NCBI RefSeq assembly: GCF_024972735.1
Contig: NZ_CP087723.1
Coordinates: 1,550,001 to 1,614,000, forward strand
Direction of reading: 5' to 3'
Length of the DNA: 64,000 nt
Source of the DNA: Halalkaliarchaeum sp. AArc-CO
Lineage (GTDB): Archaea; Halobacteriota; Halobacteria; Halobacteriales; Haloferacaceae
The notes below the pieces were generated by a model. It ran no database searches. It had not been told where the DNA came from and was given only the letters and a program-made list of their open reading frames with translations. This document shows, piece by piece, positions 1 to 64,000 of the stretch. The position numbers and the translations under genes were made by a program. Numbering within the stretch: the stretch's first letter is position 1; every line of letters starts with the position of its first letter.

Positions 1-715
1 CTCCGCCAACGACGAGGACTTCGCCGTTCTCGCCTTTGTGAGAGTCCGGCCGACGATCGAGTTGGAGCAGGTCTCCTGGACCAGTGAACAGCTCGGCCGC
101 CCGTGGGATACCGATGTCGGCGACCGTTACGTCGGCATCGAGCGACTCGAGTCCGGGCTTTCGGTCGTGGAACGTGACGACGTGATCAGCGTCGATTGCG
201 ATCCCGTCGCCCCCGCCGAGACGGTCCCCCGTGTCCGGGTCGATCCCCGTCGGAACGTCGACTGAGAGTATGGGTGCATCGAGATCCCCGAGGTGGTCGA
301 CGACGCTTCGTTCCGGTTCCCTGAGCGCACCCGTGGCCCCGGTCCCGAGGATCGCGTCGACGACCAGATCTGGCTCGCCGGGATCGAACGTCCGGCTGTC
401 CCGGACGACGGTCGCGTCCAGTTCGGCCGCCACGATGGCCTCCCAGTTCTCACGGGTGATCTCGGTGGTGATCGTTTCGGGGCGGCCCAGCAGGTGGACC
501 GTCATCTCGTACCTCTCGAGAAATCGTGCGGCGACCAGCGCGTCGCCGCCGTTGTTGCCCCGACCGCACACGACCGCCACCGCGTCACCAGGGTCGGCGA
601 GCTGCCGAACGACGCGTGCAATCGCGTTCCCGCTGGACTCCATCAACTGTTTTCGCGGGACGCCCAGCGCCTCGGCGTTCGCATCGACGGCCGCCATCCG
701 CTGGCTCGTAATCAT
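1..715 (-). CDS. nnr: NAD(P)H-hydrate epimerase / dehydratase (partial, C-terminus outside window)
   Basis: Repairs hydrated NAD(P)H: the N-terminal YjeF_N domain epimerises the R and S hydrates and the C-terminal ribokinase-like domain dehydrates the S form using a nucleotide. The 238 visible codons cover the whole epimerase domain and the first residues of the dehydratase domain (PDSHKGENGEV). Recognisable motifs are GRGNNGGDA at residues 51-59 and a VDVPTGIDPDTG stretch near residue 150. The ATG at 713-715 was chosen because a TATA-like CTATAATTTTC lies 21-31 bases upstream. The fused two-domain form is usual in archaea. The gene is cut at base 1. Confidence 0.93.
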   Translation of the reverse strand, partial: MITSQRMAAVDANAEALGVPRKQLMESSGNAIARVVRQLADPGDAVAVVCGRGNNGGDALVAARFLERYEMTVHLLGRPETITTEITRENWEAIVAAELDATVVRDSRTFDPGEPDLVVDAILGTGATGALREPERSVVDHLGDLDAPILSVDVPTGIDPDTGDRLGGGDGIAIDADHVVTFHDRKPGLESLDADVTVADIGIPRAAELFTGPGDLLQLDRRPDSHKGENGEVLVVGG

Positions 716-735
716 ACGCGAACCGTCACCGTCCA

Positions 736-777
736 GAAAATTATAGCTGCTGTCTCCGGAGAAGTAACTCCGGAGTT
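736..777. promoter_or_regulatory. nnr promoter with two CTCCGGAG palindromes
   Basis: Read on the minus strand, CTATAATTTTC (736-746) is a TATA-like box 21-31 bases before the nnr start. Just upstream sit two perfect palindromes, TCTCCGGAGA (753-762) and AACTCCGGAGTT (766-777), sharing the core CTCCGGAG with centres 14 bases apart. They could be a tandem operator or part of the BRE region. No regulator can be assigned. Confidence 0.45.
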
Positions 778-796
778 ATAAAAACAATGGCGTCAG

Positions 797-1276
797 TTAC
801 CTCGAGACCAGGCGCTTGAGCGCCGCTTCGGACTGGGCACCCATCACCCGCTGTGCGGGTTCCCCGTCGCGGAACAACACGAGCGTCGGAACGCTCCGGA
901 CACCGAACTTGCCCGCGAGTCCCTGGTGTCTGTCGATGTCGACCTTCAACACTGCGGCGTCCGTATCGCGTGCGACAGATTTCACCGCCGGCTCCATCAT
1001 CTTGCAGGGACCGCACCATTCGGCGTGGAAGTCGACGAGAACGGTGTCGTACTGGGAGACGACGGAATCGAACCGTCCGGGGTCGTCCAGTTCGATCGGC
1101 TCGTCGGGTGCAGGCGATCCCTCCTGTCGGTCCGCCCCACTCGAATCGGCGCCGTCTGCCCCGTCCGAGGCATCCTCGCCGAGTGTCCCCTGTTCGACTT
1201 TCTCGCGAAGTCGCTGCCGTTTCCGCTGTCGAATCTCTGCGAGTTCGTCGTCGGCGTTCCCGTCCATATCGCTCAT
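797..1276 (-). CDS. Thioredoxin with acidic N-terminal extension
   Basis: Thiol-disulfide oxidoreductase of 159 residues. Residues 1-60 form a charged, low-complexity extension that begins with a basic helix (residues 11-29, rich in R/K/E) and continues into an acidic D/G/S stretch. Residues 60-159 are the thioredoxin fold, with the redox motif WCGPC at 87-91 and the cis-proline (SVPT) at 130. The N-terminal extension is unlike the roughly 105-residue E. coli protein and may tether or solubilise the domain in high salt (inference). A TATA-like CTTATACTCC lies 23-32 bases before the ATG, so the message is probably leaderless. It is divergent from the HTH gene. Confidence 0.93.
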   Translation of the reverse strand: MSDMDGNADDELAEIRQRKRQRLREKVEQGTLGEDASDGADGADSSGADRQEGSPAPDEPIELDDPGRFDSVVSQYDTVLVDFHAEWCGPCKMMEPAVKSVARDTDAAVLKVDIDRHQGLAGKFGVRSVPTLVLFRDGEPAQRVMGAQSEAALKRLVSR

Positions 1277-1421
1277 AACGGTGGATATGGGATCGAGGAG
1301 TATAAGAGTGAGTATTGTATTGTAATGTGTCTTTTAAGCACATTTCTCTCCGATCGTCCCGGACGTCCGGATCACCTTAGACGCTTGTTCACGCTCCTGT
1401 TCCATGCCGACATGTAACAGA

Positions 1422-1461
1422 ACTATTTTGTCTTCCCGGACATAGGAGAATACATGTCCGG
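1422..1461 (+). promoter_or_regulatory. Promoter and inverted-repeat operator of the HTH gene
   Basis: A TATA-like ACTATTTTG (1422-1430) sits 24-32 bases before the ATG at 1454. A perfect inverted repeat, CCGGACAT (1436-1443) and ATGTCCGG (1454-1461) with a 10-base spacer, straddles the presumed transcription start, and its right arm contains the start codon. This position would suit autorepression by the winged-helix protein encoded directly downstream (inference). Confidence 0.5.
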
Positions 1462-2044
1462 GCTGTTGCCGACGGACTCCGACCCGGAGTTGGTCGACGA
1501 GGAGCGCGGGCTCCGGGTCGTTCAACTCGAGGACGCCGACACGGATCGGCTCCTCGGCTCGCTCAGTTCGGAGACTGCCCGGGAACTGTTTGCGTCGCTT
1601 CACGAGGAGCCGTCCACCGCTTCCGAGCTATCCGACCGGATCGACACGTCCCTCCAGAACGTCAAACACCACCTCTCGAACCTCCAGGAGGCGGATCTGG
1701 TGTACGTAGCGGACACCCGATACTCGAGCAAGGGACGGGAGATGAAGGTGTACGCTCCCAGCGACGACGCCCTGGTGGTGTGTGTGGGAGACTCCTCGAG
1801 TCTCCTGGATTCGATTGAGGATCTCGCCGGAGCTGTGATCGCCCTGTTGGTCGGTAGCGTGCTCGTGCAATGGTGGTTTGCGACTGCCGTGCTCGATGAA
1901 ACCACGCCCGAGTCGCTCCCGCGGGTCGGCGACAGCGTAACGGCCGCAGAGCCCGTGTTCGGATTCCTCCCGCCGGGAGTCGCCTTCTTTGCGGGCGGCC
2001 TCGTCGTTCTCGGCGTCTTGCTCGCGTTCCGCCTCTGGAGGTGA
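1454..2044 (+). CDS. Membrane-anchored winged-helix transcriptional regulator
   Basis: Protein of 196 residues. Residues about 34-100 form an ArsR-like winged helix: recognition helix around SLQNVKHHLSNLQ, wing around VYVADTRYSSKGREMKVY. Two hydrophobic segments follow at about 124-146 and 171-193, so the DNA-binding domain is probably held at the inner face of the membrane. The stop codon overlaps the GTG start of the next gene by four bases (GTGA), which indicates translational coupling with the S8-like protein. An inverted repeat over its own start codon suggests autoregulation. The signal it senses is unknown. Confidence 0.85.
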   Translation: MSGLLPTDSDPELVDEERGLRVVQLEDADTDRLLGSLSSETARELFASLHEEPSTASELSDRIDTSLQNVKHHLSNLQEADLVYVADTRYSSKGREMKVYAPSDDALVVCVGDSSSLLDSIEDLAGAVIALLVGSVLVQWWFATAVLDETTPESLPRVGDSVTAAEPVFGFLPPGVAFFAGGLVVLGVLLAFRLWR

Positions 2045-3336
2045 GCCGAATGTCGGGAGATCGCTGTGATCGTCTGGACGATCGGACGCTCCGACCGACG
2101 GTTCGCGTGGTGGTGGTATCGGCGATCGTACTGGTCGCGGTGCTTGCAGTACCGCCCGCAGAGTACACTCGCACCGACGTCGTCGACGGAACCGACGCGG
2201 TCGGCCTCGCTGCCGCCGATCCCGACGAGGACATCCAGGCGGTGCACGACCGTGGCATAACTGGCGAAGGAGTCAAGATCGGGATCGTCGGTTCCTCGTT
2301 CGGTTCCTACGGCAACCTGGGACAGGGCGTCGCCGACCGGGCGAGGCTCCACGATTCGGGAACACAGCTGACACGAGATTCCACGAGCGATCACGGTACA
2401 CAGGTTGCAAGCGTCGTCTCCGGTTCGGCACCGGACGCCGAACTGTATCTCGCTGAGGTCGGCGAGTCTCCGGAAAGCCACACCTACAGGAGTGCGATCG
2501 CGTGGCTCGTGGACGCCGACGTCGACGTGATACTCGATGCGGGAAGCTACGCCCCGACCGACAGGGGGACAGCGGCCGTATTCGGCTGGGCCGCCGAGTA
2601 CACGTCCCAGCAGGACGTCCTGTTCGTCACTTCCGCGGGGAACTACGGCAACAAACACTGGGCCGGGACGGTCGAGGGGTCGGGGTGGATCCCGTTCGAT
2701 CGGGCGACCGAGGCGAACCAGATCGGCGAGGGGGCGATAGACGGATCGGTGTCGTTGCGGCTCTACTGGGAGTCGGACCACCCGTTCGAACTGTACCTGT
2801 TCAAACACCGGTCCGACGCCCGCGACGTCGTCGTCGCCAGCGACACCGACACAGACGGTGCAGTGGGCATCGACGCGACAGTTCCGGAGGGCTCGTATTA
2901 CGCGGCAGTTCGAACGCCCGAAGAAGTCGCCCCGCCCGAACAGCTCCGACTGTTTTCGCTCCACCAACCCTTGAGCCACAGGGATCCACACGAGAGCGTC
3001 CTCGAACCCGCCTCGACCGGGTCCGTCCTCGCGGTCGGTGCAGCGACTCGCGACGAACTGCTGCGGGCAGACAGTTCCCGACACGACTCGATGATCGCCG
3101 GGCCAGGAACCGTCGAAACGGCCGGGGGCGAAGTGATCGGAACGTCCGCGGCGGCACCGTACGTGGCAGGCACCGCTGCCCTGGTGAAGTCCGCAGACGA
3201 CTCGCTGTCCCCGGAGGAAACCCGAGAACTTCTCGTATCGACCGGGGATCGGAACGGAAACACCACCGTCGTGGATCCCACCGACGCCGTCTCGGAAGTC
3301 GAACCCGAGGCAGACCTCACGGAACGGGACGGCTGA
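2041..3336 (+). CDS. Subtilisin-like (S8 family) secreted protein lacking the usual catalytic Asp
   Basis: Protein of 431 residues with an N-terminal hydrophobic segment (about 21-40), so exported or anchored. The S8 fold is clear: the HGT histidine at residue 118, the oxyanion asparagine in SAGN at 201, and the serine in GTSAAAP at 369. The strand that normally carries the catalytic aspartate (V-D-T/S-G) reads GIVGSSF, with Gly84 where Asp is expected. About 120 residues of beta-rich sequence (205-330) are inserted between the Asn and Ser motifs. It may be a weakened protease or a binding protein. Start: GTG at 2041 overlaps the regulator's stop; ATG at 2050 is an alternative. Confidence 0.85.
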   Translation: MSRMSGDRCDRLDDRTLRPTVRVVVVSAIVLVAVLAVPPAEYTRTDVVDGTDAVGLAAADPDEDIQAVHDRGITGEGVKIGIVGSSFGSYGNLGQGVADRARLHDSGTQLTRDSTSDHGTQVASVVSGSAPDAELYLAEVGESPESHTYRSAIAWLVDADVDVILDAGSYAPTDRGTAAVFGWAAEYTSQQDVLFVTSAGNYGNKHWAGTVEGSGWIPFDRATEANQIGEGAIDGSVSLRLYWESDHPFELYLFKHRSDARDVVVASDTDTDGAVGIDATVPEGSYYAAVRTPEEVAPPEQLRLFSLHQPLSHRDPHESVLEPASTGSVLAVGAATRDELLRADSSRHDSMIAGPGTVETAGGEVIGTSAAAPYVAGTAALVKSADDSLSPEETRELLVSTGDRNGNTTVVDPTDAVSEVEPEADLTERDG

Positions 3337-3426
3337 ACGATCCCGTACCGGGAAGAAGTGATCGGAGACCGACCGGAGGGAAGTTGACAACGGTTTTGTT
3401 CCCCCGTGTGTATCCACCGATAGCCC

Positions 3427-5850
3427 GTGTCCGATCGTTCCCAGTCTGCCTCCGACAGTTCGTCCCCCGAGTGGTCGCCGTACTTCGGCTTCGACTCGCC
3501 GTACGCCAACCAGGCTGACGCAATCGAACGGATCATCTCGGCCGCAGAAGAGTCGGGGTTCCTGGCCATGGAGGGGCCCTGTGGAACAGGAAAAACGATG
3601 GCGGCGCTCACTGCCGCGGGATATCTGATTCGGGAGACCGACCAGTACGAGAACGCGATCGTTGCGACACCCGTGAAACAGCAGCGCCGACAGTTCGTCG
3701 AGGACCTCCGAACGATGAACGAAACTCTCGAAGAACCCCTCGCCGGGGTTGCCCTCGTCGGGAAGCGAGATCTCTGTCCGTACGGCCGGGAGGGATCGTT
3801 CCCGGAGGGAAAAAGCGTCCAGGACCGGTGTGAGACGCTCCGGGAGACGACCGCGGAACTCGTCTCCGAAGACAGTCGCCTCGAAGTGAACGAGCGATAC
3901 GTCTCCACTGGAGACGGGCGTGACTCGCGGCCGTCGGGCGAGGACGAGCAGTGGTGGGATCCGGCGAAGGCGAGGGCACTCGTCGACGCCACACAGCTGG
4001 ACCCCGACGCCAGCAGTTCCCCGTTGCGGACTGCCGGCCGATCGGCGCCGTACCCGCCAACGCAGCCGGCAACACCCTCGGAACTGCTCGACTCTGGGGA
4101 CGGGCGCCTCTACTGCCCGTTCGAAGCCGACTGGTATGCCCGTGACAAGGGCTCGCCGGTGACGTTCGACTCGGGGGACTGCGGTGTCGTCACCAGCGAG
4201 GAGTTCCTCCCCGACTCGGTCGGTGCCGGCGTCTGTCCCCACCGGGCGATGATGGTGCTCGTAGACAACGCCGACGTCGTGATCGGGAACTACAACCACC
4301 TGTTCGACTCGGCAAGCCGGGCGATCGTCGATCCCGTGGTCGACGAGCGGACCCTGGTGATCCTCGACGAGGCTCACCGTCTCGAGGGACGCGTTCGGGG
4401 GCTGCTCACCGACACGGTCGGCTACGCGACGATCAAACAGGCGCGACGGGACCTCGGCGTACTGCTGGAACGCGTTCGACAGACCGGCCGCGGCGCCGAA
4501 ACGATCGAGGAGCATCTCGCTTACAACGACGTCGAAATCGAACACGTCGACGAGGCCAGAGAGTTTTACGGCGAAGTCCTGGAGTGGCTCGAACGACGAG
4601 TCGACGAGGAACTCCGGGATCGGTTCGACGGCTACGCAGCCGGATTCGCGTGGGAATCGCTTCCCGACGAAACGCTCGAAATCGAGCTTCGAAACCCGGC
4701 CGAACCCGAACCCGACGAGTTCACCCGCTGGGCCGAAACGAGCGGCTACGACGGTGGCGCCTTCCGACGGCTGAGCGCCGTCGGCGCCGCAGTCGAGAAC
4801 GCGCTGGAGGCGTCCGGGATCGACCGGGAGACCGTCTGTACAGCTGTCGGCGCCCTGTTCGGACAGTGGTGGGAGCGGGACCACACGGAGTATTTCAGGG
4901 AGATCGAACTGGAACGCACCGACTTCGACCGTCGCAACGTGGAGAGACCCTGGCAGCGGGAGTACAACGCCTCGCTAGTCATGTACAACTGCATGCCCTC
5001 CGACCGGATCAAGGGCGTCTTCGAGGAGTTCGGCGGCGGCGTGCTGATGAGCGCGACGCTTGCGCCGCTTTCGATCTTCGAGGAGGTGTCCGGGCTCGAG
5101 GCGCTCGAACGCGACGGTGACCCGCCGCGGACGGTTTCCTCGCGAACTTACGAGCTACCGTTTCCCGAGACCAACCGCGCGAGCTGGATCGTCGACGTCG
5201 AACCGTTCACGAAGCGAAACCGTGGCGAACCCAGAATCGACAACCGGAACGCGACCCGGGAGCGATACGCCTACGTCGCCCGCCTGATCGCAGAGAGCCA
5301 CGGCAACGTGATGCTCTGCTGGCCCAACTACGCCGAGGCGGCGTGGGCTGCAGGGCGGCTCGAAGAGGAGATCGACAAACAGGTGTTGCTGGATCAGTCT
5401 ACGGGCCACGAGAAGACCCGGGAGCTGAAACGGGAGTTCGTCGGCGGCGACTCGTCGGTGCTCGTCACGAGCACTCGCGGGACGCTCACGGAGGGTGTCG
5501 ACTACGAGGGAGACGACCTGCACACGTGTGCAGTGTTCGGGGTTCCGCTCGTGAACATCGGTTCCCCCCGGGTGCAGGCAGTCGAGCGTGCCTACAGCGC
5601 CCGGTTCGGCGAGGGGAACGCCTTCGAGTACGCGCTCACGATCCCGGCGGTCCGCCAGGTTCGCCAGGCGCTGGGTCGCGTGATCCGCGGCCCCGAGGAG
5701 CGTGGCGTCCGGATCGTCGTCGGCAACCGGTACGTATCCGGGGCGATCCACTCCGTTCACGACTTCTTCCCGGAAACAGAACGACGGGAGTTCGTCGGGA
5801 TGAAACCGGAGTTTCTCCCCTCGCAGTTCCGGAAGTTCTGGGAAGAGTAA
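3427..5850 (+). CDS. ATP-dependent DNA helicase, DinG/Rad3 (XPD-like) superfamily 2
   Basis: Protein of 807 residues starting at GTG. It has the Walker A motif GPCGTGKT (50-57), the Walker B DEAH box at 314-317 and a motif VI-like QALGRVIRG near the C-terminus. Between the ATPase motifs there are several cysteines (DLCPYG, DRCETL, YCPFEAD, GVCPHRA) where XPD/DinG proteins bind a [4Fe-4S] cluster, so an iron-sulfur domain is likely. The family unwinds DNA 5' to 3' in repair or in resolving replication obstacles. It is preceded by 90 bases of non-coding sequence and is not in an obvious operon. Confidence 0.92.
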   Translation: MSDRSQSASDSSSPEWSPYFGFDSPYANQADAIERIISAAEESGFLAMEGPCGTGKTMAALTAAGYLIRETDQYENAIVATPVKQQRRQFVEDLRTMNETLEEPLAGVALVGKRDLCPYGREGSFPEGKSVQDRCETLRETTAELVSEDSRLEVNERYVSTGDGRDSRPSGEDEQWWDPAKARALVDATQLDPDASSSPLRTAGRSAPYPPTQPATPSELLDSGDGRLYCPFEADWYARDKGSPVTFDSGDCGVVTSEEFLPDSVGAGVCPHRAMMVLVDNADVVIGNYNHLFDSASRAIVDPVVDERTLVILDEAHRLEGRVRGLLTDTVGYATIKQARRDLGVLLERVRQTGRGAETIEEHLAYNDVEIEHVDEAREFYGEVLEWLERRVDEELRDRFDGYAAGFAWESLPDETLEIELRNPAEPEPDEFTRWAETSGYDGGAFRRLSAVGAAVENALEASGIDRETVCTAVGALFGQWWERDHTEYFREIELERTDFDRRNVERPWQREYNASLVMYNCMPSDRIKGVFEEFGGGVLMSATLAPLSIFEEVSGLEALERDGDPPRTVSSRTYELPFPETNRASWIVDVEPFTKRNRGEPRIDNRNATRERYAYVARLIAESHGNVMLCWPNYAEAAWAAGRLEEEIDKQVLLDQSTGHEKTRELKREFVGGDSSVLVTSTRGTLTEGVDYEGDDLHTCAVFGVPLVNIGSPRVQAVERAYSARFGEGNAFEYALTIPAVRQVRQALGRVIRGPEERGVRIVVGNRYVSGAIHSVHDFFPETERREFVGMKPEFLPSQFRKFWEE

Positions 5851-5934
5851 CCGAACTTAAAACTATCGCGTACAACACCGGTGGCTGGCGAGCGAGCTAC
5901 ACCTTTGACACGTCCGACTGTACGAAAAGACGCA

Positions 5935-6105
5935 ATGACACTCCGACTCGACTGCCCAGTCGACGGCTGTGACGGTGTTTGTCAGGGAGACAGCGAGGAC
6001 ACAGTAATGGAACAGGCGGCCGAACACGTCGAGGCCGCGCATCCGGAACTCGAACTCGACGAGGAAACGGTCGAACAGCTCAAAGCCGACATCGTGGAGG
6101 CGTGA
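5935..6105 (+). CDS. Small DUF1059-like protein
   Basis: A 56-residue protein with an N-terminal CPVDGCDGVCQG cysteine cluster followed by a helix ending in a histidine pair (EQAAEHVEAAH), the pattern of the DUF1059 family. The ATG at 5935 was preferred to an upstream in-frame GTG because family members begin a few residues before the first cysteine. Three cysteines and two histidines suggest metal binding, but the function of the family is unknown. Confidence 0.75.
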   Translation: MTLRLDCPVDGCDGVCQGDSEDTVMEQAAEHVEAAHPELELDEETVEQLKADIVEA

Positions 6106-6131
6106 GCGAGTCAGAACCCGGGCTCGGGCGA

Positions 6132-7100
6132 TCAGTCTTCGGCGGCGTGCCGGAGGCCGGGTTCGACGATCGACTCGTGGACATCCACTGTTTCTTTGCG
6201 ACGTCGAACCCACAGAACGGTCGCCGCGATCCCCGCGACGACGGCGAGGAACCCGAGCAGTCCGGCCTCGGGCCCGAACCCGCCGCCGGTTACCCAGTCG
6301 GGACCGACCGGATCGAGCGCGACCACCGCGACGGGTAGCTCGAGGCCGCTGACCCCGAGTCCGAACACCGGTCCCTGAAAGAAGTTCCAGGTAACGTGGA
6401 TCCCGATCGGGATCCCGAGCTCTCCCGTGAGGACGTATCCCAGCGCAAGGAGGACGCCGGCAAGCGAGATGACCACCGCCGAAGCGACAGAGGCACCCGG
6501 GTTCGCGAGGTGAGCGACGCCGAAAATCCCCGATGAGACCACCACAGCGAACCCGACCGCAGCACGCGTTCCGAGGGCCCTCAGCCCCTCCGCGAGGTTG
6601 GTGAGTAGCCACCCTCGCGCGAGCAGTTCCTCGACGACGCCCACCGAGACGAACAGCACAAGTGCGAGCACCACCCCGGCGAGGATGGACCCGTCGGCGA
6701 CGAACACTCCGTCCACCGCGTACCAGCCGGCGAGCAGGCCGACGAGGGCGATCCCGGACTGGAGCCCGGCTCCGAGAACGAGTCCGAACCCGAGATCCAC
6801 CCACCACTCGCGATCGATCCGGAGCCCGTAATCGCTGGGCACCCGACGGTCGACGTATCGCGCCCCGACCCACAGTGCCGCCGCCGTCGCGGGGACCGAA
6901 AGCAGCGAGCCGATTGCGAGGATGGTGAACTCGTCGAACGCGGTCGGATCGATTCCGGCAGCCCCCGCGACCGCGACCGCCGCGATCCCGAAAAGCAGTG
7001 TGAAAACAACGAACACGAAACTCGAAGCGAGCAGCCGCCAGGGCGTTCGGGCGCGACGTTCGTCGTCGTTCCACAGAACTGTTCGGATCGTCCGTTTCAC
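6132..7100 (-). CDS. CPBP-family (CAAX-type) intramembrane metalloprotease
   Basis: Protein of 322 residues with about eight hydrophobic segments. The family's three motifs are present: EELLAR (EExxxR), FGVAH (FxxxH) and a later HVTWN (HxxxN), which together build the glutamate/histidine active site in the membrane. Bacterial and archaeal members (Abi/CPBP) are known or suspected to process membrane proteins or peptides; the substrate here is not known. It ends 27 bases from the stop of the DUF1059-like gene (convergent) and is divergent from the riboflavin reductase gene. Confidence 0.88.
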   Translation of the reverse strand: MKRTIRTVLWNDDERRARTPWRLLASSFVFVVFTLLFGIAAVAVAGAAGIDPTAFDEFTILAIGSLLSVPATAAALWVGARYVDRRVPSDYGLRIDREWWVDLGFGLVLGAGLQSGIALVGLLAGWYAVDGVFVADGSILAGVVLALVLFVSVGVVEELLARGWLLTNLAEGLRALGTRAAVGFAVVVSSGIFGVAHLANPGASVASAVVISLAGVLLALGYVLTGELGIPIGIHVTWNFFQGPVFGLGVSGLELPVAVVALDPVGPDWVTGGGFGPEAGLLGFLAVVAGIAATVLWVRRRKETVDVHESIVEPGLRHAAED

Positions 7101-7182
7101 GCGAGGGACTACCGGTTGCGGTCACAAAACGCTGTCCGAGAACTTCCGTCGCCTTTTCAAGGGACCCTCGCCAGAAACCGGT

Positions 7183-7869
7183 ATGGACGTCGTCGTCAAC
7201 GCGGCAACGAGCGTCGACGGGAAGCTCTCGACGCGCCGTCGCGAACAGCTGCCGATCTCCGGTCCCGAGGACTTTGATCGCGTAGATCGGCTCCGGGCTG
7301 CAGCCGATGCGATCGCGGTTGGCGTCGGGACCGTGCTCGCCGACGATCCGAACCTCGGCGTCAAGGAGGAGCAGCGGCGAGTCACCCGGCTCCAGAACGG
7401 ACGTCCGGCCCATCCCGCTCGGGTCGTCGTCGATACCCGGGCACGAACGCCGCCGGACGCGGAGCTGTTCGACGGGGAAGCGACCGTCTACGTACTCGTC
7501 GGCGAGGGCGCTCCCGGGGACCGTCTCGAGGCGCTCCGGGGGGCAGGCGCGACCGTTCTGGTTGCGGGCACCGACGACGGCCGGGTCGATCTCCCGACGG
7601 CCTTCGAGGCGCTGTCGGCGGAGGGAATCGACCGGCTGATGGTCGAGGGTGGCGGCGAACTGGTCTACTCGCTTTTCGAGGCTGGTCTGGTCGACGAACT
7701 GTCCGTGTACGTCGGCTCGTTCGTGATCGGCGGCCGGAACGCCCCGACGCTCGCTGACGGGGACGGGTTCATCGAGGCGTTTCCCGAACTCGATCTCGTC
7801 GGCGTCGATCGGCTCGACGACGGTGTTCTCCTGTCGTACGAGGTCGGCGAAATTTTCCCACGAGAGTGA
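7183..7869 (+). CDS. arfC: 2,5-diamino-6-(ribosylamino)pyrimidinone 5'-phosphate reductase (RibD C-terminal family)
   Basis: Reduces the ribosyl side chain to ribityl in archaeal riboflavin and F420 (deazaflavin) biosynthesis, using NAD(P)H. The 228 residues match a single RibD_C / dihydrofolate-reductase-like domain: N-terminal NAATSVDGKLS, GVGTVLADDPNL near residue 46, and the conserved MVEGGGEL loop near residue 153. There is no fused deaminase domain, as in the archaeal/fungal pathway, where reduction precedes deamination. The ATG at 7183 gives the family's normal N-terminus. It is convergent with the MFS gene (4 bases between stops). Confidence 0.9.
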   Translation: MDVVVNAATSVDGKLSTRRREQLPISGPEDFDRVDRLRAAADAIAVGVGTVLADDPNLGVKEEQRRVTRLQNGRPAHPARVVVDTRARTPPDAELFDGEATVYVLVGEGAPGDRLEALRGAGATVLVAGTDDGRVDLPTAFEALSAEGIDRLMVEGGGELVYSLFEAGLVDELSVYVGSFVIGGRNAPTLADGDGFIEAFPELDLVGVDRLDDGVLLSYEVGEIFPRE

Positions 7870-7873
7870 CGGC

Positions 7874-9046
7874 TCACACGCCGAGTTTGAAGAGCCGGTT
7901 TACAAGCAACGCCAGAAGACCGACCGCCATCACGCCCGCGAGCAACCCGAACGCGACGTCCCACCCGGCCAGGTCAGCGAGCAGTCCGACGACGACCGAA
8001 CCGGACGCCCCGAGGATCATGTAGACAGTCCGAACCAGCCCGAACCCAGCCCCCCGTTCGTCCCGGCTCAGATGATCCATGAACCGCGACTGCACCGGCG
8101 CTCCCCACGACATCGCCACACCGACCAGCAGCACGGCGCCCATCCAGGCGACTGCCGAGTCGCTCACGACCAGGAGCGAAAATCCGAACACGCCCAGCGC
8201 CATGGTGAGCGTCGCCGCAGAATCGCGATCGAAGCGATCAGACAGTGCGCCAGTGAGCGGCTGTGTCGCACCGTGGATCAGGAAGTACGCCGAGAAAAAG
8301 AGGCTCGCCATCGCCGGCGACAGTCCGTGATGGCCCTCGAAGAACGCCGGGAGAAACGAGGCTGTCGCCTGCCAGGTAAAGGCGCCGAGCACTGCAAGAA
8401 GCGTCGTGTAGGCGATCTCCGGGCGACGGAGCAGTTCCACGACGGGACCGAGTTCGAACCGTTCGCGAACCGGTTGTTCCGGGCGTTCCGGCGGCGAGGG
8501 CTCGATGCGCCACCAGAACACGACGAACACGGGGAGTGCGACGGCGGCACCCAAAAGGAGTGCGACGCGCCAGCCGTACCGGGCACCCAGGGCCGCGGCG
8601 ACCGGTGGTGCCAGAAGCCCCGCCACTGGACCTCCGGAGACGTGGACGCCGATCGCGCGACCGATGTCGTCGAACTGCTTCGTGATAAACGTCGTCGCGA
8701 CGGAATAATGCAGCCCCGCACCGGCACCGAGCACGATTGCAAACAGTGTGAACGCAACGGCATTGGGCGACAGCGCCAAAAGCAGGCTGGCGACCGCAGT
8801 CAACCCGACGGCCGCCAGAATGACCCGCCGCTCCCCGAACTTGTCGCCGAATACGCCGCTGGGGAACTGCGAGAGCGCGTAGGCAGCCCACATTCCCGAC
8901 AGCGCCACCCCCACGAGCGTGTTCGACAGCCCGAGATCCGCACGCACGATCGGTACGACCGGACTGATCGCAAGTCTGGCGACCATCGTGGCTGCGAACG
9001 CGAGCGTACACAGCGCGAGAACGGTGTAGCCGTATCGCCAGCGCAC
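7874..9046 (-). CDS. MFS transporter
   Basis: Protein of 390 residues with twelve predicted membrane segments in two halves and a short central loop (around EPSPPERPEQPVRERF). An MFS-like signature, GVFGDKFGERR, follows TM2, and TALSDRF-like sequence (GALSDRFDRDS) occupies the equivalent loop of the second half. The substrate cannot be predicted. It stands alone, convergent with the riboflavin reductase. Confidence 0.85.
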   Translation of the reverse strand: MRWRYGYTVLALCTLAFAATMVARLAISPVVPIVRADLGLSNTLVGVALSGMWAAYALSQFPSGVFGDKFGERRVILAAVGLTAVASLLLALSPNAVAFTLFAIVLGAGAGLHYSVATTFITKQFDDIGRAIGVHVSGGPVAGLLAPPVAAALGARYGWRVALLLGAAVALPVFVVFWWRIEPSPPERPEQPVRERFELGPVVELLRRPEIAYTTLLAVLGAFTWQATASFLPAFFEGHHGLSPAMASLFFSAYFLIHGATQPLTGALSDRFDRDSAATLTMALGVFGFSLLVVSDSAVAWMGAVLLVGVAMSWGAPVQSRFMDHLSRDERGAGFGLVRTVYMILGASGSVVVGLLADLAGWDVAFGLLAGVMAVGLLALLVNRLFKLGV

Positions 9047-9159
9047 AGGCGCCTTTGGATACCCCAGTAGAAGCGGTTTGCGAAACCGGCCCCTGTTGTG
9101 GGTGTTGTGATATCCGGGGCGCTCAGTGGCCGCTTACCCGAGGATCAATACGTGACCGA

Positions 9160-10344
9160 TCACTCGACGACGAGTTCGATCGGATACTCTGTCAAGTTCT
9201 CGTAGCCGTCCTCGGTGACGACGACGATGTCCTCGATCCGGACGCCCCCGTGTGCGGGGTCGTACAGCCCAGGTTCGACCGTGATCACGTGGCCGGCCTC
9301 GAGTTCGCCTCCGCTGGGCGACAGGGACGGCGACTCGTGGACGTCGAGCCCGACGCCGTGACCCGTCGAGTGGATGAATCCGGTTTCCGTCTCGGGATCC
9401 GAACGGAGCGTCGGCTCGCCTGCGGTTTCGTACACCTCGCAGGCCGCCCCGTGGACCTCCGCGCCGGTCGCACCCGGTTCGACCGCGTCCAGTGCGGCTT
9501 CGAGTGCCTCCCGCGTGAGATCGTACCACTCCCGGATCGTCTCTGACGGCTGGCCTTTCGAGAACGTGCGAGTCATGTCCGAGTGGTACCCCGTCGCCTT
9601 CGACTTCGGGAAGATGTCGACGATGATCGGTTCGCCCGCCGAAAGCGGCCCGGAGCCGCGGTCGTGTGGGTCGGCGGCCCCGCTCCCGCAGGCGACGATC
9701 GTCTCGTCGAGCGAACAGCCGTGACGCAGCAGAGTGATCTCGATCTCGGATCTGACCTCTTCGCTCGTGAGTGGTTCGCCCTCCGAGACCAGCGTCCCGG
9801 TTTCGTCGACGTCGGCCGCCGCGATCAGCCCCTCGGCAGTCCGCATGGCCGCCTCGTTGGCCCGCTGTGCGTCCCGGACGTGGTCTATCTCCTCGTCGGT
9901 TTTGACTGCCCGCATCCCGCCGATCGTGTCGTCGTCGTCCACGACGAGTTCGACGCCACGCTCCCGGAGCTGTTCGGCCGAGCCGAGCGGGAACGATGAC
10001 GGAACCGCAACCGTGAGTTCGGACGCCTCGGCGTCCGCGACCCGGGAGAGGAACGAGACGTACATGTCGTACCGTGCCTCCCGATCGCCGTACTCGAAGC
10101 CGAAGTCGGCGTGTCGAAACACTCGACCGGCGCGGGACTCCTTTTTTGCTCGGCCGTACTCAAGTCCAGAGACCAGAAGCTGCGTTTCGCTTTTGTCCGC
10201 GACGTAGGTCGTCACGAACGGGTCGGAGGCGTCGAATCCGGAGAGATACAGCTGGTTCGCGTCGTCGCTGTCGGCCTCGATGAGATAGGCGTGGGCGTCC
10301 TCCGCCGAAAGGTGTGCGTCGAGCTGGGCCAGATTGGGTCGCAT
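9160..10344 (-). CDS. M24-family Xaa-Pro peptidase (PepQ-like)
   Basis: Protein of 394 residues. An N-terminal creatinase-like domain (1-150) is followed by the pita-bread catalytic domain. The five metal ligands can be followed: Asp in IVDIFP, Asp in HSDMTR, His in [10 protein letters not shown], Glu in TVEPGLY and Glu in VRIEDIV. It removes N-terminal residues before proline or cleaves Xaa-Pro dipeptides. The ATG at 10342-10344 ([12 protein letters not shown]) was preferred over one nine codons upstream because it matches the family N-terminus. It is divergent from the CBS gene. Confidence 0.9.
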
Positions 10345-10422
10345 ACACGCAGATGGCGTCGGGAACCACAAAGCGGTTTGCCTCCCGGAAGGCCTACGTC
10401 CCCGCCGCGCCTCGGGTCGGGT

Positions 10423-10929
10423 ATGTACGCTCGCGATCTCATGACGACCGACGTGCAGACGGTCTCGCCGGACGACGACGTCGCCGACGTGCTCGGCCGG
10501 CTGGCGAAAGCGAGTTTCAACGGGTTCCCCGTCGTCGACGACGACGGCGTCGTCGTGGGAATCGTCACGCAGACGGACCTCGTAAGCCTTTTTCAGACCA
10601 AGGATCGGACGCTGTGGATTCCGGTGGGCTTTCCGCCGTTCGTCGACATGCTGACGTACGCGGTCGACGTCTCCTGGGACGAGATAGACCTCGGCGTCGA
10701 CCTCCTGCGAAACGCGGACAAGCCGGTCTCTGCAGTGATGACGGAGGAGGTGATCACGGTCGGTCCCGGGACGGAGCTTGCCGAGATCGTCGACCTCCTC
10801 GCGGACGATCAGCGGGACATCAACCGGCTCCCGGTGGTCGGCGAGGACGGCAAGCTCGTCGGGATCGTGGCCAGACAGGACGTCCTCCGGGCGCTGCGGG
10901 ACGAGCGCGTTTTCGAAGACAAAGTGTGA
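10423..10929 (+). CDS. Tandem CBS-domain protein
   Basis: A 168-residue protein made only of a CBS pair: the first at about 1-60 (MYARDLMTTDVQTVSPD ... VGIVTQTDL) and the second at about 108-165 (VSAVMTEEVITVGPG ... VGIVARQDVL). CBS pairs bind adenine nucleotides and act as energy or metabolite sensors. No effector domain is attached, so any partner must be a separate protein. It is convergent with the DUF63 gene. Confidence 0.88.
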   Translation: MYARDLMTTDVQTVSPDDDVADVLGRLAKASFNGFPVVDDDGVVVGIVTQTDLVSLFQTKDRTLWIPVGFPPFVDMLTYAVDVSWDEIDLGVDLLRNADKPVSAVMTEEVITVGPGTELAEIVDLLADDQRDINRLPVVGEDGKLVGIVARQDVLRALRDERVFEDKV

Positions 10930-10952
10930 ACGTCACCGGAGCCGTGACCGGA

Positions 10953-11843
10953 TCAAACGCCGGCGACGGCGAAAAGCAGGAGGTTGTGTACTCCAGGCCC
11001 CAGGCCGACGGCGGCGACGAGGCCCAACAGGAGGGACGCCTCCGCAGGCGACTCCCGTACGAAGTCGTCGAAGAGAGCGACGACCAGCCCGGCGACGGCC
11101 AGTTTCACGAGTACGAACAGCCAGCCGGAGCCGATAAGCGACGCCGTGGGGAGCGCCGCACCGACCTCGAGGATCAGCTGTGACAGCGGCGTCCGCTCGC
11201 CGAACCCGAGCACGTCGACGCCGATGGCCGTCGAGACCCCATCGAGCGCGTGACCGAACACCACCAGCACGCCGACCGCGCCGGAGCGTTTCGCGCCGGG
11301 GGCGATCCGAACCAGTACGAGCCAGGCGACGGCAGTCACCGGGAGCGTCAAGAGTGCGGCAATCGCCGGCCAGACCGGCTGTAGCGTTCCGGCCGCGGCG
11401 CCGACGGCGAGGGTTGCGCCGGCGGCCGCGAGGAGCGCGGCGAATCCGGACGCTCCGATGACGATCGGAACCACCGCGTTACCGCCACCGAACGCGACGC
11501 CCGAACGATCCAGTTCGACGCCCACGAGCCAGAAGCCGCCAGCTATCGCACCGACCGAGAGATACACGGAGGGCGTTCCCGCAAGCGGCGCGATCGCCGG
11601 CGGGAGGGTGCCGAGGACGTACAGCACGTGCAGCGCCGACCCGACGGCCATCCACGGCGCAAACGCCACCACGACGGCCGCCTCGACGGCGGGGCGTCGA
11701 ACGTACAGCCCGTAGCCGACCAACCCGAGTGCAACCACGAGCCCGACCAGATACGGGAGCGGGGGCAACGTGAACCCCTCCGGGAGCAGCAACTGTCCCG
11801 GATACGTCGTCGAATGGATCGTCGCGATCACGACCGGCTGCAT
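10953..11843 (-). CDS. DUF63 family polytopic membrane protein
   Basis: Protein of 296 residues with about eight hydrophobic helices and an archaeal DUF63-like segment, GHALDGVSTAIGVDVLGFGE, around residue 195. Function is unknown in all archaea. The ATG at 11841-11843 was chosen over one 39 codons upstream because the upstream part is polar, unlike the family. It lies between the CBS gene (convergent) and deoC (divergent). Confidence 0.8.
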   Translation of the reverse strand: MQPVVIATIHSTTYPGQLLLPEGFTLPPLPYLVGLVVALGLVGYGLYVRRPAVEAAVVVAFAPWMAVGSALHVLYVLGTLPPAIAPLAGTPSVYLSVGAIAGGFWLVGVELDRSGVAFGGGNAVVPIVIGASGFAALLAAAGATLAVGAAAGTLQPVWPAIAALLTLPVTAVAWLVLVRIAPGAKRSGAVGVLVVFGHALDGVSTAIGVDVLGFGERTPLSQLILEVGAALPTASLIGSGWLFVLVKLAVAGLVVALFDDFVRESPAEASLLLGLVAAVGLGPGVHNLLLFAVAGV

Positions 11844-11982
11844 ACCCGTGTAGCTGTGTGGTCGCCCCGAAAACGTTGCGTTCTCGATCGACAACGGCGG
11901 CGACGCGAGGGAGTCATGCGGGAGTACTGCCTCTCTCTGGTCGATCCATACGTCTTTCACCCGTCGAGTCGATGCCCCACGT

Positions 11983-12621
11983 ATGGACCGAACGGAACTC
12001 GCCCCGAAAGTCGATCACACGGTACTGGGCCCGACGACCACCGTCGACGACGTCGAGCGCGTCCTCGCAGAAGCCGAGGAGTACGGGATGAACGCCTGCG
12101 TTCCGCCGAGTTACGTTCCGGAGGCCCAGGAAATCGCTCCGTCGGTGACCCTCGCAACGGTGATCGGGTTTCCCCACGGTCACCACGTGACGGACGTGAA
12201 ACGGGAGGAGGCCGTCCGCGCCTGGAAGGACGGGGCCGACGAGCTGGATCTCGTGGCGAACGTGGGCCGTCTGAAGTCCGGACACCTGGAAGCGGTCAAA
12301 AACGACATTGCGGAAGTCGTCGCCGCCGTCCCGGTTCCTGTAAAGGTGATAATCGAAGCGCCGCTGCTCACCGACGCGGAGAAACACCGCGCAGCAGACG
12401 CCGTTCGGGACGCCGACGCAGCGATGGTAAAAACCGCGACGGGGTTCGCGGAAGGGGGAGCGACACTCGCGGACGTCGAGCTGCTTTCGGAGTACCTTCC
12501 GGTGAAGGCAAGCGGAGGGATCGGAACCTACGACAGGGCGCTTGAGATGCTCGAGGCAGGGGCCGAACGGATCGGTGCCTCCTCGGGCGTCGAGATCGTC
12601 ACGGGCGCCCCCGGGGAGTGA
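11983..12621 (+). CDS. deoC: Deoxyribose-phosphate aldolase
   Basis: Class I aldolase that splits 2-deoxyribose 5-phosphate into glyceraldehyde 3-phosphate and acetaldehyde in nucleoside breakdown. The 212-residue TIM barrel carries the Schiff-base lysine in VKTATGF (near residue 150) and the second conserved lysine in VKASGGI (near 175), plus [10 protein letters not shown] and a phosphate-binding IGASSG at the C-terminus. Length and motifs are normal. Monocistronic in this window. Confidence 0.95.
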
Positions 12622-12704
12622 CGGAATCGCCGCCGAGGCTCAACCGACGGCCGACCGGTCGACAGGGCGAATTGTTTTGGCCCCCGACGACGAACCATCG
12701 TGTA

Positions 12705-12839
12705 ATGGTCACCACCACACAGCGCGACGACATGACGTGGTATCAATGCGAGAAGTGTGGCCTGCTGTTCGACGAGCGTGCGGACGCCGAAAAACACGAG
12801 GAGAACTGCGACGCCGAGGAGCCATCGTATCTCCAGTGA
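12705..12839 (+). CDS. Small C2H2-type zinc-finger protein
   Basis: A 44-residue protein with YQCEKCGLLF, then HEENC after 14 residues, giving a CxxC...HxxxC zinc finger. The ATG at 12705 gives a short polar N-terminus. Haloarchaeal genomes have many such micro-zinc-finger proteins; most are uncharacterised. It ends 60 bases upstream of the S8e gene, and both are on the plus strand. Confidence 0.75.
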   Translation: MVTTTQRDDMTWYQCEKCGLLFDERADAEKHEENCDAEEPSYLQ

Positions 12840-12899
12840 TCGGGTCCTCGGCGATTCCGCTTCGAGAGGTTCAAGTAGCCGCTCGCCGTTCACGCGGAT

Positions 12900-13274
12900 A
12901 TGAAAGATCAGGGACGCTCGAAGCGGAAACGCACGGGCGGACGACTCAAGACGTTCCGAAACAAGAAGCGCTACCAGCTCGGCCGCGAACCCGCCGAAAC
13001 GACCGTCGGGGAACAGCGTCTCCAGTACATCGACTCCCGGGGAACCGGGATGAAGGTCCGCGCGCTGTCGACGGACGTCGCGCAGGTCGCGACGTCGGAC
13101 GGCGAAACGGTTACCGCCGAAATCGAGGACGTCGTCGAGAACCCGTCCAACGTCAACTACGTTCGCCGGAACATCATCACGAAGGGCGCGATCATCCAGA
13201 CCAGCGAGGGACGTGCCCGGGTCACCTCCCGTCCCGGACAGACCGGGCAGGTCAACGCCGTTCTCCTCGACTGA
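12900..13274 (+). CDS. rps8e: Small-subunit ribosomal protein S8e
   Basis: Component of the archaeal 30S subunit. The 124 residues show a basic N-terminal tail (GRSKRKRTGGRLK), the GTGMKVRAL segment and NPSNVNYVRRNIITKG, all typical of archaeal S8e. A TATA-like TTCAAGTAG lies about 25-30 bases upstream of the ATG, so the message is probably leaderless. No ribosomal neighbours are nearby, as usual for this gene. Confidence 0.96.
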   Translation: MKDQGRSKRKRTGGRLKTFRNKKRYQLGREPAETTVGEQRLQYIDSRGTGMKVRALSTDVAQVATSDGETVTAEIEDVVENPSNVNYVRRNIITKGAIIQTSEGRARVTSRPGQTGQVNAVLLD

Positions 13275-13393
13275 TCGAATATCCGCGACGCGTACTCGTC
13301 GACGCGGGGTACCGACCGAACCGACGGTGAGCGATAGGGGAGTCGGTTGCCGGCTCCCACAGCTCATTACGCGCCCGGCAAAACGGTTCGTCC

Positions 13394-14599
13394 ATGCGAA
13401 CGACCGACGCGTTCGTCGGCCTCGTGTGTCTCGACTGTGGGACGCAGTTCGATCCCGAAACCACGACCCACCGCTGCCCCGAATGCGATGGGATCCTCGA
13501 CCCTCGGTACGACCTCGAGGCGGTCGAACTCGCGCCCGACACGCTTTCCGACCGGCGGGATGATTCGATGTATCGGTACGCGGAGCTACTCCCGTTTCCA
13601 CCCGAGACCGCAGTCAGCCTGGGCGAGGGAACGACGCCGCTTGTCGAGTGTCCCTCCCTCGCGGACGCGATGGGCGTCGGTCGGGTGCTGATAAAAGACG
13701 AGGGGCAGAACCCGACGGGAACGTTCAAGGACCGCGGCCAGTCGCTCGCGGTGACCGCCGCGCGCGAGCACGGCGCCGACGCGATCGCGCTCAACTCGGC
13801 GGGCAACGCCGGTCAGGCGGCGGCCGCCTACGCCGCCCGTGCGGGGATGGACGCACACGTGTTCCTCCCGGAGCGGGCCGGATTCGTCCAGAAGGCGATG
13901 GTGGAGATTCACGGCGGGAAGCTGCACGTCGCCGATCCGATCGATGGAGACTCAGAGATCGGCGACGCAGGGGAGGCGTACGCGGCAGCGATGGACGAAG
14001 ATAACTGGTACTCGACGAAGACGTTCGTGACGCCGTACCGCCACGAGGGGAAAAAGACGATGGCGCTCGAAATCCTCGAGGAGCTCGACTGGGAACGTCC
14101 GGACGCGGTCGTCTACCCGACCGGAGGTGGCGTCGGACTCGTCGGTATGCACAAGGCCGCCAGAGAGCTTCGCGACCTCGGCTGGATCGACGATCTGCCG
14201 CCGCTGTACGCTGCCCAGGCGAGCGGCTGCGCCCCGCTCGTCGACGCGTACGAAGCCGGGCGCGAGGAACACGAACTAGTCGAGGATGTGGACACGGTCT
14301 GTAACGGGATCGCGATCCCCGATCCCGGCGCGAGCCGACAGATCCTGGCTGCGATCCGCGAAAGCGACGGCGGTGCAGTGTCGACAGACGACGCGGAGAT
14401 CCTCGAGGCGGCAATCGAGGTCGCCCGGACGGAGGGTGTCGAGATCGGGGCGACCTGTGCCGCCGCCGCGAGCGGGGCGTTCGAGCTGGCAAATCGGGGA
14501 GAGTTCGGAGACGACGACACCGTCGTCCTGTTGAACACCGGCGCCGGGAACAAGGACGCCGCGACGCTGCGATCACAGCTCGGCGACCGGTCGCCGTAG
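13394..14599 (+). CDS. thrC: Threonine synthase (PLP fold type II)
   Basis: Converts O-phosphohomoserine to threonine. In 401 residues there is an N-terminal zinc-ribbon-like segment (CLDCG, CPECDG), then the PLP lysine in FKDRG near residue 113, SAGNAGQAAAAYAAR (a phosphate/cofactor loop) and a C-terminal LLNTGAGNKD. The CxxC pairs at the N-terminus are common in archaeal ThrC. Related PLP enzymes such as cysteate synthase share this fold, so the substrate is assigned by overall similarity. hisG follows 72 bases downstream on the same strand. Confidence 0.88.
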   Translation: MRTTDAFVGLVCLDCGTQFDPETTTHRCPECDGILDPRYDLEAVELAPDTLSDRRDDSMYRYAELLPFPPETAVSLGEGTTPLVECPSLADAMGVGRVLIKDEGQNPTGTFKDRGQSLAVTAAREHGADAIALNSAGNAGQAAAAYAARAGMDAHVFLPERAGFVQKAMVEIHGGKLHVADPIDGDSEIGDAGEAYAAAMDEDNWYSTKTFVTPYRHEGKKTMALEILEELDWERPDAVVYPTGGGVGLVGMHKAARELRDLGWIDDLPPLYAAQASGCAPLVDAYEAGREEHELVEDVDTVCNGIAIPDPGASRQILAAIRESDGGAVSTDDAEILEAAIEVARTEGVEIGATCAAAASGAFELANRGEFGDDDTVVLLNTGAGNKDAATLRSQLGDRSP

Positions 14600-14671
14600 C
14601 GTGCACAGACCGTGTCGAGATCGGCGAGGCCGACGCGAAAAGGTTTCCTGCTCGCTCCGAGTGGTATCGGT

Positions 14672-15598
14672 ATGCGCATCGCGGTGCCCAACAAGGGCCG
14701 CCTACACGAGCCGACGATGGAACTGCTGGAGCGGGCGGGGCTCCACGTCGAACGAACGGCCGACCGACAGCTGTACGCGCACACGGTCGATCCCGAGGTG
14801 ACGGTACTGTTCGCCCGGGCGGCGGACATCCCCGAGTACGTCCGTGACGGGGCCGCAGACCTGGGTGTTACCGGCCTCGATCAGGCCCACGAATCTGGGC
14901 CAGTAGTGGAGGCCGTCGACGACAGCTCCCGGGCTGGCGCCCGGGGCGGGGACGGCGACAGGCCCGCACTCGTCGATCTGGTCGATCTGGGCTACGGACG
15001 CTGTCGGCTGGTGCTTGCCGCCCCCGAAGAGGGCGACATCACCGACGTCGACGACGTCGACGGACGCACCGTCGCCACCGAGTTTCCGAACGTCACCCGG
15101 TCGTTCTTCGAGTCGCGGGGCCTCTCTCCCGACATCGTCGAGGTGACAGGCGCAACGGAGCTCACCCCGCACGTCGAGATGGCCGACGCGATCGTCGACA
15201 TCACCTCCACCGGGACGACCCTGCAGGTGAACCGACTCGCCGTGATCGCGGAGGTCCTCGAGAGTTCCGTCCGGCTGTTCGCGAGGGAGGACGTCCTCGA
15301 CGATCCGAAGGTAACGCAGATCGCAACCGCGTTCGAGTCGGTCGTCGCCGCCGAAGGGAAGCGATATCTGATGATGAACGCCCCCACAAGTCGGCTCAAG
15401 GAGGTCAAAGACGTCATCCCCGGAATGGGCGGCCCGACGGTGATGGACATCGCCGGCGAGAACGGGGAAGACGAATCCGGTCAGGTTGCCGTCCACGCCG
15501 TCGTCGACGAACGGCGCGTGTTCGAGGTGATTACAGACCTCAAAGCGGTCGGCGCGAGCGACATCCTCGTTACAGAAATCGAACGGCTCGTCGAGTGA
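14672..15598 (+). CDS. hisG: ATP phosphoribosyltransferase, long form
   Basis: First step of histidine biosynthesis: ATP plus PRPP to phosphoribosyl-ATP. The protein begins [14 protein letters not shown] (ATG at 14672). The PRPP-binding loop is visible as [10 protein letters not shown] near residue 178. The C-terminal ACT-like regulatory domain (about 235-308, [10 protein letters not shown] ... [11 protein letters not shown]-type end) marks the hexameric, histidine-inhibited long form. A glycine/arginine-rich stretch, [15 protein letters not shown] at about 85-100, lengthens a loop compared with other long-form enzymes. Confidence 0.95.
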
Positions 15599-15629
15599 GG
15601 CGACGGATCGACCCCCACAGCCGTTCCGT

Positions 15630-16007
15630 TCAGCCGGGAAACGTCCCGAGAAGGATCAACAGGCCGAACAGGACGGTTCCGAGCAGGATCGTTACCACGA
15701 CGTGGATGAGGGTGATGTACGCGGAGAGCCTCGCTGACTCCCCGTACAGGTAGTGAATCGCCGCGCCGTCGAGCAGGAGCGCGACGGCGATCGCCGGGAG
15801 GGAAGGGAGGTCGAGCGCCCCGGAGACGACGGCGACGGCCGCAGGGAACGGCCCGACACCCAGTGCTTTTATAACTGAGACGTCGCCGAGAACGTTTCTG
15901 GCAGCCAGGAACGCAGTAAGGGAAAGAAACGCCGCCAGCAGTCCGAAGGTACCGGCAACCGCGAGCGGAGAAACGCCGGTCTGGACGACATAACCGAGAG
16001 GGACCAT
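15630..16007 (-). CDS. Small membrane protein of unknown function
   Basis: A 125-residue protein with four hydrophobic segments (about 12-34, 50-68, 68-84 and 95-122) and few charges. No motif was recognised. It is downstream of tbp on the same strand (15 bases between tbp's stop and this start), so it may be co-transcribed with it. It is convergent with hisG. Confidence 0.7.
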   Translation of the reverse strand: MVPLGYVVQTGVSPLAVAGTFGLLAAFLSLTAFLAARNVLGDVSVIKALGVGPFPAAVAVVSGALDLPSLPAIAVALLLDGAAIHYLYGESARLSAYITLIHVVVTILLGTVLFGLLILLGTFPG

Positions 16008-16022
16008 CGAGGGCGACGACGC

Positions 16023-16583
16023 TCAGCCGAGCAGGCCGAGTTCCTCGAGTCGTTCGGTAATGACGTCGACCGCGGCCTCGGCGTCGGCAGGCTCCTTGCC
16101 GCCGGTTATCACGAGTTTGCCGGAGCCGAAAAGCAGCGCAACGACTTCGGGCTCCTCGAGGCGATAGACCAGTCCCGGGAACTGTTCGGGCTCGTACTCG
16201 ATGTTCTCGAGCCCGAGTCCGATCGCGATCGCGTTGAGGTTGAGGCTCGTCCCCAGATCGGCGCTCGTGACGATGTTCTGGACGGTGATTTCGGGCTCCT
16301 CGTCGACGGGGATTTCCAGTTCGCGGAGCTTGTCGAAGACGATGTTGAGGCTCTCGTGGACGTCCGCAGTCGACTTCGCTCCCGTACAGACGATCTTCCC
16401 CGACCGGAAGATCAGCGCGGCCGACTTGGGATTCTGTGTCCGGTAGACCAGCCCGGGGAACTGTTCGGGGTCGTAGTCGGCGCCCTCGAGGTCCATGGCG
16501 ACGCTCTGGAGGTCGAGCTCCTGGCCGATGCCCGTGGAGGCGACGACGTTCTCAATGTTGATCGTATCCTTGGGATTGGTCAT
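16023..16583 (-). CDS. tbp: TATA-box-binding protein
   Basis: General transcription factor that binds the TATA box and recruits TFB. The 186 residues form two imperfect repeats (about 8-95 and 99-186), each with PEQFPGLVYR followed by an (A/V)LIFxSGK or ALLFGSGK strand, the DNA-contacting saddle. The highly acidic surface (start IENVVAST, many D/E) is typical of haloarchaea. Haloarchaea often have several tbp genes; this appears to be a full-length one with its own strong TATA box. Confidence 0.96.
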   Translation of the reverse strand: MTNPKDTINIENVVASTGIGQELDLQSVAMDLEGADYDPEQFPGLVYRTQNPKSAALIFRSGKIVCTGAKSTADVHESLNIVFDKLRELEIPVDEEPEITVQNIVTSADLGTSLNLNAIAIGLGLENIEYEPEQFPGLVYRLEEPEVVALLFGSGKLVITGGKEPADAEAAVDVITERLEELGLLG

Positions 16584-16599
16584 TCGTCACTTAAACCGT

Positions 16600-16618
16600 A
16601 GTATTTAAGCTTTAAAAA
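16600..16618 (-). promoter_or_regulatory. tbp core promoter
   Basis: On the minus strand TTTTTAAA (16611-16618) is followed by GCTTAAATAC (16601-16610), an A/T-rich TATA element 18-27 bases before the tbp ATG at 16583. The AT richness stands out against the GC-rich surroundings. Spacing predicts a leaderless or nearly leaderless transcript. Confidence 0.6.
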
Positions 16619-16696
16619 GATTGGTTACTCGTCCCGGCAGCCGAAATCGACGTTCTCCCCCGCTGGGTCGCCGGTTCGACCGTCGGGAAAACCGCC

Positions 16697-17863
16697 ATGC
16701 TCTTGCGGTCGCGTGACAGAGCGAGGCACGTGTACGGGCTGGAACTCGCCGGAGAACAGGACGCCTTCGCGGTGTACGAGGCGAAAAGCGCCGCCGCCGG
16801 GGTCGAGCTGGTGGCGCCGGGGTTGGCGACCGCCGGATCGATAACCGACCGCGTCGAAACGCTCGCGTACACCCGACGCGCGATCGAGTTGCTCGGACGG
16901 ACGGACGCCGACGTCGAGAGCGCCCGGGCGCTGTTGCGGGCGGCACCGATCGAACGCGAGGGAACGGTCGCGGTGCGTGCCCGCGACGTGAGGGGATCCT
17001 CCGGGATCTCCACACAGCGGGCACAGCGGGAGCTGGGGAGCGTGCTCGTCGACCGCGGGTTCGCCGTCGATCTCGAGGAGCCGGATCACGTGCTTTACGT
17101 CCTCTTTTCGTCGGGGGAGGTCGAGGCCGACGAAATCGCGCTCGGGCGGGTCCCCGACGTCGTCGGGGATTCACTCGACGTCTGTCTCGTCGGCTGGCTG
17201 GCGGCCGAATCGACGCGGGACTTCACCGAACGGAAGCCGACTGACAGGCCGTTCTTCCAGCCGGGGAGTATGGCCCCGATCGACGCCCGGGCGTACGTCA
17301 ACGTCGCCGGCGCGGGCCCCGGACGGTTCGTGGTGGACCCGATGTGTGGAACCGGCGGATTGCTGATCGAAGGCGGACTCGTGGGGGCTCGCGTGCTGGG
17401 GGTGGACGTCCAGGAGAAGATGGTTCGCGGCACGAAGCGGAACCTCGAATCGTATCTTTCGGATTCCGCGTCGTCGACCACCTCGGTCGAGTTCGGCGTC
17501 GTCCGGGGTGACGCGACGGCGCTGCCACTGTGTGATTCCGACGACACCGGCACCCAGACCGGCACCCAGACCGACACCGACACCGTCGATGCGGTCGTCT
17601 TCGACGCCCCGTACGGCAGGCAGTCGAAGATCGCCCGCCACGAACTCGCCGAACTCGTCGAGGGGGCACTCGCGGAGGCGAAACGCGTCTGTCGTTCGGA
17701 CGGCCGAACCGTCCTCGTCGCGGATCGATCGTGGCGCGAGGCCGCGATCTCCGCCGGCTGGGAGGTCGATGCCGTGTTTTGCCGTCCGGTCCATCGATCC
17801 CTCGACCGGTACGTGCACGTACTGACGGGGGCCGCCGAACCGGGACGGGAAAACTCGCCGTAG
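16697..17863 (+). CDS. trmG10: tRNA (guanine-10-N2)-methyltransferase, THUMP-linked
   Basis: Methylates G10 of archaeal tRNAs with S-adenosylmethionine. Residues 1-160 correspond to the THUMP/ferredoxin-like tRNA-binding region. Residues 190-388 are the Rossmann-like methylase with the SAM loop VVDPMCGTGGLLIE (near 215) and the catalytic DAPYG at 303-307, where many relatives have DPPYG. Just before this motif lies a short tandem repeat encoding TGTQTGTQTDTDT (17544-17585), a probable surface loop. The ATG at 16697 is the first that gives the family N-terminus. The YhbY gene follows 48 bases downstream. Confidence 0.87.
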   Translation: MLLRSRDRARHVYGLELAGEQDAFAVYEAKSAAAGVELVAPGLATAGSITDRVETLAYTRRAIELLGRTDADVESARALLRAAPIEREGTVAVRARDVRGSSGISTQRAQRELGSVLVDRGFAVDLEEPDHVLYVLFSSGEVEADEIALGRVPDVVGDSLDVCLVGWLAAESTRDFTERKPTDRPFFQPGSMAPIDARAYVNVAGAGPGRFVVDPMCGTGGLLIEGGLVGARVLGVDVQEKMVRGTKRNLESYLSDSASSTTSVEFGVVRGDATALPLCDSDDTGTQTGTQTDTDTVDAVVFDAPYGRQSKIARHELAELVEGALAEAKRVCRSDGRTVLVADRSWREAAISAGWEVDAVFCRPVHRSLDRYVHVLTGAAEPGRENSP

Positions 17864-17911
17864 TCGACCGGATTCTCAAGTTTCAAACCGCCACGGCCCG
17901 ACGACCGTTCC

Positions 17912-18157
17912 ATGAGCGACCGAGAACTCCGGAAGGAAGCACACGATCTCGACGTGACCGTCTGGGTCGGGAAAAGCGGTATCGACGCTGTCGTGGACGA
18001 ACTCGCCGACCAACTCGAAGACAGGAAGCTAGTGAAGGTGAAGTTCCTCAGGGCGGCCCGCGGCGGGACGACCACCGAACAGCTCGCAGAAGAGCTCGCA
18101 GCCGCCGTCGACGCCGAACTGATCGAGACCCGCGGCAACACGGCGGTGTATCACTGA
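17912..18157 (+). CDS. YhbY-like RNA-binding protein (CRM domain)
   Basis: An 81-residue single CRM domain: the N-terminal helix LRKEAHDLDVTVWVGKSGI contains the GxxG-like VGKSG loop that binds RNA, followed by FLRAARGGTT and a C-terminal beta strand (GNTAVYH). Bacterial YhbY associates with pre-50S particles; the archaeal role is inferred to be ribosome assembly or RNA chaperoning. Its stop overlaps the mscS ATG (TGATG), so the two are translationally coupled. Confidence 0.87.
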   Translation: MSDRELRKEAHDLDVTVWVGKSGIDAVVDELADQLEDRKLVKVKFLRAARGGTTTEQLAEELAAAVDAELIETRGNTAVYH

Positions 18158-19110
18158 TGAGCTGTTCGGTTGCGGTGACCGCAGTCGGAGCGGACGCGCT
18201 GTTCGAGCCGGTGATTGCGACGGAACCGGCGGTGCCGTTGCAGATCGAACCGCTCCAGAACGTGCTCGCGGAGTACGTCGGCGAGGATCTCGCGGGGACG
18301 CTCACCAGTGCAGGGGTGTTTCTGGTCGTCCTGTTCGCCTTTTACGTCCTGGACAAGACGGTCGTCAGCCCGCTTTTCGAACGGCTGTTCGAACGCCGGG
18401 AGCTGGAACCACACGCCAGAAGTCCGTTGAGCAAGATCGTCTCGATCGTCGTCCTGTTCGTCGGGATCAGCGTCGCGTTCGGGTTTGCGGGCTACGGTAA
18501 CTTTCTGCAGTCGCTGGCCACGATCGCCGCCGCAGCCACCCTCGCTGTCGGCTTCGCGTTGCAAAACGTCATCCGGAACTTCGTGGCGGGCGTGTTCATC
18601 TTCACTGACAAGCCGTTCAAGATCGGCGACTGGATCATCTGGGGGGACAACGACGGCGTCGTCGAGGACATCTCGTTTCGGGTGACCCGCGTCCGGACGT
18701 TCGACAACGAGCTGCTCACCGTCCCCAACTCGGAGCTGACCGACAACGTGATCAAAAACCCCGTCGCGAAGGAGACGCTCCGTCTCAAGTTCGTGTTCGG
18801 CATCGACTACGAGGACGACATCGATCACGCGACGGAGCTCATCCTCGAGGAAGCCTCCGACCATCCGGACATCCTGGAAGAGCCGGCCCCCTCCGTTCGG
18901 CTCACGGAGCTTGCAGACTCGGCGGTCGGGCTCCAGGCCCGCGTGTGGATCGCGAACCCGTCCCGATCCGACTTCGTCAGGACCCGTGGCGAGTTCGCCA
19001 CGAACGTGAAAAAGCGGTTCGACGCGGAGGACATCACGATCCCGTTCCCCCAGCGCACCGTTTCCGGACGCGGGGCGTGGGAACAGCCCACCTCCCTGTC
19101 GGACGAGTAG
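18157..19110 (+). CDS. Small-conductance mechanosensitive channel, MscS family
   Basis: Protein of 317 residues that opens under membrane tension to release solutes. Hydrophobic helices lie at about 48-66 and 88-110. The pore-lining TM3 has the alanine/glycine pattern AAAATLAVGFALQNVIRNF (about 123-142), and the beta domain begins PFKIGDWI. The C-terminal alpha/beta vestibule follows. The start at 18157 overlaps the preceding stop. A channel of this type suits a halophile facing osmotic downshock. Confidence 0.9.
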   Translation: MSCSVAVTAVGADALFEPVIATEPAVPLQIEPLQNVLAEYVGEDLAGTLTSAGVFLVVLFAFYVLDKTVVSPLFERLFERRELEPHARSPLSKIVSIVVLFVGISVAFGFAGYGNFLQSLATIAAAATLAVGFALQNVIRNFVAGVFIFTDKPFKIGDWIIWGDNDGVVEDISFRVTRVRTFDNELLTVPNSELTDNVIKNPVAKETLRLKFVFGIDYEDDIDHATELILEEASDHPDILEEPAPSVRLTELADSAVGLQARVWIANPSRSDFVRTRGEFATNVKKRFDAEDITIPFPQRTVSGRGAWEQPTSLSDE

Positions 19111-19115
19111 CCGGT

Positions 19116-19592
19116 CTACTCGGCGAGAACGTCGTCGTACTCGCCGGCGTCGACGCGGTCGTCGAAGGTGCGGGCGTCCTCCCCCTCGATGGTGACACCG
19201 AGGGTGACGCAGGTGCCGCCGATCTCCTTGGCGGCGTTTTTCAGGTCGTACGACAGCAGGTCCGACTGCTTCTGCTCGGCGATCTTTTTGACCTGTTCGA
19301 TCGAGAGGTCCGCGACGAAGTCGGACTGCGGCTCGCCGGAGCCGGTCTCGAAGCCCGCCTCGTCTTTGATCAGCTCTGCGGTCGGCGGGACGCCGACGTC
19401 GATCGTGAACGAGCCGTCGTCCTCGTACTCGACGGTAACCGGCACCTCCATTCCGTCGAACGCGGCGGTCTGTTCGTTGATCTCCTCTACGACGGCCTGC
19501 ACGTCCACCGGCGTCGGCCCCAGTTCGGGACCGAGCGGCGGGCCCGGCGTGGCCTGCCCGCCAGGGACGAGCGCCTGGATAGTTCCAGCCAT
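19116..19592 (-). CDS. rpl11: Large-subunit ribosomal protein L11
   Basis: Binds the GTPase-associated centre of 23S rRNA. The 158 residues begin MAGTIQALVPGGQATPGPPLG and include the proline-rich GPPLGPELG linker and the C-terminal RNA-binding domain with KNAAKEIGGTCVTLG. The acidic C-terminal tail (DDRVDAGEYDDVLAE) is usual for haloarchaea. It is convergent with mscS (5 bases between stops). Confidence 0.96.
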   Translation of the reverse strand: MAGTIQALVPGGQATPGPPLGPELGPTPVDVQAVVEEINEQTAAFDGMEVPVTVEYEDDGSFTIDVGVPPTAELIKDEAGFETGSGEPQSDFVADLSIEQVKKIAEQKQSDLLSYDLKNAAKEIGGTCVTLGVTIEGEDARTFDDRVDAGEYDDVLAE

Positions 19593-19655
19593 ACGTGTGT
19601 GAACCCGTCGCCGACTTTTAACGGTTGTTTTTTGCGCGCACCGAGTCAGCGGGTG

Positions 19656-20717
19656 TCAGACGTCCACGACGAACTCGCCTGCGTCGCCAGCTGCCTCTGC
19701 GATCCTGCCGAGAAGCGTCGCGACAGCCGTGAGGTCCTCCGTGTCGACTACCTCGACGGGCGTGTGCATGTACCGGTTCGGAACGCTCACGGTGAGCGAC
19801 GGGATCCCGCCACGGCTGGTGAAGAACGCGTCGGCGTCGGTTCCGGTTCGGATCCCCGCCGCCTGGAGCTGGACGTCGAGGTCGATCTCCGCTGCGGCCT
19901 CCCGTGTGAGATCTACGAGCACTGGATGGTTCGCGCTTCCCCTGCCGACGACCGGCCCGCCCCCCAGCTCCACCGGCCCCTCCTGTTTCGCGGGGACGCC
20001 GGGCGAGTCGGTCGCGTGGGTGACGTCGACTGCGACGGCGGCCTCCGGTGCGAGATCGAACCCGACCATTCTCGCCCCGTTGAGCCCGAGCTCTTCTTGA
20101 ACCGTCGACACTGCATACACTGTCGCGTCGACGTCCGCCTCGACCGCGCGGCGCAGTCCTTCGGCGACGGCCCACGTCCCGACGCGGTTGTCCATGCCGC
20201 GTGCAGCCACCCGGCCGGCGTGAAGCTCCGAGACGGTCGTGGAAACCGTCACGGGGTCGCCCACCTCGACGAGCTCGCGGGCGGCTTCGGCGTCGCTTGC
20301 GCCGATGTCGACGTGCTGTTCTTCGAGTTCGTCGTACTCTTCCTCGCCGACGTCGCGCAGGTGGATCGCCGTCTGTCCGATCACGCCCGGGACGGGCTCG
20401 TCTGCGTGGATCGTCACGTGTTGCCCTTTCGAGACGGTCCGATCCGCACCGCCGATCGGGGCGATGCGCAGGAATCCCTCGTCGGTGACGTCCCGAACGA
20501 TGTACCCGACCTCGTCGGCGTGGCCCACGAACGCGATCTCGTGGGCGCCCTCGCTCCCCTCGTGGACTGCAACCGCATTACCGTAGGCGTCAGTTCGGAC
20601 CTCGTCGGCGAATTCGCGGACGTACTCACACCAGACTCGTTGTCCGGCCGCTTCGAATCCCGACGGACTCGGTGTCGTCAGAAGGTCCTCCAGGAACTCT
20701 CGTCGTCTCTCGTGCAT
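19656..20717 (-). CDS. M42-family metal-dependent aminopeptidase
   Basis: Protein of 353 residues of the TET/endoglucanase-M type, a self-compartmentalising dinuclear zinc aminopeptidase that trims peptides. Metal and catalytic residues are visible in order: His and Asp in FVGHADEVG, Asp in RGMDNRVG, the Glu pair in VQEELGL, Asp in VAVDVTHA and the final His in NRYMHTPVE. The ATG at 20715-20717 was chosen because the upstream in-frame extension is not conserved in type. It is divergent from the small histidine-rich protein. Confidence 0.9.
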   Translation of the reverse strand: MHERRREFLEDLLTTPSPSGFEAAGQRVWCEYVREFADEVRTDAYGNAVAVHEGSEGAHEIAFVGHADEVGYIVRDVTDEGFLRIAPIGGADRTVSKGQHVTIHADEPVPGVIGQTAIHLRDVGEEEYDELEEQHVDIGASDAEAARELVEVGDPVTVSTTVSELHAGRVAARGMDNRVGTWAVAEGLRRAVEADVDATVYAVSTVQEELGLNGARMVGFDLAPEAAVAVDVTHATDSPGVPAKQEGPVELGGGPVVGRGSANHPVLVDLTREAAAEIDLDVQLQAAGIRTGTDADAFFTSRGGIPSLTVSVPNRYMHTPVEVVDTEDLTAVATLLGRIAEAAGDAGEFVVDV

Positions 20718-20794
20718 ACCCGGAAAGGGGGGCGACGGGCAAAAGAATCCCGTGCCTTTCGTTTTATCAGTGTGCCCGCCGTAGTTCACACGCA

Positions 20795-21079
20795 ATGACA
20801 GGAAAGAAGTTCACACTTCTGGAGCTCCACGTCCACGACGGCGTCCAGCTAACAGTCGGCGAGACTATCGGTCTCGGCGAGGAGAGGAACCACGATGGTG
20901 AGGGTCCAGCGGTCGAATCGAGCCACGACCACGGCGATCATAGCCACAGCCATGCGGGGCGAAACGCGGTCTTTCTGATACTGGGGCTCCTCGTCGGCGT
21001 AACTGTGGCGGTCGCAGCGCGGCGGGTGCTGGGATCGGACCTGGAAGCGGCCAAAGAACTCGACGCCGTGACGGACTGA
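20795..21079 (+). CDS. Small membrane protein with histidine-rich loop
   Basis: A 94-residue protein: a short soluble N-terminus, a histidine-rich segment (SSHDHGDHSHSHAG, about 42-55) that could bind Zn, Ni or Co, and one transmembrane helix (about 57-77, AVFLILGLLVGVTVAVAA). No family was recognised. The His-rich stretch resembles those in metal transporters and chaperones, but there is no metal-transport neighbour to support that role. Confidence 0.68.
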   Translation: MTGKKFTLLELHVHDGVQLTVGETIGLGEERNHDGEGPAVESSHDHGDHSHSHAGRNAVFLILGLLVGVTVAVAARRVLGSDLEAAKELDAVTD

Positions 21080-21157
21080 CCGGCCCGTTTACCGATCGGG
21101 ACTGTCGTCGGTCGATCCCGGCACAAGCGATTTGCGTCCCCGTCCCCGAAAGGGCGT

Positions 21158-22120
21158 ATGGATCTGTATCGCAGCGTTCGCGCGGTGACTACAGCGTCGG
21201 GCGACGGTGCGGTCGACTGGGACGGCGTTCGCGAGGCGGCAAAGGCCGGAACCAGACCGGGATCGCTGGACCTGTCGCCCGCCGAACGCGACGGCTACGC
21301 GGCCGACGTTCGGGCCGCCCGCGACCGACTACGGTCGGTGTCGGACACGGAGTTCGACGTTCCGGATCGACTCACCGTCCAGAACAGACACCACTGGATC
21401 GACGCGAACGTCGACACGTTCCGCCGAGTGATGGAGCCGATCGAGGCCGAGGTAGAGACGCTGTTCCCGAACGCCTCCCGCGTGGCGAACACGGGGACGA
21501 TGGCGTTTACCCTCGGCTTTCTCGCCCGTCACGTGCTCGGGCAGTACGATCCGCTGCTTTTGGCCGACGACCCCGAGGAACACGGGCTGTATTTCGTGCA
21601 TCCGAACATCCTGCGGGTGGCAGACGAGCTCGACGTCGACTACGAGCGGTTCCGACGATGGATCGTCTTTCACGAGGTTGCACACGCCGCGGAGTTCGGC
21701 GCCGCCCCCTGGCTGCCGGGCTACCTCGAATCGCGGCTCGAATCCGGCGTCAGAACGCTCTCGCAGGGCGGGATAGACCGCGAGGCGTTCGTCGAACTCG
21801 ACGCCGCGATGACCGCAGTCGAGGGGTACGCCGAGCTGCTCATGGATCGGGCGTTCGACGAGGAGTACGCCGACCTCAGGGAGAAGGTGGACGAACGCCG
21901 GAACACGGGGGGTGGTCCGATCGGTCAGCTGGTTCGGCGGCTGCTCGGCCTGGGCCTCAAGCGACGTCAGTACGAGCGAGGGACGCGATTCTTCGAAACC
22001 ATCGCCGACGATCGAGGGCTCGCTGCAGCCGGCGTCGTCTGGGAACGCCCGGAGAACTTGCCGACGGACGCAGAGCTGGACCGACCGGAGCTGTGGCTCC
22101 GCCGCGTCGATCCCGTCTGA
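21158..22120 (+). CDS. Zincin-like metalloprotease, DUF2342 (F420-biosynthesis-associated) family
   Basis: Protein of 320 residues with the zinc-binding HEVAHAAEF motif near residue 171 and, downstream, MTAVEGYAELLMD, where the glutamate is probably the third ligand. This arrangement is that of the DUF2342 family, often called F420 biosynthesis-associated in actinobacteria and archaea from co-occurrence, with no proven substrate. N-terminal helical region about 1-110. It stands alone on the plus strand. Confidence 0.82.
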   Translation: MDLYRSVRAVTTASGDGAVDWDGVREAAKAGTRPGSLDLSPAERDGYAADVRAARDRLRSVSDTEFDVPDRLTVQNRHHWIDANVDTFRRVMEPIEAEVETLFPNASRVANTGTMAFTLGFLARHVLGQYDPLLLADDPEEHGLYFVHPNILRVADELDVDYERFRRWIVFHEVAHAAEFGAAPWLPGYLESRLESGVRTLSQGGIDREAFVELDAAMTAVEGYAELLMDRAFDEEYADLREKVDERRNTGGGPIGQLVRRLLGLGLKRRQYERGTRFFETIADDRGLAAAGVVWERPENLPTDAELDRPELWLRRVDPV

Positions 22121-22160
22121 AGTCGACACTCCCTACGGACCCATCTGCACCCATCGGCGG

Positions 22161-22457
22161 CTATCCCGGACGCATCGCTCGAAGGTTCCGTAGCAGGAAC
22201 CACAGCAGAACGGTCCCCGCGACAGCGCCGCCCGCCAGCGCACCGAGCAACTGGGTCGGGGTCGGATCGAGCTGGAACGCCATCAATCCCATCGAGGCGG
22301 AGACCAGTCCGACGAATCCGATCTTGAGTCTGACGTTCGCTGCGGTGCGTTCCTCCTTCGAGAGGCTCGGACCGACCATCAGCAGTTCCACTCCGCCATC
22401 CGGCCTGGGCGCCGTGATCGTCCCGGTAATCTCGCGTCGGTTCCGCGGTTCATGCAC
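22161..22457 (-). CDS. Small two-helix membrane protein
   Basis: About 98 residues with two hydrophobic helices near the C-terminus (GFVGLVSASMGLMAF and GALAGGAVAGTVLLWFLL). No recognised family. The GTG at 22455-22457 was chosen because a TTTCAAG element, a common haloarchaeal TATA variant, lies about 25-30 bases upstream; an ATG at 22514 in the same frame would add 19 residues and sit 16 bases after the fbp stop. Function unknown. Confidence 0.55.
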   Translation of the reverse strand: MHEPRNRREITGTITAPRPDGGVELLMVGPSLSKEERTAANVRLKIGFVGLVSASMGLMAFQLDPTPTQLLGALAGGAVAGTVLLWFLLRNLRAMRPG

Positions 22458-22529
22458 ACCTACAGGGGACCGATGCGCTTGAAAATGGCGGGATCGCTGG
22501 GTCGGTTCGGACACACGAACGGGGCCGAA

Positions 22530-23474
22530 CTACGGCTCCGAGAGATAGCCTTCGAGCCGTTCGATGAGTTCCGCGTTGCCGAGGTGAACGGGTGTCCGTT
22601 CGTGGAGCTCCGTCGGCTCGGCGTCGAGGATCGACCCGGCCCCGTCGGAGGACCGACCGCCCGCGGCTTCGACGACGTACGCCATCGGGTTGGCCTCGAA
22701 CTGGAGGCGGAGCTTCCCCTCCGGTCGATCCTGCAGGGCGGGATACGAGAAGATCCCGCCGTAGGTGAGAACCTGGTTCACGTCGCCGACCATCGCGCCA
22801 CCGTATCGGAGCTTGAGCTCCCGTTCGATCTGTTCGGCGTACGCCACAAACTCCGGAGTCCAGTCGGGAACCCGACCCCCGAAGCCGTACACGACCGGGT
22901 CGTCCGGAAGCGCGAGCTCCGGCGTGACGATCCGCCGATCGACCCCGCTGTCGCCCGAACCGGGAGCCACGACCTCCTCCCTGACGACCCCGCCGTGGGC
23001 GACGACCATCGTCGTGATCGGACCGTAAAGCAGGTAGCCGGCGGCGACGAGCTCGCGTCCTGCTGCGGGAAGCGGCGCGTCGTAGACGCCGACGATCGTT
23101 CCCATCGCGTTGTTCGACCGAAGGTTCGAGGAGCCGTCGAGAGGGTCGACCGCCACCGCAACGCCGTCCGGATCTGCAGCGGAGACGTTCCCGTCGGATG
23201 CGTCTACTTTCGATTCGCGCTCCTCGCTCACGTAGCTGGCTACGCCGTCGATCGAACCGAGCCGCTCGCGGAGCAGCTGGTCGGCGTGCGCGTCAGCGGC
23301 GAGTTGAGTTTCCCCGGAGGGGTTCTCCTCGTCGATCGCCCTGCGACGTCCCGGGAGTCCAGCGCGGATTTCGGTGGCAGTTTCGGCCACAACGTCGAAC
23401 ACGCGCTCGACCGTCGCTGCGTGAACGCTTTCGGGTGCCGATTCCCTCCCTGCCTCGCTGTCCATCTCCACCAT
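22530..23474 (-). CDS. fbp: Fructose-1,6-bisphosphatase, class I
   Basis: Gluconeogenic phosphatase that converts fructose 1,6-bisphosphate to fructose 6-phosphate. The 314 residues show the metal-binding DPLDGSSNLRSNNAMGTIVG (near 107) with the class I pattern, a YVSEERE segment and LRYGGAMVGDVNQVLTYGGIF near 225. The start codon overlaps the aldolase stop by one base or more, so the two are translationally coupled. Together they make the irreversible end of gluconeogenesis. Confidence 0.93.
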   Translation of the reverse strand: MVEMDSEAGRESAPESVHAATVERVFDVVAETATEIRAGLPGRRRAIDEENPSGETQLAADAHADQLLRERLGSIDGVASYVSEERESKVDASDGNVSAADPDGVAVAVDPLDGSSNLRSNNAMGTIVGVYDAPLPAAGRELVAAGYLLYGPITTMVVAHGGVVREEVVAPGSGDSGVDRRIVTPELALPDDPVVYGFGGRVPDWTPEFVAYAEQIERELKLRYGGAMVGDVNQVLTYGGIFSYPALQDRPEGKLRLQFEANPMAYVVEAAGGRSSDGAGSILDAEPTELHERTPVHLGNAELIERLEGYLSEP

Positions 23475-24286
23475 CAGTCGTCCGCAGGGGCGAGCGCCGC
23501 CCGTTCGAGCGCCTCGTCGACGGTTGTCTCCTCGTAGATAACCGCCTCCAGCGCGTCGAGGATCTCGATCGGGTTCTCCCGCTGGAACACGTTGCGACCG
23601 ACAGCGAGGCCGTCCGCGCCGGCGTCCATCGACGACTTCACCGTCTCCAGGAACGCCCGATCGTCGGTTTTGGAGCCGCCCGACATGATCACTTTCATCT
23701 CACCGGCCATCTCGCAGGCCTGGGCCATCGCCTCCGGTGAGCCGGGATACTTGATCTTGGCGACGTCGGCACCCAACTCGAGTCCGAGGCGACTCGCATA
23801 CGAGATCACGCCGGGTTTCGTGTCGTTTTTGACCCCTTGTCCGCGCGGATACGACCACATCACGACGCCCATGTCGCGCTCGCGGGCGGCCTCCTGCAGT
23901 TCGCAAAACTCCTCTGCCATCTCGACTTCGTGGTTCGAGCCGCCATAGAGGGTAAATCCGACCGCCTCGGCGCCGAGTTCCTCGGCGTACTCGACCGAGC
24001 AGTTCACCGCCGAGTCGTGTTCACCCATCCAGAGATTCGACGTGCCGTTCACCTTCAAAAGCAACGAGACGTCGTCTTCGAAGGACGGGTAGTACGCTTC
24101 GGCGATTCCTTTCTGTACCGCGATCGCGCTCACGGCGTCGTGGGTTGCGTACTCGAAGACGGTCGCTGGATCGGCCGTCTCCGGTACCGGATCGAAGTCG
24201 ACCGGGCCGTGTTCGAGCCCGTGGTCGTACGCCAACACGAGGACCTTGCCGTCGCGAGCGATTCCCGAATCTGCTCCTGGTAGCAT
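23474..24286 (-). CDS. fba: Class I fructose-bisphosphate aldolase, archaeal (DhnA/FbaB) type
   Basis: Protein of 270 residues with a DeoC/FbaB-type TIM barrel. LAYDHGLEHGP near residue 18 binds substrate, and the Schiff-base lysine lies in DVAKIKYPGS near residue 180. A phosphate loop VIMSGGSKTDDRAF and AVGRNVFQRENP follow. The same fold includes ADH synthase of aromatic amino acid synthesis; coupling to fbp favours fructose-bisphosphate aldolase. A TATA-like TTTTATGTAT lies 23-32 bases before the ATG. Confidence 0.9.
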   Translation of the reverse strand: MLPGADSGIARDGKVLVLAYDHGLEHGPVDFDPVPETADPATVFEYATHDAVSAIAVQKGIAEAYYPSFEDDVSLLLKVNGTSNLWMGEHDSAVNCSVEYAEELGAEAVGFTLYGGSNHEVEMAEEFCELQEAARERDMGVVMWSYPRGQGVKNDTKPGVISYASRLGLELGADVAKIKYPGSPEAMAQACEMAGEMKVIMSGGSKTDDRAFLETVKSSMDAGADGLAVGRNVFQRENPIEILDALEAVIYEETTVDEALERAALAPADD

Positions 24287-24308
24287 CGGTTCGAAATCAG
24301 GTAATAAG

Positions 24309-24318
24309 ATACATAAAA
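24309..24318 (-). promoter_or_regulatory. fba-fbp promoter TATA element
   Basis: The minus strand reads TTTTATGTAT here, 23-32 bases before the fba start, inside an AT-rich patch (24300-24325). It is the only promoter-like element upstream of the overlapping fba-fbp pair. Confidence 0.5.
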
Positions 24319-24474
24319 TTATTGGTCATCGATTCGAGGAGGACTTTCGGATAGACAGTCATTAACGGACGTTAGACGGCTCATAAACCCGATATCGAGT
24401 AAAGAATATGAATACAACTCGTGTAGTTAATTTCGGATCGGAGGTGGCGACACCTGCCGCCGGAGACAGGATCG

Positions 24475-26178
24475 TCAGTCCGACCCCCGGGAAGAGACGT
24501 CAGCGTTTTCGACGGCCGTTCGAACGTCGGGTGGTTGTTCTCGTCGGTGGCACGCTGCGGGGTGGTCGGCCTGCGGTGGAAGTTCGGGGGACACCACCTC
24601 GCAGATGCTCCGATACGCAGACAGTTCCGCCTCCGCGCGTTCCCAGTCGTCGGTCACGACAGCCTCGATCGCGTTCCTGACCTGTCTCCGATGTTCCCCG
24701 GGAAGCTCCACGTCGAGGAGCCGATCGAAGATCCGTTCGATCACACGATCGTCGTGGTTCTCCTCCGCCGACTCCTTGCCGACGAGTTCGCGGGCACCCT
24801 CGACGTCGATGTCGCGGTCCCGAATCCGATCTCGAACCGTGAGCACTGCGCGATACGACTCCTCGTCGATATCGACACCCTTCGGGGGAACTACTACGGG
24901 ACACCGGGTCCTGAACCGGCAGCCGCTCGGTGGATCCCGGGGGGAGGGTACGTCGCCGGAAAGCGTTTCGATGTCTCGGTCCCGCTCGTCGGTGTCGACC
25001 CGTGGAACGCTCTCGAGCAGCGCTTCCGTGTAGGGGTGTCGAGGCTCCGTAAATATCTCCTCGCTGGGCGCGATTTCGACGATCTCTCCCAGATACATCA
25101 CCGCGACCCGATCACAGATGTGACGGATCACGGAGAGATCGTGAGAGATGAGCAGGTAGGTGAGACCGAACTCCGACTGCAGTTCGCTCAGCAGGTTCAG
25201 AATCTGTGCCTGGACCGAGACGTCGAGTGCGCTCGTCGGTTCGTCTAGCACGACGAACTCTGGATCGAGCGCCAGGGCCCGCGCGATGCCTACGCGTTGC
25301 CGTTGTCCGCCGGAGAACTCGTGGGGGTATCTGTCGAACTGGTCCCTGGAGAGCCCCACGCGATCGAGGAGCCACCCCACGCGTTCGCGCCGCAGTTGTT
25401 CGTCCGAGCGCTCGACCGCAACCGCGACGTCGACCCCGTCCCCGGTCGCGGTTACGTCGACCGCGAGGTCCTCCTCGACGATCGCCAGAACGTCGCCGTC
25501 GGCGTCTACTCGACGGTCATCGGTGGCTCTCTGACGGTCGTCCTCGGGATCGTCGTTCCCGGAGCGTTCGACCACTGTCACCGAGACCGAAACTGCCCCG
25601 CCCTCTGGAGGGACGACCCTGTCGACGTCGTCGGCGACGGTGACGGTGACCGCGTCCGGATTGATCCCGTCGGTCGATACCGTCGCGTCCGTTTCGACGT
25701 CGGGGTCGGTGAGCGGCCAGCCGTGAACGTCGAGCGGCTGCTTGACAGTCTCACCGATCGTCATCCGCGGATCGAGGCTGGAGAACGGATCCTGAAAGAC
25801 GATCTGTGCGTTTCGTCGGAAGCGGTCGAGGCCGTTCGAGGAGAGTTCGTAAACGTTCTGTCCGTCGAACCGGACGACGCCGTCGGTCGGTTGCTGGAGC
25901 CGCAACAGCGTCTCCCCGGCAGTCGACTTGCCACAGCCGGATTCGCCGACCAGCCCCAGAGTCTCCCCGCGTTCGATGTCGAAGCCGATCCCGTCGACGG
26001 CCCGAACCGCGACCGGGTCTTCGCCGAACAGCCGATCCAAAAGCGTGTCCTGTTCGTAGAAGTACTTCGTGAGGTTTCGAACTTCGACCAGCGCTCCGTC
26101 ACTCGGGGGGACTCCGTCGGCCGTTTCTGCGTCGGTGTCGCTCGTCGTTTCCGTCGCCGTCTGCTCTGGATCAGTCAT
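24475..26178 (-). CDS. Oligopeptide-type ABC transporter ATPase (DppF-like) with a large insertion
   Basis: One of two ATPases of a five-gene importer. Walker A is GESGCGKST (78-86), the Q loop is at FQD (128-130), the signature is [15 protein letters not shown] (288-302) and Walker B is [11 protein letters not shown]. The C-terminal part has the oligopeptide-binding cysteine motif region ([10 protein letters not shown]), with a further helical tail. About 100 residues of acidic, valine-rich sequence (about 156-259; DNA 25402-25713) are inserted between the Q loop and the signature, where relatives have a short linker. Total length is 567 against about 330-430 in usual members. It overlaps dppD by 8 bases. 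Confidence 0.9.
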
Positions 26179-27394
26179 CGGTTGGAACCTCTTCGGGAAC
26201 GTCTCCGGTCGCCTCTTCGGGGCGGTCGTCCGCGAGCGCTCGATCCGGATCGTACGCGCGATCCGCGAGATAGCATTTCGCGACGTGATCGTCGCTCCCG
26301 CTCGCCCGGAAGTCGGGAGGATCTTCGAGACACTCCTCCATCGCCTTCGGGCACCGGTCGGCGAAGTAACAGCCGCTGCCCATCTCGTGGTCCAGCAGAC
26401 TCGGGACGTTCCCCTCGATCGGCTCGAGACGTCCGCCGACGTGCGCTAGATCGGGAACCGAGCCGAGAAGCCCCCGAGTGTACGGGTGGACGTGGTCCTC
26501 GAAGACGTCCTCGAGCGTTCCGCGTTCGACGATCTCGCCGGCGTACATCACACCGACGCGATCGCACATCCTCGCGATCACGCCGAGGTTGTGGGTGATC
26601 AGGACGATCGTCATACCGATCTCGGACTGGAGGTCGGCGAGGATGTCGAGCACCTGTGCCTGGATTGTCACGTCGAGGGCGGTCGTCGGCTCGTCGGCGA
26701 TCAACACGTCGGGCTCGCCGGCCAGTGCCTGGGCGATCATCGCACGCTGGAGCATTCCCCCCGAGTACTGGTGTGGATATTCGTCGGCCCGCTGTACTGG
26801 GTCCGGAATACCCACCAGTTCCAGCAACTCGATTGCCCGTTCTCTACTCGATTCGGTGACGAACCGCTTCGACGGGAGCACGGTCGAGGTGATCAGCGAC
26901 GACAGCGAGTAGTCGGCCGAACGTGTTTTGGCCCGCGTGGATCGCGGGTTCGCCCTCGCCCGTCGCTGGACCTCGACCGCCTCGGCGATCTGTTCGCCGA
27001 CGGTGAGGCTCGGGTTGAAGCTGCTTTCCGGATCCTGGAAGATCATGCTGAACGAGGGGCCGCGAAGCGACCGCCTGACGTCCTCCGGGACGGACAACAG
27101 ATCGACGAACTCGCCGTCGACGGCATCCGGATGGCTCTCGCGTAGGCTCTCCGCGAGCGATTCGTTGCGATACTCGATGGTCCCGTCGGTTATCTCGCCC
27201 GGTGATTCGACCAGATCCATGAGCGACAGCGCAGTGACGCTTTTCCCGCTGCCGCTTTCCCCGACGATACCGAACACCTCTCCACGTTCGATCGTCAGGG
27301 TCACGTTCGAGACGGCGTTGACCTGCCCTTCGCCTGTGAAAAACCGGGTGGACAGGCCGCCGATGCGAAGTATGTCCCCGGTCATGTCAGGCAC
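26171..27394 (-). CDS. Oligopeptide-type ABC transporter ATPase (DppD-like)
   Basis: Protein of 407 residues with Walker [10 protein letters not shown] loop [17 protein letters not shown], signature [15 protein letters not shown] and Walker [12 protein letters not shown]. The C-terminal oligo_HPY region carries [20 protein letters not shown], which in some relatives binds an Fe-S cluster. A serine/arginine-rich insertion of about 35 residues ([16 protein letters not shown] and following) precedes the signature, a smaller version of what is seen in the partner ATPase. It overlaps both neighbours by 8 bases. Confidence 0.9.
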
Positions 27395-28388
27395 CTCGTT
27401 CGCTGCCTTCGATGTTCGGATCGAGCGCGTCGCGGAACCAGTCGCCCAGCAGGTTCACGCTGATGATCGCGAGCATGATACCGACCCCCGGAAATATCGA
27501 AACCCAGGGTCTGGTACGGAGAACGTCCTGTCCCCGTTCTATCTCGTACCCCCACGAGAGGGTCGTCCCCGAGAACCCCAGATACGCGAGCGACGCCTCG
27601 AGCAAGACGATCACCGCCACCTGGATGGTCGCAAGCACGATGATCGGCGTGAGGCTGTTCGGGAGGATGTGTCTCCGCAGGATCTCCCGGTGACTCGTCC
27701 CGAAACTCCGGGCCGCCTTGACGTACTCCTGGTTGCGAAGCGACAGCGCCTCCCCGCGGGCGACGCGGGCGAACCACACCCAGATCACCAGCGCGGAGAC
27801 GATCGTGACGGTTCCGGGGATCGGTATGGTCTCGGGCATTCCCTCCGCGAGTCCTGCCATCACGATCGGATCGGGAACGTGGATCGGGGATTCGCCGAAT
27901 ACCCCGATGAGCGCCAGTGCGAGCACGAGCGCGGGAAACGCGAGCATGATGTCGGCGACGCGCATCAGTGCGTCGTCGACGCGTCCACCGTAGTAGCCCG
28001 CGACCAGTCCGATCGGTACGCCGATAAACAGCGCCATGATCGTCGCGGTGATGCCCACCAGCATCGAAACCCGGGCGCCGTAGACGAACCGGGAGTAGAC
28101 GTCCTGGCCGACGTTGTTCGTGCCGAATACGTGTTCTCTGGTCGATTCGACGGTCACGTCGGTGATTTCACCCTCCTGTGCGATTTGAGTATCGTAGCTG
28201 TGACCAAGCGGCGGATACTCCGCACCCTGCTCGTCGAAATACCCGGTCTCGGTCGGATCGTGGGTCGCGAGGATCGGTGCGAACGCCGCCATCAGAACGA
28301 TCGACACGAGCAAGAACAGCCCGATCTTCGGGAGAATGCTCTCGGTGAACGTCTGTCGGAGGTTGGATCTGACTCTTCGCGAAATCAT
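27387..28388 (-). CDS. ABC transporter permease (DppC-like)
   Basis: Membrane subunit of 333 residues with six hydrophobic helices. The N-terminal cytoplasmic stretch MISRRVRSNLRQTF is followed by TM1 and a long extracytoplasmic segment (TGYFDEQGAEYPPLGHSYD ...) before the permease core. The coupling (EAA-like) loop is ARSFGTSHREILRRHILPNS. The ATG at 28386-28388 overlaps the dppB stop by four bases; the longer reading frame upstream is a shadow of dppB. Confidence 0.9.
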   Translation of the reverse strand: MISRRVRSNLRQTFTESILPKIGLFLLVSIVLMAAFAPILATHDPTETGYFDEQGAEYPPLGHSYDTQIAQEGEITDVTVESTREHVFGTNNVGQDVYSRFVYGARVSMLVGITATIMALFIGVPIGLVAGYYGGRVDDALMRVADIMLAFPALVLALALIGVFGESPIHVPDPIVMAGLAEGMPETIPIPGTVTIVSALVIWVWFARVARGEALSLRNQEYVKAARSFGTSHREILRRHILPNSLTPIIVLATIQVAVIVLLEASLAYLGFSGTTLSWGYEIERGQDVLRTRPWVSIFPGVGIMLAIISVNLLGDWFRDALDPNIEGSERGA

Positions 28389-29461
28389 TCTTCGATCACC
28401 TGTGGGTCGAGATATGCATACAGCGCGTCGACGAGGATGTTGATCGTCACGAACGCGACGGCGATGAACACGACAATCCCCTGCATGAGCGGCCAGTCGC
28501 GCATGTCGATCGCGTCGATGAGCCGCAGCCCGAGCCCCGGCCAGTTGAACACGGTTTCGGTGATAACTGCCCCGCCGAGAAGCGTCCCCATCTGGAGGCC
28601 GAGGACAGTGATGATCGGGATCATCGTGTTGCGCAGCACGTGTTTGTACCGGATCAACACCAGCGGAAGCCCCTTCGCCTCCGTCGCGGTGACGTACGGC
28701 TTGCCGAGTTCGTCGACCATACCGCTGCGGGTGAGTCGGGTGATGAGCGCCGTGAAGTAGGTTCCGAGCGTGAGTGCCGGGAGGGTAATGTACTTCAACC
28801 ACGCACCCAGCTCGGTGAGTGATCCGGTCAGGACCACCGCCAGAACGGCGTCCGCGAAGCTCGGGCCTCGCCTGCCAGTGGGGAACTCGACCATTCCGTA
28901 CCAGATCGAGGACGGATACGGAAGGTTGACACCGAGAACCGAAATCGACGACGTCCCGAACGTCGGATACGGAATGCCGAACCAGACCCCAAACACGAGG
29001 ATCAACATGAGTCCGAGCCAGAAGTTCGGCGTACTGATCCCGAGTAGCGAAAACAGCGTCGCTCCGTAGTCCGACGGCTGGTTTCGACGGGTCGCCGAGA
29101 TGACCCCCAGCGGGATCGCGATGACGATCGCGACGACGGTCGCGGCGACCGCGAGTTCGACCGTCGCCGGCACCCGCTCTATCACCATCATCTCGACCTC
29201 GCGATTCGACTGCCAGGAGTAGCCGAAGTCGCCGGTGACGAGCCCCTGGAGGTAGTCGAAATACTGGACGTAGATCGGTTCGTCGAGTCCCTCCTCTCGT
29301 CTCACTTGCTCGACGAGTTCCTGGGTCGCCCCCTCAGCGAGCATCAGGTTCGCGGGATCACCCGGCGAGACTGCCCGAAGGCCGAACATGATCGTTACGA
29401 CCCCCCAGATGACGAACACTCCCTGGAGGAGTCGGCGAACCAGGAACTTACCGAGCGACAT
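28385..29461 (-). CDS. ABC transporter permease (DppB-like)
   Basis: Membrane subunit of 358 residues beginning GKFLVRRLLQGVFVIWGVVTIMF, the usual DppB/OppB N-terminal helix, followed by AVSPGDPANLML and the GYSWQSNREV loop. The EAA-like coupling loop is TATEAKGLPLVLIRYKHVLRN. It pairs with the DppC-like permease to form the pore. It follows the binding-protein gene after a gap of about 110 bases. Confidence 0.9.
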   Translation of the reverse strand: MSLGKFLVRRLLQGVFVIWGVVTIMFGLRAVSPGDPANLMLAEGATQELVEQVRREEGLDEPIYVQYFDYLQGLVTGDFGYSWQSNREVEMMVIERVPATVELAVAATVVAIVIAIPLGVISATRRNQPSDYGATLFSLLGISTPNFWLGLMLILVFGVWFGIPYPTFGTSSISVLGVNLPYPSSIWYGMVEFPTGRRGPSFADAVLAVVLTGSLTELGAWLKYITLPALTLGTYFTALITRLTRSGMVDELGKPYVTATEAKGLPLVLIRYKHVLRNTMIPIITVLGLQMGTLLGGAVITETVFNWPGLGLRLIDAIDMRDWPLMQGIVVFIAVAFVTINILVDALYAYLDPQVIEE

Positions 29462-29572
29462 AGGAATTCATGACGATAGTCGGTGTTGTTTACGCTTTCG
29501 TTTTCGGGAGCGTGTTTCGGAGATACCGCCCCGTTTGCCCCGACCGTATCGGAGAATCGCCCCTGTCGCAGC

Positions 29573-31237
29573 TTACGTGTCCATCTCCCAGGTGTAGATG
29601 GTTTCGTCCTCGCGGGGGTCCCACTGGATCCGCTCGTTGACGCCGTAGATGCTTTCCTGGGTGTGGAGGTAGACGAACGGCGCCTTCTCGTGGGCCAGTT
29701 CGTTGACGTACTGGAGCTGCTCACGCCGCTCGTCGGGGTCGTCGATCTGCTGGCTCTCCAGGATCGCGTCGCTAAGTTCCTCGTCGTGGAACGTCCGGTT
29801 CGGGTTGTCCGGGATCGTAAAGAAGCCCTGAACGCCGTAGTCGGTGTCGCCGGTGATGACTCCCCACCCGATCATGTAGAAGGGGATCTCCCAGGTGTCC
29901 TCGTACTCGTCGGGCTCGACGCCGGCCTGGTTCGCGTCCGAGACGACGCCGAACTCGACGATGTTCGCTTCGCAGCTGACGTTGTCGAGTCGGTCGATCT
30001 GGTCTGCAACCGTCTCCCCGATTTCGGCGTCGTTGAGATACCGGCCCTGCGGCGCGTACAGTTCGATCTCGACGTCGCCGTATCCGCTCTCCTCGACGAG
30101 GCTCTCGGCCATCCCGATGTCCTGCTCGTACGGTTCGATGTCCGGGTTGTAGCCGTTGATTCCCGGCGACACCGGCTGTCCTCGCGGTTCGCCGAACCCG
30201 GAGAGGATCGTACTGACGATCTCTTCGTTGTCGACCGCGTAGTTCATCGCCTGCCGGAACTCCTGACTGTCGAACGGCGGGACCGTGTTCTTCATCGGAC
30301 AGAAAACGGTCCGGAAGCTCGTCACGTTTCTCACGTCGGCGTCGGGTGCCTCGTTGATCGTGGAGACGTCCTCCGGGAGGATGTTTATCGTGACGTCGGC
30401 CTCGCCGGTCTCGATCGCCGCGGCACGACCGCTCGATTCGCCGTCGGCGTTGAACGTAATCCGCTCGAACGGCGGCTCCGGGCCCCAGTAGTCGTCGAAC
30501 CGCTCGACGACGACCTCGACCCCAGATTCGAACTCGACGACTTCGTAGGGACCGGTCCCGTTGAAGTCCTCGGCGTCCGCCCCCGAGATAGCGTCGTCCT
30601 CGGCCTCGTGCTGGTCGATCGCCCAGTCTTTGTTGATCGCCCGCGCGTAATTACCGAACTCGAACTCCGCGAGCCCCGGGGCGGCTCCGTAATTGATCGC
30701 CAGCGTGGTGTCGTCGACTGCTTCGGCGCCTTCGATCGATCCGAGTCCGAAGGTGCCGATCGGGCTGGGAACCCCCTTCTCGGGGTCGACAGTCCGGTTT
30801 ATCGTCCAGGCCACGTCCTCGGCCGTCAGCGGATCGCCGTTGTGGAACACCACGTCGTCACGGAGATACACGTGCGTGGTGCCGTCGCCCTGTATCTCCC
30901 ACTCATCGGCGACGCGGGGGAAGATCCCTTCGCCCGGCTCGAAGTCGAACAGCGGCTCGTAAATGTGGTCGTATACGTCGAAGTAGTCACCGGTAATGTG
31001 GTCGAGGGGGTCGATTGTATCGGGGAACTGCGAGAGCGTGATCGTGATCTCGTCGAGTTCTTCGACGGGGTCGTCGGGGTCGCCCGGATCGTCGGGGTCG
31101 CCCGGATCGTCCGGATCGTCCGGCGCGTCGTCTTCCTCTCCCACACAGCCAGCGATGGATAGAATCCCCGCGGATGCTGCGGAGGCACCGGTCATTCGAA
31201 GTATTTTCCGTCGTCGTACCGTGTTATGCTGCCGCAT
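29573..31237 (-). CDS. ABC transporter substrate-binding lipoprotein (SBP family 5)
   Basis: Extracytoplasmic receptor of the importer, 554 residues. The N-terminus has basic RRRK followed by a hydrophobic run ending SIAGC, a Tat/lipobox-like signal, so the cysteine near residue 31 is probably lipid-modified. An Asp-Pro-Gly linker (DDPDDPGDPDDPGDP; DNA repeat at 31066-31125) joins it to the family 5 domain, seen from DTIDPLDHITGDY onward, with FHNGDPLTAEDVAWTI and GRYLNDAEIGETVADQ. Such receptors bind peptides, nickel complexes, sugars or glutathione, so the ligand is open. It is the first gene of the five-gene set. Confidence 0.92.
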   Translation of the reverse strand: MRQHNTVRRRKILRMTGASAASAGILSIAGCVGEEDDAPDDPDDPGDPDDPGDPDDPVEELDEITITLSQFPDTIDPLDHITGDYFDVYDHIYEPLFDFEPGEGIFPRVADEWEIQGDGTTHVYLRDDVVFHNGDPLTAEDVAWTINRTVDPEKGVPSPIGTFGLGSIEGAEAVDDTTLAINYGAAPGLAEFEFGNYARAINKDWAIDQHEAEDDAISGADAEDFNGTGPYEVVEFESGVEVVVERFDDYWGPEPPFERITFNADGESSGRAAAIETGEADVTINILPEDVSTINEAPDADVRNVTSFRTVFCPMKNTVPPFDSQEFRQAMNYAVDNEEIVSTILSGFGEPRGQPVSPGINGYNPDIEPYEQDIGMAESLVEESGYGDVEIELYAPQGRYLNDAEIGETVADQIDRLDNVSCEANIVEFGVVSDANQAGVEPDEYEDTWEIPFYMIGWGVITGDTDYGVQGFFTIPDNPNRTFHDEELSDAILESQQIDDPDERREQLQYVNELAHEKAPFVYLHTQESIYGVNERIQWDPREDETIYTWEMDT

Positions 31238-31248
31238 AGTAGAACCTT

Positions 31249-31270
31249 CACTATCTTACACTATTTAAAT
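31249..31270 (-). promoter_or_regulatory. Promoter of the ABC importer operon
   Basis: On the minus strand ATTTAAATAG (31261-31270) forms a TATA box 24-33 bases before the binding-protein ATG. A direct repeat, ATAGTG spaced by four bases (31249-31264), overlaps the element's downstream edge and may be a regulator site. Confidence 0.55.
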
Positions 31271-31328
31271 CCACCGCGGTATGACGGGTCGATGTCGGGA
31301 AGCGCACGATCGGCAGGACAGAATCGAA

Positions 31329-31832
31329 CTACAGAAATCGGTCGTCAGCTCGCCGGCGTTCCGGGTCCTCCTCGGCTTCGTCGATCCACCCTGCCTCCGC
31401 TTCGGCGGGGACATCGAACGCGGGAACGAACGGTTTGATGTCCAACAGGGGCGTGCCGTCGAGCACGTCGACATCCCGTACCGTTAGGGTGGATCCGTCG
31501 ACGCCATCGATCCGGACTACAGACAGTCCGATCGCGTTCGGCCGCCGCGGTGCTCGAGTGGAAAACAGCCCGCGTTCCGTGGAATCGAGAAACGGTTCGA
31601 CGGTCGTCATGGCGTCCCCCTCCGAACCGTGAAAGTGATACAGGAGATAACAGTGAGAGAAGCCCTCGAGGTCGGACAGCCCGTCGGCGTACGCTTCGTC
31701 GACGGCCACGGTGCCGCGTGTTCCTCGGGACCCAGTGGGCTGGATCGGCATTCCTTCGAGCGAGTCGTACGGCGTGTTGATGACGCCGATCGGGTCGTAC
31801 TCGATACCGTTCGTCGCGTTTTCTTCCTCCAT
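31329..31832 (-). CDS. trmO: tRNA-Thr (t6A37)-methyltransferase, TrmO/TsaA family
   Basis: SAM-dependent enzyme of the UPF0066 beta-barrel family that methylates N6 of t6A37. The 167 residues include the family motifs PIGVINTPYD near the start, the GFSHCYLLYHFH strand, and ERGLFSTRAPRRPNAIGLSVVRI, the signature region that binds SAM. The C-terminus LLDIKPFVPAFD is also typical. Monocistronic. Confidence 0.9.
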   Translation of the reverse strand: MEEENATNGIEYDPIGVINTPYDSLEGMPIQPTGSRGTRGTVAVDEAYADGLSDLEGFSHCYLLYHFHGSEGDAMTTVEPFLDSTERGLFSTRAPRRPNAIGLSVVRIDGVDGSTLTVRDVDVLDGTPLLDIKPFVPAFDVPAEAEAGWIDEAEEDPERRRADDRFL

Positions 31833-31886
31833 ACTACACCTGAGGCCTCCCCGAATAAAGCGCGACCGATCCAGGAGTCGCCCTTT

Positions 31887-33083
31887 TCAAGCGATTCCCA
31901 GGAGGGAGCTGATCCCCCAGTAGACGCCGTAGCCGACAAAAAGCGAGAACACGAGCGAGCCGACCCACGCGAGGGCGGTGTACGCCATCTTCTTGTGGCT
32001 TACAGCCTCGCTTCCCACCGCGTAGCCGGTTCCCAGGATCGCACTGATAAAGATCTCGTTGAACGACATCGGGATGCCGTAGAAGATGCCGATCTGTGCG
32101 ATGACGAACGACGGGATCAATACGCCGACGGATCGTCGCGGTCCCAGCGAGGAGTAGTCCTGCGAGAGTGCCTTTATCATCCGTGCGGACACCATCCACG
32201 CGCCCAGAAGCATCCCGATTCCTCCGAAGACGAGCGTTGGCGTGATAACGTCGCCCGCGAGGAGTCCATCGAGGAGCGGCAAAAGCGGTCCGACCGCCAG
32301 GCCGACCTTGCCGCCGCCGGCCGTGAACGCCACCAGTGCCCCGAGTACGAGTAGGAACCACCGCTGGGCGGCAACCCGATCGTATGCGACGGCACGTCCG
32401 ACGACGAGCGCGAGAACCCCGGCGATCGCGACGGTGACAGCCGCCGTACCGGCGAGCGGTCCGCCCGGGATTCCGGGAGCGACGCTACTCGCAATCGAGG
32501 CCGGCTCCCCGGGTGGACCGAGCAAAAGGAACTCCATGTTGGCCACCACGACGCCGACGACGCCCGCGAGCGCGGCGAGGACGTACAGTTCCGAGGTTCG
32601 CTCGCTGCGCAACAGTTTCGTCGTCACGTAGGAGGCCGGCGCGACGAAGAACGGGGTCAAAAGCCAGTAGAGACCGATTTCGGCGTACCGATCCCACGCC
32701 GGCCCTCCACCCATTGCAAGCCCAACACCGACGACGCTGCCGGTGATAGCAAACGCCGTCGCGATAGGATACCCCTTGAACACGCCCGCCGCGATGTAGA
32801 CGGCGGCGATCGTGAGCGCCACCGTCGCAGCCAGCGGGGACAGGGTGACGTCAGTGACGAGCCCCCGTCCGACGGTCTCGGTGACGGCTGCCCCCTGTAA
32901 CACGGCGCCGGCAAACGACAACAGGCCGACGACGAATGCGGCGCGCATCGTCGTGATCGCGTTGGCCCCGACCGCCGGGGCGAACGGCGTCGCTCCGGTC
33001 GACCCCGCCCCGATCGTCCACGCCGCAAAAAAACTCGCGCCGAGAGCGACGACAACCAGCGCAATTGTTCCTGCGTCTACCAT
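31887..33083 (-). CDS. Inorganic phosphate transporter, PiT family
   Basis: Protein of 398 residues with about ten membrane helices and the inverted duplicated PiT repeats: GAGSTGATPFAPAVGANAI near residue 25 and the second copy near the C-terminus (SSLGPRRSVGVLIPSFVIAQIGIFYGIPMSFNEIFIS). PiT carriers import phosphate with cations. The typical GAND motif reads GANA, as far as I recall a known haloarchaeal variant. No PhoU-like regulator is adjacent. Confidence 0.88.
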   Translation of the reverse strand: MVDAGTIALVVVALGASFFAAWTIGAGSTGATPFAPAVGANAITTMRAAFVVGLLSFAGAVLQGAAVTETVGRGLVTDVTLSPLAATVALTIAAVYIAAGVFKGYPIATAFAITGSVVGVGLAMGGGPAWDRYAEIGLYWLLTPFFVAPASYVTTKLLRSERTSELYVLAALAGVVGVVVANMEFLLLGPPGEPASIASSVAPGIPGGPLAGTAAVTVAIAGVLALVVGRAVAYDRVAAQRWFLLVLGALVAFTAGGGKVGLAVGPLLPLLDGLLAGDVITPTLVFGGIGMLLGAWMVSARMIKALSQDYSSLGPRRSVGVLIPSFVIAQIGIFYGIPMSFNEIFISAILGTGYAVGSEAVSHKKMAYTALAWVGSLVFSLFVGYGVYWGISSLLGIA

Positions 33084-33208
33084 CGTTTGTTTCCATGTCG
33101 GTGTTGCGCCACCGTGAAAGCGGTGTCGGATCCGGCACCGTCGAGTAGGAGGCTGCCTGATCCCCGTCTGCAGGCGGTTGTGTTCGGCTTTCGAAGCCTC
33201 CCTTCAGT

Positions 33209-33796
33209 TCAGGAACTCCGTTCGAGCAGGAGCTCGAGATACGACGTTCGTATTGCGTCCTCCGGGTCCAGGCCGAGCGATTCGAGGACGTCGATCGCCC
33301 CCTCTCGAACCTCCTCGATGTCGGCCTCCACGGCCTCGCGTTCGACTTCCACGAACTCTCCGAGTCCGGACACGTCGTCGAGGGTCACAGTGTATCCGTC
33401 GACGGTGAACAACTCCCGTCGTTTCTCGACGGTCGCAGTCGGATCGAATCCCAGCACCGAGAGGATGGAATTCAGTTCGTCGCCGTCGTCGACGCCGGTT
33501 TCGCGTTCCACTCTGGTTTTCGAGACGTCGTCGACCAGCGGGCCCTTGTAGGTAAGCGTCACGTCGTCGTCATGTCGGGGGTCGCTCTCGGGTGACCTCG
33601 CGCGTTCGCAGTCGGAATCCAGGTGCCGAACCCGCCGGATTCTGAGCGCTTCGTCGGTCTCTGCGAACTCGCGGTGAGGTGCGTCGTAGTAGGTGTCCGT
33701 CTGCTCGACGTACGTTTGCCGCGACAGTTCCATCTTCTCGAGGCGGCCGCGCACGGATTCGTGCGTCGCCGGGACCTTCAGTTCGACCTCGTACAT
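33209..33796 (-). CDS. cyaB: CYTH-domain protein (class IV adenylate cyclase / thiamine triphosphatase superfamily)
   Basis: Protein of 195 residues with the defining N-terminal ExExK motif (YEVELKV), later YYDAPHREFAETDEALRIRR, a TYKGP strand and E-rich C-terminal strands (FVEVEREAVEADIEEV). The triphosphate tunnel family handles ATP, inorganic triphosphate or thiamine triphosphate. In archaea the function is mostly unproven, so the cyclase name is only a family label. Confidence 0.85.
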   Translation of the reverse strand: MYEVELKVPATHESVRGRLEKMELSRQTYVEQTDTYYDAPHREFAETDEALRIRRVRHLDSDCERARSPESDPRHDDDVTLTYKGPLVDDVSKTRVERETGVDDGDELNSILSVLGFDPTATVEKRRELFTVDGYTVTLDDVSGLGEFVEVEREAVEADIEEVREGAIDVLESLGLDPEDAIRTSYLELLLERSS

Positions 33797-33912
33797 TCGT
33801 TTCGCAGTGAGGTACGACCGGGACCGGCGTCAGTGTGTCGTTCGTCCCGGACGGACGTCGTTCGTCTCGAATCAGCGTGAGACATATAGTTCCGGCAGCG
33901 AAACGAGGACCG

Positions 33913-34266
33913 ATGAGCGCCCTCGGGCCGCCGATCGCGCTGGAACGGGTCGTCGCCAGTGTGGCGTACGAACTGCCGGAGTCGCTGTTGTTCGTCCTCG
34001 CGCTCGCAACGGTCGGAACGGCGCTGGTCTTGCTGCTCGCAGTAGGGGGCTATCTCCGGCGGAGGTCGACACCGTATCTCCTTGTCGTGATTGCGGTTGC
34101 GGCGCTTTTCGCACGGTCGATCGTCGGTTTCGGGACGCTGTACGGACACGTTCCGATGGGCACACACCATCTCCTCGAACACGGATTCGACTTCCTGATC
34201 GCCGTCTGCGTGCTGACCGCGGTGTACCTGATGGGAGCACCCGACGTCGGGAGTCGAACCGACTGA
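33913..34266 (+). CDS. Small four-helix membrane protein
   Basis: A 117-residue protein with hydrophobic segments at about 23-46, 54-72 and 88-108, a histidine cluster (PMGTHHLLEHGFDF) in the loop before the last helix, and a short polar tail. No known function. It may bind metal or haem through the histidines, but nothing else supports this. It is flanked by genes on the opposite strand. Confidence 0.68.
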   Translation: MSALGPPIALERVVASVAYELPESLLFVLALATVGTALVLLLAVGGYLRRRSTPYLLVVIAVAALFARSIVGFGTLYGHVPMGTHHLLEHGFDFLIAVCVLTAVYLMGAPDVGSRTD

Positions 34267-34277
34267 CCCGGTGACGG

Positions 34278-35102
34278 TCACAGGTTCCGTGCGATGAACG
34301 CGTCGATCTCGCGAACCAGCGACGGCCGAAAGGTCCAGAACCCCCGCCACCGTTCGGATTCCGTTTCGATTCCGACCAGGGCGGCATGCGGAGCTTCCGC
34401 TTCGCCCGCGACCCACTCGTTCGACTCCGCGTTGGAGTCGCTCGAATCGGACGGGGTGTACACGACGAACCAGGATTTTCTGAACGCCTCGGTGTAGCCC
34501 CCGTGAGCGATCAACGCCGAGTCGGTCGACGGACGCCAATCCGGTATCCCATACACGTGTGTTTGCACTTCGGAGTCGTCGAGCGTTCGGTACACCTTCC
34601 GAGTGCCACGCTCGTCTTCGATCCGGGAGAGACGCTGGAACGACGTCCTGAGTCTCCCCGCCCCCTGTCGGTACGCGCGCCGTTCGATGAACCGCGACAT
34701 GGCGATCAACAGTAGTTTCTCCTTGTTCGACTCGGGGTAGCTGCGAACAACGAACGGTACCTCTTCGAGACCCGTAAGAACCGCCGGGAGGCTCCCGTCG
34801 CTGAACCCGGCGGTTCCGGTCTTGTACAGGTCCGAGTTCACGAGTAAGATCGTCTCTTCGAGCGAGGAGAGCGGCGATGTCGCAATGACCCGGGGATCCG
34901 CCTCCGATTCGGGTTCCTCGACCAGCACGACCACGTCGCTGTCCGCGTCGGGGAGATCCCGTTCGGAGACGTTCACGGGTTGTCCCTCGAACGTCCGTTC
35001 CAGGATTCGAACGAGCGGCTCCGGCTGTGAACGATTGACGAGGAGAAGCGAGCGGCGCGGTGCGGAAAGGGAGTCGAAGAACTGCTCGAGCGAGGACCTC
35101 AT
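34278..35102 (-). CDS. DICT-domain sensory protein
   Basis: Protein of 274 residues beginning MRSSLEQFFDSLSAPRR. The sequence resembles the DICT sensor domain found in haloarchaeal light or redox signalling proteins, with an alternating hydrophobic core and LLLVNRSQPEPLVRILERTF near residue 20. No kinase or receiver domain is attached, so it would signal through a partner. The ATG at 35100-35102 was chosen because the upstream in-frame extension overlaps the 35.2 kb MFS gene's region and is not domain-like. Confidence 0.68.
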   Translation of the reverse strand: MRSSLEQFFDSLSAPRRSLLLVNRSQPEPLVRILERTFEGQPVNVSERDLPDADSDVVVLVEEPESEADPRVIATSPLSSLEETILLVNSDLYKTGTAGFSDGSLPAVLTGLEEVPFVVRSYPESNKEKLLLIAMSRFIERRAYRQGAGRLRTSFQRLSRIEDERGTRKVYRTLDDSEVQTHVYGIPDWRPSTDSALIAHGGYTEAFRKSWFVVYTPSDSSDSNAESNEWVAGEAEAPHAALVGIETESERWRGFWTFRPSLVREIDAFIARNL

Positions 35103-35196
35103 GTCTCGGTGGGGAGTGGTCAACCGGGACGCATAATTGTTGTGCACGAGGTGGAGAATTCGAGTCCCGGTCGAGTTGGGTTCGAGCGGCGGTTCG

Positions 35197-36402
35197 TCAG
35201 TTTCGGAGGAGTGCGTAGGCGACTGCGCCGCCGAGCGTAACGACGACACCGGAGCCGAGGATGAGCGTCCGGTAGCCGGCGACGGTGGTGACGAACAGCG
35301 CCTCCGCAAAGAACGTAAACGCGATCGGTCCCACCGTCTGTCCCAACCGCAGCAGGCTGGTTCGCATTCCCATCATCCCCGCACGCAGATCCGCCGAAAC
35401 GAGCGTTATCACCGTGGTGTCGATCGAGGGCATCACGATCCCGAACCCGACGCCAAAGGAGAGCAGTGCGACCCCGACCGCGATCGGCGAGGGTGCAAGC
35501 CAGACGCCCAGCAGACTCACCCCGTAGGCGACGAACCCCAGCGCGACGAGCTGGGAGGCGGAACGCCACTGCGAGATCCGTCCGAACTGGGAGGAGACGG
35601 TCGCGCTCGCGACGGCAACCATCGCCAGGATCGGACCGATCTGTCCGGACGTAAGACCGAACTCGTCGCTCAAAAGCAGTGGCAAGGCGGTGAGGATCGC
35701 GCCGTAGAAGACGCTGAACGCGACGAAGATCGCGAGGTAAATCGCCAGCGCCTCCGGGAGGAAAAGCACTGCCCAGAGCCGCGAGAGGTAGGTCCGCACG
35801 TCGGTGGCCACTCCGCTGTCCGGCTCCTCGAGCAGGAACGCTGCGAGCACGCCGACGAGAACGGCGATCCCGAAAAACAGGAACGGAACGGACCACCGGA
35901 TCGTCGCGAGCGCGCCCCCGATCAACGGGTACATCGCCGCGCCGGCACCGATCGTGCTCCCGTTGAAGCCGATCACCGCGTTCCGGCGGGGCCCCTCGTA
36001 AACGTCGCCGACGATCGTGATCGCCAGGGTGACGAGCGCGCTGGCGCCGATCCCCTGCAGGAACCGGAGCGCGATGACGGCCCGGAAGGTGTCGACGAAC
36101 GCGATTCCGGCGCCGGCGACGCCGAACAGGATCAAAAGCGGAACGAGCGTGTTCCGGCGTCCGACGCGGTCGGCGACGAGCCCCATAAACGGCGTGACGA
36201 AGATTCCCGGCAGCGTGTAGGCCGTGATGACGAGTCCGACCTGAGCGTCGGAGACACCGAACACGGGACGGAGGTCCGGCAACACCGGACTGATTAGCGA
36301 GACCCCCATCACGCCGATCAGCGAACTGGCGATAACGAAGTACAGCGTCCGGGATCGCCACGGGATCGTCGCCGAGGGGTCGGCGTTCGCGTGCTCGTTC
36401 AT
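35197..36402 (-). CDS. MFS transporter
   Basis: Protein of 401 residues with twelve predicted helices. The A-motif-like FMGLVADRVGRRNTL follows TM2, and SLISPVLPDLRPVFGVSDAQVG in the N-terminal half resembles drug/metabolite efflux MFS proteins. Its ATG directly abuts the stop of the TFIIB-like gene with no spacer, so the two are read from the same transcript. Substrate unknown. Confidence 0.86.
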   Translation of the reverse strand: MNEHANADPSATIPWRSRTLYFVIASSLIGVMGVSLISPVLPDLRPVFGVSDAQVGLVITAYTLPGIFVTPFMGLVADRVGRRNTLVPLLILFGVAGAGIAFVDTFRAVIALRFLQGIGASALVTLAITIVGDVYEGPRRNAVIGFNGSTIGAGAAMYPLIGGALATIRWSVPFLFFGIAVLVGVLAAFLLEEPDSGVATDVRTYLSRLWAVLFLPEALAIYLAIFVAFSVFYGAILTALPLLLSDEFGLTSGQIGPILAMVAVASATVSSQFGRISQWRSASQLVALGFVAYGVSLLGVWLAPSPIAVGVALLSFGVGFGIVMPSIDTTVITLVSADLRAGMMGMRTSLLRLGQTVGPIAFTFFAEALFVTTVAGYRTLILGSGVVVTLGGAVAYALLRN

Positions 36403-36714
36403 TCACCAGGTCGGCGGCTCGAAGCCGGCGTCAGCGAGCAGTTCCTTCCAGCGGGATTGGATCGACAGGCGGGCGACGCCCATGGCGTCAGCGACGGCAG
36501 CCTGGGAGCGTTCCTCGCCGGCCACGAGCGCGCCCGTGTACAAAGCCGCCGCGGCGACTGCTGGTTTCGAGCGCTCTTCGTCGGGGAGATGAGAGAGAAA
36601 CAGGTCGACTGCGGTCGAACGGGCGTCCGGGCCGACGTCGAGGTCGTCGGCAGCGCGGTCGAGTTCGGCGAGCCAGGGTTCGTTTTCGACTCGATCGCTC
36701 GCCCGGTGGTACAT
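36403..36714 (-). CDS. Single-cyclin-fold TFIIB-like protein
   Basis: A 103-residue protein made almost entirely of one cyclin-like repeat of the TFB core: helices DARSTAVDLFLSHLP, PAVAAAALYTGALV and a helix-turn-helix-like SQAAVADAMGVARLSIQSRWKELL that corresponds to the BRE-reading part of TFB. The zinc ribbon, B-reader and second cyclin repeat are missing. Such half-TFBs may act as regulators or adaptors. Co-transcribed with the adjoining MFS gene. Confidence 0.8.
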   Translation of the reverse strand: MYHRASDRVENEPWLAELDRAADDLDVGPDARSTAVDLFLSHLPDEERSKPAVAAAALYTGALVAGEERSQAAVADAMGVARLSIQSRWKELLADAGFEPPTW

Positions 36715-36819
36715 GCTCTTCGGTTACGCCGCATGACTTATAAATCCGGACGGTAGGGTGGCGTTGCGTCCGGCGAGTCCGACAGGTTCTTAGGCCGATT
36801 CATGCGTAGTAATCAGTGC

Positions 36820-36902
36820 GCGCGGGTAGCCAAGAGGTCAACGGCGCAGCGCTTAGGACGCTGTCCCATAGGGGTCCGCAGGTTCGAATCCTGTCCCGCG
36901 CA
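36820..36902 (+). tRNA. tRNA-Leu (anticodon UAG)
   Basis: Class II tRNA. Acceptor GCGCGGG (36820-36826) pairs with CCCGCGC (36895-36901) and the discriminator is A. The anticodon stem CAGCG/CGCTG encloses CTTAGGA with anticodon TAG. A long variable arm follows, and the T arm is CAGGTTCGAATCCTG. CCA is not encoded. The last 22 bases (36881-36902) recur exactly twice downstream. Confidence 0.95.
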
Positions 36903-37005
36903 GTGAGGAGCGAAGCGACGAACGAGCAGGCAGGATTCGAACCCTGGAAGTCACAGCCCGGAACGGCCGAGCGAAGCGAGGCCGCAGCCCGGACTGTCTT
37001 CCTCC

Positions 37006-37027
37006 GGTTCGAATCCTGTCCCGCGCA
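37006..37027 (+). repeat. Copy of tRNA-Leu 3' end, possible attachment site
   Basis: Exact 22-base copy of the tRNA 3' half (T loop to discriminator), beginning GGTTCGAATCC, 125 bases downstream of the original. Integrases commonly recombine at tRNA 3' ends, which would leave such direct repeats. No integrase gene is present in the window. Confidence 0.6.
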
Positions 37028-37193
37028 TAGCGAGGCCCGAACGGAGTGAGGGCCTCAAAACGCGAACGGCGACCGACGGGAGCCGTGAGCAGACCGGGCG
37101 AAGCGACGAACGAGCAGGCAGGATTCGAACCCTGGAAGTCACAGCCCGGAACGGCCGAGCGAAGCGAGGCCGCAGCCCGGACTGTCTTCCTCC

Positions 37194-37215
37194 GGTTCGA
37201 ATCCTGTCCCGCGCA
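37194..37215 (+). repeat. Second copy of tRNA-Leu 3' end, possible attachment site
   Basis: Identical to the copy at 37006-37027, 188 bases farther on, in the second repeat unit. Together with the tRNA it gives three direct copies in 335 bases. Confidence 0.6.
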
Positions 37216-37432
37216 TAGCGAGGCCCGAACGGAGTGAGGGCCTCGAAACGCGAACGGCGACCGACGGGAGCCGTGAGCAGACCGGGCGAAGCGACGAACG
37301 AGCAGGCAGGATTCGAAGGCCTCAATCGACGGAGTCACGAACCACCCACCGGGATTACCTTCCGTCAGATGCCAATTAACGTATCTCTGATATTGGGGGT
37401 AATTATATAGGTCATCCGTCATACTGAGGGAT

Positions 37433-39793
37433 ATGCCGGACCCCGACCGAAGACGCGACCGACAGTACCTTTCCGGGGAGAAAAAACGACCAGAGGCGTA
37501 CCGTTCGGCAAACGAGAACGAATCACACGAGCGACCCACGAACGGTTGTGGCTGTGGCTGCGGCCGCGACCGAAGCCTCCGGCCGACGCGGAGACAGGTG
37601 CTCGGCGCGGCTGCGGCCGGCATCACTGCGTCGACGTTCAGCCTCGGTGCGGCGGCCGACCAGGACGACACCTACACCATCGTCCACGACTTACACTCCC
37701 ACAGCGACGTCGGGGACGTCGGCGAGGCGAACATCGCCCGGTACCAGACGCTGATCCAGGAACACATCGCGGATCGGGACGACGCGCTGTTCGTGACCAC
37801 CGGCGACGAACTGGGCTCGTCGCTCATCTCCTTTTTCACGGAGGGCCAACACAAGGTCGACTTCATGAACGACATGGGGATCACCGCCGCAGGCGTCGGA
37901 AATCACGACTTCGACTACGGGATCGACGCCACGTTCGAGAAGTTCGAAAACAGCGAGTTTCCCTGGATCACGTCGAACCTGAAGACGCCCGATGGCGAAC
38001 AACTCCCCGACACGGAACCGTACCACGTCGTCGACGCGGACGGGATCCGCGTTGGCATCTTCAACGTGGTGCTTCGCGGGTTCCACAACATCACCAACTA
38101 CCCCGACGACTACGTTCAGGAGGATCCCGTCGAGCGGGCAGCGGAGATGACCGAGTACCTCTACGAGGAGGAGGACTGCGACTCGGTCGTGCTGTCCTCG
38201 CACGTCAACCACGAGACGCACTACGAGATCGCGGCGGCCGTCGACGGCCTGGACGCGATCTTCGGCTCGCACTCGCACATCACGTTCGACGACGCCGACA
38301 GCCACGAGAACACAGTCATCAGCGAGATCGGCTACGCCTACGCTCACCTCGGTGTGATGACGCTCGATTCCGACGGGAACCTCGTCGACTGGCAGCGGAT
38401 CGACCTCGACGAGGAGATCGACCCGGATCCGGAGTTCAAACAGCGACTCGAGGAGCTGCACGAGGAGATCGACGAGCAGGTGAGCCAGCCCGCCGGGCGG
38501 ACGGCGTACGAACTCGACGCCTGGGGCGGGACGAACTACTCCCGCGAGAGCCACATGGGGAACCTGATCACCGACGCGATGCTCGATTACTACGAGGAAG
38601 CCGACGTCGCCTTCCAGAACGCCGGCGGGATCAGGACGAACGACACCTATGGTCCCGGAGAGCTCACGGTCGAAGATATCCTCTCGATTAACCCGTTCGA
38701 CAACGAGATCGTGCTGTTCGAGGCGGAAGGGTGGCGGATTCGGTCGGCACTCGGTGAGCTCGGCCTGGTCGACGTCGAGGAGGAAAGTTCGCGGATCGAC
38801 GCGCTGCCGGACGCCACCTTCGGCGCCCAGCAGGGGCAGCAGGTCGCAGGAATTCAGTACGAGTGGAGCGGCCACGAGGAACCGGCGGTCCACGAAGTGT
38901 ACGTGGACGGCGAACCGCTACAGGACGACGAGACGTACACGGTCGCCACGACGGACTACATCAAGGACATCGCAAGCGGGTACGAAGCGTTCCACGAAAT
39001 CCCGGAAGAAGACGTCATCGCCGAGTCGGGGACTCGATACGGGCCGGCTGTCGTCGAGTATCTCACCGAACAGGGAGTCGTCGAGCCGGCGATCGAGGGG
39101 CGGATTCTCAGAGTGGACGAAGTCGTCGGCGCCGAGTCGGGACTCGAGGTCGACGGTGAGGCGGGTACGGTCACGATGCGGTTCGAGACGCCCGAGCACG
39201 CACTCGGGATCTATCCGGACACCTTCACGGCGATCACCGAACATCTCGGGGGGTCGCCGGTCCGTGCCCGGGACGTCGCTGTCGACGACGACGAAATTCT
39301 CGTCACCTTCGACCGCAATCAGCTACTCACGCTTTCGACCGGTCCGGGAGACGTTTCCTTGCGCGTGTTCGGCGGGTTCGACCCCGACAGCGAGGCGTAC
39401 GGGTACGAGGACGAGGACGGTGACCTGCGCGAACTCCCGGTGTCAGCAGGCTACGAGTACTTCGTCATGAAGGGAACCGTCGAAGATTCCGAAGGACGGC
39501 TCGGTCTGGATGACGAGCCTGCTGACGTCGACCAGGACGACAACGGGGACGCGGACGACGACGGCGACGATGACGACGCGGACGACGCTACTGACGAAGA
39601 GGACGACACTGACGGTGAGAACGAGGATGACGACGCGGACGACGTCGACGCCGACGATCCGGCAGACGACCCGGAAGAGGCTGCAGGCCTCGAAGTACCC
39701 GGGTTCGGTCCGCTGGCTGCGCTCGCGGGAGTCGGCAGCGCCGGAACGTACGCCTACCTCCGCCTCGGTGACGAGGAAGACGACGTCGAATAG
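37433..39793 (+). CDS. Secreted 5'-nucleotidase / cyclic phosphodiesterase-like protein with PGF-type C-terminus
   Basis: Protein of 786 residues. A long N-region with a cysteine-glycine stretch (NGCGCGCG) precedes a Tat-like RRQVLG and a hydrophobic segment (around 58-75), so it is exported folded. The calcineurin-like domain (about 82-350) has HDLHSHSDV, TTGDELGSS and GVGNHDFDYG (metal-binding residues); the 5'-nucleotidase C-terminal domain (about 370-590) has NAGGIRTND. An acidic D/E/A-rich linker (about 690-750) leads to a PGF motif, a short hydrophobic helix and a charged tail, resembling archaeal sortase-anchored surface proteins. It would release phosphate or nucleosides from extracellular nucleotides. 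Confidence 0.88.
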   Translation: MPDPDRRRDRQYLSGEKKRPEAYRSANENESHERPTNGCGCGCGRDRSLRPTRRQVLGAAAAGITASTFSLGAAADQDDTYTIVHDLHSHSDVGDVGEANIARYQTLIQEHIADRDDALFVTTGDELGSSLISFFTEGQHKVDFMNDMGITAAGVGNHDFDYGIDATFEKFENSEFPWITSNLKTPDGEQLPDTEPYHVVDADGIRVGIFNVVLRGFHNITNYPDDYVQEDPVERAAEMTEYLYEEEDCDSVVLSSHVNHETHYEIAAAVDGLDAIFGSHSHITFDDADSHENTVISEIGYAYAHLGVMTLDSDGNLVDWQRIDLDEEIDPDPEFKQRLEELHEEIDEQVSQPAGRTAYELDAWGGTNYSRESHMGNLITDAMLDYYEEADVAFQNAGGIRTNDTYGPGELTVEDILSINPFDNEIVLFEAEGWRIRSALGELGLVDVEEESSRIDALPDATFGAQQGQQVAGIQYEWSGHEEPAVHEVYVDGEPLQDDETYTVATTDYIKDIASGYEAFHEIPEEDVIAESGTRYGPAVVEYLTEQGVVEPAIEGRILRVDEVVGAESGLEVDGEAGTVTMRFETPEHALGIYPDTFTAITEHLGGSPVRARDVAVDDDEILVTFDRNQLLTLSTGPGDVSLRVFGGFDPDSEAYGYEDEDGDLRELPVSAGYEYFVMKGTVEDSEGRLGLDDEPADVDQDDNGDADDDGDDDDADDATDEEDDTDGENEDDDADDVDADDPADDPEEAAGLEVPGFGPLAALAGVGSAGTYAYLRLGDEEDDVE

Positions 39794-40137
39794 AGAGGTT
39801 GGTATCTGTCCCTTCGGTCGAACGGAGAAACGGAGAATCGATCGAGCCAGGTGGTGTTTTCGAACCCCGAATTCACGGAAGCAAGGCGATTTGACTGCTC
39901 CACAAGATTTATGGTATGTTATGACATACCAATATACGCCAGGAGGTGGTGACGTACTCTATCGACGAACCAAATCCCACAATCCACTCGGAACCGCTCC
40001 CGAACGTATCCTGTAGGTCTGTCGTGCTCCACAGCCCGTTGTGTCAGCTATTCCGCGTTCAGTTTCTTCGAAAACGATGGGACCGCCGAAGACTCGCTTC
40101 GCTCGTCTTCGTGCTCCCATTTTTGCTCCGCAAAAAG
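39794..40137. other. Gap between the nucleotidase and tRNA-Pro: inverted repeat and hairpins, no convincing gene
   Basis: A perfect inverted repeat, TGGTATGT and ACATACCA with a 4-base loop (39912-39931), sits in a locally AT-richer patch. A 31-codon frame starting at its loop (ATG at 39921) lacks support. Nearer the tRNA are two hairpins: GAAGAC/GTCTTC (40088-40110) and CCCATTTTTGC with a bulged GCAAAAAGTGGG (40116-40141). The sequence TGGGACCGCCGA, the reverse of the tRNA-Pro 3' end, occurs at 40078 and again at the tRNA itself. Confidence 0.6.
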
Positions 40138-40208
40138 TGGGACCGCCGAGATTCGAACTCAGGTCCGACGCACCCCATGCGCCGAGGATACCGCTACCCC
40201 ACGGTCCC
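40138..40208 (-). tRNA. tRNA-Pro (anticodon GGG)
   Basis: On the minus strand the acceptor GGGACCG (ending at 40208) pairs with CGGTCCC and the discriminator is A at 40138. The anticodon arm GGCGC-ATGGGGT-GCGTC gives anticodon GGG; the T arm is TGAGTTCGAATCTCG. About 71 bases, class I, CCA not encoded. The 3' end is repeated 60 bases downstream (toward lower coordinates). Confidence 0.93.
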
Positions 40209-40355
40209 GCAATTCGACTAACGAGAGACCATTAATTAAGGGCTTCGTTTCGTGGAGGTGTCCCCGGGAAAACCGGCACGAGGATGACAACGAACTGGGG
40301 CCGACCGTTGGCGAAACCGAAACAGTCAATCCGAAACCACACACATACCCGAAAA

Positions 40356-40835
40356 ATGTCCCCCGCAAAGCCGTTTGTCCTCCCTATCGCGGTCGCGTTC
40401 CTGATCGGAGTCGTCGTCAGTCTCACCCGCCGATTCGCGGTTCTGGTTGTCGAACTCCCGGTTTCCACACCTCCCACCGAACTACTCTCGTGGTACGGGT
40501 TCGGAATGCGAGGTGTTGCGTTCATTCTCGTTTATGGCACGCTGTTCGGACTCGCCTACTGGATCGATTCGCGAACCGATCACCCAAACGGCGACGCCGT
40601 CGTCGCCCTGGGCTCGGGGATCGCCGGGCTCCTGGGTTTTTGTCTCGCAACAACTGCTACCATCGTACTGACTGACATCGGTTCTCCCGGAATCACCTAT
40701 GCGGTGGTAGCGACGGTAGGTTCGGGAATCGGGACCGGCGTCGAACTCGCCGTGGTGGCGTTCGCGGGTGCTGCGCTGGCCCGTCGGAGCGGGCCGAACG
40801 GGTCCGGGCGTGACAGTACCGACGACGTCGACTGA
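40356..40835 (+). CDS. Membrane protein of unknown function
   Basis: A 159-residue protein with four hydrophobic segments (about 4-22, 49-67, 79-100 and 112-134). The ATG at 40356 gives a short polar N-terminus (MSPAKPF). Glycine-rich helices (AVVALGSGIAGLLGF, VVATVGSGIGTGVELAVVAFAG) have no motif I can name. It stands alone beside tRNA-Pro. Confidence 0.65.
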   Translation: MSPAKPFVLPIAVAFLIGVVVSLTRRFAVLVVELPVSTPPTELLSWYGFGMRGVAFILVYGTLFGLAYWIDSRTDHPNGDAVVALGSGIAGLLGFCLATTATIVLTDIGSPGITYAVVATVGSGIGTGVELAVVAFAGAALARRSGPNGSGRDSTDDVD

Positions 40836-40976
40836 CACTGGGTATCGTAGCCAGCTGGATGGTTCACGGTCTCGCTCGGTTTCGAGTCGGTCACGGCTAC
40901 CGGTTCCCCTATCGGAGCGATAGACTCCTCGGAACCCCCTGTGACGGAGCCACTGTTTGCTCGTCACTCCCCGACC

Positions 40977-42056
40977 CTACGACCGCTCTGCAACGAGATC
41001 TCCATCGTCGCGAACCGCCATGCCTGCGACCGGATCGCCCTCGAAAACTGCCAGTCCCTCGTTCCGCGAAATCACGAACCCGTCGTGATCGGTCTCGACG
41101 ACGTCGATTCGTTTCCCCGTCGACGTGACGACGTCCGCGACGATATCACCGGCAGACAGAACGTCGCCCGGCTCCACGCGGTGACGAACGAGTCCGGCCG
41201 TCTCCGTTCGCGGATGGAGCGCACGGCGAACCTCGTACTCGACCGGTGGAGCGACCACTCGCTTCCCGATTGACGTTCGGTTGGGTGGTGATGGCGGCCC
41301 GTCGTCGAACATCCCGACGTTCGCCATCGCCCGATACACCCCCTCGACAGCAGCCGCACGGATCCCCTCGTCGACGACGCTGTGTCCGCCGAGTTCGACC
41401 GTTACCGCCGGGATCCCGGCACCGTTGAGCGCCGCACCCGCGGTGGACCGCTGGAGGTTCTCTTCGAGGTACTCCGCGGCCGGATACTCCCTGATGGTCG
41501 GGAACGGGAACGCCGCCGCGAGCGTTCCGACGCGCTCGGACAACTCCTCGGCGTCGTCGCTGTTCCGGCGGTCACCGTACAGCACCCGGTCCCTGATGAC
41601 GAACGGCAGCGAGTCGATCCGGGCGGTGTGGAGGTCGATCACCCAGTCTGCCGTGTCGGTGATCTCCTCGAACAGCCGGCGGTCGATCCGCTCTTGCGTG
41701 TTCGGTGGGCGCTCGGAATCCGATTCCGGATCCGGAAAATACCGGTTCGGATCGTGATCCCCGTAATACGACGTTCGGGCGTTCCGGCGGAGTCCGGCCG
41801 GGTTCACCACCGGCACGCACACCAACGTTCCACACAGCGTTTCGGTGAGTTGTTCGTGAACGACGTCCTGTGCGACGACGATCCCGGTGGCCTCGTCGCC
41901 GTGGACGCCGCCGGTGAGCCACAGCGTCGGCCCCTCGAGATCGCCGCGAGCGACCACGAGGGGGAGCCGTTCCGCGCCGCCGGTCGGCAGTCCGGTGACC
42001 TCGAGCCAACCGGTGTCGAACTCGCCGGGAGAGACGTCGATCGTTCCGATCTCCAT
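40977..42056 (-). CDS. Succinylglutamate desuccinylase / aspartoacylase family metalloenzyme
   Basis: Protein of 359 residues, M14-like zinc deacylase. The zinc ligands are His and Glu in TGGVHGDEATG (near 51-56), and His in WVIDLHTAR. Family members remove acyl groups from amino acids such as N-acetylaspartate or N-succinylglutamate, or glutathione-type conjugates. The C-terminal part (about 260-359) is beta-rich and resembles a biotinyl-like appended domain (TAGLVRHRVEPGDVLSAGDIVADV). It is first in a minus-strand cluster with the glycerate kinase (30 bases between). Confidence 0.82.
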   Translation of the reverse strand: MEIGTIDVSPGEFDTGWLEVTGLPTGGAERLPLVVARGDLEGPTLWLTGGVHGDEATGIVVAQDVVHEQLTETLCGTLVCVPVVNPAGLRRNARTSYYGDHDPNRYFPDPESDSERPPNTQERIDRRLFEEITDTADWVIDLHTARIDSLPFVIRDRVLYGDRRNSDDAEELSERVGTLAAAFPFPTIREYPAAEYLEENLQRSTAGAALNGAGIPAVTVELGGHSVVDEGIRAAAVEGVYRAMANVGMFDDGPPSPPNRTSIGKRVVAPPVEYEVRRALHPRTETAGLVRHRVEPGDVLSAGDIVADVVTSTGKRIDVVETDHDGFVISRNEGLAVFEGDPVAGMAVRDDGDLVAERS

Positions 42057-42086
42057 ACGCCGTCTGCGGTCCCGTGGGTTAAATGA

Positions 42087-43496
42087 TCACTCTTCGACGA
42101 CCAGAACCCGAAGATCGTTCACGTTGGTTCCGGTCTTTCCAGATTTCAACAGCAGCTCCCGGTCGTTCAGTGCAGTGTAGGCGTCGTTGTCGGCGAGTGC
42201 GTCGGCGGCTTCGGTCCGTGGAACCGCGTTCCCGTCGACGATTCCGCCGGCCGCGTCGGTCGGGCCGTCGAAGCCGTCGGTGTCGGCGGCGGCCACGACG
42301 ATCGAGTTCGCGTCTCCACCTGCCAGTTCGCCGGCGGCCGCGAGTGCGAACTCCTGGTTCGGTCCACCCCGCCCGCCACCTCGGATCGTGACGGTGGTTT
42401 CCCCGCCGGAGACGACGACCGCCGGCGGGGAAACAGGCTCCCCCGTCGCGGCGATTTCCTCGCCGATCGCGACGAACGTCTTCGCCGCCTCCCGTGATTC
42501 ACCGCGAACTCGCGAGGAGAGCACCATCGCATCGTACCCCCCGTCTTCGGCCCGGTTCCGGGCAGCGTCGACGGCAGTGTATCCGTCGGCCAACACGTGC
42601 GTCGTTACGCGGTCGAACACACGATCTCCGGGCTTTGGGGTTTCGGCGAGCTCGCCGGCTTCGCCGCGGTCCAGCCGTCGGCGGACCGATTCGGGGACCT
42701 CGAGGTCGTACCGATTCAGTACGTCGGCCGCATCGGCGTACGTCGTCGGATCGGGAACGAACGGTCCGGAGGCGATAACGTCGAGATCGTTGCCGACGAC
42801 GTCCGAGACCACCAGCCCGACGACACGGGCCGGCGTGGCTGCCTCCGCGAGTCGGCCGCCCTTCAGGGCCGAGAGATGTTTCCGAACGGCGTTGATCTCG
42901 TGGATGGTCGCCCCCGCCGCGAGCAACGCGTCCGTCGTCTCCTGGAGATCAGACAGTGAGATCCCCTCGGCCGGTGCCGGCAACAGCGCGCTCCCGCCGC
43001 CGGTTATCAACCCCACAACGAGGGTGTTCTCGTCGGCCGCCGTCACCAGATCGAGCAGTTCCCGGGCACCGGCGACGCCGGCTTCGTCGGGCACCGGATG
43101 CGAACCGTACCGGACCTCGACGCGGTCGAGATCGGTTTCCTCTCGTTGTTCGCTGCCGGAGGGACGCTCCGTGCTATCTGCGTCACCTCTCTTGTCCCGA
43201 TCGGTCACGACCACGCCGCCGGTGAGTCGTGGCCCGAGGATCTCTTCGAGTTGTGCTGCGACAGCGACCGAGGCTTTCCCTCCGCCGACGACGACGATCT
43301 CGTCGTAACCGGCGAGATCAATCGTCTCGACCGCATCGTCGACTGCCGACGGCCCGACCTGCAGTCGCGATCCTGTCAGGGAGACGCACGACTTCGTGAC
43401 CGAACCAGGGTGGGCAGCCTGGATTCCCGCCTCGAGACAGTCGAGTGCGGTCGCGTGTGCCGGAGAGCGTTCCCGGCTCTCCCGATCTTCGAACAT
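42087..43496 (-). CDS. Glycerate kinase, MOFRL/GckA-type
   Basis: Phosphorylates glycerate to 2-phosphoglycerate, linking C3 acids to lower glycolysis. The 469 residues show VVVGGGKASVAVAAQL near 65, GGGSALLPAPAEGISLSDLQ near 170, NAVRKHLSALKGGRLA near 200, and the C-terminal MOFRL motif region (LNDRELLLKSGKTGTNVNDL). The ATG at 43494-43496 was chosen because TTTTATCAG lies about 27-35 bases upstream; an in-frame GTG is four codons earlier. Confidence 0.9.
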   Translation of the reverse strand: MFEDRESRERSPAHATALDCLEAGIQAAHPGSVTKSCVSLTGSRLQVGPSAVDDAVETIDLAGYDEIVVVGGGKASVAVAAQLEEILGPRLTGGVVVTDRDKRGDADSTERPSGSEQREETDLDRVEVRYGSHPVPDEAGVAGARELLDLVTAADENTLVVGLITGGGSALLPAPAEGISLSDLQETTDALLAAGATIHEINAVRKHLSALKGGRLAEAATPARVVGLVVSDVVGNDLDVIASGPFVPDPTTYADAADVLNRYDLEVPESVRRRLDRGEAGELAETPKPGDRVFDRVTTHVLADGYTAVDAARNRAEDGGYDAMVLSSRVRGESREAAKTFVAIGEEIAATGEPVSPPAVVVSGGETTVTIRGGGRGGPNQEFALAAAGELAGGDANSIVVAAADTDGFDGPTDAAGGIVDGNAVPRTEAADALADNDAYTALNDRELLLKSGKTGTNVNDLRVLVVEE

Positions 43497-43538
43497 GCCG
43501 AACCGCACGTGCTCGGGTCTGATAAAAGCGCCACACTT

Positions 43539-44771
43539 TCACTCGACGCCGGCGATCGCATCCAGGTTGCAAAGTTCCGCCAGGTCGGCTCCGGTGTAGC
43601 CGTACTCTTTGAGAATCTCGTCTGTGTGTTCGCCCAAACGGGGAGGATACCGACGGAGTGACGCCGGTGTGCGGGAGAAATGCATCGGCGACCCCGGCAT
43701 CGATACCTCCCCTGCAGTCGGATGTTCGGCTGTCCAGCACATCCCGCGGGCTTCGATCTGTGGATCCGCGAATACCTCGCTCATGTCCCGGACGTCGCTT
43801 GCCGGAACTCCGCGTTCCTTCAGCCGGTCGAGCAGTTCCTCGGTTCGGAAGGACCGGATCTCGGTTTCCAGCATCGGTTCGAGTTCCTCGCGGTTGCGGA
43901 CGCGCTTTTCGTTTGCGTCGAACCGATCGATGTCGGCCAGATCCGGTCGATCGATCGCCTCACAGAACGGACGCCAGAACCCATTCGACGCGCAGGCGAC
44001 CACCACGTACCCGTCCACCGTTTCGAACGCCCGATACGGCACGATGTTCGGGTGTCGACTCCCCATTCGCCCCGGCGGATCGCCGGTCGCAAAGTAGTTC
44101 AGCGCCTGGTAGCTCATCCACGCGACCTGGCCGTCGAGCAGACTCACGTCGATCTTCTGGCCGGTTCCGTCACCGAGTTCGCGCTCGAGCAGCGCCGCCA
44201 GGATCGCCTGCGTCGCGTACATCCCGGCCCCGATGTCGGCGAGCGCGACGCCGACACGCACCGGTGGACCGTCCTCGATCCCGGTGACGCTCATCAACCC
44301 TCCACGCGCCTGCATCACGATGTCGTATGCCGGTTCGTCGTGGTCGGGGCCCCACTCGCCGTACCCGGAAAGCGAACAGTAGACGAGACCTGGATTCTCC
44401 TCTCGGAGGGACGAATACTCCAGGTCCCACTCGGCCATCTTGCCGACCCGAAAGTTTTCGACCAGCACGTCGGCCTCTCGGGCGAGATCCCGGAACACCT
44501 CCCGTCCCGCCCTCGTCGCGAGGTTCAACGCGATCGAACGCTTGTTCCGGTTGACGCTGAGGTAGTATGCGCTCTCGTCGTCGAACGCCGGCGGGCGCCA
44601 GTCCCGTGTCTGGTCGCCCGTCCCCGGTCGTTCTACCTTGAGGACGTCGGCACCCAGATCGCCGAGTTGCATCGTGCAGAACGGCCCGACCAGTACGCGG
44701 GAAGCGTCGAGGACAGTGATCCCCGACAACGGACCGTCGGATTCTGTCGGCTGTTTGCACTCCCCTCCCAT
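43539..44771 (-). CDS. Family III CoA-transferase (CaiB/BaiF)
   Basis: Protein of 410 residues that transfers CoA between carboxylates, in the formyl-CoA, carnitine, mesaconate and succinyl families. It begins SGITVLDASRVLVGPFCTMQLGDLGADVLKVE, the N-terminal CoA-binding signature; the putative catalytic aspartate is in the PAYDIVMQA segment near residue 150. Usual family length is about 400. The ATG at 44769-44771 was chosen because upstream residues do not fit the family. It lies 42 bases from the glycerate kinase start; the pair may serve organic-acid catabolism (inference). Confidence 0.86.
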   Translation of the reverse strand: MGGECKQPTESDGPLSGITVLDASRVLVGPFCTMQLGDLGADVLKVERPGTGDQTRDWRPPAFDDESAYYLSVNRNKRSIALNLATRAGREVFRDLAREADVLVENFRVGKMAEWDLEYSSLREENPGLVYCSLSGYGEWGPDHDEPAYDIVMQARGGLMSVTGIEDGPPVRVGVALADIGAGMYATQAILAALLERELGDGTGQKIDVSLLDGQVAWMSYQALNYFATGDPPGRMGSRHPNIVPYRAFETVDGYVVVACASNGFWRPFCEAIDRPDLADIDRFDANEKRVRNREELEPMLETEIRSFRTEELLDRLKERGVPASDVRDMSEVFADPQIEARGMCWTAEHPTAGEVSMPGSPMHFSRTPASLRRYPPRLGEHTDEILKEYGYTGADLAELCNLDAIAGVE

Positions 44772-44881
44772 CGACCGACGGTTCTCGGCCCGGGTGTAAA
44801 CTGTTTCCCCCTCCGAGTTATTAGGAATGATATCTCGTCCGGCCAGTTTATAGGAACGAACGGAGAACTCCAGGGTAGACG

Positions 44882-45343
44882 ATGTCGGAGAGTCGCGAGC
44901 TACGTCGGAGGAACCGTAGAGCGGTCGCACCCGTGCTCGGAATCGTGATGATGGTCGCCATCGCGGTGAGCCTCGCGGCTGTCGTCGGGCTCTCGGCGTT
45001 CGGCGTCGCCGACGAGATCGCGGACGTCGGGCCGAGTGCGAGCTTCGAGTACGACTACGAGTACGACGACGGGTGGGGAGACGGCGACAGTATAACCATC
45101 ACTCACGCCGCGGGCGACGAGATTCGAGCCGACAGGATCGAAATCGAGATCCAGGGTGCAGACACGATCCCCGGTGAGAAAGTGTTCGACGACGAGATCG
45201 TGACTGCCGGATCGAGTGCGACGATCGAATACGAGACTGGACAGGAAGGCGAAAACTGGTCGGGAGGATCGACGATTCGGATCGTCTGGCAGGGGAGCGC
45301 AGGAGAGACCAGCGTAGTCAGTTCCAGAACGATTCCGGGGTGA
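44882..45343 (+). CDS. Type IV pilin-like secreted protein
   Basis: A 153-residue protein whose N-terminus (RRNRRAVAPVLGIVMM) matches the haloarchaeal pilin signal: basic residues, then the conserved AVAPVLG boundary for the prepilin peptidase, then a hydrophobic helix to residue 40. The rest is an acidic globular domain with EYDYEYDDGWGDGDS and SxxIEYETG strands. It is a candidate adhesion pilus or minor pilin. It is divergent from the CoA-transferase gene. Confidence 0.85.
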   Translation: MSESRELRRRNRRAVAPVLGIVMMVAIAVSLAAVVGLSAFGVADEIADVGPSASFEYDYEYDDGWGDGDSITITHAAGDEIRADRIEIEIQGADTIPGEKVFDDEIVTAGSSATIEYETGQEGENWSGGSTIRIVWQGSAGETSVVSSRTIPG

Positions 45344-45725
45344 ATCGTCGGACCCTCCACGTGGCAGCGATCCCTGTCTGAGCCTCTCGGATCGACGTCA
45401 GGAAATATCTTCGCTGATAATTCGACGGACGCTTTTATGTGAACGGGGAGTCCCGTTCCGCCTGCGGCGTCAGACGATTTCGGCGCTTCACGTGCCGTTG
45501 CGCGGACCGAGTGCCCGACGGATCGATCGAGCCTGGAACCCCGCACGGGAGGATGAACCGACCGTCCCGGCGACACCGGCCGGGACGGGCGTGTGACGCC
45601 GCGGTACAGCCGACCGAATCCGACTACTCGCTACATCGGTACTGCGACCCCGACCGCGGTACCGACTCTCCTCACACTCGTCACGACTCGGTGACTTGAA
45701 ACCGTGAGCGTCCGAACTACGGGCG
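45344..45725. other. 382-base gap without a convincing gene
   Basis: Non-coding as far as I can see. A CTTTTATGTG patch (45433-45442) could be a TATA-like box, and a 48-codon ATG frame (from 45553) ends at 45699, but its composition (R-, H- and P-rich) looks like random high-GC translation. Nothing else was recognised. Confidence 0.45.
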
Positions 45726-46706
45726 ATGGGAAACGCGGATCTCAGAGCGCTCGCGTCGATCCGGGAGGTGTCGTTCGACGAATTGGACGGGACGTTCGTC
45801 GCCGTCGACGCACACAACTGGCTGTATCGGTATCTCACGACGACGGTGAAGTTCACCGACGAGCGCATCTACACGACCGACGACGGCGAGGAGGTCGCCA
45901 ACCTGATCGGGGTCGTACAGGGGCTTCCGAAGTTCTTCGAACACGATCTGACGCCGGTGTTCGTCTTCGACGGGGGCGTCACGGAGCTCAAAAGCGACGA
46001 GGTGCAGCGCCGACGGGAGAAACGGGAATCCGCCCAAGAGCAACTCGAAGACGCCCGAGATCGGGGTGACGCGATTGCGGCTGCGCGGCTCGAGGCGCGA
46101 ACCCAGCGTCTCACCGACGTGATCCAGGAAACGACCCGCGGGCTGTTCGACCGTCTCGACGTTCCGTACGTCGAAGCCCCGGCAGAAGGCGAAGCACAGT
46201 GTGCGTACATGGCCAGGGTTGGCGACGTCGATTACGCCGGAAGCGAGGACTACGACACGCTGCTTTTCGGGGCACCGCTTACGCTCAGACAGCTGACGAG
46301 CTCCGGCAACCCGGAACTGATGGATCTCGAGGCGACGCTTGCGGAGCTGGATCTCACCCTCGAACAGCTCGTCGACGTCGCCATTCTCTGCGGGACCGAC
46401 TTCAACGAGGGGATCTCCGGTGTCGGGCCGAAAACCGCAGTAACGGAGATCAAAGAACACGGTGACCTGTGGGGCGTTCTCGACGCGAGAGACACAGAGA
46501 TCCCCGACGCGGAGCAGGTTCGACAGTTGTACTTCGATCCGCCGGTCACGACGAAGTACGAGTTCGACGAATCGATCGATCCGGACGTTGCGGCCGCGAA
46601 ACAGTACGTGACCGACGAGTGGGAAATCCCGGCCGAGGAGGTAGCCCGTGGGTTCGAACGCCTGGAGGAGGCCCTCACACAGACGGGTCTCGATCGGTGG
46701 ACCTAG
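45726..46706 (+). CDS. fen1: Flap endonuclease 1
   Basis: Structure-specific nuclease that removes 5' flaps in Okazaki fragment processing and repair. The 326 residues have the XPG N domain ([26 protein letters not shown]), the I domain ([27 protein letters not shown]) and the helix-hairpin-helix [10 protein letters not shown] near 237. The C-terminus ends QTGLDRWT, a PCNA-binding-like motif. Metal-binding acidic residues (VDAH, FDGG, EGEAQ, EDYD) are in place. The acidic surface is typical for a halophile. Confidence 0.95.
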
Positions 46707-46811
46707 CCCGGCCAGAGACCGTCCGACAGTGGCGGGCACCGCCCGGGATGTCTGCCGCCGACGGGGGCCGATCGACGGTCGATTTATACGTATGCGAACA
46801 AACCACACGAT

Positions 46812-47516
46812 ATGGAAGCCGAATTCGATTTTTCGGGGGACGTAGTGATCGTGACCGGAGCCTGTGGCGCGCTGGGAAGCGCCGTCTGTGAGGCGTTTCA
46901 TCGGGCGGGGGCGACCGTGGCGGCAGTAGACGTCGTCGACGTCGAGAGCGACGACTCCCTGCTCGAGCTTGCCGACGGGATCCACTTCTATCAGGTCGAT
47001 CTCACCGAGGAGACGATCGTTCTCGAGGCAATCGAGGGAATCGCCTCAGAGTTCGGCGGGATCGACGCGCTGTGTAATATCGCGGGAACCTGGAGGGGCG
47101 GGGATCCGGTCGAAGACACCGACACGGAGCTTTTCGACTTCCTGTTCGACGTCAACCTGAAGACCATGTTTCTCGCCTCGAAACACGCGCTTCCGCACCT
47201 CCAGGAGTCGGAGGGGGAGATCGTGTCCGTGTCGGCACGCTCATCCCTGGAGGGAGGCAGCGGCGACGGACTCTACCGGGCGTCGAAAGCCGGCGTTCGG
47301 CTACTGACTGAAACGATCGCCGAGGAGAACACCGGCGTCGTTCGCGCGAACGCGGTGATGCCGAGCGTCCTGGACACGCCGATGAACCGCGAGATGATGA
47401 CACCGAGCGACGACTGGGTCGACCCGGCTGACGTCGCACAGGTGATTCTGTTCCTCTGTTCGGACGCAGCCCGGGTGACGAGCGGCGCCGCAGTTCCGGT
47501 GTATGGCGAGGCCTAG
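46812..47516 (+). CDS. Short-chain dehydrogenase/reductase
   Basis: A 234-residue NAD(P)-binding Rossmann protein with TGACGALGSA near the N-terminus, NIAG (catalytic Asn region) near 91, SVSARSS and the catalytic YRASK. The acidic residue after the second strand (AVDVVDVE) favours NAD+ over NADP+. The substrate cannot be told. It follows fen1 by about 100 bases. A GTATGCGAACAAACC stretch before the ATG offers no clear TATA. Confidence 0.88.
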   Translation: MEAEFDFSGDVVIVTGACGALGSAVCEAFHRAGATVAAVDVVDVESDDSLLELADGIHFYQVDLTEETIVLEAIEGIASEFGGIDALCNIAGTWRGGDPVEDTDTELFDFLFDVNLKTMFLASKHALPHLQESEGEIVSVSARSSLEGGSGDGLYRASKAGVRLLTETIAEENTGVVRANAVMPSVLDTPMNREMMTPSDDWVDPADVAQVILFLCSDAARVTSGAAVPVYGEA

Positions 47517-47520
47517 ACAG

Positions 47521-47700
47521 CTATCGCTCGAGATCGACGGCCGAATCCGTCGCGATCCACCCGTCCGGGTTGTCCGTCTCCGAAAAGAGGAGCCGACCGG
47601 GCGAGGTCCTGACAGTACAGATTTCCGGCGTAAGGTCCCTCGGCTCCCGTCTCGGGGATGCGTCGGTGGCGTTCTCGTCGGGGACGTCTCGTGTCCTCAT
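47521..47700 (-). CDS. Tiny acidic protein under a DtxR-type box (DUF7331-like)
   Basis: A 59-residue protein that I found by reading the minus strand; the ATG is at 47698-47700 and the TAG at 47521-47523. The C-terminal half reads ICTVRTSPGRLLFSETDNPDGWIATDSAV, whose Trp-Ile-x-x-Asp/Ser ending resembles a family of small haloarchaeal proteins (DUF7331-type), though I cannot confirm membership. The start codon lies 9 bases downstream of a near-consensus DtxR box, so expression is likely repressed by metal. It is a small protein of unknown function, perhaps part of an iron response. Confidence 0.6.
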   Translation of the reverse strand: MRTRDVPDENATDASPRREPRDLTPEICTVRTSPGRLLFSETDNPDGWIATDSAVDLER

Positions 47701-47708
47701 GCGAGAAG

Positions 47709-47727
47709 TTAGGCGAGCCTAAACTAA
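47709..47727. promoter_or_regulatory. DtxR/IdeR/SirR-type metal-responsive operator
   Basis: The plus strand reads TTAGGCGAGCCTAAACTAA, matching the classic DtxR consensus at 16 of 19 positions by my alignment. It sits 9-27 bases upstream of the small minus-strand gene, overlapping where its TATA/initiator would lie, which suits repression. The aminotransferase on the plus strand starts 160 bases away and is less likely to be the target. Confidence 0.65.
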
Positions 47728-47888
47728 TAGGGGTTTCGGCGATTCCCGTGGGGCGGAACGCTCCGACGATTTGCGTCTGAAATCAGCCGACTGCTACTGA
47801 GTATTCTCGGCCGTACCCGAACGATCGGCGGGCCGGGTGGCCGATCGACCGGTAATCACTACAATAATCATTGCGACGCGACAGAACT

Positions 47889-49037
47889 ATGGCCGGGGAG
47901 GTAGCGCTTGCTGGTATGACCGAATTTTCGAGGCGAGTCGAGGAGATCTCGATAAGCGGAATCCGTGAGGTGTTCGAGGCGGCCGGTGAGGACGCGATCA
48001 ACCTGGGACTGGGGCAACCGGACTTCCCGACGCCGTCACACGCCAGGGAGGCGGCCGTGGAGGCGATCCGGGCGGGCAAGGCGGACGCGTACACCTCGAA
48101 CAAGGGCATCGAATCCCTCCGGGAGGCGATCGTCGCGAAACACGGGCGCGATCAGCGACTGGATCTAGATCCCGAGCGTGTGATCGCGACTGCTGGCGGC
48201 AGCGAAGCGCTCCATCTGGCCCTCGAGGCCCACGTCGACCCCGGCGACGAGGTCCTGATCCCGGATCCGGGCTTCGTCTCTTACGACGCGTTGACCCGAC
48301 TCGCCGGTGGAACGCCGGTTCCTGTCCCCCTCAGGGAGGACCTCACCATCGATCCGGGCGCCATCGAGGCGGCGATCACCGACGACACCGCGGCGTTCGT
48401 CGTGAACTCGCCGGCCAACCCGACCGGCGCTGTCGCAAGCGAGGCGGACACGCGAGAGTTCGCCCGGATCGCCGACGAACACGACGTGCTCTGTGTCTCC
48501 GATGAGGTGTACGAGTACACGATCTTCGACGGCGAACACCACTCCCCTGCTCAGTACGCCGAAACGGACAACGTGGTGTTGATAAACGCCGCCTCGAAGC
48601 TCTACTCGATGACCGGGTGGCGGCTCGGGTGGGTCGCCGCCTCACAGCGACGGATCGAACGGATGCTTCGAGTTCACCAGTACATCCAGGCGTGTGCGTC
48701 CGCGCCCGCCCAATACGCCGCGGAGGCGGCGCTTACCGGGCCACAGGAGATCGTTCGGGAGATGTCCGATTCCTTCAAGCGCCGTCGGGACCTCCTCCTC
48801 GAGGGGCTGAACGACGCGGGTATCGACTGTCCGACGCCACGGGGCGCATTTTATGCGATGCCGAAGGTGCCCGACGGGTTCGTCGAGGAGTGTCTCGACC
48901 GCGGCGTGATCGTCGTCCCTGGGGAGGCGTTCGGCGAGAACGGGGCGGGATACGCCAGGATCTCGTATGCGACCGACGAGAACACACTCCGAGAGGCCAT
49001 CGACGTCATGGAGGAAGCCGTCGCTGCCGTGCGCTGA
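47889..49037 (+). CDS. Class I/II aminotransferase (aspartate-type, PLP-dependent)
   Basis: Fold type I aminotransferase of 382 residues. [13 protein letters not shown] near residue 40 is the substrate-binding region; the PLP lysine is in [14 protein letters not shown] near 239. Conserved SxxNPTG (NSPANPTGA) and [10 protein letters not shown] are present. Substrate specificity (aspartate, aromatic or other) cannot be settled. A TATA-like ACAATAATC (47861-47869) favours ATG 47889; ATG 47916 would fit family alignments equally well. Confidence 0.88.
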
Positions 49038-49104
49038 CCCACCTGTGACCGCCGTCCACAGCTCCCCCGATCCCGGCTCTCGAACCGTAGTGTCGGGAGG
49101 GGCT

Positions 49105-49112
49105 TTTTATAA
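49105..49112 (+). promoter_or_regulatory. SBDS core promoter
   Basis: TTTTATAA lies 23-30 bases before the ATG at 49135 in an otherwise GC-rich stretch, a textbook archaeal TATA box for a leaderless gene. Confidence 0.65.
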
Positions 49113-49134
49113 TTTCGGACGAAACCATCGGTAC

Positions 49135-49860
49135 ATGATATCGCTGGACGAGGCCGTGACTGCCAGACTGGAATCCCACGGCGCTCGCTTCGAGGTGTTG
49201 ATCGACCCGGACGCAGCGCTTGCGATCAAACGCGGCGAGTTCGACGGGGAGCTCGAGGACGTGATCGCGGCAGAAGACGTCTTCGAGGACGCCTCCCGGG
49301 GAGACCGTCCCGCGGAGAACGACCTCGAGACCGTCTTCGAGACGACCGATCCAATGGAGATCATTCCGCGGGTCGTGAAAGACGGCGAGATACAGATCAC
49401 TGCCGAGCAGCGCCGCGAGATGCAAGAACAGAAGCGCAAGCAACTGATCAACACGATTACTCGCAACGCGGTCAATCCCCAGATGGACGACGCCCCCCAT
49501 CCTCCCGAACGGATCGAGCGAGCCCTCGAGGAGGCGGGGTTCCGGGTCGATCCGATGGAAACCGTCGAAAGTCAGGTGGACGAGGCGCTGGAGGCCCTTC
49601 GCCCCGTGCTGCCGATCAGGTTCGAAGAAATTACGATCGCAGTCCAGTTGCCCCCCGAACACGCCGGTAGCGGCCAGGCGAAGGTACGGGAGTTCGGCGA
49701 ACTCGAACGGGAGGAGTGGCAAAACGACGGCTCGTGGGTGGGGGTCATCACCTTCCCTGCGGGGTTACAAAACGATTTCTACGACCTCGTCAACGAGGTG
49801 TCGAGCGGCGAAGCCGAAACGCGGGTCCTCAAGGACAAAGACGAACTCGGAACCCGCTGA
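49135..49860 (+). CDS. Ribosome maturation factor SBDS (SDO1)
   Basis: Archaeal orthologue of the Shwachman-Bodian-Diamond protein that helps release the anti-association factor from the large subunit. The 241 residues show the three-domain order: N-terminal FYSH-like domain (about 1-90), the helical linker ([21 protein letters not shown], near 115), and the C-terminal ferredoxin-like domain ([18 protein letters not shown]). In many archaea it is linked to exosome genes; no exosome gene is near here. Confidence 0.93.
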
Positions 49861-49938
49861 TCGGAGCGGGTTCGTCCGCTGATCGAACTGCTTTCGGTGG
49901 TTCGAGTGCGCTGACGGAGTGGCTCGCAACATACCACA

Positions 49939-49948
49939 TTATAAATAA
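49939..49948 (+). promoter_or_regulatory. Acyl-CoA synthetase promoter
   Basis: TTATAAATAA, 40-49 bases before the ATG at 49988, is the strongest TATA match in this neighbourhood and predicts a leader of about 15-20 bases. Confidence 0.55.
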
Positions 49949-49987
49949 TAATGTATTTCGCGTAAGAGCGGGTAGTTCGACGACGTC

Positions 49988-52003
49988 ATGGACGCTGAAT
50001 CCGGAACCGAGATCGTTCACGAGCCCACCCAGGAGTTCGTCGAGTCCACGAACGTGTACGCCTTCATGAAGGAGTACGGCATCGAAGACTACGACGAACT
50101 GATCGAACGGACTACGGCCGACGTTCCGGGCGTCGAGGAAAGCGGCGTCGACTGGTTCTGGGACGAGCTGGTCGACTACCTCGACATCGAATTCGACGAG
50201 CCGTACGAGGTAGTACGGGACGACTCTGAGGGACCACAGTTCTCGAAGTGGTACCCCGGTGGGAAACTAAACATCACACACAACGTCGTCGACCGTCACG
50301 CCGATCCTGAATCGGAGACGCGCAACAAGGTCGCGTGTCTCTGGGAAGGCGAGGACGGGGAGGTCCGGACCCTGACCTTCCAGGAACTCGGCCGCGAGAC
50401 GAACCGGGTGGCGAACGCGCTCGAGGAACGCGGGATCGAAACCGGGGACACGGTCGGCCTCTACATGCCGATGGTCCCCGAGGTGATCCCGATACTGTAC
50501 GGCTGCTTTGCGGTCGGCGCGATCGCGGTGCCCATTTTTTCGGGGTTCGGTGTCGACGCCGTCGCGACCCGGATCGAAGACAGCGAGTGTCGGGTCCTGT
50601 TCACCGGTGACGGCTTTTACAGGCGGGGAGAGCCGATCTATCTCAAAGAGACCGCCGATCGGGCGATCGAGGAGGCCGGCCACGTCGAGCGAGTGATCGT
50701 CTACGATCGCCTGGGGTCCAGCGAACCGGCGCGCGAGGAGGGCGACCGCCCGGCGATACCCTGGAACGATCGCGACGAATGGTGGGACGAGGCCGTCGGC
50801 TCCCAGTCCGACGAGTACGACACCAAGTCACTCCCCTCGGCACAGGAGTCGATGTTACTGTACTCGTCGGGAACGACAGGGCAACCGAAAGGAATCGTTC
50901 ACACGCACGCGGGAGTCCTGCTGCAGTGTGCAAAGGAGTTGTACTTCGGATTCGATCTCCAACCGGCCGACCGGTTCTTCTGGGTGAGCGACATCGGGTG
51001 GATGATGGGGCCGTGGACCCTGATCGGGAACCACGCCTTCGGCGGGACGGTGTTCATGTACGAAGGCGCCCCGGACTATCCCGAGCCGGATCGGTTCTGG
51101 GAGATAATCGATCGACACGGGATCACCCAGTTCGGCATCTCCCCGACGGCGATCCGGGCGCTGCGAAAGGAAGGCGACCACTGGGTCGACGGGCACGATC
51201 TCTCGTCGCTCCGACTGCTGGGATCGACCGGCGAGCCGTGGGATCCGGAATCCTGGCAGTGGTTCTACGAAGAGATCGGGGGCGGCGAGACGCCGATCAT
51301 CAACATCTCCGGCGGTACCGAAATCTGCGGGTGCTTCCTGATGCCGATGCCGATCCAGCCGCTGAAGCCGTGTACGCTGGGCGGTCCCGGGCTGGGGATG
51401 GCCGTCGACATCGTTGACTCGTCCGGGAAATCGGTCGCAGACGATCACGAACGCGGATTCCTGGTTGCTCGAGACTCCTGTCCGTCGATGACGAAATCGC
51501 TCTGGTCCGGCGACGAACGCTACCTCCGGGAGTATTGGTCGAGCTGGGAGGGCCTGTGGGATCACGGAGACTGGGCCAGAAAAGACGAGGACGGCTTCTG
51601 GTATCTCCACGGCCGGGCCGACGATGCGCTCAACGTCGCCGGACGGAAAGTCGGACCCGCGGAGGTCGAGGGTGCGCTGATCGAACACGACGCAGTCAAT
51701 CAGGCTGCAGCCGTCGGCGTTCCCGACGAGACGACCGGCACTGCCGTAATCGCGTACGTGATCCTCGAACCCGACGTCGACGCCGCCGAGGGGTTGATGA
51801 AGGGCCTCCAGGAGACGGTCGGGGAGCAGCTGGGCAAGCCGTTCCGCCCCCGCGAGATTCTGTTCGTCGAGGAGTTCCCGAAGACCCAATCCGGGAAAAT
51901 AATTCGTCGAGCGATGGCGGCCGCCTACACGGGCGAAGAGCTCGGTGACCTCTCGAGTCTCGAGAACCCGGAAGCGCTCGAGGAGATCGAACGGAAGACC
52001 TGA
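49988..52003 (+). CDS. Acetyl-/acyl-CoA synthetase (AMP-forming)
   Basis: ANL-superfamily enzyme of 671 residues that activates a carboxylic acid with ATP to the acyl-AMP and then the CoA thioester. Motifs are YSSGTTGQPKG near 290, GWMMGPWTLIGN near 340, SGGTEICGC near 440, HGRADDALNVAG and the C-terminal acylation lysine in TQSGKIIRR. Length and an N-terminal WFWDELVDYLDIEFDEPYE segment resemble acetyl-CoA synthetases or the propionyl/medium-chain types; the exact acid is not decided. Confidence 0.9.
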   Translation: MDAESGTEIVHEPTQEFVESTNVYAFMKEYGIEDYDELIERTTADVPGVEESGVDWFWDELVDYLDIEFDEPYEVVRDDSEGPQFSKWYPGGKLNITHNVVDRHADPESETRNKVACLWEGEDGEVRTLTFQELGRETNRVANALEERGIETGDTVGLYMPMVPEVIPILYGCFAVGAIAVPIFSGFGVDAVATRIEDSECRVLFTGDGFYRRGEPIYLKETADRAIEEAGHVERVIVYDRLGSSEPAREEGDRPAIPWNDRDEWWDEAVGSQSDEYDTKSLPSAQESMLLYSSGTTGQPKGIVHTHAGVLLQCAKELYFGFDLQPADRFFWVSDIGWMMGPWTLIGNHAFGGTVFMYEGAPDYPEPDRFWEIIDRHGITQFGISPTAIRALRKEGDHWVDGHDLSSLRLLGSTGEPWDPESWQWFYEEIGGGETPIINISGGTEICGCFLMPMPIQPLKPCTLGGPGLGMAVDIVDSSGKSVADDHERGFLVARDSCPSMTKSLWSGDERYLREYWSSWEGLWDHGDWARKDEDGFWYLHGRADDALNVAGRKVGPAEVEGALIEHDAVNQAAAVGVPDETTGTAVIAYVILEPDVDAAEGLMKGLQETVGEQLGKPFRPREILFVEEFPKTQSGKIIRRAMAAAYTGEELGDLSSLENPEALEEIERKT

Positions 52004-52105
52004 CTCGCGTCAGCGATATTGACTGCCACGGGTTGCCGGTTGCCGTCGCAGTTCCCGCCACGAAGGCTCCCCAAGGTACTTGACAACGGACGTAGGAGAA
52101 TCGGT

Positions 52106-52768
52106 ATGGTCCCCTCGACTGGAAGCCCCCAACGGAGAGACGTCCTTCGGTGGACCGCCGGTCTCCTTGCGGTCCCGCTTGCCGGCTGTCTCGACGCCCC
52201 GGAGTCATCCGACTCCGAGTCGGACATCGGTCCGGATCCGGAGAACGTCATCACGGACGTGACCGTCCTCAGCCAGCGACTCGAGATCGACATCGATCGT
52301 GGAGAGCAGATCGTCACCTACGACGAGAGCCACGACGACGCCGAGGGACAGTCCCTCAGGCTGCCGTACGTGATCGATTCGACCCACGTCGGTCTCCTCG
52401 AGTTCAGTCGGGAACTCCCAGATCCCGGACGGGTCGAGGAGTTCCTCCAGAAGACGGAGTACGACGACGCGTCGGTGCTGATCGAGGAGTCGTCGGTGTC
52501 GGCGTGTCGTCGAAATCGCCTCCAGTACGTCCACCGTCGATCCTCCGGATCCCGGCTGGCTCCCCAGTTCTGTTCGACGATGCGGGATCCCGCCGTCGAC
52601 TGTTCCGCCGACGAGAACCAGTACCAGATTACGTTTATCCGGGTTCCGGTCCCCTTCGAGTCGCCGCCGAGCGGTTCCGGCCGCGGCTGGAGCAGTCGCT
52701 GTGAACTGCCGCCGGATCATCCCGCGAGCGGTGCGAAGCCGATAGAACTGGGGGGAGACCACAAATGA
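52106..52768 (+). CDS. Tat-exported lipoprotein of unknown function
   Basis: A 220-residue protein with a Tat signal (RRDVLRWTAG) leading to a hydrophobic stretch and lipobox LAGC, so cysteine near 27 is probably lipidated. The mature part is acidic with six cysteines towards the end (SACRRNR, QFCSTM, VDCSADE, SRCELPP), which could form disulfides. No known domain. The ATG at 52106 was taken from the signal position. It overlaps the following lipoprotein by four bases (ATGA). Confidence 0.78.
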   Translation: MVPSTGSPQRRDVLRWTAGLLAVPLAGCLDAPESSDSESDIGPDPENVITDVTVLSQRLEIDIDRGEQIVTYDESHDDAEGQSLRLPYVIDSTHVGLLEFSRELPDPGRVEEFLQKTEYDDASVLIEESSVSACRRNRLQYVHRRSSGSRLAPQFCSTMRDPAVDCSADENQYQITFIRVPVPFESPPSGSGRGWSSRCELPPDHPASGAKPIELGGDHK

Positions 52769-54132
52769 ACTCCGACGATCGAACAACCGGCCGAGGTTCC
52801 GACCGTCCGCAGTCGAGACGGACGATCCTGTCGGCCGTCGCAACGGGCGTGACGTCCCTTGCGGCGTCGCTCTCCGGCTGTCTCTCGCTTCCCTCCGACG
52901 ATCCACCGCCGATCGGCGTAGACGAGGAGGAACTACGCGAGATCGCTGCCATCGACGTTCCAGAGGTAACCGACCGTCTTCCGGTGTCACTCGGCGACGG
53001 ATCGGTGGAAGAGAGCTGGGACCGCTTCGAGTCACTGCTGGATCCGATCCCGTCGGATCTCGCACCAGAGATTCCGAACGAGGCCGTCCGGAGCTACATC
53101 GCCGACTATCGCCAGCGTGCCCGGGAGCGACTCACCGACCTCGAGGAGGTCGAATCCAACTACGACCGGCTTACGACACTCGGGCGGTCGAGACGCGACG
53201 CAGCGGAGGCGGAAGCTGCCTACGCCGTCGCCACCGCCGGTCGGGTCCGAGAGGACGTTTACGAGGTAGTGGAATCCGTCGACAGAACGCGTCAGGAGAT
53301 CGAATCCGATCTCGAACAAACGGGAGACGTCATACACGAAGCAGTGCTCGTGTACGACGCGATCGAAGCAGGTCTCGACAGTCTCGAGGGCAGGCTCGAT
53401 CGTGTCGACACCCAGTCCCCGCTCACCTCCGAGGTCGAGGCTGTGGGCGAGGCTGCAGGGCGCCTCGAGTCGTCGAGAGCGCGGCTCGAACTGGTCGAGC
53501 TGCTGCTCGATCGACAAAAGCAGGGCAGCGATACTCCCCTGGATGAACCGATCGAACGCGCTACCTCGGAACTACTGGCAGAGATAGATCCGAACGTGGA
53601 GGCGCTCCCTCCAGCCGACTCTGACCCCGAGGAGGTGTTCGACGTTCCGGTGGCTGGCACTCCTCGAGAGATTGTTGTCGACGGTATCGGCGGGTCCGAC
53701 GTGCTCAGGACGATTTACCGGTATCGCTCGCGCGTCGACGACCACCTCGAGAACGATCGCGACGCCCGGGCGCTTCTGGCGCTGTATGAACTCGAACACG
53801 AACGGCGAACGTTCGAGCGTCTTCGCGATCGGATCTCGGAGGGAGACCTCGACCGTCCAGACGACGTCGAAGCGGTAGCGGATGTCAAACGATCGGCAAT
53901 CGAAGCGATCGAGGCGGCCCTGGACGTCGACTCGTATCCGCACCTGATCGGGAATCGAATCTCCGCGAGCGTTGCCGCTATCGGCCTGGCGGATCGAGAC
54001 CTCGAGGAGGGACGGTACGGAGGGGACCGCGGTGCCGTGTACGCGATGGGACACTACGAAGTTGGAGGTGAGCGTGCGCGAACGCTTCCAGAGACCGCAG
54101 CGTGGTTCGCTGACGCACTCGAGTCGGCGTAA
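52765..54132 (+). CDS. Tat-exported lipoprotein with long coiled-coil-like region
   Basis: Protein of 455 residues beginning with RRTILSAVATGVTS and a lipobox LSGC near residue 39. Residues about 100-270 are rich in E/R/L heptad-like helix (RQRARERLTDLEEVESNYDR, REDVYEVVESVDRTRQEIE), suggesting a coiled coil, and 300-455 continue helical. No recognised family. It overlaps the previous lipoprotein gene by four bases, so the two are made together and may form an extracytoplasmic complex (inference). Confidence 0.8.
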   Translation: MNSDDRTTGRGSDRPQSRRTILSAVATGVTSLAASLSGCLSLPSDDPPPIGVDEEELREIAAIDVPEVTDRLPVSLGDGSVEESWDRFESLLDPIPSDLAPEIPNEAVRSYIADYRQRARERLTDLEEVESNYDRLTTLGRSRRDAAEAEAAYAVATAGRVREDVYEVVESVDRTRQEIESDLEQTGDVIHEAVLVYDAIEAGLDSLEGRLDRVDTQSPLTSEVEAVGEAAGRLESSRARLELVELLLDRQKQGSDTPLDEPIERATSELLAEIDPNVEALPPADSDPEEVFDVPVAGTPREIVVDGIGGSDVLRTIYRYRSRVDDHLENDRDARALLALYELEHERRTFERLRDRISEGDLDRPDDVEAVADVKRSAIEAIEAALDVDSYPHLIGNRISASVAAIGLADRDLEEGRYGGDRGAVYAMGHYEVGGERARTLPETAAWFADALESA

Positions 54133-54145
54133 ATCGCCCGCCGTC

Positions 54146-55291
54146 TCAGCTCTCGGAGAACAGTTCGTCGTACTCGCGATACTGATCCATCGGCCCGGCA
54201 TCGGTGATCGCGTCCTCGATCCACGGTTCCTCTTCCCCGGAGTGTTCCTCGACGAGACTTCGGAACTCCTCGACTGTCACGGGGTCGTCGAGTTCGTTCA
54301 TCGCACGGAACACGTCGAACAGGGTGTATTCGCCGTCGCTGCCGTCCCGAACCGCAGCGTCGACGGCGTACAGGAGGCGGGGTCCCCTGGTGTAATCGAC
54401 GCTTTCGCCGTTCCAGGTCAACGGCTCGGACAACGTCGCGTCGGGATGTTCGGGAAGGGATTCGAGTCGACTCCGCACGTCGTCGTCGGTGACTTCCTCG
54501 TACTGCTCGGCCATGATTCGATACGAGAGGTATTCCGCGCTGGCTTCGGTGAACCAGACCATTTCGGTTTCCGCGTCGTATCCCTGGCGGAGATGAACGT
54601 ACTCGTGTAACCAGACGCTCCCGACGTGGCCGTCCCAGAATTGCGGGACGGTTACGTACGCGGTCCCGTCGGCGTACGTTGCACCTCGGTGCGGAAGCGC
54701 GTCCGGGGCGAGGACGATCGTGGCGTCTGTCCCGTGGGGCCCGAGATCGTACGGGGAGACAAACTCCGCGAGGAAATACGACTTCAGTTGGGAATCCGCG
54801 TCCATACCCGCCGGGACGACGACGGTGACGGTTGCGTTTCCGGCATCCCGACTGGATACGGAAAGGTTGCCCACCAACGCTTTATCGCCGACGGTCACGA
54901 TCCCGGACTCGGGATCGCCGGCTGCGGTTTCGAGCGCCGGCGGCAAGAGGCTTCTGTCGACGACGACCCATCCCGCCCTGGCGTCTATCAGCCGGGGATC
55001 GACGTCGTCGACGACGAGCCGATCGGAACTACCTGATTCGGTGCGGTACTCGATCGTGACAGTTCCCTGTTCGGAGGCTTCGACAGTCGGACTCGGGCCG
55101 TCGGATTCCGAGCTATCGAGGACGGCACCAGGCGTGACCGCCGCGAACGGACCGCTACCCAGTGCGGTTGCGACGACCACAGCTACCGCGACAAACACGA
55201 TGGCCGAAACCACGATACGTGGCAGGGGAACGGATGCTCGGGACCCACCACAGTCGAGTTCGGTTCGACCACTCGTGTTCCGTCCTGCCAT
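54146..55291 (-). CDS. Secreted HExxH metallopeptidase-like protein
   Basis: Protein of 381 residues with an N-terminal hydrophobic segment (about 25-46, VVSAIVFVAVAVVVATAL) after a polar start, then a beta-rich region and the zinc motif WLHEYVHLRQG near residue 232, followed by WFTEASAEYLSY, whose Glu is a plausible third ligand (gluzincin pattern). Function unknown. The ATG at 55289-55291 gives the signal anchor. It is convergent with the lipoprotein pair (13 bases between stops). Confidence 0.8.
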   Translation of the reverse strand: MAGRNTSGRTELDCGGSRASVPLPRIVVSAIVFVAVAVVVATALGSGPFAAVTPGAVLDSSESDGPSPTVEASEQGTVTIEYRTESGSSDRLVVDDVDPRLIDARAGWVVVDRSLLPPALETAAGDPESGIVTVGDKALVGNLSVSSRDAGNATVTVVVPAGMDADSQLKSYFLAEFVSPYDLGPHGTDATIVLAPDALPHRGATYADGTAYVTVPQFWDGHVGSVWLHEYVHLRQGYDAETEMVWFTEASAEYLSYRIMAEQYEEVTDDDVRSRLESLPEHPDATLSEPLTWNGESVDYTRGPRLLYAVDAAVRDGSDGEYTLFDVFRAMNELDDPVTVEEFRSLVEEHSGEEEPWIEDAITDAGPMDQYREYDELFSES

Positions 55292-55365
55292 CGTTCCGTG
55301 AACTGTAGCCCGTTCGAAAGAATAAGCGTTGGCCTTTCGTGGGTCAGGCCGGAGACGCTCGTCGG

Positions 55366-55722
55366 TCAGGACGACCGCATGAGTGGATAGCTCGCCCAAA
55401 ACAGGGTCACGACAATGTAAATCGCCCCGACGACGCTCGCGACGTTGGTCGCTCCGAACAGCCCGATTGCGGCGACCCACGCGAGACCCGCAGTAAACGC
55501 CGTGAGCCGGATCGTTCGCCGTTCGGTCTGCTCGAAGTGTTTCCGAACGATACGCCTGACGGCGTCCGTCCTCGACACTCCCGAGTGTGACGCGTACGCC
55601 TCGATCTCCTCGATTGTGGCCTCGGAAAACTCCAGTTCCACCTCCACGTCTACTGGAACGTCGGGGTCGGCCGGTTCTCCCCGCTCTTCACTCGCCTGGG
55701 ATTCGGCGTTGACAGTGCTCAT
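55366..55722 (-). CDS. Ribbon-helix-helix-like protein with two membrane helices
   Basis: A 118-residue protein. After an acidic N-terminus, residues about 28-70 resemble a ribbon-helix-helix: strand VEVELEFSEATIEEIEAYA, then SGVSRTDAVRRIVRKHFEQ. Two hydrophobic segments (72-90 and 94-112) follow. A DNA-binding domain on a membrane anchor would parallel the HTH protein at 1.4 kb; whether it truly binds DNA is uncertain. Confidence 0.68.
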   Translation of the reverse strand: MSTVNAESQASEERGEPADPDVPVDVEVELEFSEATIEEIEAYASHSGVSRTDAVRRIVRKHFEQTERRTIRLTAFTAGLAWVAAIGLFGATNVASVVGAIYIVVTLFWASYPLMRSS

Positions 55723-56395
55723 ACGTTGCTCTCAGCTCCAGCACACTGGAAATCAACTGGAAACCGACCCCCGTCGTCCGGCTGTTTTCCCTGGGCAGAT
55801 ATTTGGTAGTTATTAGCACACATATCCCCCGATACTCCGACAGACAAAATAAATGGTGGGTACGATACTAATATTCTGAAAACGCGAACTACTGCTGGTC
55901 GCTGTTAGGCGGGACGAGATTGCGGTGAGCGCTTTCGTGAACTACTCGATTGCCTACGATAAACGCTGACTCGGGACGGTTGATATAGTGATATGTAGTG
56001 TTTACATATTAAAAATAAATAATACATGTTATAGTACTGATAAGACTTCCACAATCTATCATTTTCGAATCCAATTAAATCTATTCACTAATAAATTAGA
56101 AAGTATAGCTCCCCCTGGCATCAGATCGGTGTCGGAACTGTTAGAACGTCATTTATCCTCATGCATCCTTACTCGGACCCGAGCTCACCTTCTTGTCGCT
56201 ACGACGACGGAGTTGTTGGGTGCCTGCATATAAATATCTGATAGATTATTATTCGTCAAACCTATCTATTATATTGTAGTTTATTAGTCGCAAGAATGTT
56301 GGATCGATACGGATCGAAATCCAGTCCAGTTTTCGAGACAGTGTGGTCTCCCTCCAGTCACCAACTTCATTAGACCCTTGTCCGTATCCCACTAC
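55723..56395. other. AT-rich intergenic region upstream of the corrinoid activator
   Basis: About 670 bases with no believable gene. The segment 55985-56290 is strikingly AT-rich (runs such as ATTAAAAATAAATAATAC and TATATAAATATCTGAT-like stretches) in a genome of high GC. An 81-codon frame at 55988-56233 exists only because of the low GC and lacks a family pattern. The region may hold long-range regulation of the downstream methyl-transfer genes or mark the edge of an acquired block. Confidence 0.6.
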
Positions 56396-58312
56396 ATGGC
56401 ACAAGAGCCTGTCGTGTCTTTCAGCCCGTGGGAAGTCAACGTCGAGACAGAATCCGGCCGAACACTGCTGGAAGTCGCAGACGGGATGAACGGACGAATC
56501 GAGGCTCTCTGTGGGGGTAACGGATTGTGTGGAACGTGTGCGGTACAGGTAACTGACGGTGCCGACAACCTCTCACCGATGACCGACGAGGAGCGAACGG
56601 TTCTGTCGGAAGAACAGTTGGCGGACGGGTATCGACTGGGCTGTCGTGCGGTAGTAGACGGTGACGTCTCGGTTCACGTCCCGGCGTCTTCACGAAGTGA
56701 GGGAGAGATCGTGATGACCGAGGGCGTAGAGATGGACGTCGATCTCGCTCCTCACGTCCGTCTGTACCGTCTGGAATTCGACGCGCCGACTCTGGAAGAC
56801 AACATTGCGGATCGCGAACGCGTCCTCGCAGCACTCGAACGTGACTACGGGATCGACGTCACGGAGGTGGATCGCCTCGCGATGACGGATCTCCCGTCTC
56901 GAATCCGCGAACGAGCGGACGACGGGACCCTCCAGTGTACCGCCATCGTGTACGACCGGGAGGAGCTGCTCTCGGTCGTCCCCGGGACTTCTCTGTCCGC
57001 ATACGGGCTGGCGGTCGACATCGGCACGACGACCCTTGCGGTGTATCTAATCGACCTCAAGAGCGGCGAAATCGTGAGCGTCAGTTCTCAGATCAATCCT
57101 CAGAGCAGACACGGCGGCGACATCATCAGTCGTGTTCAGCACTCCCAGAAGCCGGACGGACGGGAAGAACTACAGTCGGAAATCGTCGAGGCAGTAAACG
57201 AGAGCATTGCCGAGGTGACCGAGGAGGCGGACGTCGCAACCGAGGAGATCTACGACGCCGTATTCGTCGGGAACACCGCGATGCATCACCTGTTTCTCGG
57301 CATCGACGCGAGCGCGGTCGCGGCCAACCCATACGTGCCAGCGATGCAGTCGTCGACGGCAGTGAAAGCTCGGGAGTTAGGTCTCGATATCCACCGGTCG
57401 TCGTATCTGTCATGGCTTCCGATCATCGGCGGCTGGGTAGGTCCCGACTTCGTCGCGGACATCCTCGCTGCGGGACTGCTCGATCGGTCCGACACTGTGG
57501 TCTGTATCGACATCGGCACGAACGGCGAGATCGCGGTCTATGACGGCGAGCAGGCGTGGGTAGCCTCGGCTCCGGCCGGGCCAGCACTCGAAGGAGCGGA
57601 GATCTCTCACGGAATGCGAGCCAAACCCGGAGCGATCGAGGCGGTGTCACTCGACCCCGAAACCTGGGACCCCACTCTCGAGGTCATCGACGACGAGAAG
57701 CCGATCGGGATCTGTGGATCCGGGATCGTCGATGTCGTCGCCCAGCTGTTCCTCGTTGGGGCGATCAACCGTCGGGGACGCCTGGTCGATCCCGAGAACG
57801 GGCGTGGTCGCATCAGAGAGACGGACGGGGGCGACCGGGAGTTCGTCCTCGTCGAGGCCGACGCGTCGGGCAACGGATCCTCGATCGTGGTCTCCCAGGA
57901 GGACATCCGCGACATCCAGAACGCCAAGGCGGCCATCCAGACCGGCACGAGTGTTCTGCTTTCGGAGGCGGGAATCGAAGACGTCGATCGGCTGGTGATG
58001 GCCGGAGGCTTCGGCAACTATCTCGATCCCGAGTCTGCGAAGCTGCTCGGAATGTACCCACGGGTCGATGCGGATCGGGTGGAGTTCCTGGGTAACGCCG
58101 CCGGTCACGGAGCGATCTACGCCCTGCTCGACGGCGACGCCAGAGCCGAAGCCGAACGGATCGTCGAGGAGGTCGACTACGTCGAACTCGCCGCCTGGGA
58201 CGGGTTCCACGACGAGTTCATGGAAGCGATGTATCTCCCCCACCGGAACCTGGAGGCGTATCCCGAGGTGAAAGCCAGACTCGCTGACGTCGACGCCGAT
58301 CGCTCCCTGTGA
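56396..58312 (+). CDS. Reductive activator of corrinoid proteins (RACE/RamA-like, [2Fe-2S] plus ASKHA)
   Basis: ATP-dependent reductase that restores Co(II) of a corrinoid protein to the active Co(I) form. The 638 residues begin with a plant-type ferredoxin domain, ligands Cys39, Cys45, Cys48 and Cys83 (CGGNGLCGTC ... GCRAV). The ASKHA part includes AVDIGTTTLAVYLID near 210, GNTAMHHLFLG and CIDIGTNGEIAVYDG near 370, GICGSGIVD near 440, and ends VMAGGFGNYLDPESAKLLGM. The order is that of acetogen-type activators; RamA instead has C-terminal [4Fe-4S] clusters. ATG 56396 was chosen. It heads the methyl-transfer block. Confidence 0.9.
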   Translation: MAQEPVVSFSPWEVNVETESGRTLLEVADGMNGRIEALCGGNGLCGTCAVQVTDGADNLSPMTDEERTVLSEEQLADGYRLGCRAVVDGDVSVHVPASSRSEGEIVMTEGVEMDVDLAPHVRLYRLEFDAPTLEDNIADRERVLAALERDYGIDVTEVDRLAMTDLPSRIRERADDGTLQCTAIVYDREELLSVVPGTSLSAYGLAVDIGTTTLAVYLIDLKSGEIVSVSSQINPQSRHGGDIISRVQHSQKPDGREELQSEIVEAVNESIAEVTEEADVATEEIYDAVFVGNTAMHHLFLGIDASAVAANPYVPAMQSSTAVKARELGLDIHRSSYLSWLPIIGGWVGPDFVADILAAGLLDRSDTVVCIDIGTNGEIAVYDGEQAWVASAPAGPALEGAEISHGMRAKPGAIEAVSLDPETWDPTLEVIDDEKPIGICGSGIVDVVAQLFLVGAINRRGRLVDPENGRGRIRETDGGDREFVLVEADASGNGSSIVVSQEDIRDIQNAKAAIQTGTSVLLSEAGIEDVDRLVMAGGFGNYLDPESAKLLGMYPRVDADRVEFLGNAAGHGAIYALLDGDARAEAERIVEEVDYVELAAWDGFHDEFMEAMYLPHRNLEAYPEVKARLADVDADRSL

Positions 58313-58362
58313 GGTACCGACTAACACGTACCGGGAGCTCCAAAAATTCGAAACCCGAGGGC

Positions 58363-59661
58363 CTAACAGTACTTTCTGGGTGCCTCGATCATCGCCCGCA
58401 CGTTTTCTGGCTTCGCCTCGTCCATCGCGACGCCGGGCGCCAGGATGAACCCGTCGGGGCCGACGTCTTCGATGAGTTCACGACAGTATGCGTCGACGTC
58501 CTCCGGCTCTTTGGTGTTGAGAAGCGAGCTGTGGACGTTGCCCGCGATCGCTGCCCGGTCGCCAAGCGCCTCCTTCGCGTCGCGCATGTCGGTCCGGTCG
58601 AACTGCCAGACGACGTTCCCGTCCGGCTGATCGGCGATCGCCTCGAGTCGGTCGTCGTAGCTCCCCTCCGCGAACAGCCAGGGGACGAGTCCGGCGTCGG
58701 TGAGTGCGTCGATCACATCCCGGAGCTGCGGCCAGTAGAACGTCCGGAACTCCTCGTCCGACATGAACCCGTCGGCCCCCTTGTGCAGGGGAATAAACAC
58801 CAACGGATTCCCGGCGGCCTGCGCCGAGCGGATCCCCATCTCGATCATCGTCGGGGTGAGACTGTCGACGGCTTCCTCGAGCACGTCGGGTTGCCGCTTG
58901 AGGTCCATCGCGATCCCTTTTGTTCCCCGAAGTGTATCCCCGAGAGTGTCGTAGGGTGCTTTGGTGAAGCCACCGAACGACCGGGGATACCCGGATCGAA
59001 TGACCTCCTCGACGGTTCCGCCGACGATCTCTTGCCATCGAAGCGCCTCCTCGCCGGCGTCCATGAGCGTCTCGAGGGCCTCCTGGACGTCGGGCAATCC
59101 GAACGGGATCGCCATGAAGTGAATGCTCGGAATCTCGACGAGATCGGTGAAGTGTGGTAGCTTCCGGAACGGTTCGAGCGCACCGACGATTTCCGGGATG
59201 TAGTGGCGTAGCCAGAAGTCGGTCGGATCCTGAAGGAGCTGTTCGTAGTCGTCCGGACCCATGTATTCCTTTTCGAGCGCCTGATATCCCGTATCGGGGG
59301 ACGCGCCGTCCCCCGGCCAGGCGTACAGGTTGTAATCCAGCATCTCGAGCATCTTCGCTGACGGGAGCAACGCGGCCGACAGCTGGTGGCAGTCGGGCTC
59401 GAGATCGTACACTGTCTCCTCGAGCGCAGCGGCGAGCGCTGCCGCGTCGTTCATCGCTGTTTCAGGCGTGATCCCCGCATGAAACACCGGATAGAAGGTG
59501 GCGCTGAGCGCAGTGGGGATCCGATCCGGCTCTTCGCCCCGAATGGCGGCCGCGAACCGGCCCGTGCGTTCCCGGTAGGCGTCCCGTGCCGCCTCGTCCT
59601 CGAAGTCGATTCCCACTCCGTTCTCCCAGTTCTCCAGTGTGACGTCGTGTTCCGGTTTCAT
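58363..59661 (-). CDS. UroD-family (MtaA/MtoB-like fold) methyltransferase 1
   Basis: Protein of 432 residues with the uroporphyrinogen decarboxylase fold used by corrinoid methyltransferases. It has PDRIPTALSATF near residue 50, and F330-A-E-G (FAEGSYDDRLE) where MtaA/MtbA carry the zinc ligands HxCG; the third zinc cysteine (GC) is GVAM near the end. GNVHSSLLNTKEPEDV follows the UroD-like pattern GNVxxxxLxxxxxxEV. Therefore it is not a classical methylcobamide:CoM methyltransferase nor a decarboxylase of heme synthesis. It is best seen as a substrate:corrinoid methyltransferase or a partner; substrate unknown. Confidence 0.8.
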   Translation of the reverse strand: MKPEHDVTLENWENGVGIDFEDEAARDAYRERTGRFAAAIRGEEPDRIPTALSATFYPVFHAGITPETAMNDAAALAAALEETVYDLEPDCHQLSAALLPSAKMLEMLDYNLYAWPGDGASPDTGYQALEKEYMGPDDYEQLLQDPTDFWLRHYIPEIVGALEPFRKLPHFTDLVEIPSIHFMAIPFGLPDVQEALETLMDAGEEALRWQEIVGGTVEEVIRSGYPRSFGGFTKAPYDTLGDTLRGTKGIAMDLKRQPDVLEEAVDSLTPTMIEMGIRSAQAAGNPLVFIPLHKGADGFMSDEEFRTFYWPQLRDVIDALTDAGLVPWLFAEGSYDDRLEAIADQPDGNVVWQFDRTDMRDAKEALGDRAAIAGNVHSSLLNTKEPEDVDAYCRELIEDVGPDGFILAPGVAMDEAKPENVRAMIEAPRKYC

Positions 59662-59783
59662 GAGTTGCTGTCGTCGAGTCGGGTACGTTCGGTAACTCCG
59701 CGGTTCGGAGAGATGACATCCCAATCCGACAGTCGATCGTCGTTCATGGTAGTTCCCGACAGTTGTTCTTTGTTGGGGCGGAA

Positions 59784-59793
59784 CTTATACTTT
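59784..59793 (-). promoter_or_regulatory. AAAGTATAAG element upstream of UroD-like gene 1
   Basis: On the minus strand AAAGTATAAG, with a TATA-like core, lies about 123-132 bases before the ATG at 59661. If used, it would leave a leader of about 100 bases. The same AAAGTATAA core occurs upstream of the island's MFS transporter. Confidence 0.35.
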
Positions 59794-59941
59794 CACCTGA
59801 CGTTTTTACTGCAAGACTGGTGACTGAGAGCTGATCTCTCGACTGATGGGTCCATCCAGCGTGAAACGGCCGATCACGTCGGGTCTGCCGGACGAGGGGG
59901 CTACCGGACGACGACCCGAAACGAAGAGGAAAAACCCGATC

Positions 59942-61216
59942 CTACTTCACGGAGTCGACCAGCGCGTGGATGTTCTCCGCGGGCGCCCGGTAGACGGTCG
60001 CACCGGGGGTGAGGATGAAGCCGTCGGGGCCGACGTCCTCGATAAGCCCCTCACAGTACTCCGTGACCTTCTCGGGCGAGCCGGTCTTCAGGACGCCAGT
60101 GGGAACGTTGCCGGCGACGGCCGCCTGATCCCCGAGCACGTCCTTCGCGCGACGGATATCTGTCTGATCGAAGTGCCAGACGACGTTTCCGCCCTCGGGA
60201 TGGTCGTCGGCGAGGATCTCCAGCCGGTCGTCGTAGCTCCCTTCCGCGAACATCCACGGGACGTACCCCTCCTCGAGTACGCCTTCCATCACTTCCTTCA
60301 GAGTTGGCCAGTAGAACTCCCGGAAGTCGTCTTTCGACATGAACGAGTCGGCACCCTTGTGGAGCACGAACATGACGATGGGAACGCCGGTCGATTTCGG
60401 CCCGCCGACTGCGAGGTCGGTCATCATCGGAACGAGCGCCTCCGATGCCTGTTTGAGTTTTTCGGGTCGCTTGCGCATGTCGATCATCGTCTTTCGGGTG
60501 CCACGGAGGGTGTCGCCGATCATGTCGAACGGTGCCTTCGCGTACCCCCCGGAGGCCGAGGGATACCCCTTCGCGTTTGCCTCTCCCGACACGGAGCCGA
60601 CCTCCATCTGCCACCGGACGGCTTCGTCGCCGGCTTCCTTCAGCGTGTCCAGCGCGCTCTGGACCTCCGGGTCCCCGAACGACAGCATCATCGCGTTCGC
60701 GAACGGGAGTTCCGACGCGGTCGCGAGCTGTGGGATCTTCGAGAGCCCTTCCGCCTCCCCGAACACGCGCGGGAGATACTTGCGGAGGAAGTACGCGTCA
60801 GGGTTCTCGATGATGTCGTCGTACTCGTCGGGCTTGAGATACTCGTCTTCGACCGCCTGGTAGGCGACGTCTTCCTCCAGACCGTCACCCGGCCAGTTGT
60901 ACAGCTTGTAATCGAGGATGTCGAAGATCTTCCCCGACGGGATCGGCATCACCGGATTGTTGTCCGGGTCGAACGCGTCGATGAACTCTCGATAGGCGCG
61001 TTTCGCCTTTTCGCCGTCGTACATGAGCTCTTCGAACGTGACGTCCGCGAAGTGGCCCGCGAGGTAGCCGGCCCTGACCTGCACCGGAACCCGATCCGGT
61101 TCCCCACGTTCGATCGCGGTCTTCATGCGGCCAGCACGGGCCTTGTACGCTTCCTCGGCCTCTTCGCTCTCGAATTCGATACCTTCGCCTGATGCCCACG
61201 ACTCGAGGCTTACCAT
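59942..61216 (-). CDS. UroD-family (MtaA/MtoB-like fold) methyltransferase 2
   Basis: Protein of 424 residues, paralogous to the previous gene: both have FAEGSYDDRLE (here F323), a following VVW(Q/H)FD(R/Q)TD, GNV (GNVPTGVLKTGSPEKV) and a C-terminal YCEGLIEDVGPDGFIL. The zinc motif is again missing (GATV in place of GC). The N-terminus PDRVPVQVRAGY resembles the PDRIPTALSATF of paralogue 1. Two divergent copies beside one corrinoid protein suggest two substrates, or a heterodimer. A TATA-like CTAAATGG lies 26-33 bases upstream of the ATG. Confidence 0.82.
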   Translation of the reverse strand: MVSLESWASGEGIEFESEEAEEAYKARAGRMKTAIERGEPDRVPVQVRAGYLAGHFADVTFEELMYDGEKAKRAYREFIDAFDPDNNPVMPIPSGKIFDILDYKLYNWPGDGLEEDVAYQAVEDEYLKPDEYDDIIENPDAYFLRKYLPRVFGEAEGLSKIPQLATASELPFANAMMLSFGDPEVQSALDTLKEAGDEAVRWQMEVGSVSGEANAKGYPSASGGYAKAPFDMIGDTLRGTRKTMIDMRKRPEKLKQASEALVPMMTDLAVGGPKSTGVPIVMFVLHKGADSFMSKDDFREFYWPTLKEVMEGVLEEGYVPWMFAEGSYDDRLEILADDHPEGGNVVWHFDQTDIRRAKDVLGDQAAVAGNVPTGVLKTGSPEKVTEYCEGLIEDVGPDGFILTPGATVYRAPAENIHALVDSVK

Positions 61217-61294
61217 ATCCGTTCGGACCTACCGAAGGTATCCATTTAGTCTTTTCTCAAAAGGCTGAAGCAGCGATAACCCAGCGCTACCGCG

Positions 61295-62692
61295 TTACTT
61301 GCCCTTCGCCTTGCTGACTCGGAGTCCGTACAACGACAGCCCAGTAGAGAGGAGCCGCAACGCGACTGCGAGCGCGAGTGCGAGCGCGTATCCTCCCCAG
61401 AGGTCGTTGATGTACGCCATCACGGTCGGGCCGAGCACGATCCCGGTCCCGACGGAGAAGGCGTTGATGTAGCTCATCACCATGCCGATGTTCTTCCGGC
61501 CGAACAGATGTGGAACCGCGGCGTAATGGACAGCAGGTTCGCCGCCGAAGAAGAAGAACATCACTGCACCGACACCGAGAATGAGATACAGGTTCGTGTA
61601 ACCGAAGTAGAACACCCCGATCAGCACCGCAGGGATACCGTAAATGAACGGGAGCGTCCGCCAGGGGCCGCCGAGCCGGTCCATCAGGTCGCCCCAGACG
61701 TACGCACCGACCGCAGTGAGCAGCCCAGTGAGCGACAGGAAGGTCGGAACTAGCCAATCGGCAACGTACGCTTCACTGTACCCACCGATGGTCAGTCCCT
61801 CGATCATGATCGTGGAGATGTTCTGGAGCAGGCCCATGTACGAGAAGGCCGCGCCCATCATTGCGAAGTAGAGGATCCAGAACTCCTTCATCTTCACCGC
61901 CTCCCCGATCGTAACCCCCTCCTCTTCGATCCGGTCTTCACCGTCGTCTTCCGCTCCGGAATCCTCTTCGGAAGCCGCGTCCGAGGACATCGCCTCGTCG
62001 GTTTCCCCGTCATCGGCCCCGTCGTCGTCCTCGTCGTCGAGAGACGCCGAAAGCACACCGGAATCGATCTCCTCTTGGGTCGGGTTCCGCCACAGTACGA
62101 CGCCGACGATGACGACCACGGCCGCACCGACGATACCGATCAGCAGGAACAGGTCGTAGCCGAACCCAATGTAAGCGATCAGGCCCGCAACGATCGGCGC
62201 GAGGGCAACGCGTCCCAGCGGGTCGCCCATGTTGATGATACCCATTGCCCGACCCATTCTGTCGCCCCGGTACCACCTCGACAGTGTGGGAACTGCGGTT
62301 CCAGCGGTCATTCCCACCCCGATACCGGTGAGGAAGCTACCCGCGTAGTAGAACCACTGCGCCTCCGCCCAGCTGTCGATCGCGAACATCGACGCGAGCA
62401 GCAACATCCCGACGAAGAACGACGCAGCCGCGATCGCAAACGGAATTTTCGGCGTTTCCAGGTAATCCAGGATCGTTCCAGCGATCGGCGGCCCGATCAC
62501 CATCACACCGACACCGACGGCGGAGGCACCCGCCGCGAGAGGTGCGACCGTATCTAGCCCGTAAACGTTCTGTAGATACGGATAAAACAGTGACCAGATC
62601 CCGAGATACGCCAGTATGAATCGCAAACCGGTGCCTGATGCCGGATAGAACCAGCGTCTATCTGGACCTACTCCTCGCTTAAGTATGGACAT
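61295..62692 (-). CDS. OFA-like MFS transporter with a long acidic loop
   Basis: Membrane carrier of 465 residues with twelve helices: N-terminal half about 18-200, C-terminal half about 270-455. The central cytoplasmic loop (about 205-265) is extremely acidic (DDEDDDGADDGETDEAM, SEEDSGAEDDGEDRIEEEG). The helix sequences (FILAYLGIWSLFYPYLQNVYGL) recall the oxalate/formate antiporter group, which carries carboxylates. Sited between the methyltransferase genes, it probably imports the methylated substrate or exports the demethylated product (inference). Confidence 0.82.
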   Translation of the reverse strand: MSILKRGVGPDRRWFYPASGTGLRFILAYLGIWSLFYPYLQNVYGLDTVAPLAAGASAVGVGVMVIGPPIAGTILDYLETPKIPFAIAAASFFVGMLLLASMFAIDSWAEAQWFYYAGSFLTGIGVGMTAGTAVPTLSRWYRGDRMGRAMGIINMGDPLGRVALAPIVAGLIAYIGFGYDLFLLIGIVGAAVVVIVGVVLWRNPTQEEIDSGVLSASLDDEDDDGADDGETDEAMSSDAASEEDSGAEDDGEDRIEEEGVTIGEAVKMKEFWILYFAMMGAAFSYMGLLQNISTIMIEGLTIGGYSEAYVADWLVPTFLSLTGLLTAVGAYVWGDLMDRLGGPWRTLPFIYGIPAVLIGVFYFGYTNLYLILGVGAVMFFFFGGEPAVHYAAVPHLFGRKNIGMVMSYINAFSVGTGIVLGPTVMAYINDLWGGYALALALAVALRLLSTGLSLYGLRVSKAKGK

Positions 62693-62731
62693 GTCTAACT
62701 CGAACCTCCATCCGCAAAACTAGAGGGATAG

Positions 62732-62743
62732 TAATTATACTTT
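62732..62743 (-). promoter_or_regulatory. Promoter of the OFA-like transporter
   Basis: On the minus strand AAAGTATAATTA lies 40-51 bases before the start at 62692, predicting a leader of roughly 20 bases. Confidence 0.5.
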
Positions 62744-62799
62744 TTGGCATCAGGACGCTGTCTCCCCGAAAAAGGCTGTTCCCACCGCGGGAACAGGAA

Positions 62800-63648
62800 C
62801 TATCGGCCGCGGTAATAGCCGAGATACCGCGTCGCGTAGTCGTCGCGACCCATCGCGAGGTCGGCGACCAGCGCGGTTTCCTTCGCGGATTCGGCGTGAA
62901 TGATCGGCACGTTCAGTCCGGCGTTGACCGCCATCGCGAAGAAGACGTTGTTGATCAGTTCCCTGTTGGGGAGTTCGAAGGAGACGTTGCTCAGACCGAG
63001 CGTGATGTTGTTGCCCAGTTCGTCGCGGACTTTCTCCATGGTGTCGAGAGTGACGCGACCGGCCTCCGAATCGGTAGACAGCGGAAGCGCCGCACAGTCG
63101 ACGATCACGTCCTCTTCAGGAATATCGTGTTCGGCCGCGCGTGCGAGAATCGTTTCGGCGATCTGGAACCTCGTTTCCGCGTCGTTCGGGATCCCGTCGT
63201 CGTCCATCGTCAGGCCGATAACAGCCGTCTCGTACTCGGCTACGAGCGGAAGGATCGTTTCGAGCGACTCCTGTTCACCGTTGACCGAATTGACGACTGG
63301 TTTACCGGGACAAACCTGGAGCGCCTCCTCGAGGGCGTCGGCGTCCTCGTAGTTCGTGTCGATCACGATCGGCACGTCCACCGCGTCCGCAACGGTTTCG
63401 ACCGCCTTCGGGAGGATTTCGTCTTTGTCTACCCCGTCGGCGTCGACGTTGACGTCGATCAGGTCTGCACCGTTTTCGACCTGTTCCACTGCCAGTTCGC
63501 GTACCGGCTCCATGTTCCCCTCGGAAAGCGCCGCAGCCAGATCGGAATCCGGTCGCGGATTGATGCGTTCGCCGATGAGATGAACCTGTTCGGTTCGGTC
63601 GAGAGTGATCGGGTCGCCGGCACCTTGTACGGTTGTCTGTAGTGACAT
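62800..63648 (-). CDS. Pterin-binding corrinoid methyltransferase (AcsE/MtvA/MtgA-like)
   Basis: TIM barrel of 282 residues of the pterin-binding family. Recognisable are GERINPRPDSD near residue 27, GADLIDVNVDADG, VIDTNYEDADAL, VVNSVNGEQES, GLTMDDDGIP, VDCAALPLSTD and LGLSNVSFELPNR, the last with the asparagine placed to assist N5 of the pterin as in MeTr. It should transfer a methyl group between a corrinoid protein and tetrahydrofolate, the pterin haloarchaea use. It is divergent from the corrinoid-protein gene, with 268 bases between them. Confidence 0.85.
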   Translation of the reverse strand: MSLQTTVQGAGDPITLDRTEQVHLIGERINPRPDSDLAAALSEGNMEPVRELAVEQVENGADLIDVNVDADGVDKDEILPKAVETVADAVDVPIVIDTNYEDADALEEALQVCPGKPVVNSVNGEQESLETILPLVAEYETAVIGLTMDDDGIPNDAETRFQIAETILARAAEHDIPEEDVIVDCAALPLSTDSEAGRVTLDTMEKVRDELGNNITLGLSNVSFELPNRELINNVFFAMAVNAGLNVPIIHAESAKETALVADLAMGRDDYATRYLGYYRGR

Positions 63649-63916
63649 ACTACCCGGTTAAAATGACACCGCGCGCCAGTAAAAGGATTGTGCTACGTGT
63701 GACAACCACAATCGAGAGCCAGTCTAGCGCACGGAGAACGCCTTGACTGACGACAAAGTGATACCCGTGCGTGCGATTGTCACCAAGCGATCCATCTCCC
63801 CCGAAGAAACAATCCTGATTGTAATAATTAAACTCAAGATGTACGAAACGGCCATCTCAGGCCGTGAGACCCGCAATCTTTAAGGAATCCCACTTTGACG
63901 TTTCAACTGGTTACCG
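63649..63916. promoter_or_regulatory. Divergent promoter region with five GATTGT hexamers
   Basis: GATTGT or its complement ACAATC occurs at 63686-63691, 63708-63713, 63775-63780, 63809-63814 and 63817-63822. The last two form an inverted repeat with a 2-base spacer. Chance would give about 0.13 in this length at even base use. TATA-like elements: TTTTACTG on the minus strand (about 28-38 bases from the pterin methyltransferase start) and CTTTAAGG (63878-63885), 32-39 bases before the corrinoid-protein ATG. The hexamers could be operators for a shared regulator. Confidence 0.5.
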
Positions 63917-64000
63917 ATGTCAGACGAATTTGTGCAAGCGCTGGCTGATCTCGAGGAGGAGAAAGCAGTAGAAATGGCCGAAGAACGTCTGGAGGCCGGC
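63917..64000 (+). CDS. Probable corrinoid protein, N-terminus only (truncated by window edge)
   Basis: Begins MSDEFVQALADLEEEKAVEM, followed by AEERLEAG; only 28 codons are visible. This beginning matches the N-terminal helical bundle (cap) of methyltransferase corrinoid proteins (B12-binding, MtbC/MtvC-like), where a helix opening with alternating hydrophobics and a LEEEKAVEMAEERLEAG-like pattern is common. The context of activator, UroD-fold and pterin methyltransferases strongly supports it. The cobalamin-binding DxHxxG motif would lie beyond the window, so I cannot confirm it. Confidence 0.72.
   Translation, partial: MSDEFVQALADLEEEKAVEMAEERLEAG

Follow-up and report, generated by a model that had tools for sequence, protein, structure and literature searches.

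Paired UroD-type proteins of a haloarchaeon as probable methyltransferase I subunits of a corrinoid, tetrahydrofolate-linked demethylation system

Acetogens, methanogens and Archaeoglobus are known to carry out corrinoid-dependent demethylation with enzymes of the uroporphyrinogen decarboxylase (UroD) type. The 64,000 nucleotides of the Halalkaliarchaeum sp. AArc-CO genome analysed here (the window) carry two neighbouring genes for such proteins, UroD1 and UroD2, that share the UroD-type barrel of the MtaA/MtbA methyltransferases and do not have their His-Cys-Cys zinc site, which raises the question of what they act on and with which residues. The UroD1 gene (58363..59661, minus strand) encodes 432 amino acids from its likelier ATG (M22), which we prefer to the TTG at 59724 that opens the longest form of the frame (58363-59724, minus strand, 453 amino acids) because it fits the relatives better; the UroD1 residue numbers Glu353, His314 and Asp379 below nevertheless count from the TTG, and 21 must be subtracted for numbering from M22. 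The UroD2 gene (59942..61216, minus strand) encodes 424 amino acids, and full-length identity between UroD1 and UroD2 is 46%. The initial annotation counted two paralogues, but the genome has three, the third (UroD3, C2:1646351-1647667) being accompanied by its own corrinoid protein. We are confident that UroD1 and UroD2 are corrinoid-dependent methyltransferases I (MTIs). It is probable that they are the MTI subunits of a tetrahydrofolate (THF)-linked demethylation system in which each accepts a different substrate, most likely a methyl ether; our confidence in the methyl ethers as such is moderate and draws mainly on the gene neighbourhood and on three residues read from the sequences.

The ligand sites of Methanosarcina mazei MtaA (4ay7) read LHICGN and, later, APGCGI, so MtaA had been rightly chosen as the reference for an HxCG site followed by a GC. 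Re-translation of both window genes gives FAEG at the first of these sites and, at the second, GVAM in UroD1 (58423..58434, minus strand) and GATV in UroD2 (59993..60004, minus strand), as had been reported. In a multiple alignment that included MtaA-type proteins from Moorella, the His of HxCG is replaced by Phe (Phe351 in UroD1), its Cys by Glu353 in UroD1 and Glu325 in UroD2, and the later Cys by Val432 and Ala, respectively; the glutamate that the initial annotation placed at the Cys position is thus where it was said to be. The surrounding motif FAEGSYDDRLE (58642..58674 in UroD1 and 60218..60250 in UroD2, both minus strand) is identical at 11 of 11 positions, and since the proteins are only 46% identical overall, this agreement marks one of their best-conserved stretches and is not due to chance.

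Conservation was counted in a family set of 84 sequences, mostly from anaerobes. Eighty further relatives came from a genome scan, at 43-50% identity apart from one haloarchaeal protein at 76%; their hosts include Moorella, Desulfofundulus, Lokiarchaeota, Dehalococcoidia, Anaerolineae, Spirochaetota, Desulfobacterales and the halophilic Halobacteroidaceae. All 84 members have Glu353, Gly354, Arg359 and Leu360 of the motif, all have the preceding LHKGAD (Leu313 to Asp318 in UroD1, 58771..58788; 60347..60364 in UroD2; both minus strand) with its His314 (His286 in UroD2), and all have Asp379, which lies in DRTD of UroD1 (58588..58599, minus strand) and corresponds to Asp353 in DQTD of UroD2 (60158..60169, minus strand). 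The second Cys site is mostly Ala, Val, Ser or Thr across the family, and none of its members' Cys residues is universally conserved. The glutamate and the non-Cys residues are therefore common to the whole branch, and the zinc ligands were not "lost" in this genome, as had first been thought. A Cys-based zinc site elsewhere in the protein was also considered and rejected; the only Cys of UroD2 and the only Cys of UroD3 are at different places, and no Cys is family-universal. What we take to be the zinc O-demethylase motif, E-X14-E-X20-H, occurs in none of the three paralogues and in one of the 84 family members. Veratrole and vanillate O-demethylases have been reported to contain zinc and that of Moorella to be free of it (PMC13222342), so UroD1 and UroD2 may or may not bind a metal through His, Glu and Asp.

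AlphaFold2 models built from the family alignment have pLDDT values of 94.4 (UroD1) and 95.2 (UroD2). In the UroD1 model (numbered from M22) barrel strands end at residues 292, 331 and 354 and are followed immediately by His293, Glu332 and Asp355; the invariant Asp379, here Asp358, is the fourth residue past its strand. The corresponding strands of UroD2 end at 285, 324 and 349 and are followed by His286, Glu325 and Asp350. In the models, then, the invariant His, Glu and Asp are found where three successive barrel strands end C-terminally, on the side that holds the active site in TIM barrels, and the glutamate is placed at the barrel mouth in both proteins. The best solved structural match of UroD1 is MtaA (4ay7), which aligns over 306 residues with Z 27.2 and 21% identity; UroD and MetE structures come next. 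The best PDB match by sequence is CdmB of Acetobacterium dehalogenans (9rui; E 3.6e-32 and 3e-33 for the two window proteins), which is missing from the structural matches, probably because its entries are newer than the structure library. CdmB aligns in three stretches; like it, UroD1 and UroD2, at about 420-440 amino acids, have a UroD-type barrel with a long N-terminal extension.

The genes around UroD1 and UroD2 fit a methyl transfer system. On the minus strand lie, in order, a methyltransferase II (62800..63648), a major facilitator (MFS) transporter recognised by domain match (61295..62692), UroD2 and UroD1, separated by gaps of 107, 78 and 280 bases. The methyltransferase II is of the pterin-binding methyl-THF:corrinoid type (MtvA/AcsE-like; PF00809), scores 253.9 bits against PRK07535 (cut-off 259) and, being pterin-binding, suits tetrahydrofolate. 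A RACo-type reductive activator of corrinoid proteins (56378..58312, plus strand; Fer2 with RACo linker, middle and C-terminal domains) converges on the UroD1 side. At the other end a corrinoid (B12-binding) protein gene diverges from 63917 on the plus strand, occupies the window to 64000 and runs on to C2:1614573 (218 amino acids), and is followed just past the window by a DUF1638 gene (C2:1614656-1615486). Of the 80 homologous loci, 74 have a corrinoid protein of the same type, in most cases immediately upstream, 35 have methyltransferase II, 17 have RACo and ten have DUF1638. A DUF1638 protein has been tied, together with a RamA-like protein, to B12 reactivation in Phaeobacter (PMC5764234). 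Other recurrent neighbours at the homologous loci (aldehyde ferredoxin oxidoreductase, FAD oxidases, MoaF, alcohol dehydrogenase) are too mixed to name a substrate. Elsewhere in the genome there is a cluster of MttB, corrinoid protein, MtrH(-like), MTHFR, FolD, FTHFS and molybdopterin oxidoreductase genes as well as a second RACo, which suggests that methyl groups can be carried on THF and oxidised. By contrast, the genome of the laboratory haloarchaeon Haloferax volcanii yields no RACo match.

The nearest CHARACTERISED system to this set of genes is the mto locus of Archaeoglobus fulgidus, recognised in the phylum sample by its gene order. Near the start of its contig this locus reads corrinoid protein, UroD-type protein, MFS, MtrH, RACo, corrinoid protein, UroD-type protein and MFS, which fits the locus AF_0006-0013 as it has been described for growth on methoxylated aromatic compounds (PMC8359953). 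The window's gene content matches it in all but the type of methyltransferase II, MtoA being of the MtrH type (H4MPT) and the window's enzyme of the pterin-binding MtvA/AcsE type (THF). Identities are 45% for the corrinoid protein, 36% for the activator, 30% for MtoB and 34% over 448 amino acids for the MFS protein, a value that could be general to that transporter class. Like UroD1 and UroD2, MtoB has the UroD fold, has a corrinoid protein, a RACo-type activator and an MFS transporter as neighbours, and is present in more than one copy (two in A. fulgidus). In the MtoB branch, Archaeoglobus and relatives, all 15 sequences examined have this His, Glu and Asp at equivalent places in the barrel; the branch differs in having a His and LHLNE where the window proteins have Arg359 and LHKGAD. 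The MtoB of Methermicoccus shengliensis has been assayed as an O-demethylase (PMC8630106). The bacterial phenyl-methyl-ether O-demethylase systems (MtvB, OdmB, VdmB) are, by description, alike in component architecture, THF acceptor and RACo-type activator (PMC13222342, PMC8630106). Our trees join UroD1 and UroD2 to CdmB and MtoB and separate this assembly from MtaA and HemE (100/100 and 100/99); within it, MtoB and CdmB form a group of their own (99/95), with UroD1 and UroD2 outside it on a separate, wider branch. The three shared residues and the mto-like neighbourhood agree with the proposal in the initial annotation that the pair is closer to aryl-O-demethylase-like members.

From these components the following route can be proposed. 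The MFS transporters would bring in a methyl ether, for example a methoxylated aromatic acid. UroD1 and UroD2 would each move the methyl group of their own substrate to the corrinoid protein encoded from 63917 onwards, in its Co(I) state, and the pterin-binding methyltransferase (62800-63648) would pass it to tetrahydrofolate. The resulting methyl-THF may be oxidised by the MTHFR, FolD, formate-THF ligase and formate-dehydrogenase-like gene products of the genome, with sulfur respiration as the likely sink, and RACo (56378-58312), perhaps with DUF1638, would re-reduce Co(II). His314, Glu353 and Asp379, which lie on the C-terminal rim of the barrel, may stand in for the His-Cys-Cys zinc site of MtaA; they would act on the leaving oxygen by polarising or protonating it, with or without a hard metal ion as mediator.

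The foremost alternative, though an unlikely one, is that the same corrinoid MTI system serves a substrate other than an ether, with methylated amines, methylated osmolytes and methyl esters as candidates. Betaines are abundant in hypersaline habitats, and genes for a branched-chain amino acid (BCAA)-type ABC transporter lie near. A congeneric genome (G015) has an intact enolase-superfamily gene immediately upstream of UroD3 and its corrinoid protein. Among the PDB relatives of this gene are 2pmq and 4h2h, two entries that carry no closer annotation than mandelate racemase/muconate lactonizing enzyme and that we take to act on hydroxyproline betaine. Against such substrates stand the His-Glu-Asp match to MtoB, the use of ethers, haloalkanes and thiols, not amines, by the characterised UroD-type enzymes of the literature cited here, and the fact that the AArc-CO genome already has four separate proteins of the MttB family, the usual quaternary-amine enzymes. 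(The "TGA inside" the fourth MttB gene is merely a stop codon upstream of its start codon, and recoding was rejected.)

That UroD1 and UroD2 are haloalkane dehalogenases is improbable, even though CdmB, the chloromethane enzyme, is their best PDB sequence match, shares with them the UroD fold, the N-terminal extension and the lack of MtaA-type Cys ligands, and belongs to a comparable gene set, cdmBCA (PMC13222342). The invariant His, Glu and Asp are Trp, Gln and Asn in CdmB, which groups with MtoB, outside the UroD1/UroD2 branch; moreover, a transporter is not required for chloromethane, but UroD2 here and its ortholog in Halodesulfurarchaeum both have an MFS gene beside them. CdmB is the sister of MtoB and yet does not have the three residues, so the simplest reading is that His, Glu and Asp are ancestral and were dropped by CdmB. 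The enzyme works without zinc, is unaffected by EDTA, and uses haloalkanes and not methoxy-aromatic compounds (PMC13222342), a contrast from which we infer that the three residues may be a requirement for ether cleavage. A published rule for UroD-type O-methyltransferases, that carboxylates or non-ligands take the place of one Cys ligand or of both (PMC10418091), points the same way. Comparison of MtoB, the present family and CdmB thereby turns ether cleavage by UroD-type enzymes without a thiol-zinc site into a mutational question about three residues.

Quite improbable, too, is a reaction in the reverse direction, in which an acceptor such as a thiol would be methylated from the methyl-corrinoid, as MtaA does with coenzyme M or as in a split methionine synthase (RamA-like, DUF1638). 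MtaA is the top structural match and a methyl-THF-type methyltransferase II is present, but the thiol-binding His-Cys-Cys site is absent from the family, and three paralogues with several transporters are better suited to catabolism. Uroporphyrinogen decarboxylase activity can be set aside: URO-D is the only Pfam match of UroD1 and UroD2 and is above its cut-off (in the C-terminal half), but with the NCBIfam hemE model, whose cut-off is 302.95 bits, they score only 29.1 and 26.2 (matches to the MtaA-type models are likewise far under the cut-offs), both genes are linked to corrinoid genes, and the genome has a separate full-length HemE (C2:407139; E 2e-108, against about 1e-20 for the UroD paralogues).

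For the pair, the initial annotation offered two substrates or a heterodimer; the congener G015 has UroD1 and UroD3, and UroD2 was not found in it, which makes an obligate UroD1-UroD2 dimer unlikely, and we reject it; CdmB, for comparison, is a homodimer (PMC13222342). Separate substrates sharing a corrinoid pool are plausible and the better reading. The three paralogues of Halodesulfurarchaeum have two corrinoid proteins and one methyltransferase II between them, with several transporters alongside.

The kind of enzyme described here is already known, and what is new is its haloarchaeal host and the three-residue contrast with CdmB; no report of UroD-type corrinoid demethylation in haloarchaea was found in the literature searched. 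In the genome paper of Halodesulfurarchaeum formicicum, the THF enzymes are described as producing C1 units, and corrinoids go unmentioned (PMC5437934). A broader picture, which we offer tentatively, is that sulfur-respiring haloarchaea may live in part on ether methyl groups at salt saturation by means of three MTIs sharing a corrinoid pool, that the branch-wide His-Glu-Asp, with or without a hard metal, would activate the C-O bond, and that CdmB would have become a zinc-free haloalkane enzyme by losing this triad. Should the system work as proposed, it would constitute an unrecognised route for methyl groups in hypersaline anoxic sediments.

The family is rare in this order, being present in four of 392 genomes and in two of 96 sampled genera, that of the window and the sulfur-reducer Halodesulfurarchaeum. 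The Halodesulfurarchaeum genomes G158 and G183 have orthologs of UroD1, UroD2 and UroD3 in a single island of about 16 kb together with the two corrinoid proteins, the methyltransferase II, RACo and the transporters, and G158 has DUF1638 as well; the MFS gene that adjoins the UroD2 ortholog there is itself an ortholog of the one in the window. The three haloarchaeal types form one group in which UroD2 branches first and UroD1 and UroD3 pair (support 100/95, and 88/79 in a second tree).

An archaeal relative in genome G634 (C2:124560-125882; L148, L173) is 36% identical, retains the Glu and His that are invariant in the UroD1/UroD2 methyltransferase family and lacks Asp379; in the tree its branch falls, with weak support, between the UroD1/UroD2 family and the O-demethylase MtoB. 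A corrinoid protein is encoded next to it, as is a substrate-binding protein.

The third paralogue, UroD3, lies in the region C2:1646351-1650536 (L006) of the window's genome with its own corrinoid protein, which overlaps the UroD3 start, and an upstream enolase-superfamily gene. The latter gene is intact (367 aa) in the congener G015 and is here reduced to its first 102 residues, adjoined by a 453-aa transposase-like frame. Two aldehyde ferredoxin oxidoreductase-like frames and small MoaD-like frames (C2:1661363-1666708; L007) lie 14–20 kb past UroD3. Near UroD-type methyltransferases elsewhere, aldehyde ferredoxin oxidoreductases are found at 11 homologous loci and MoaF-type proteins at L040:245-1030 and four others; these recurrent neighbours are possibly a clue to the methyltransferase substrate.

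The 231-aa protein at C2:1622315-1623010 (L005:10316-11011) of the window's genome, which has no Pfam match and is kept in the Halodesulfurarchaeum island, presumably resembles the methionine-synthase activation domain; a similar-looking family recurs at 12 homologous loci.

A compact, putative methyl-oxidation cluster in the window's genome (C2:2245001-2264000; L107) contains MTHFR, MtrH-like, molybdopterin oxidoreductase (formate-dehydrogenase-like), FTHFS, MttB, FolD and corrinoid protein genes, accompanied by the genome's second corrinoid activator (RACo) at 2248282. Three more MttB-family genes lie outside this cluster.
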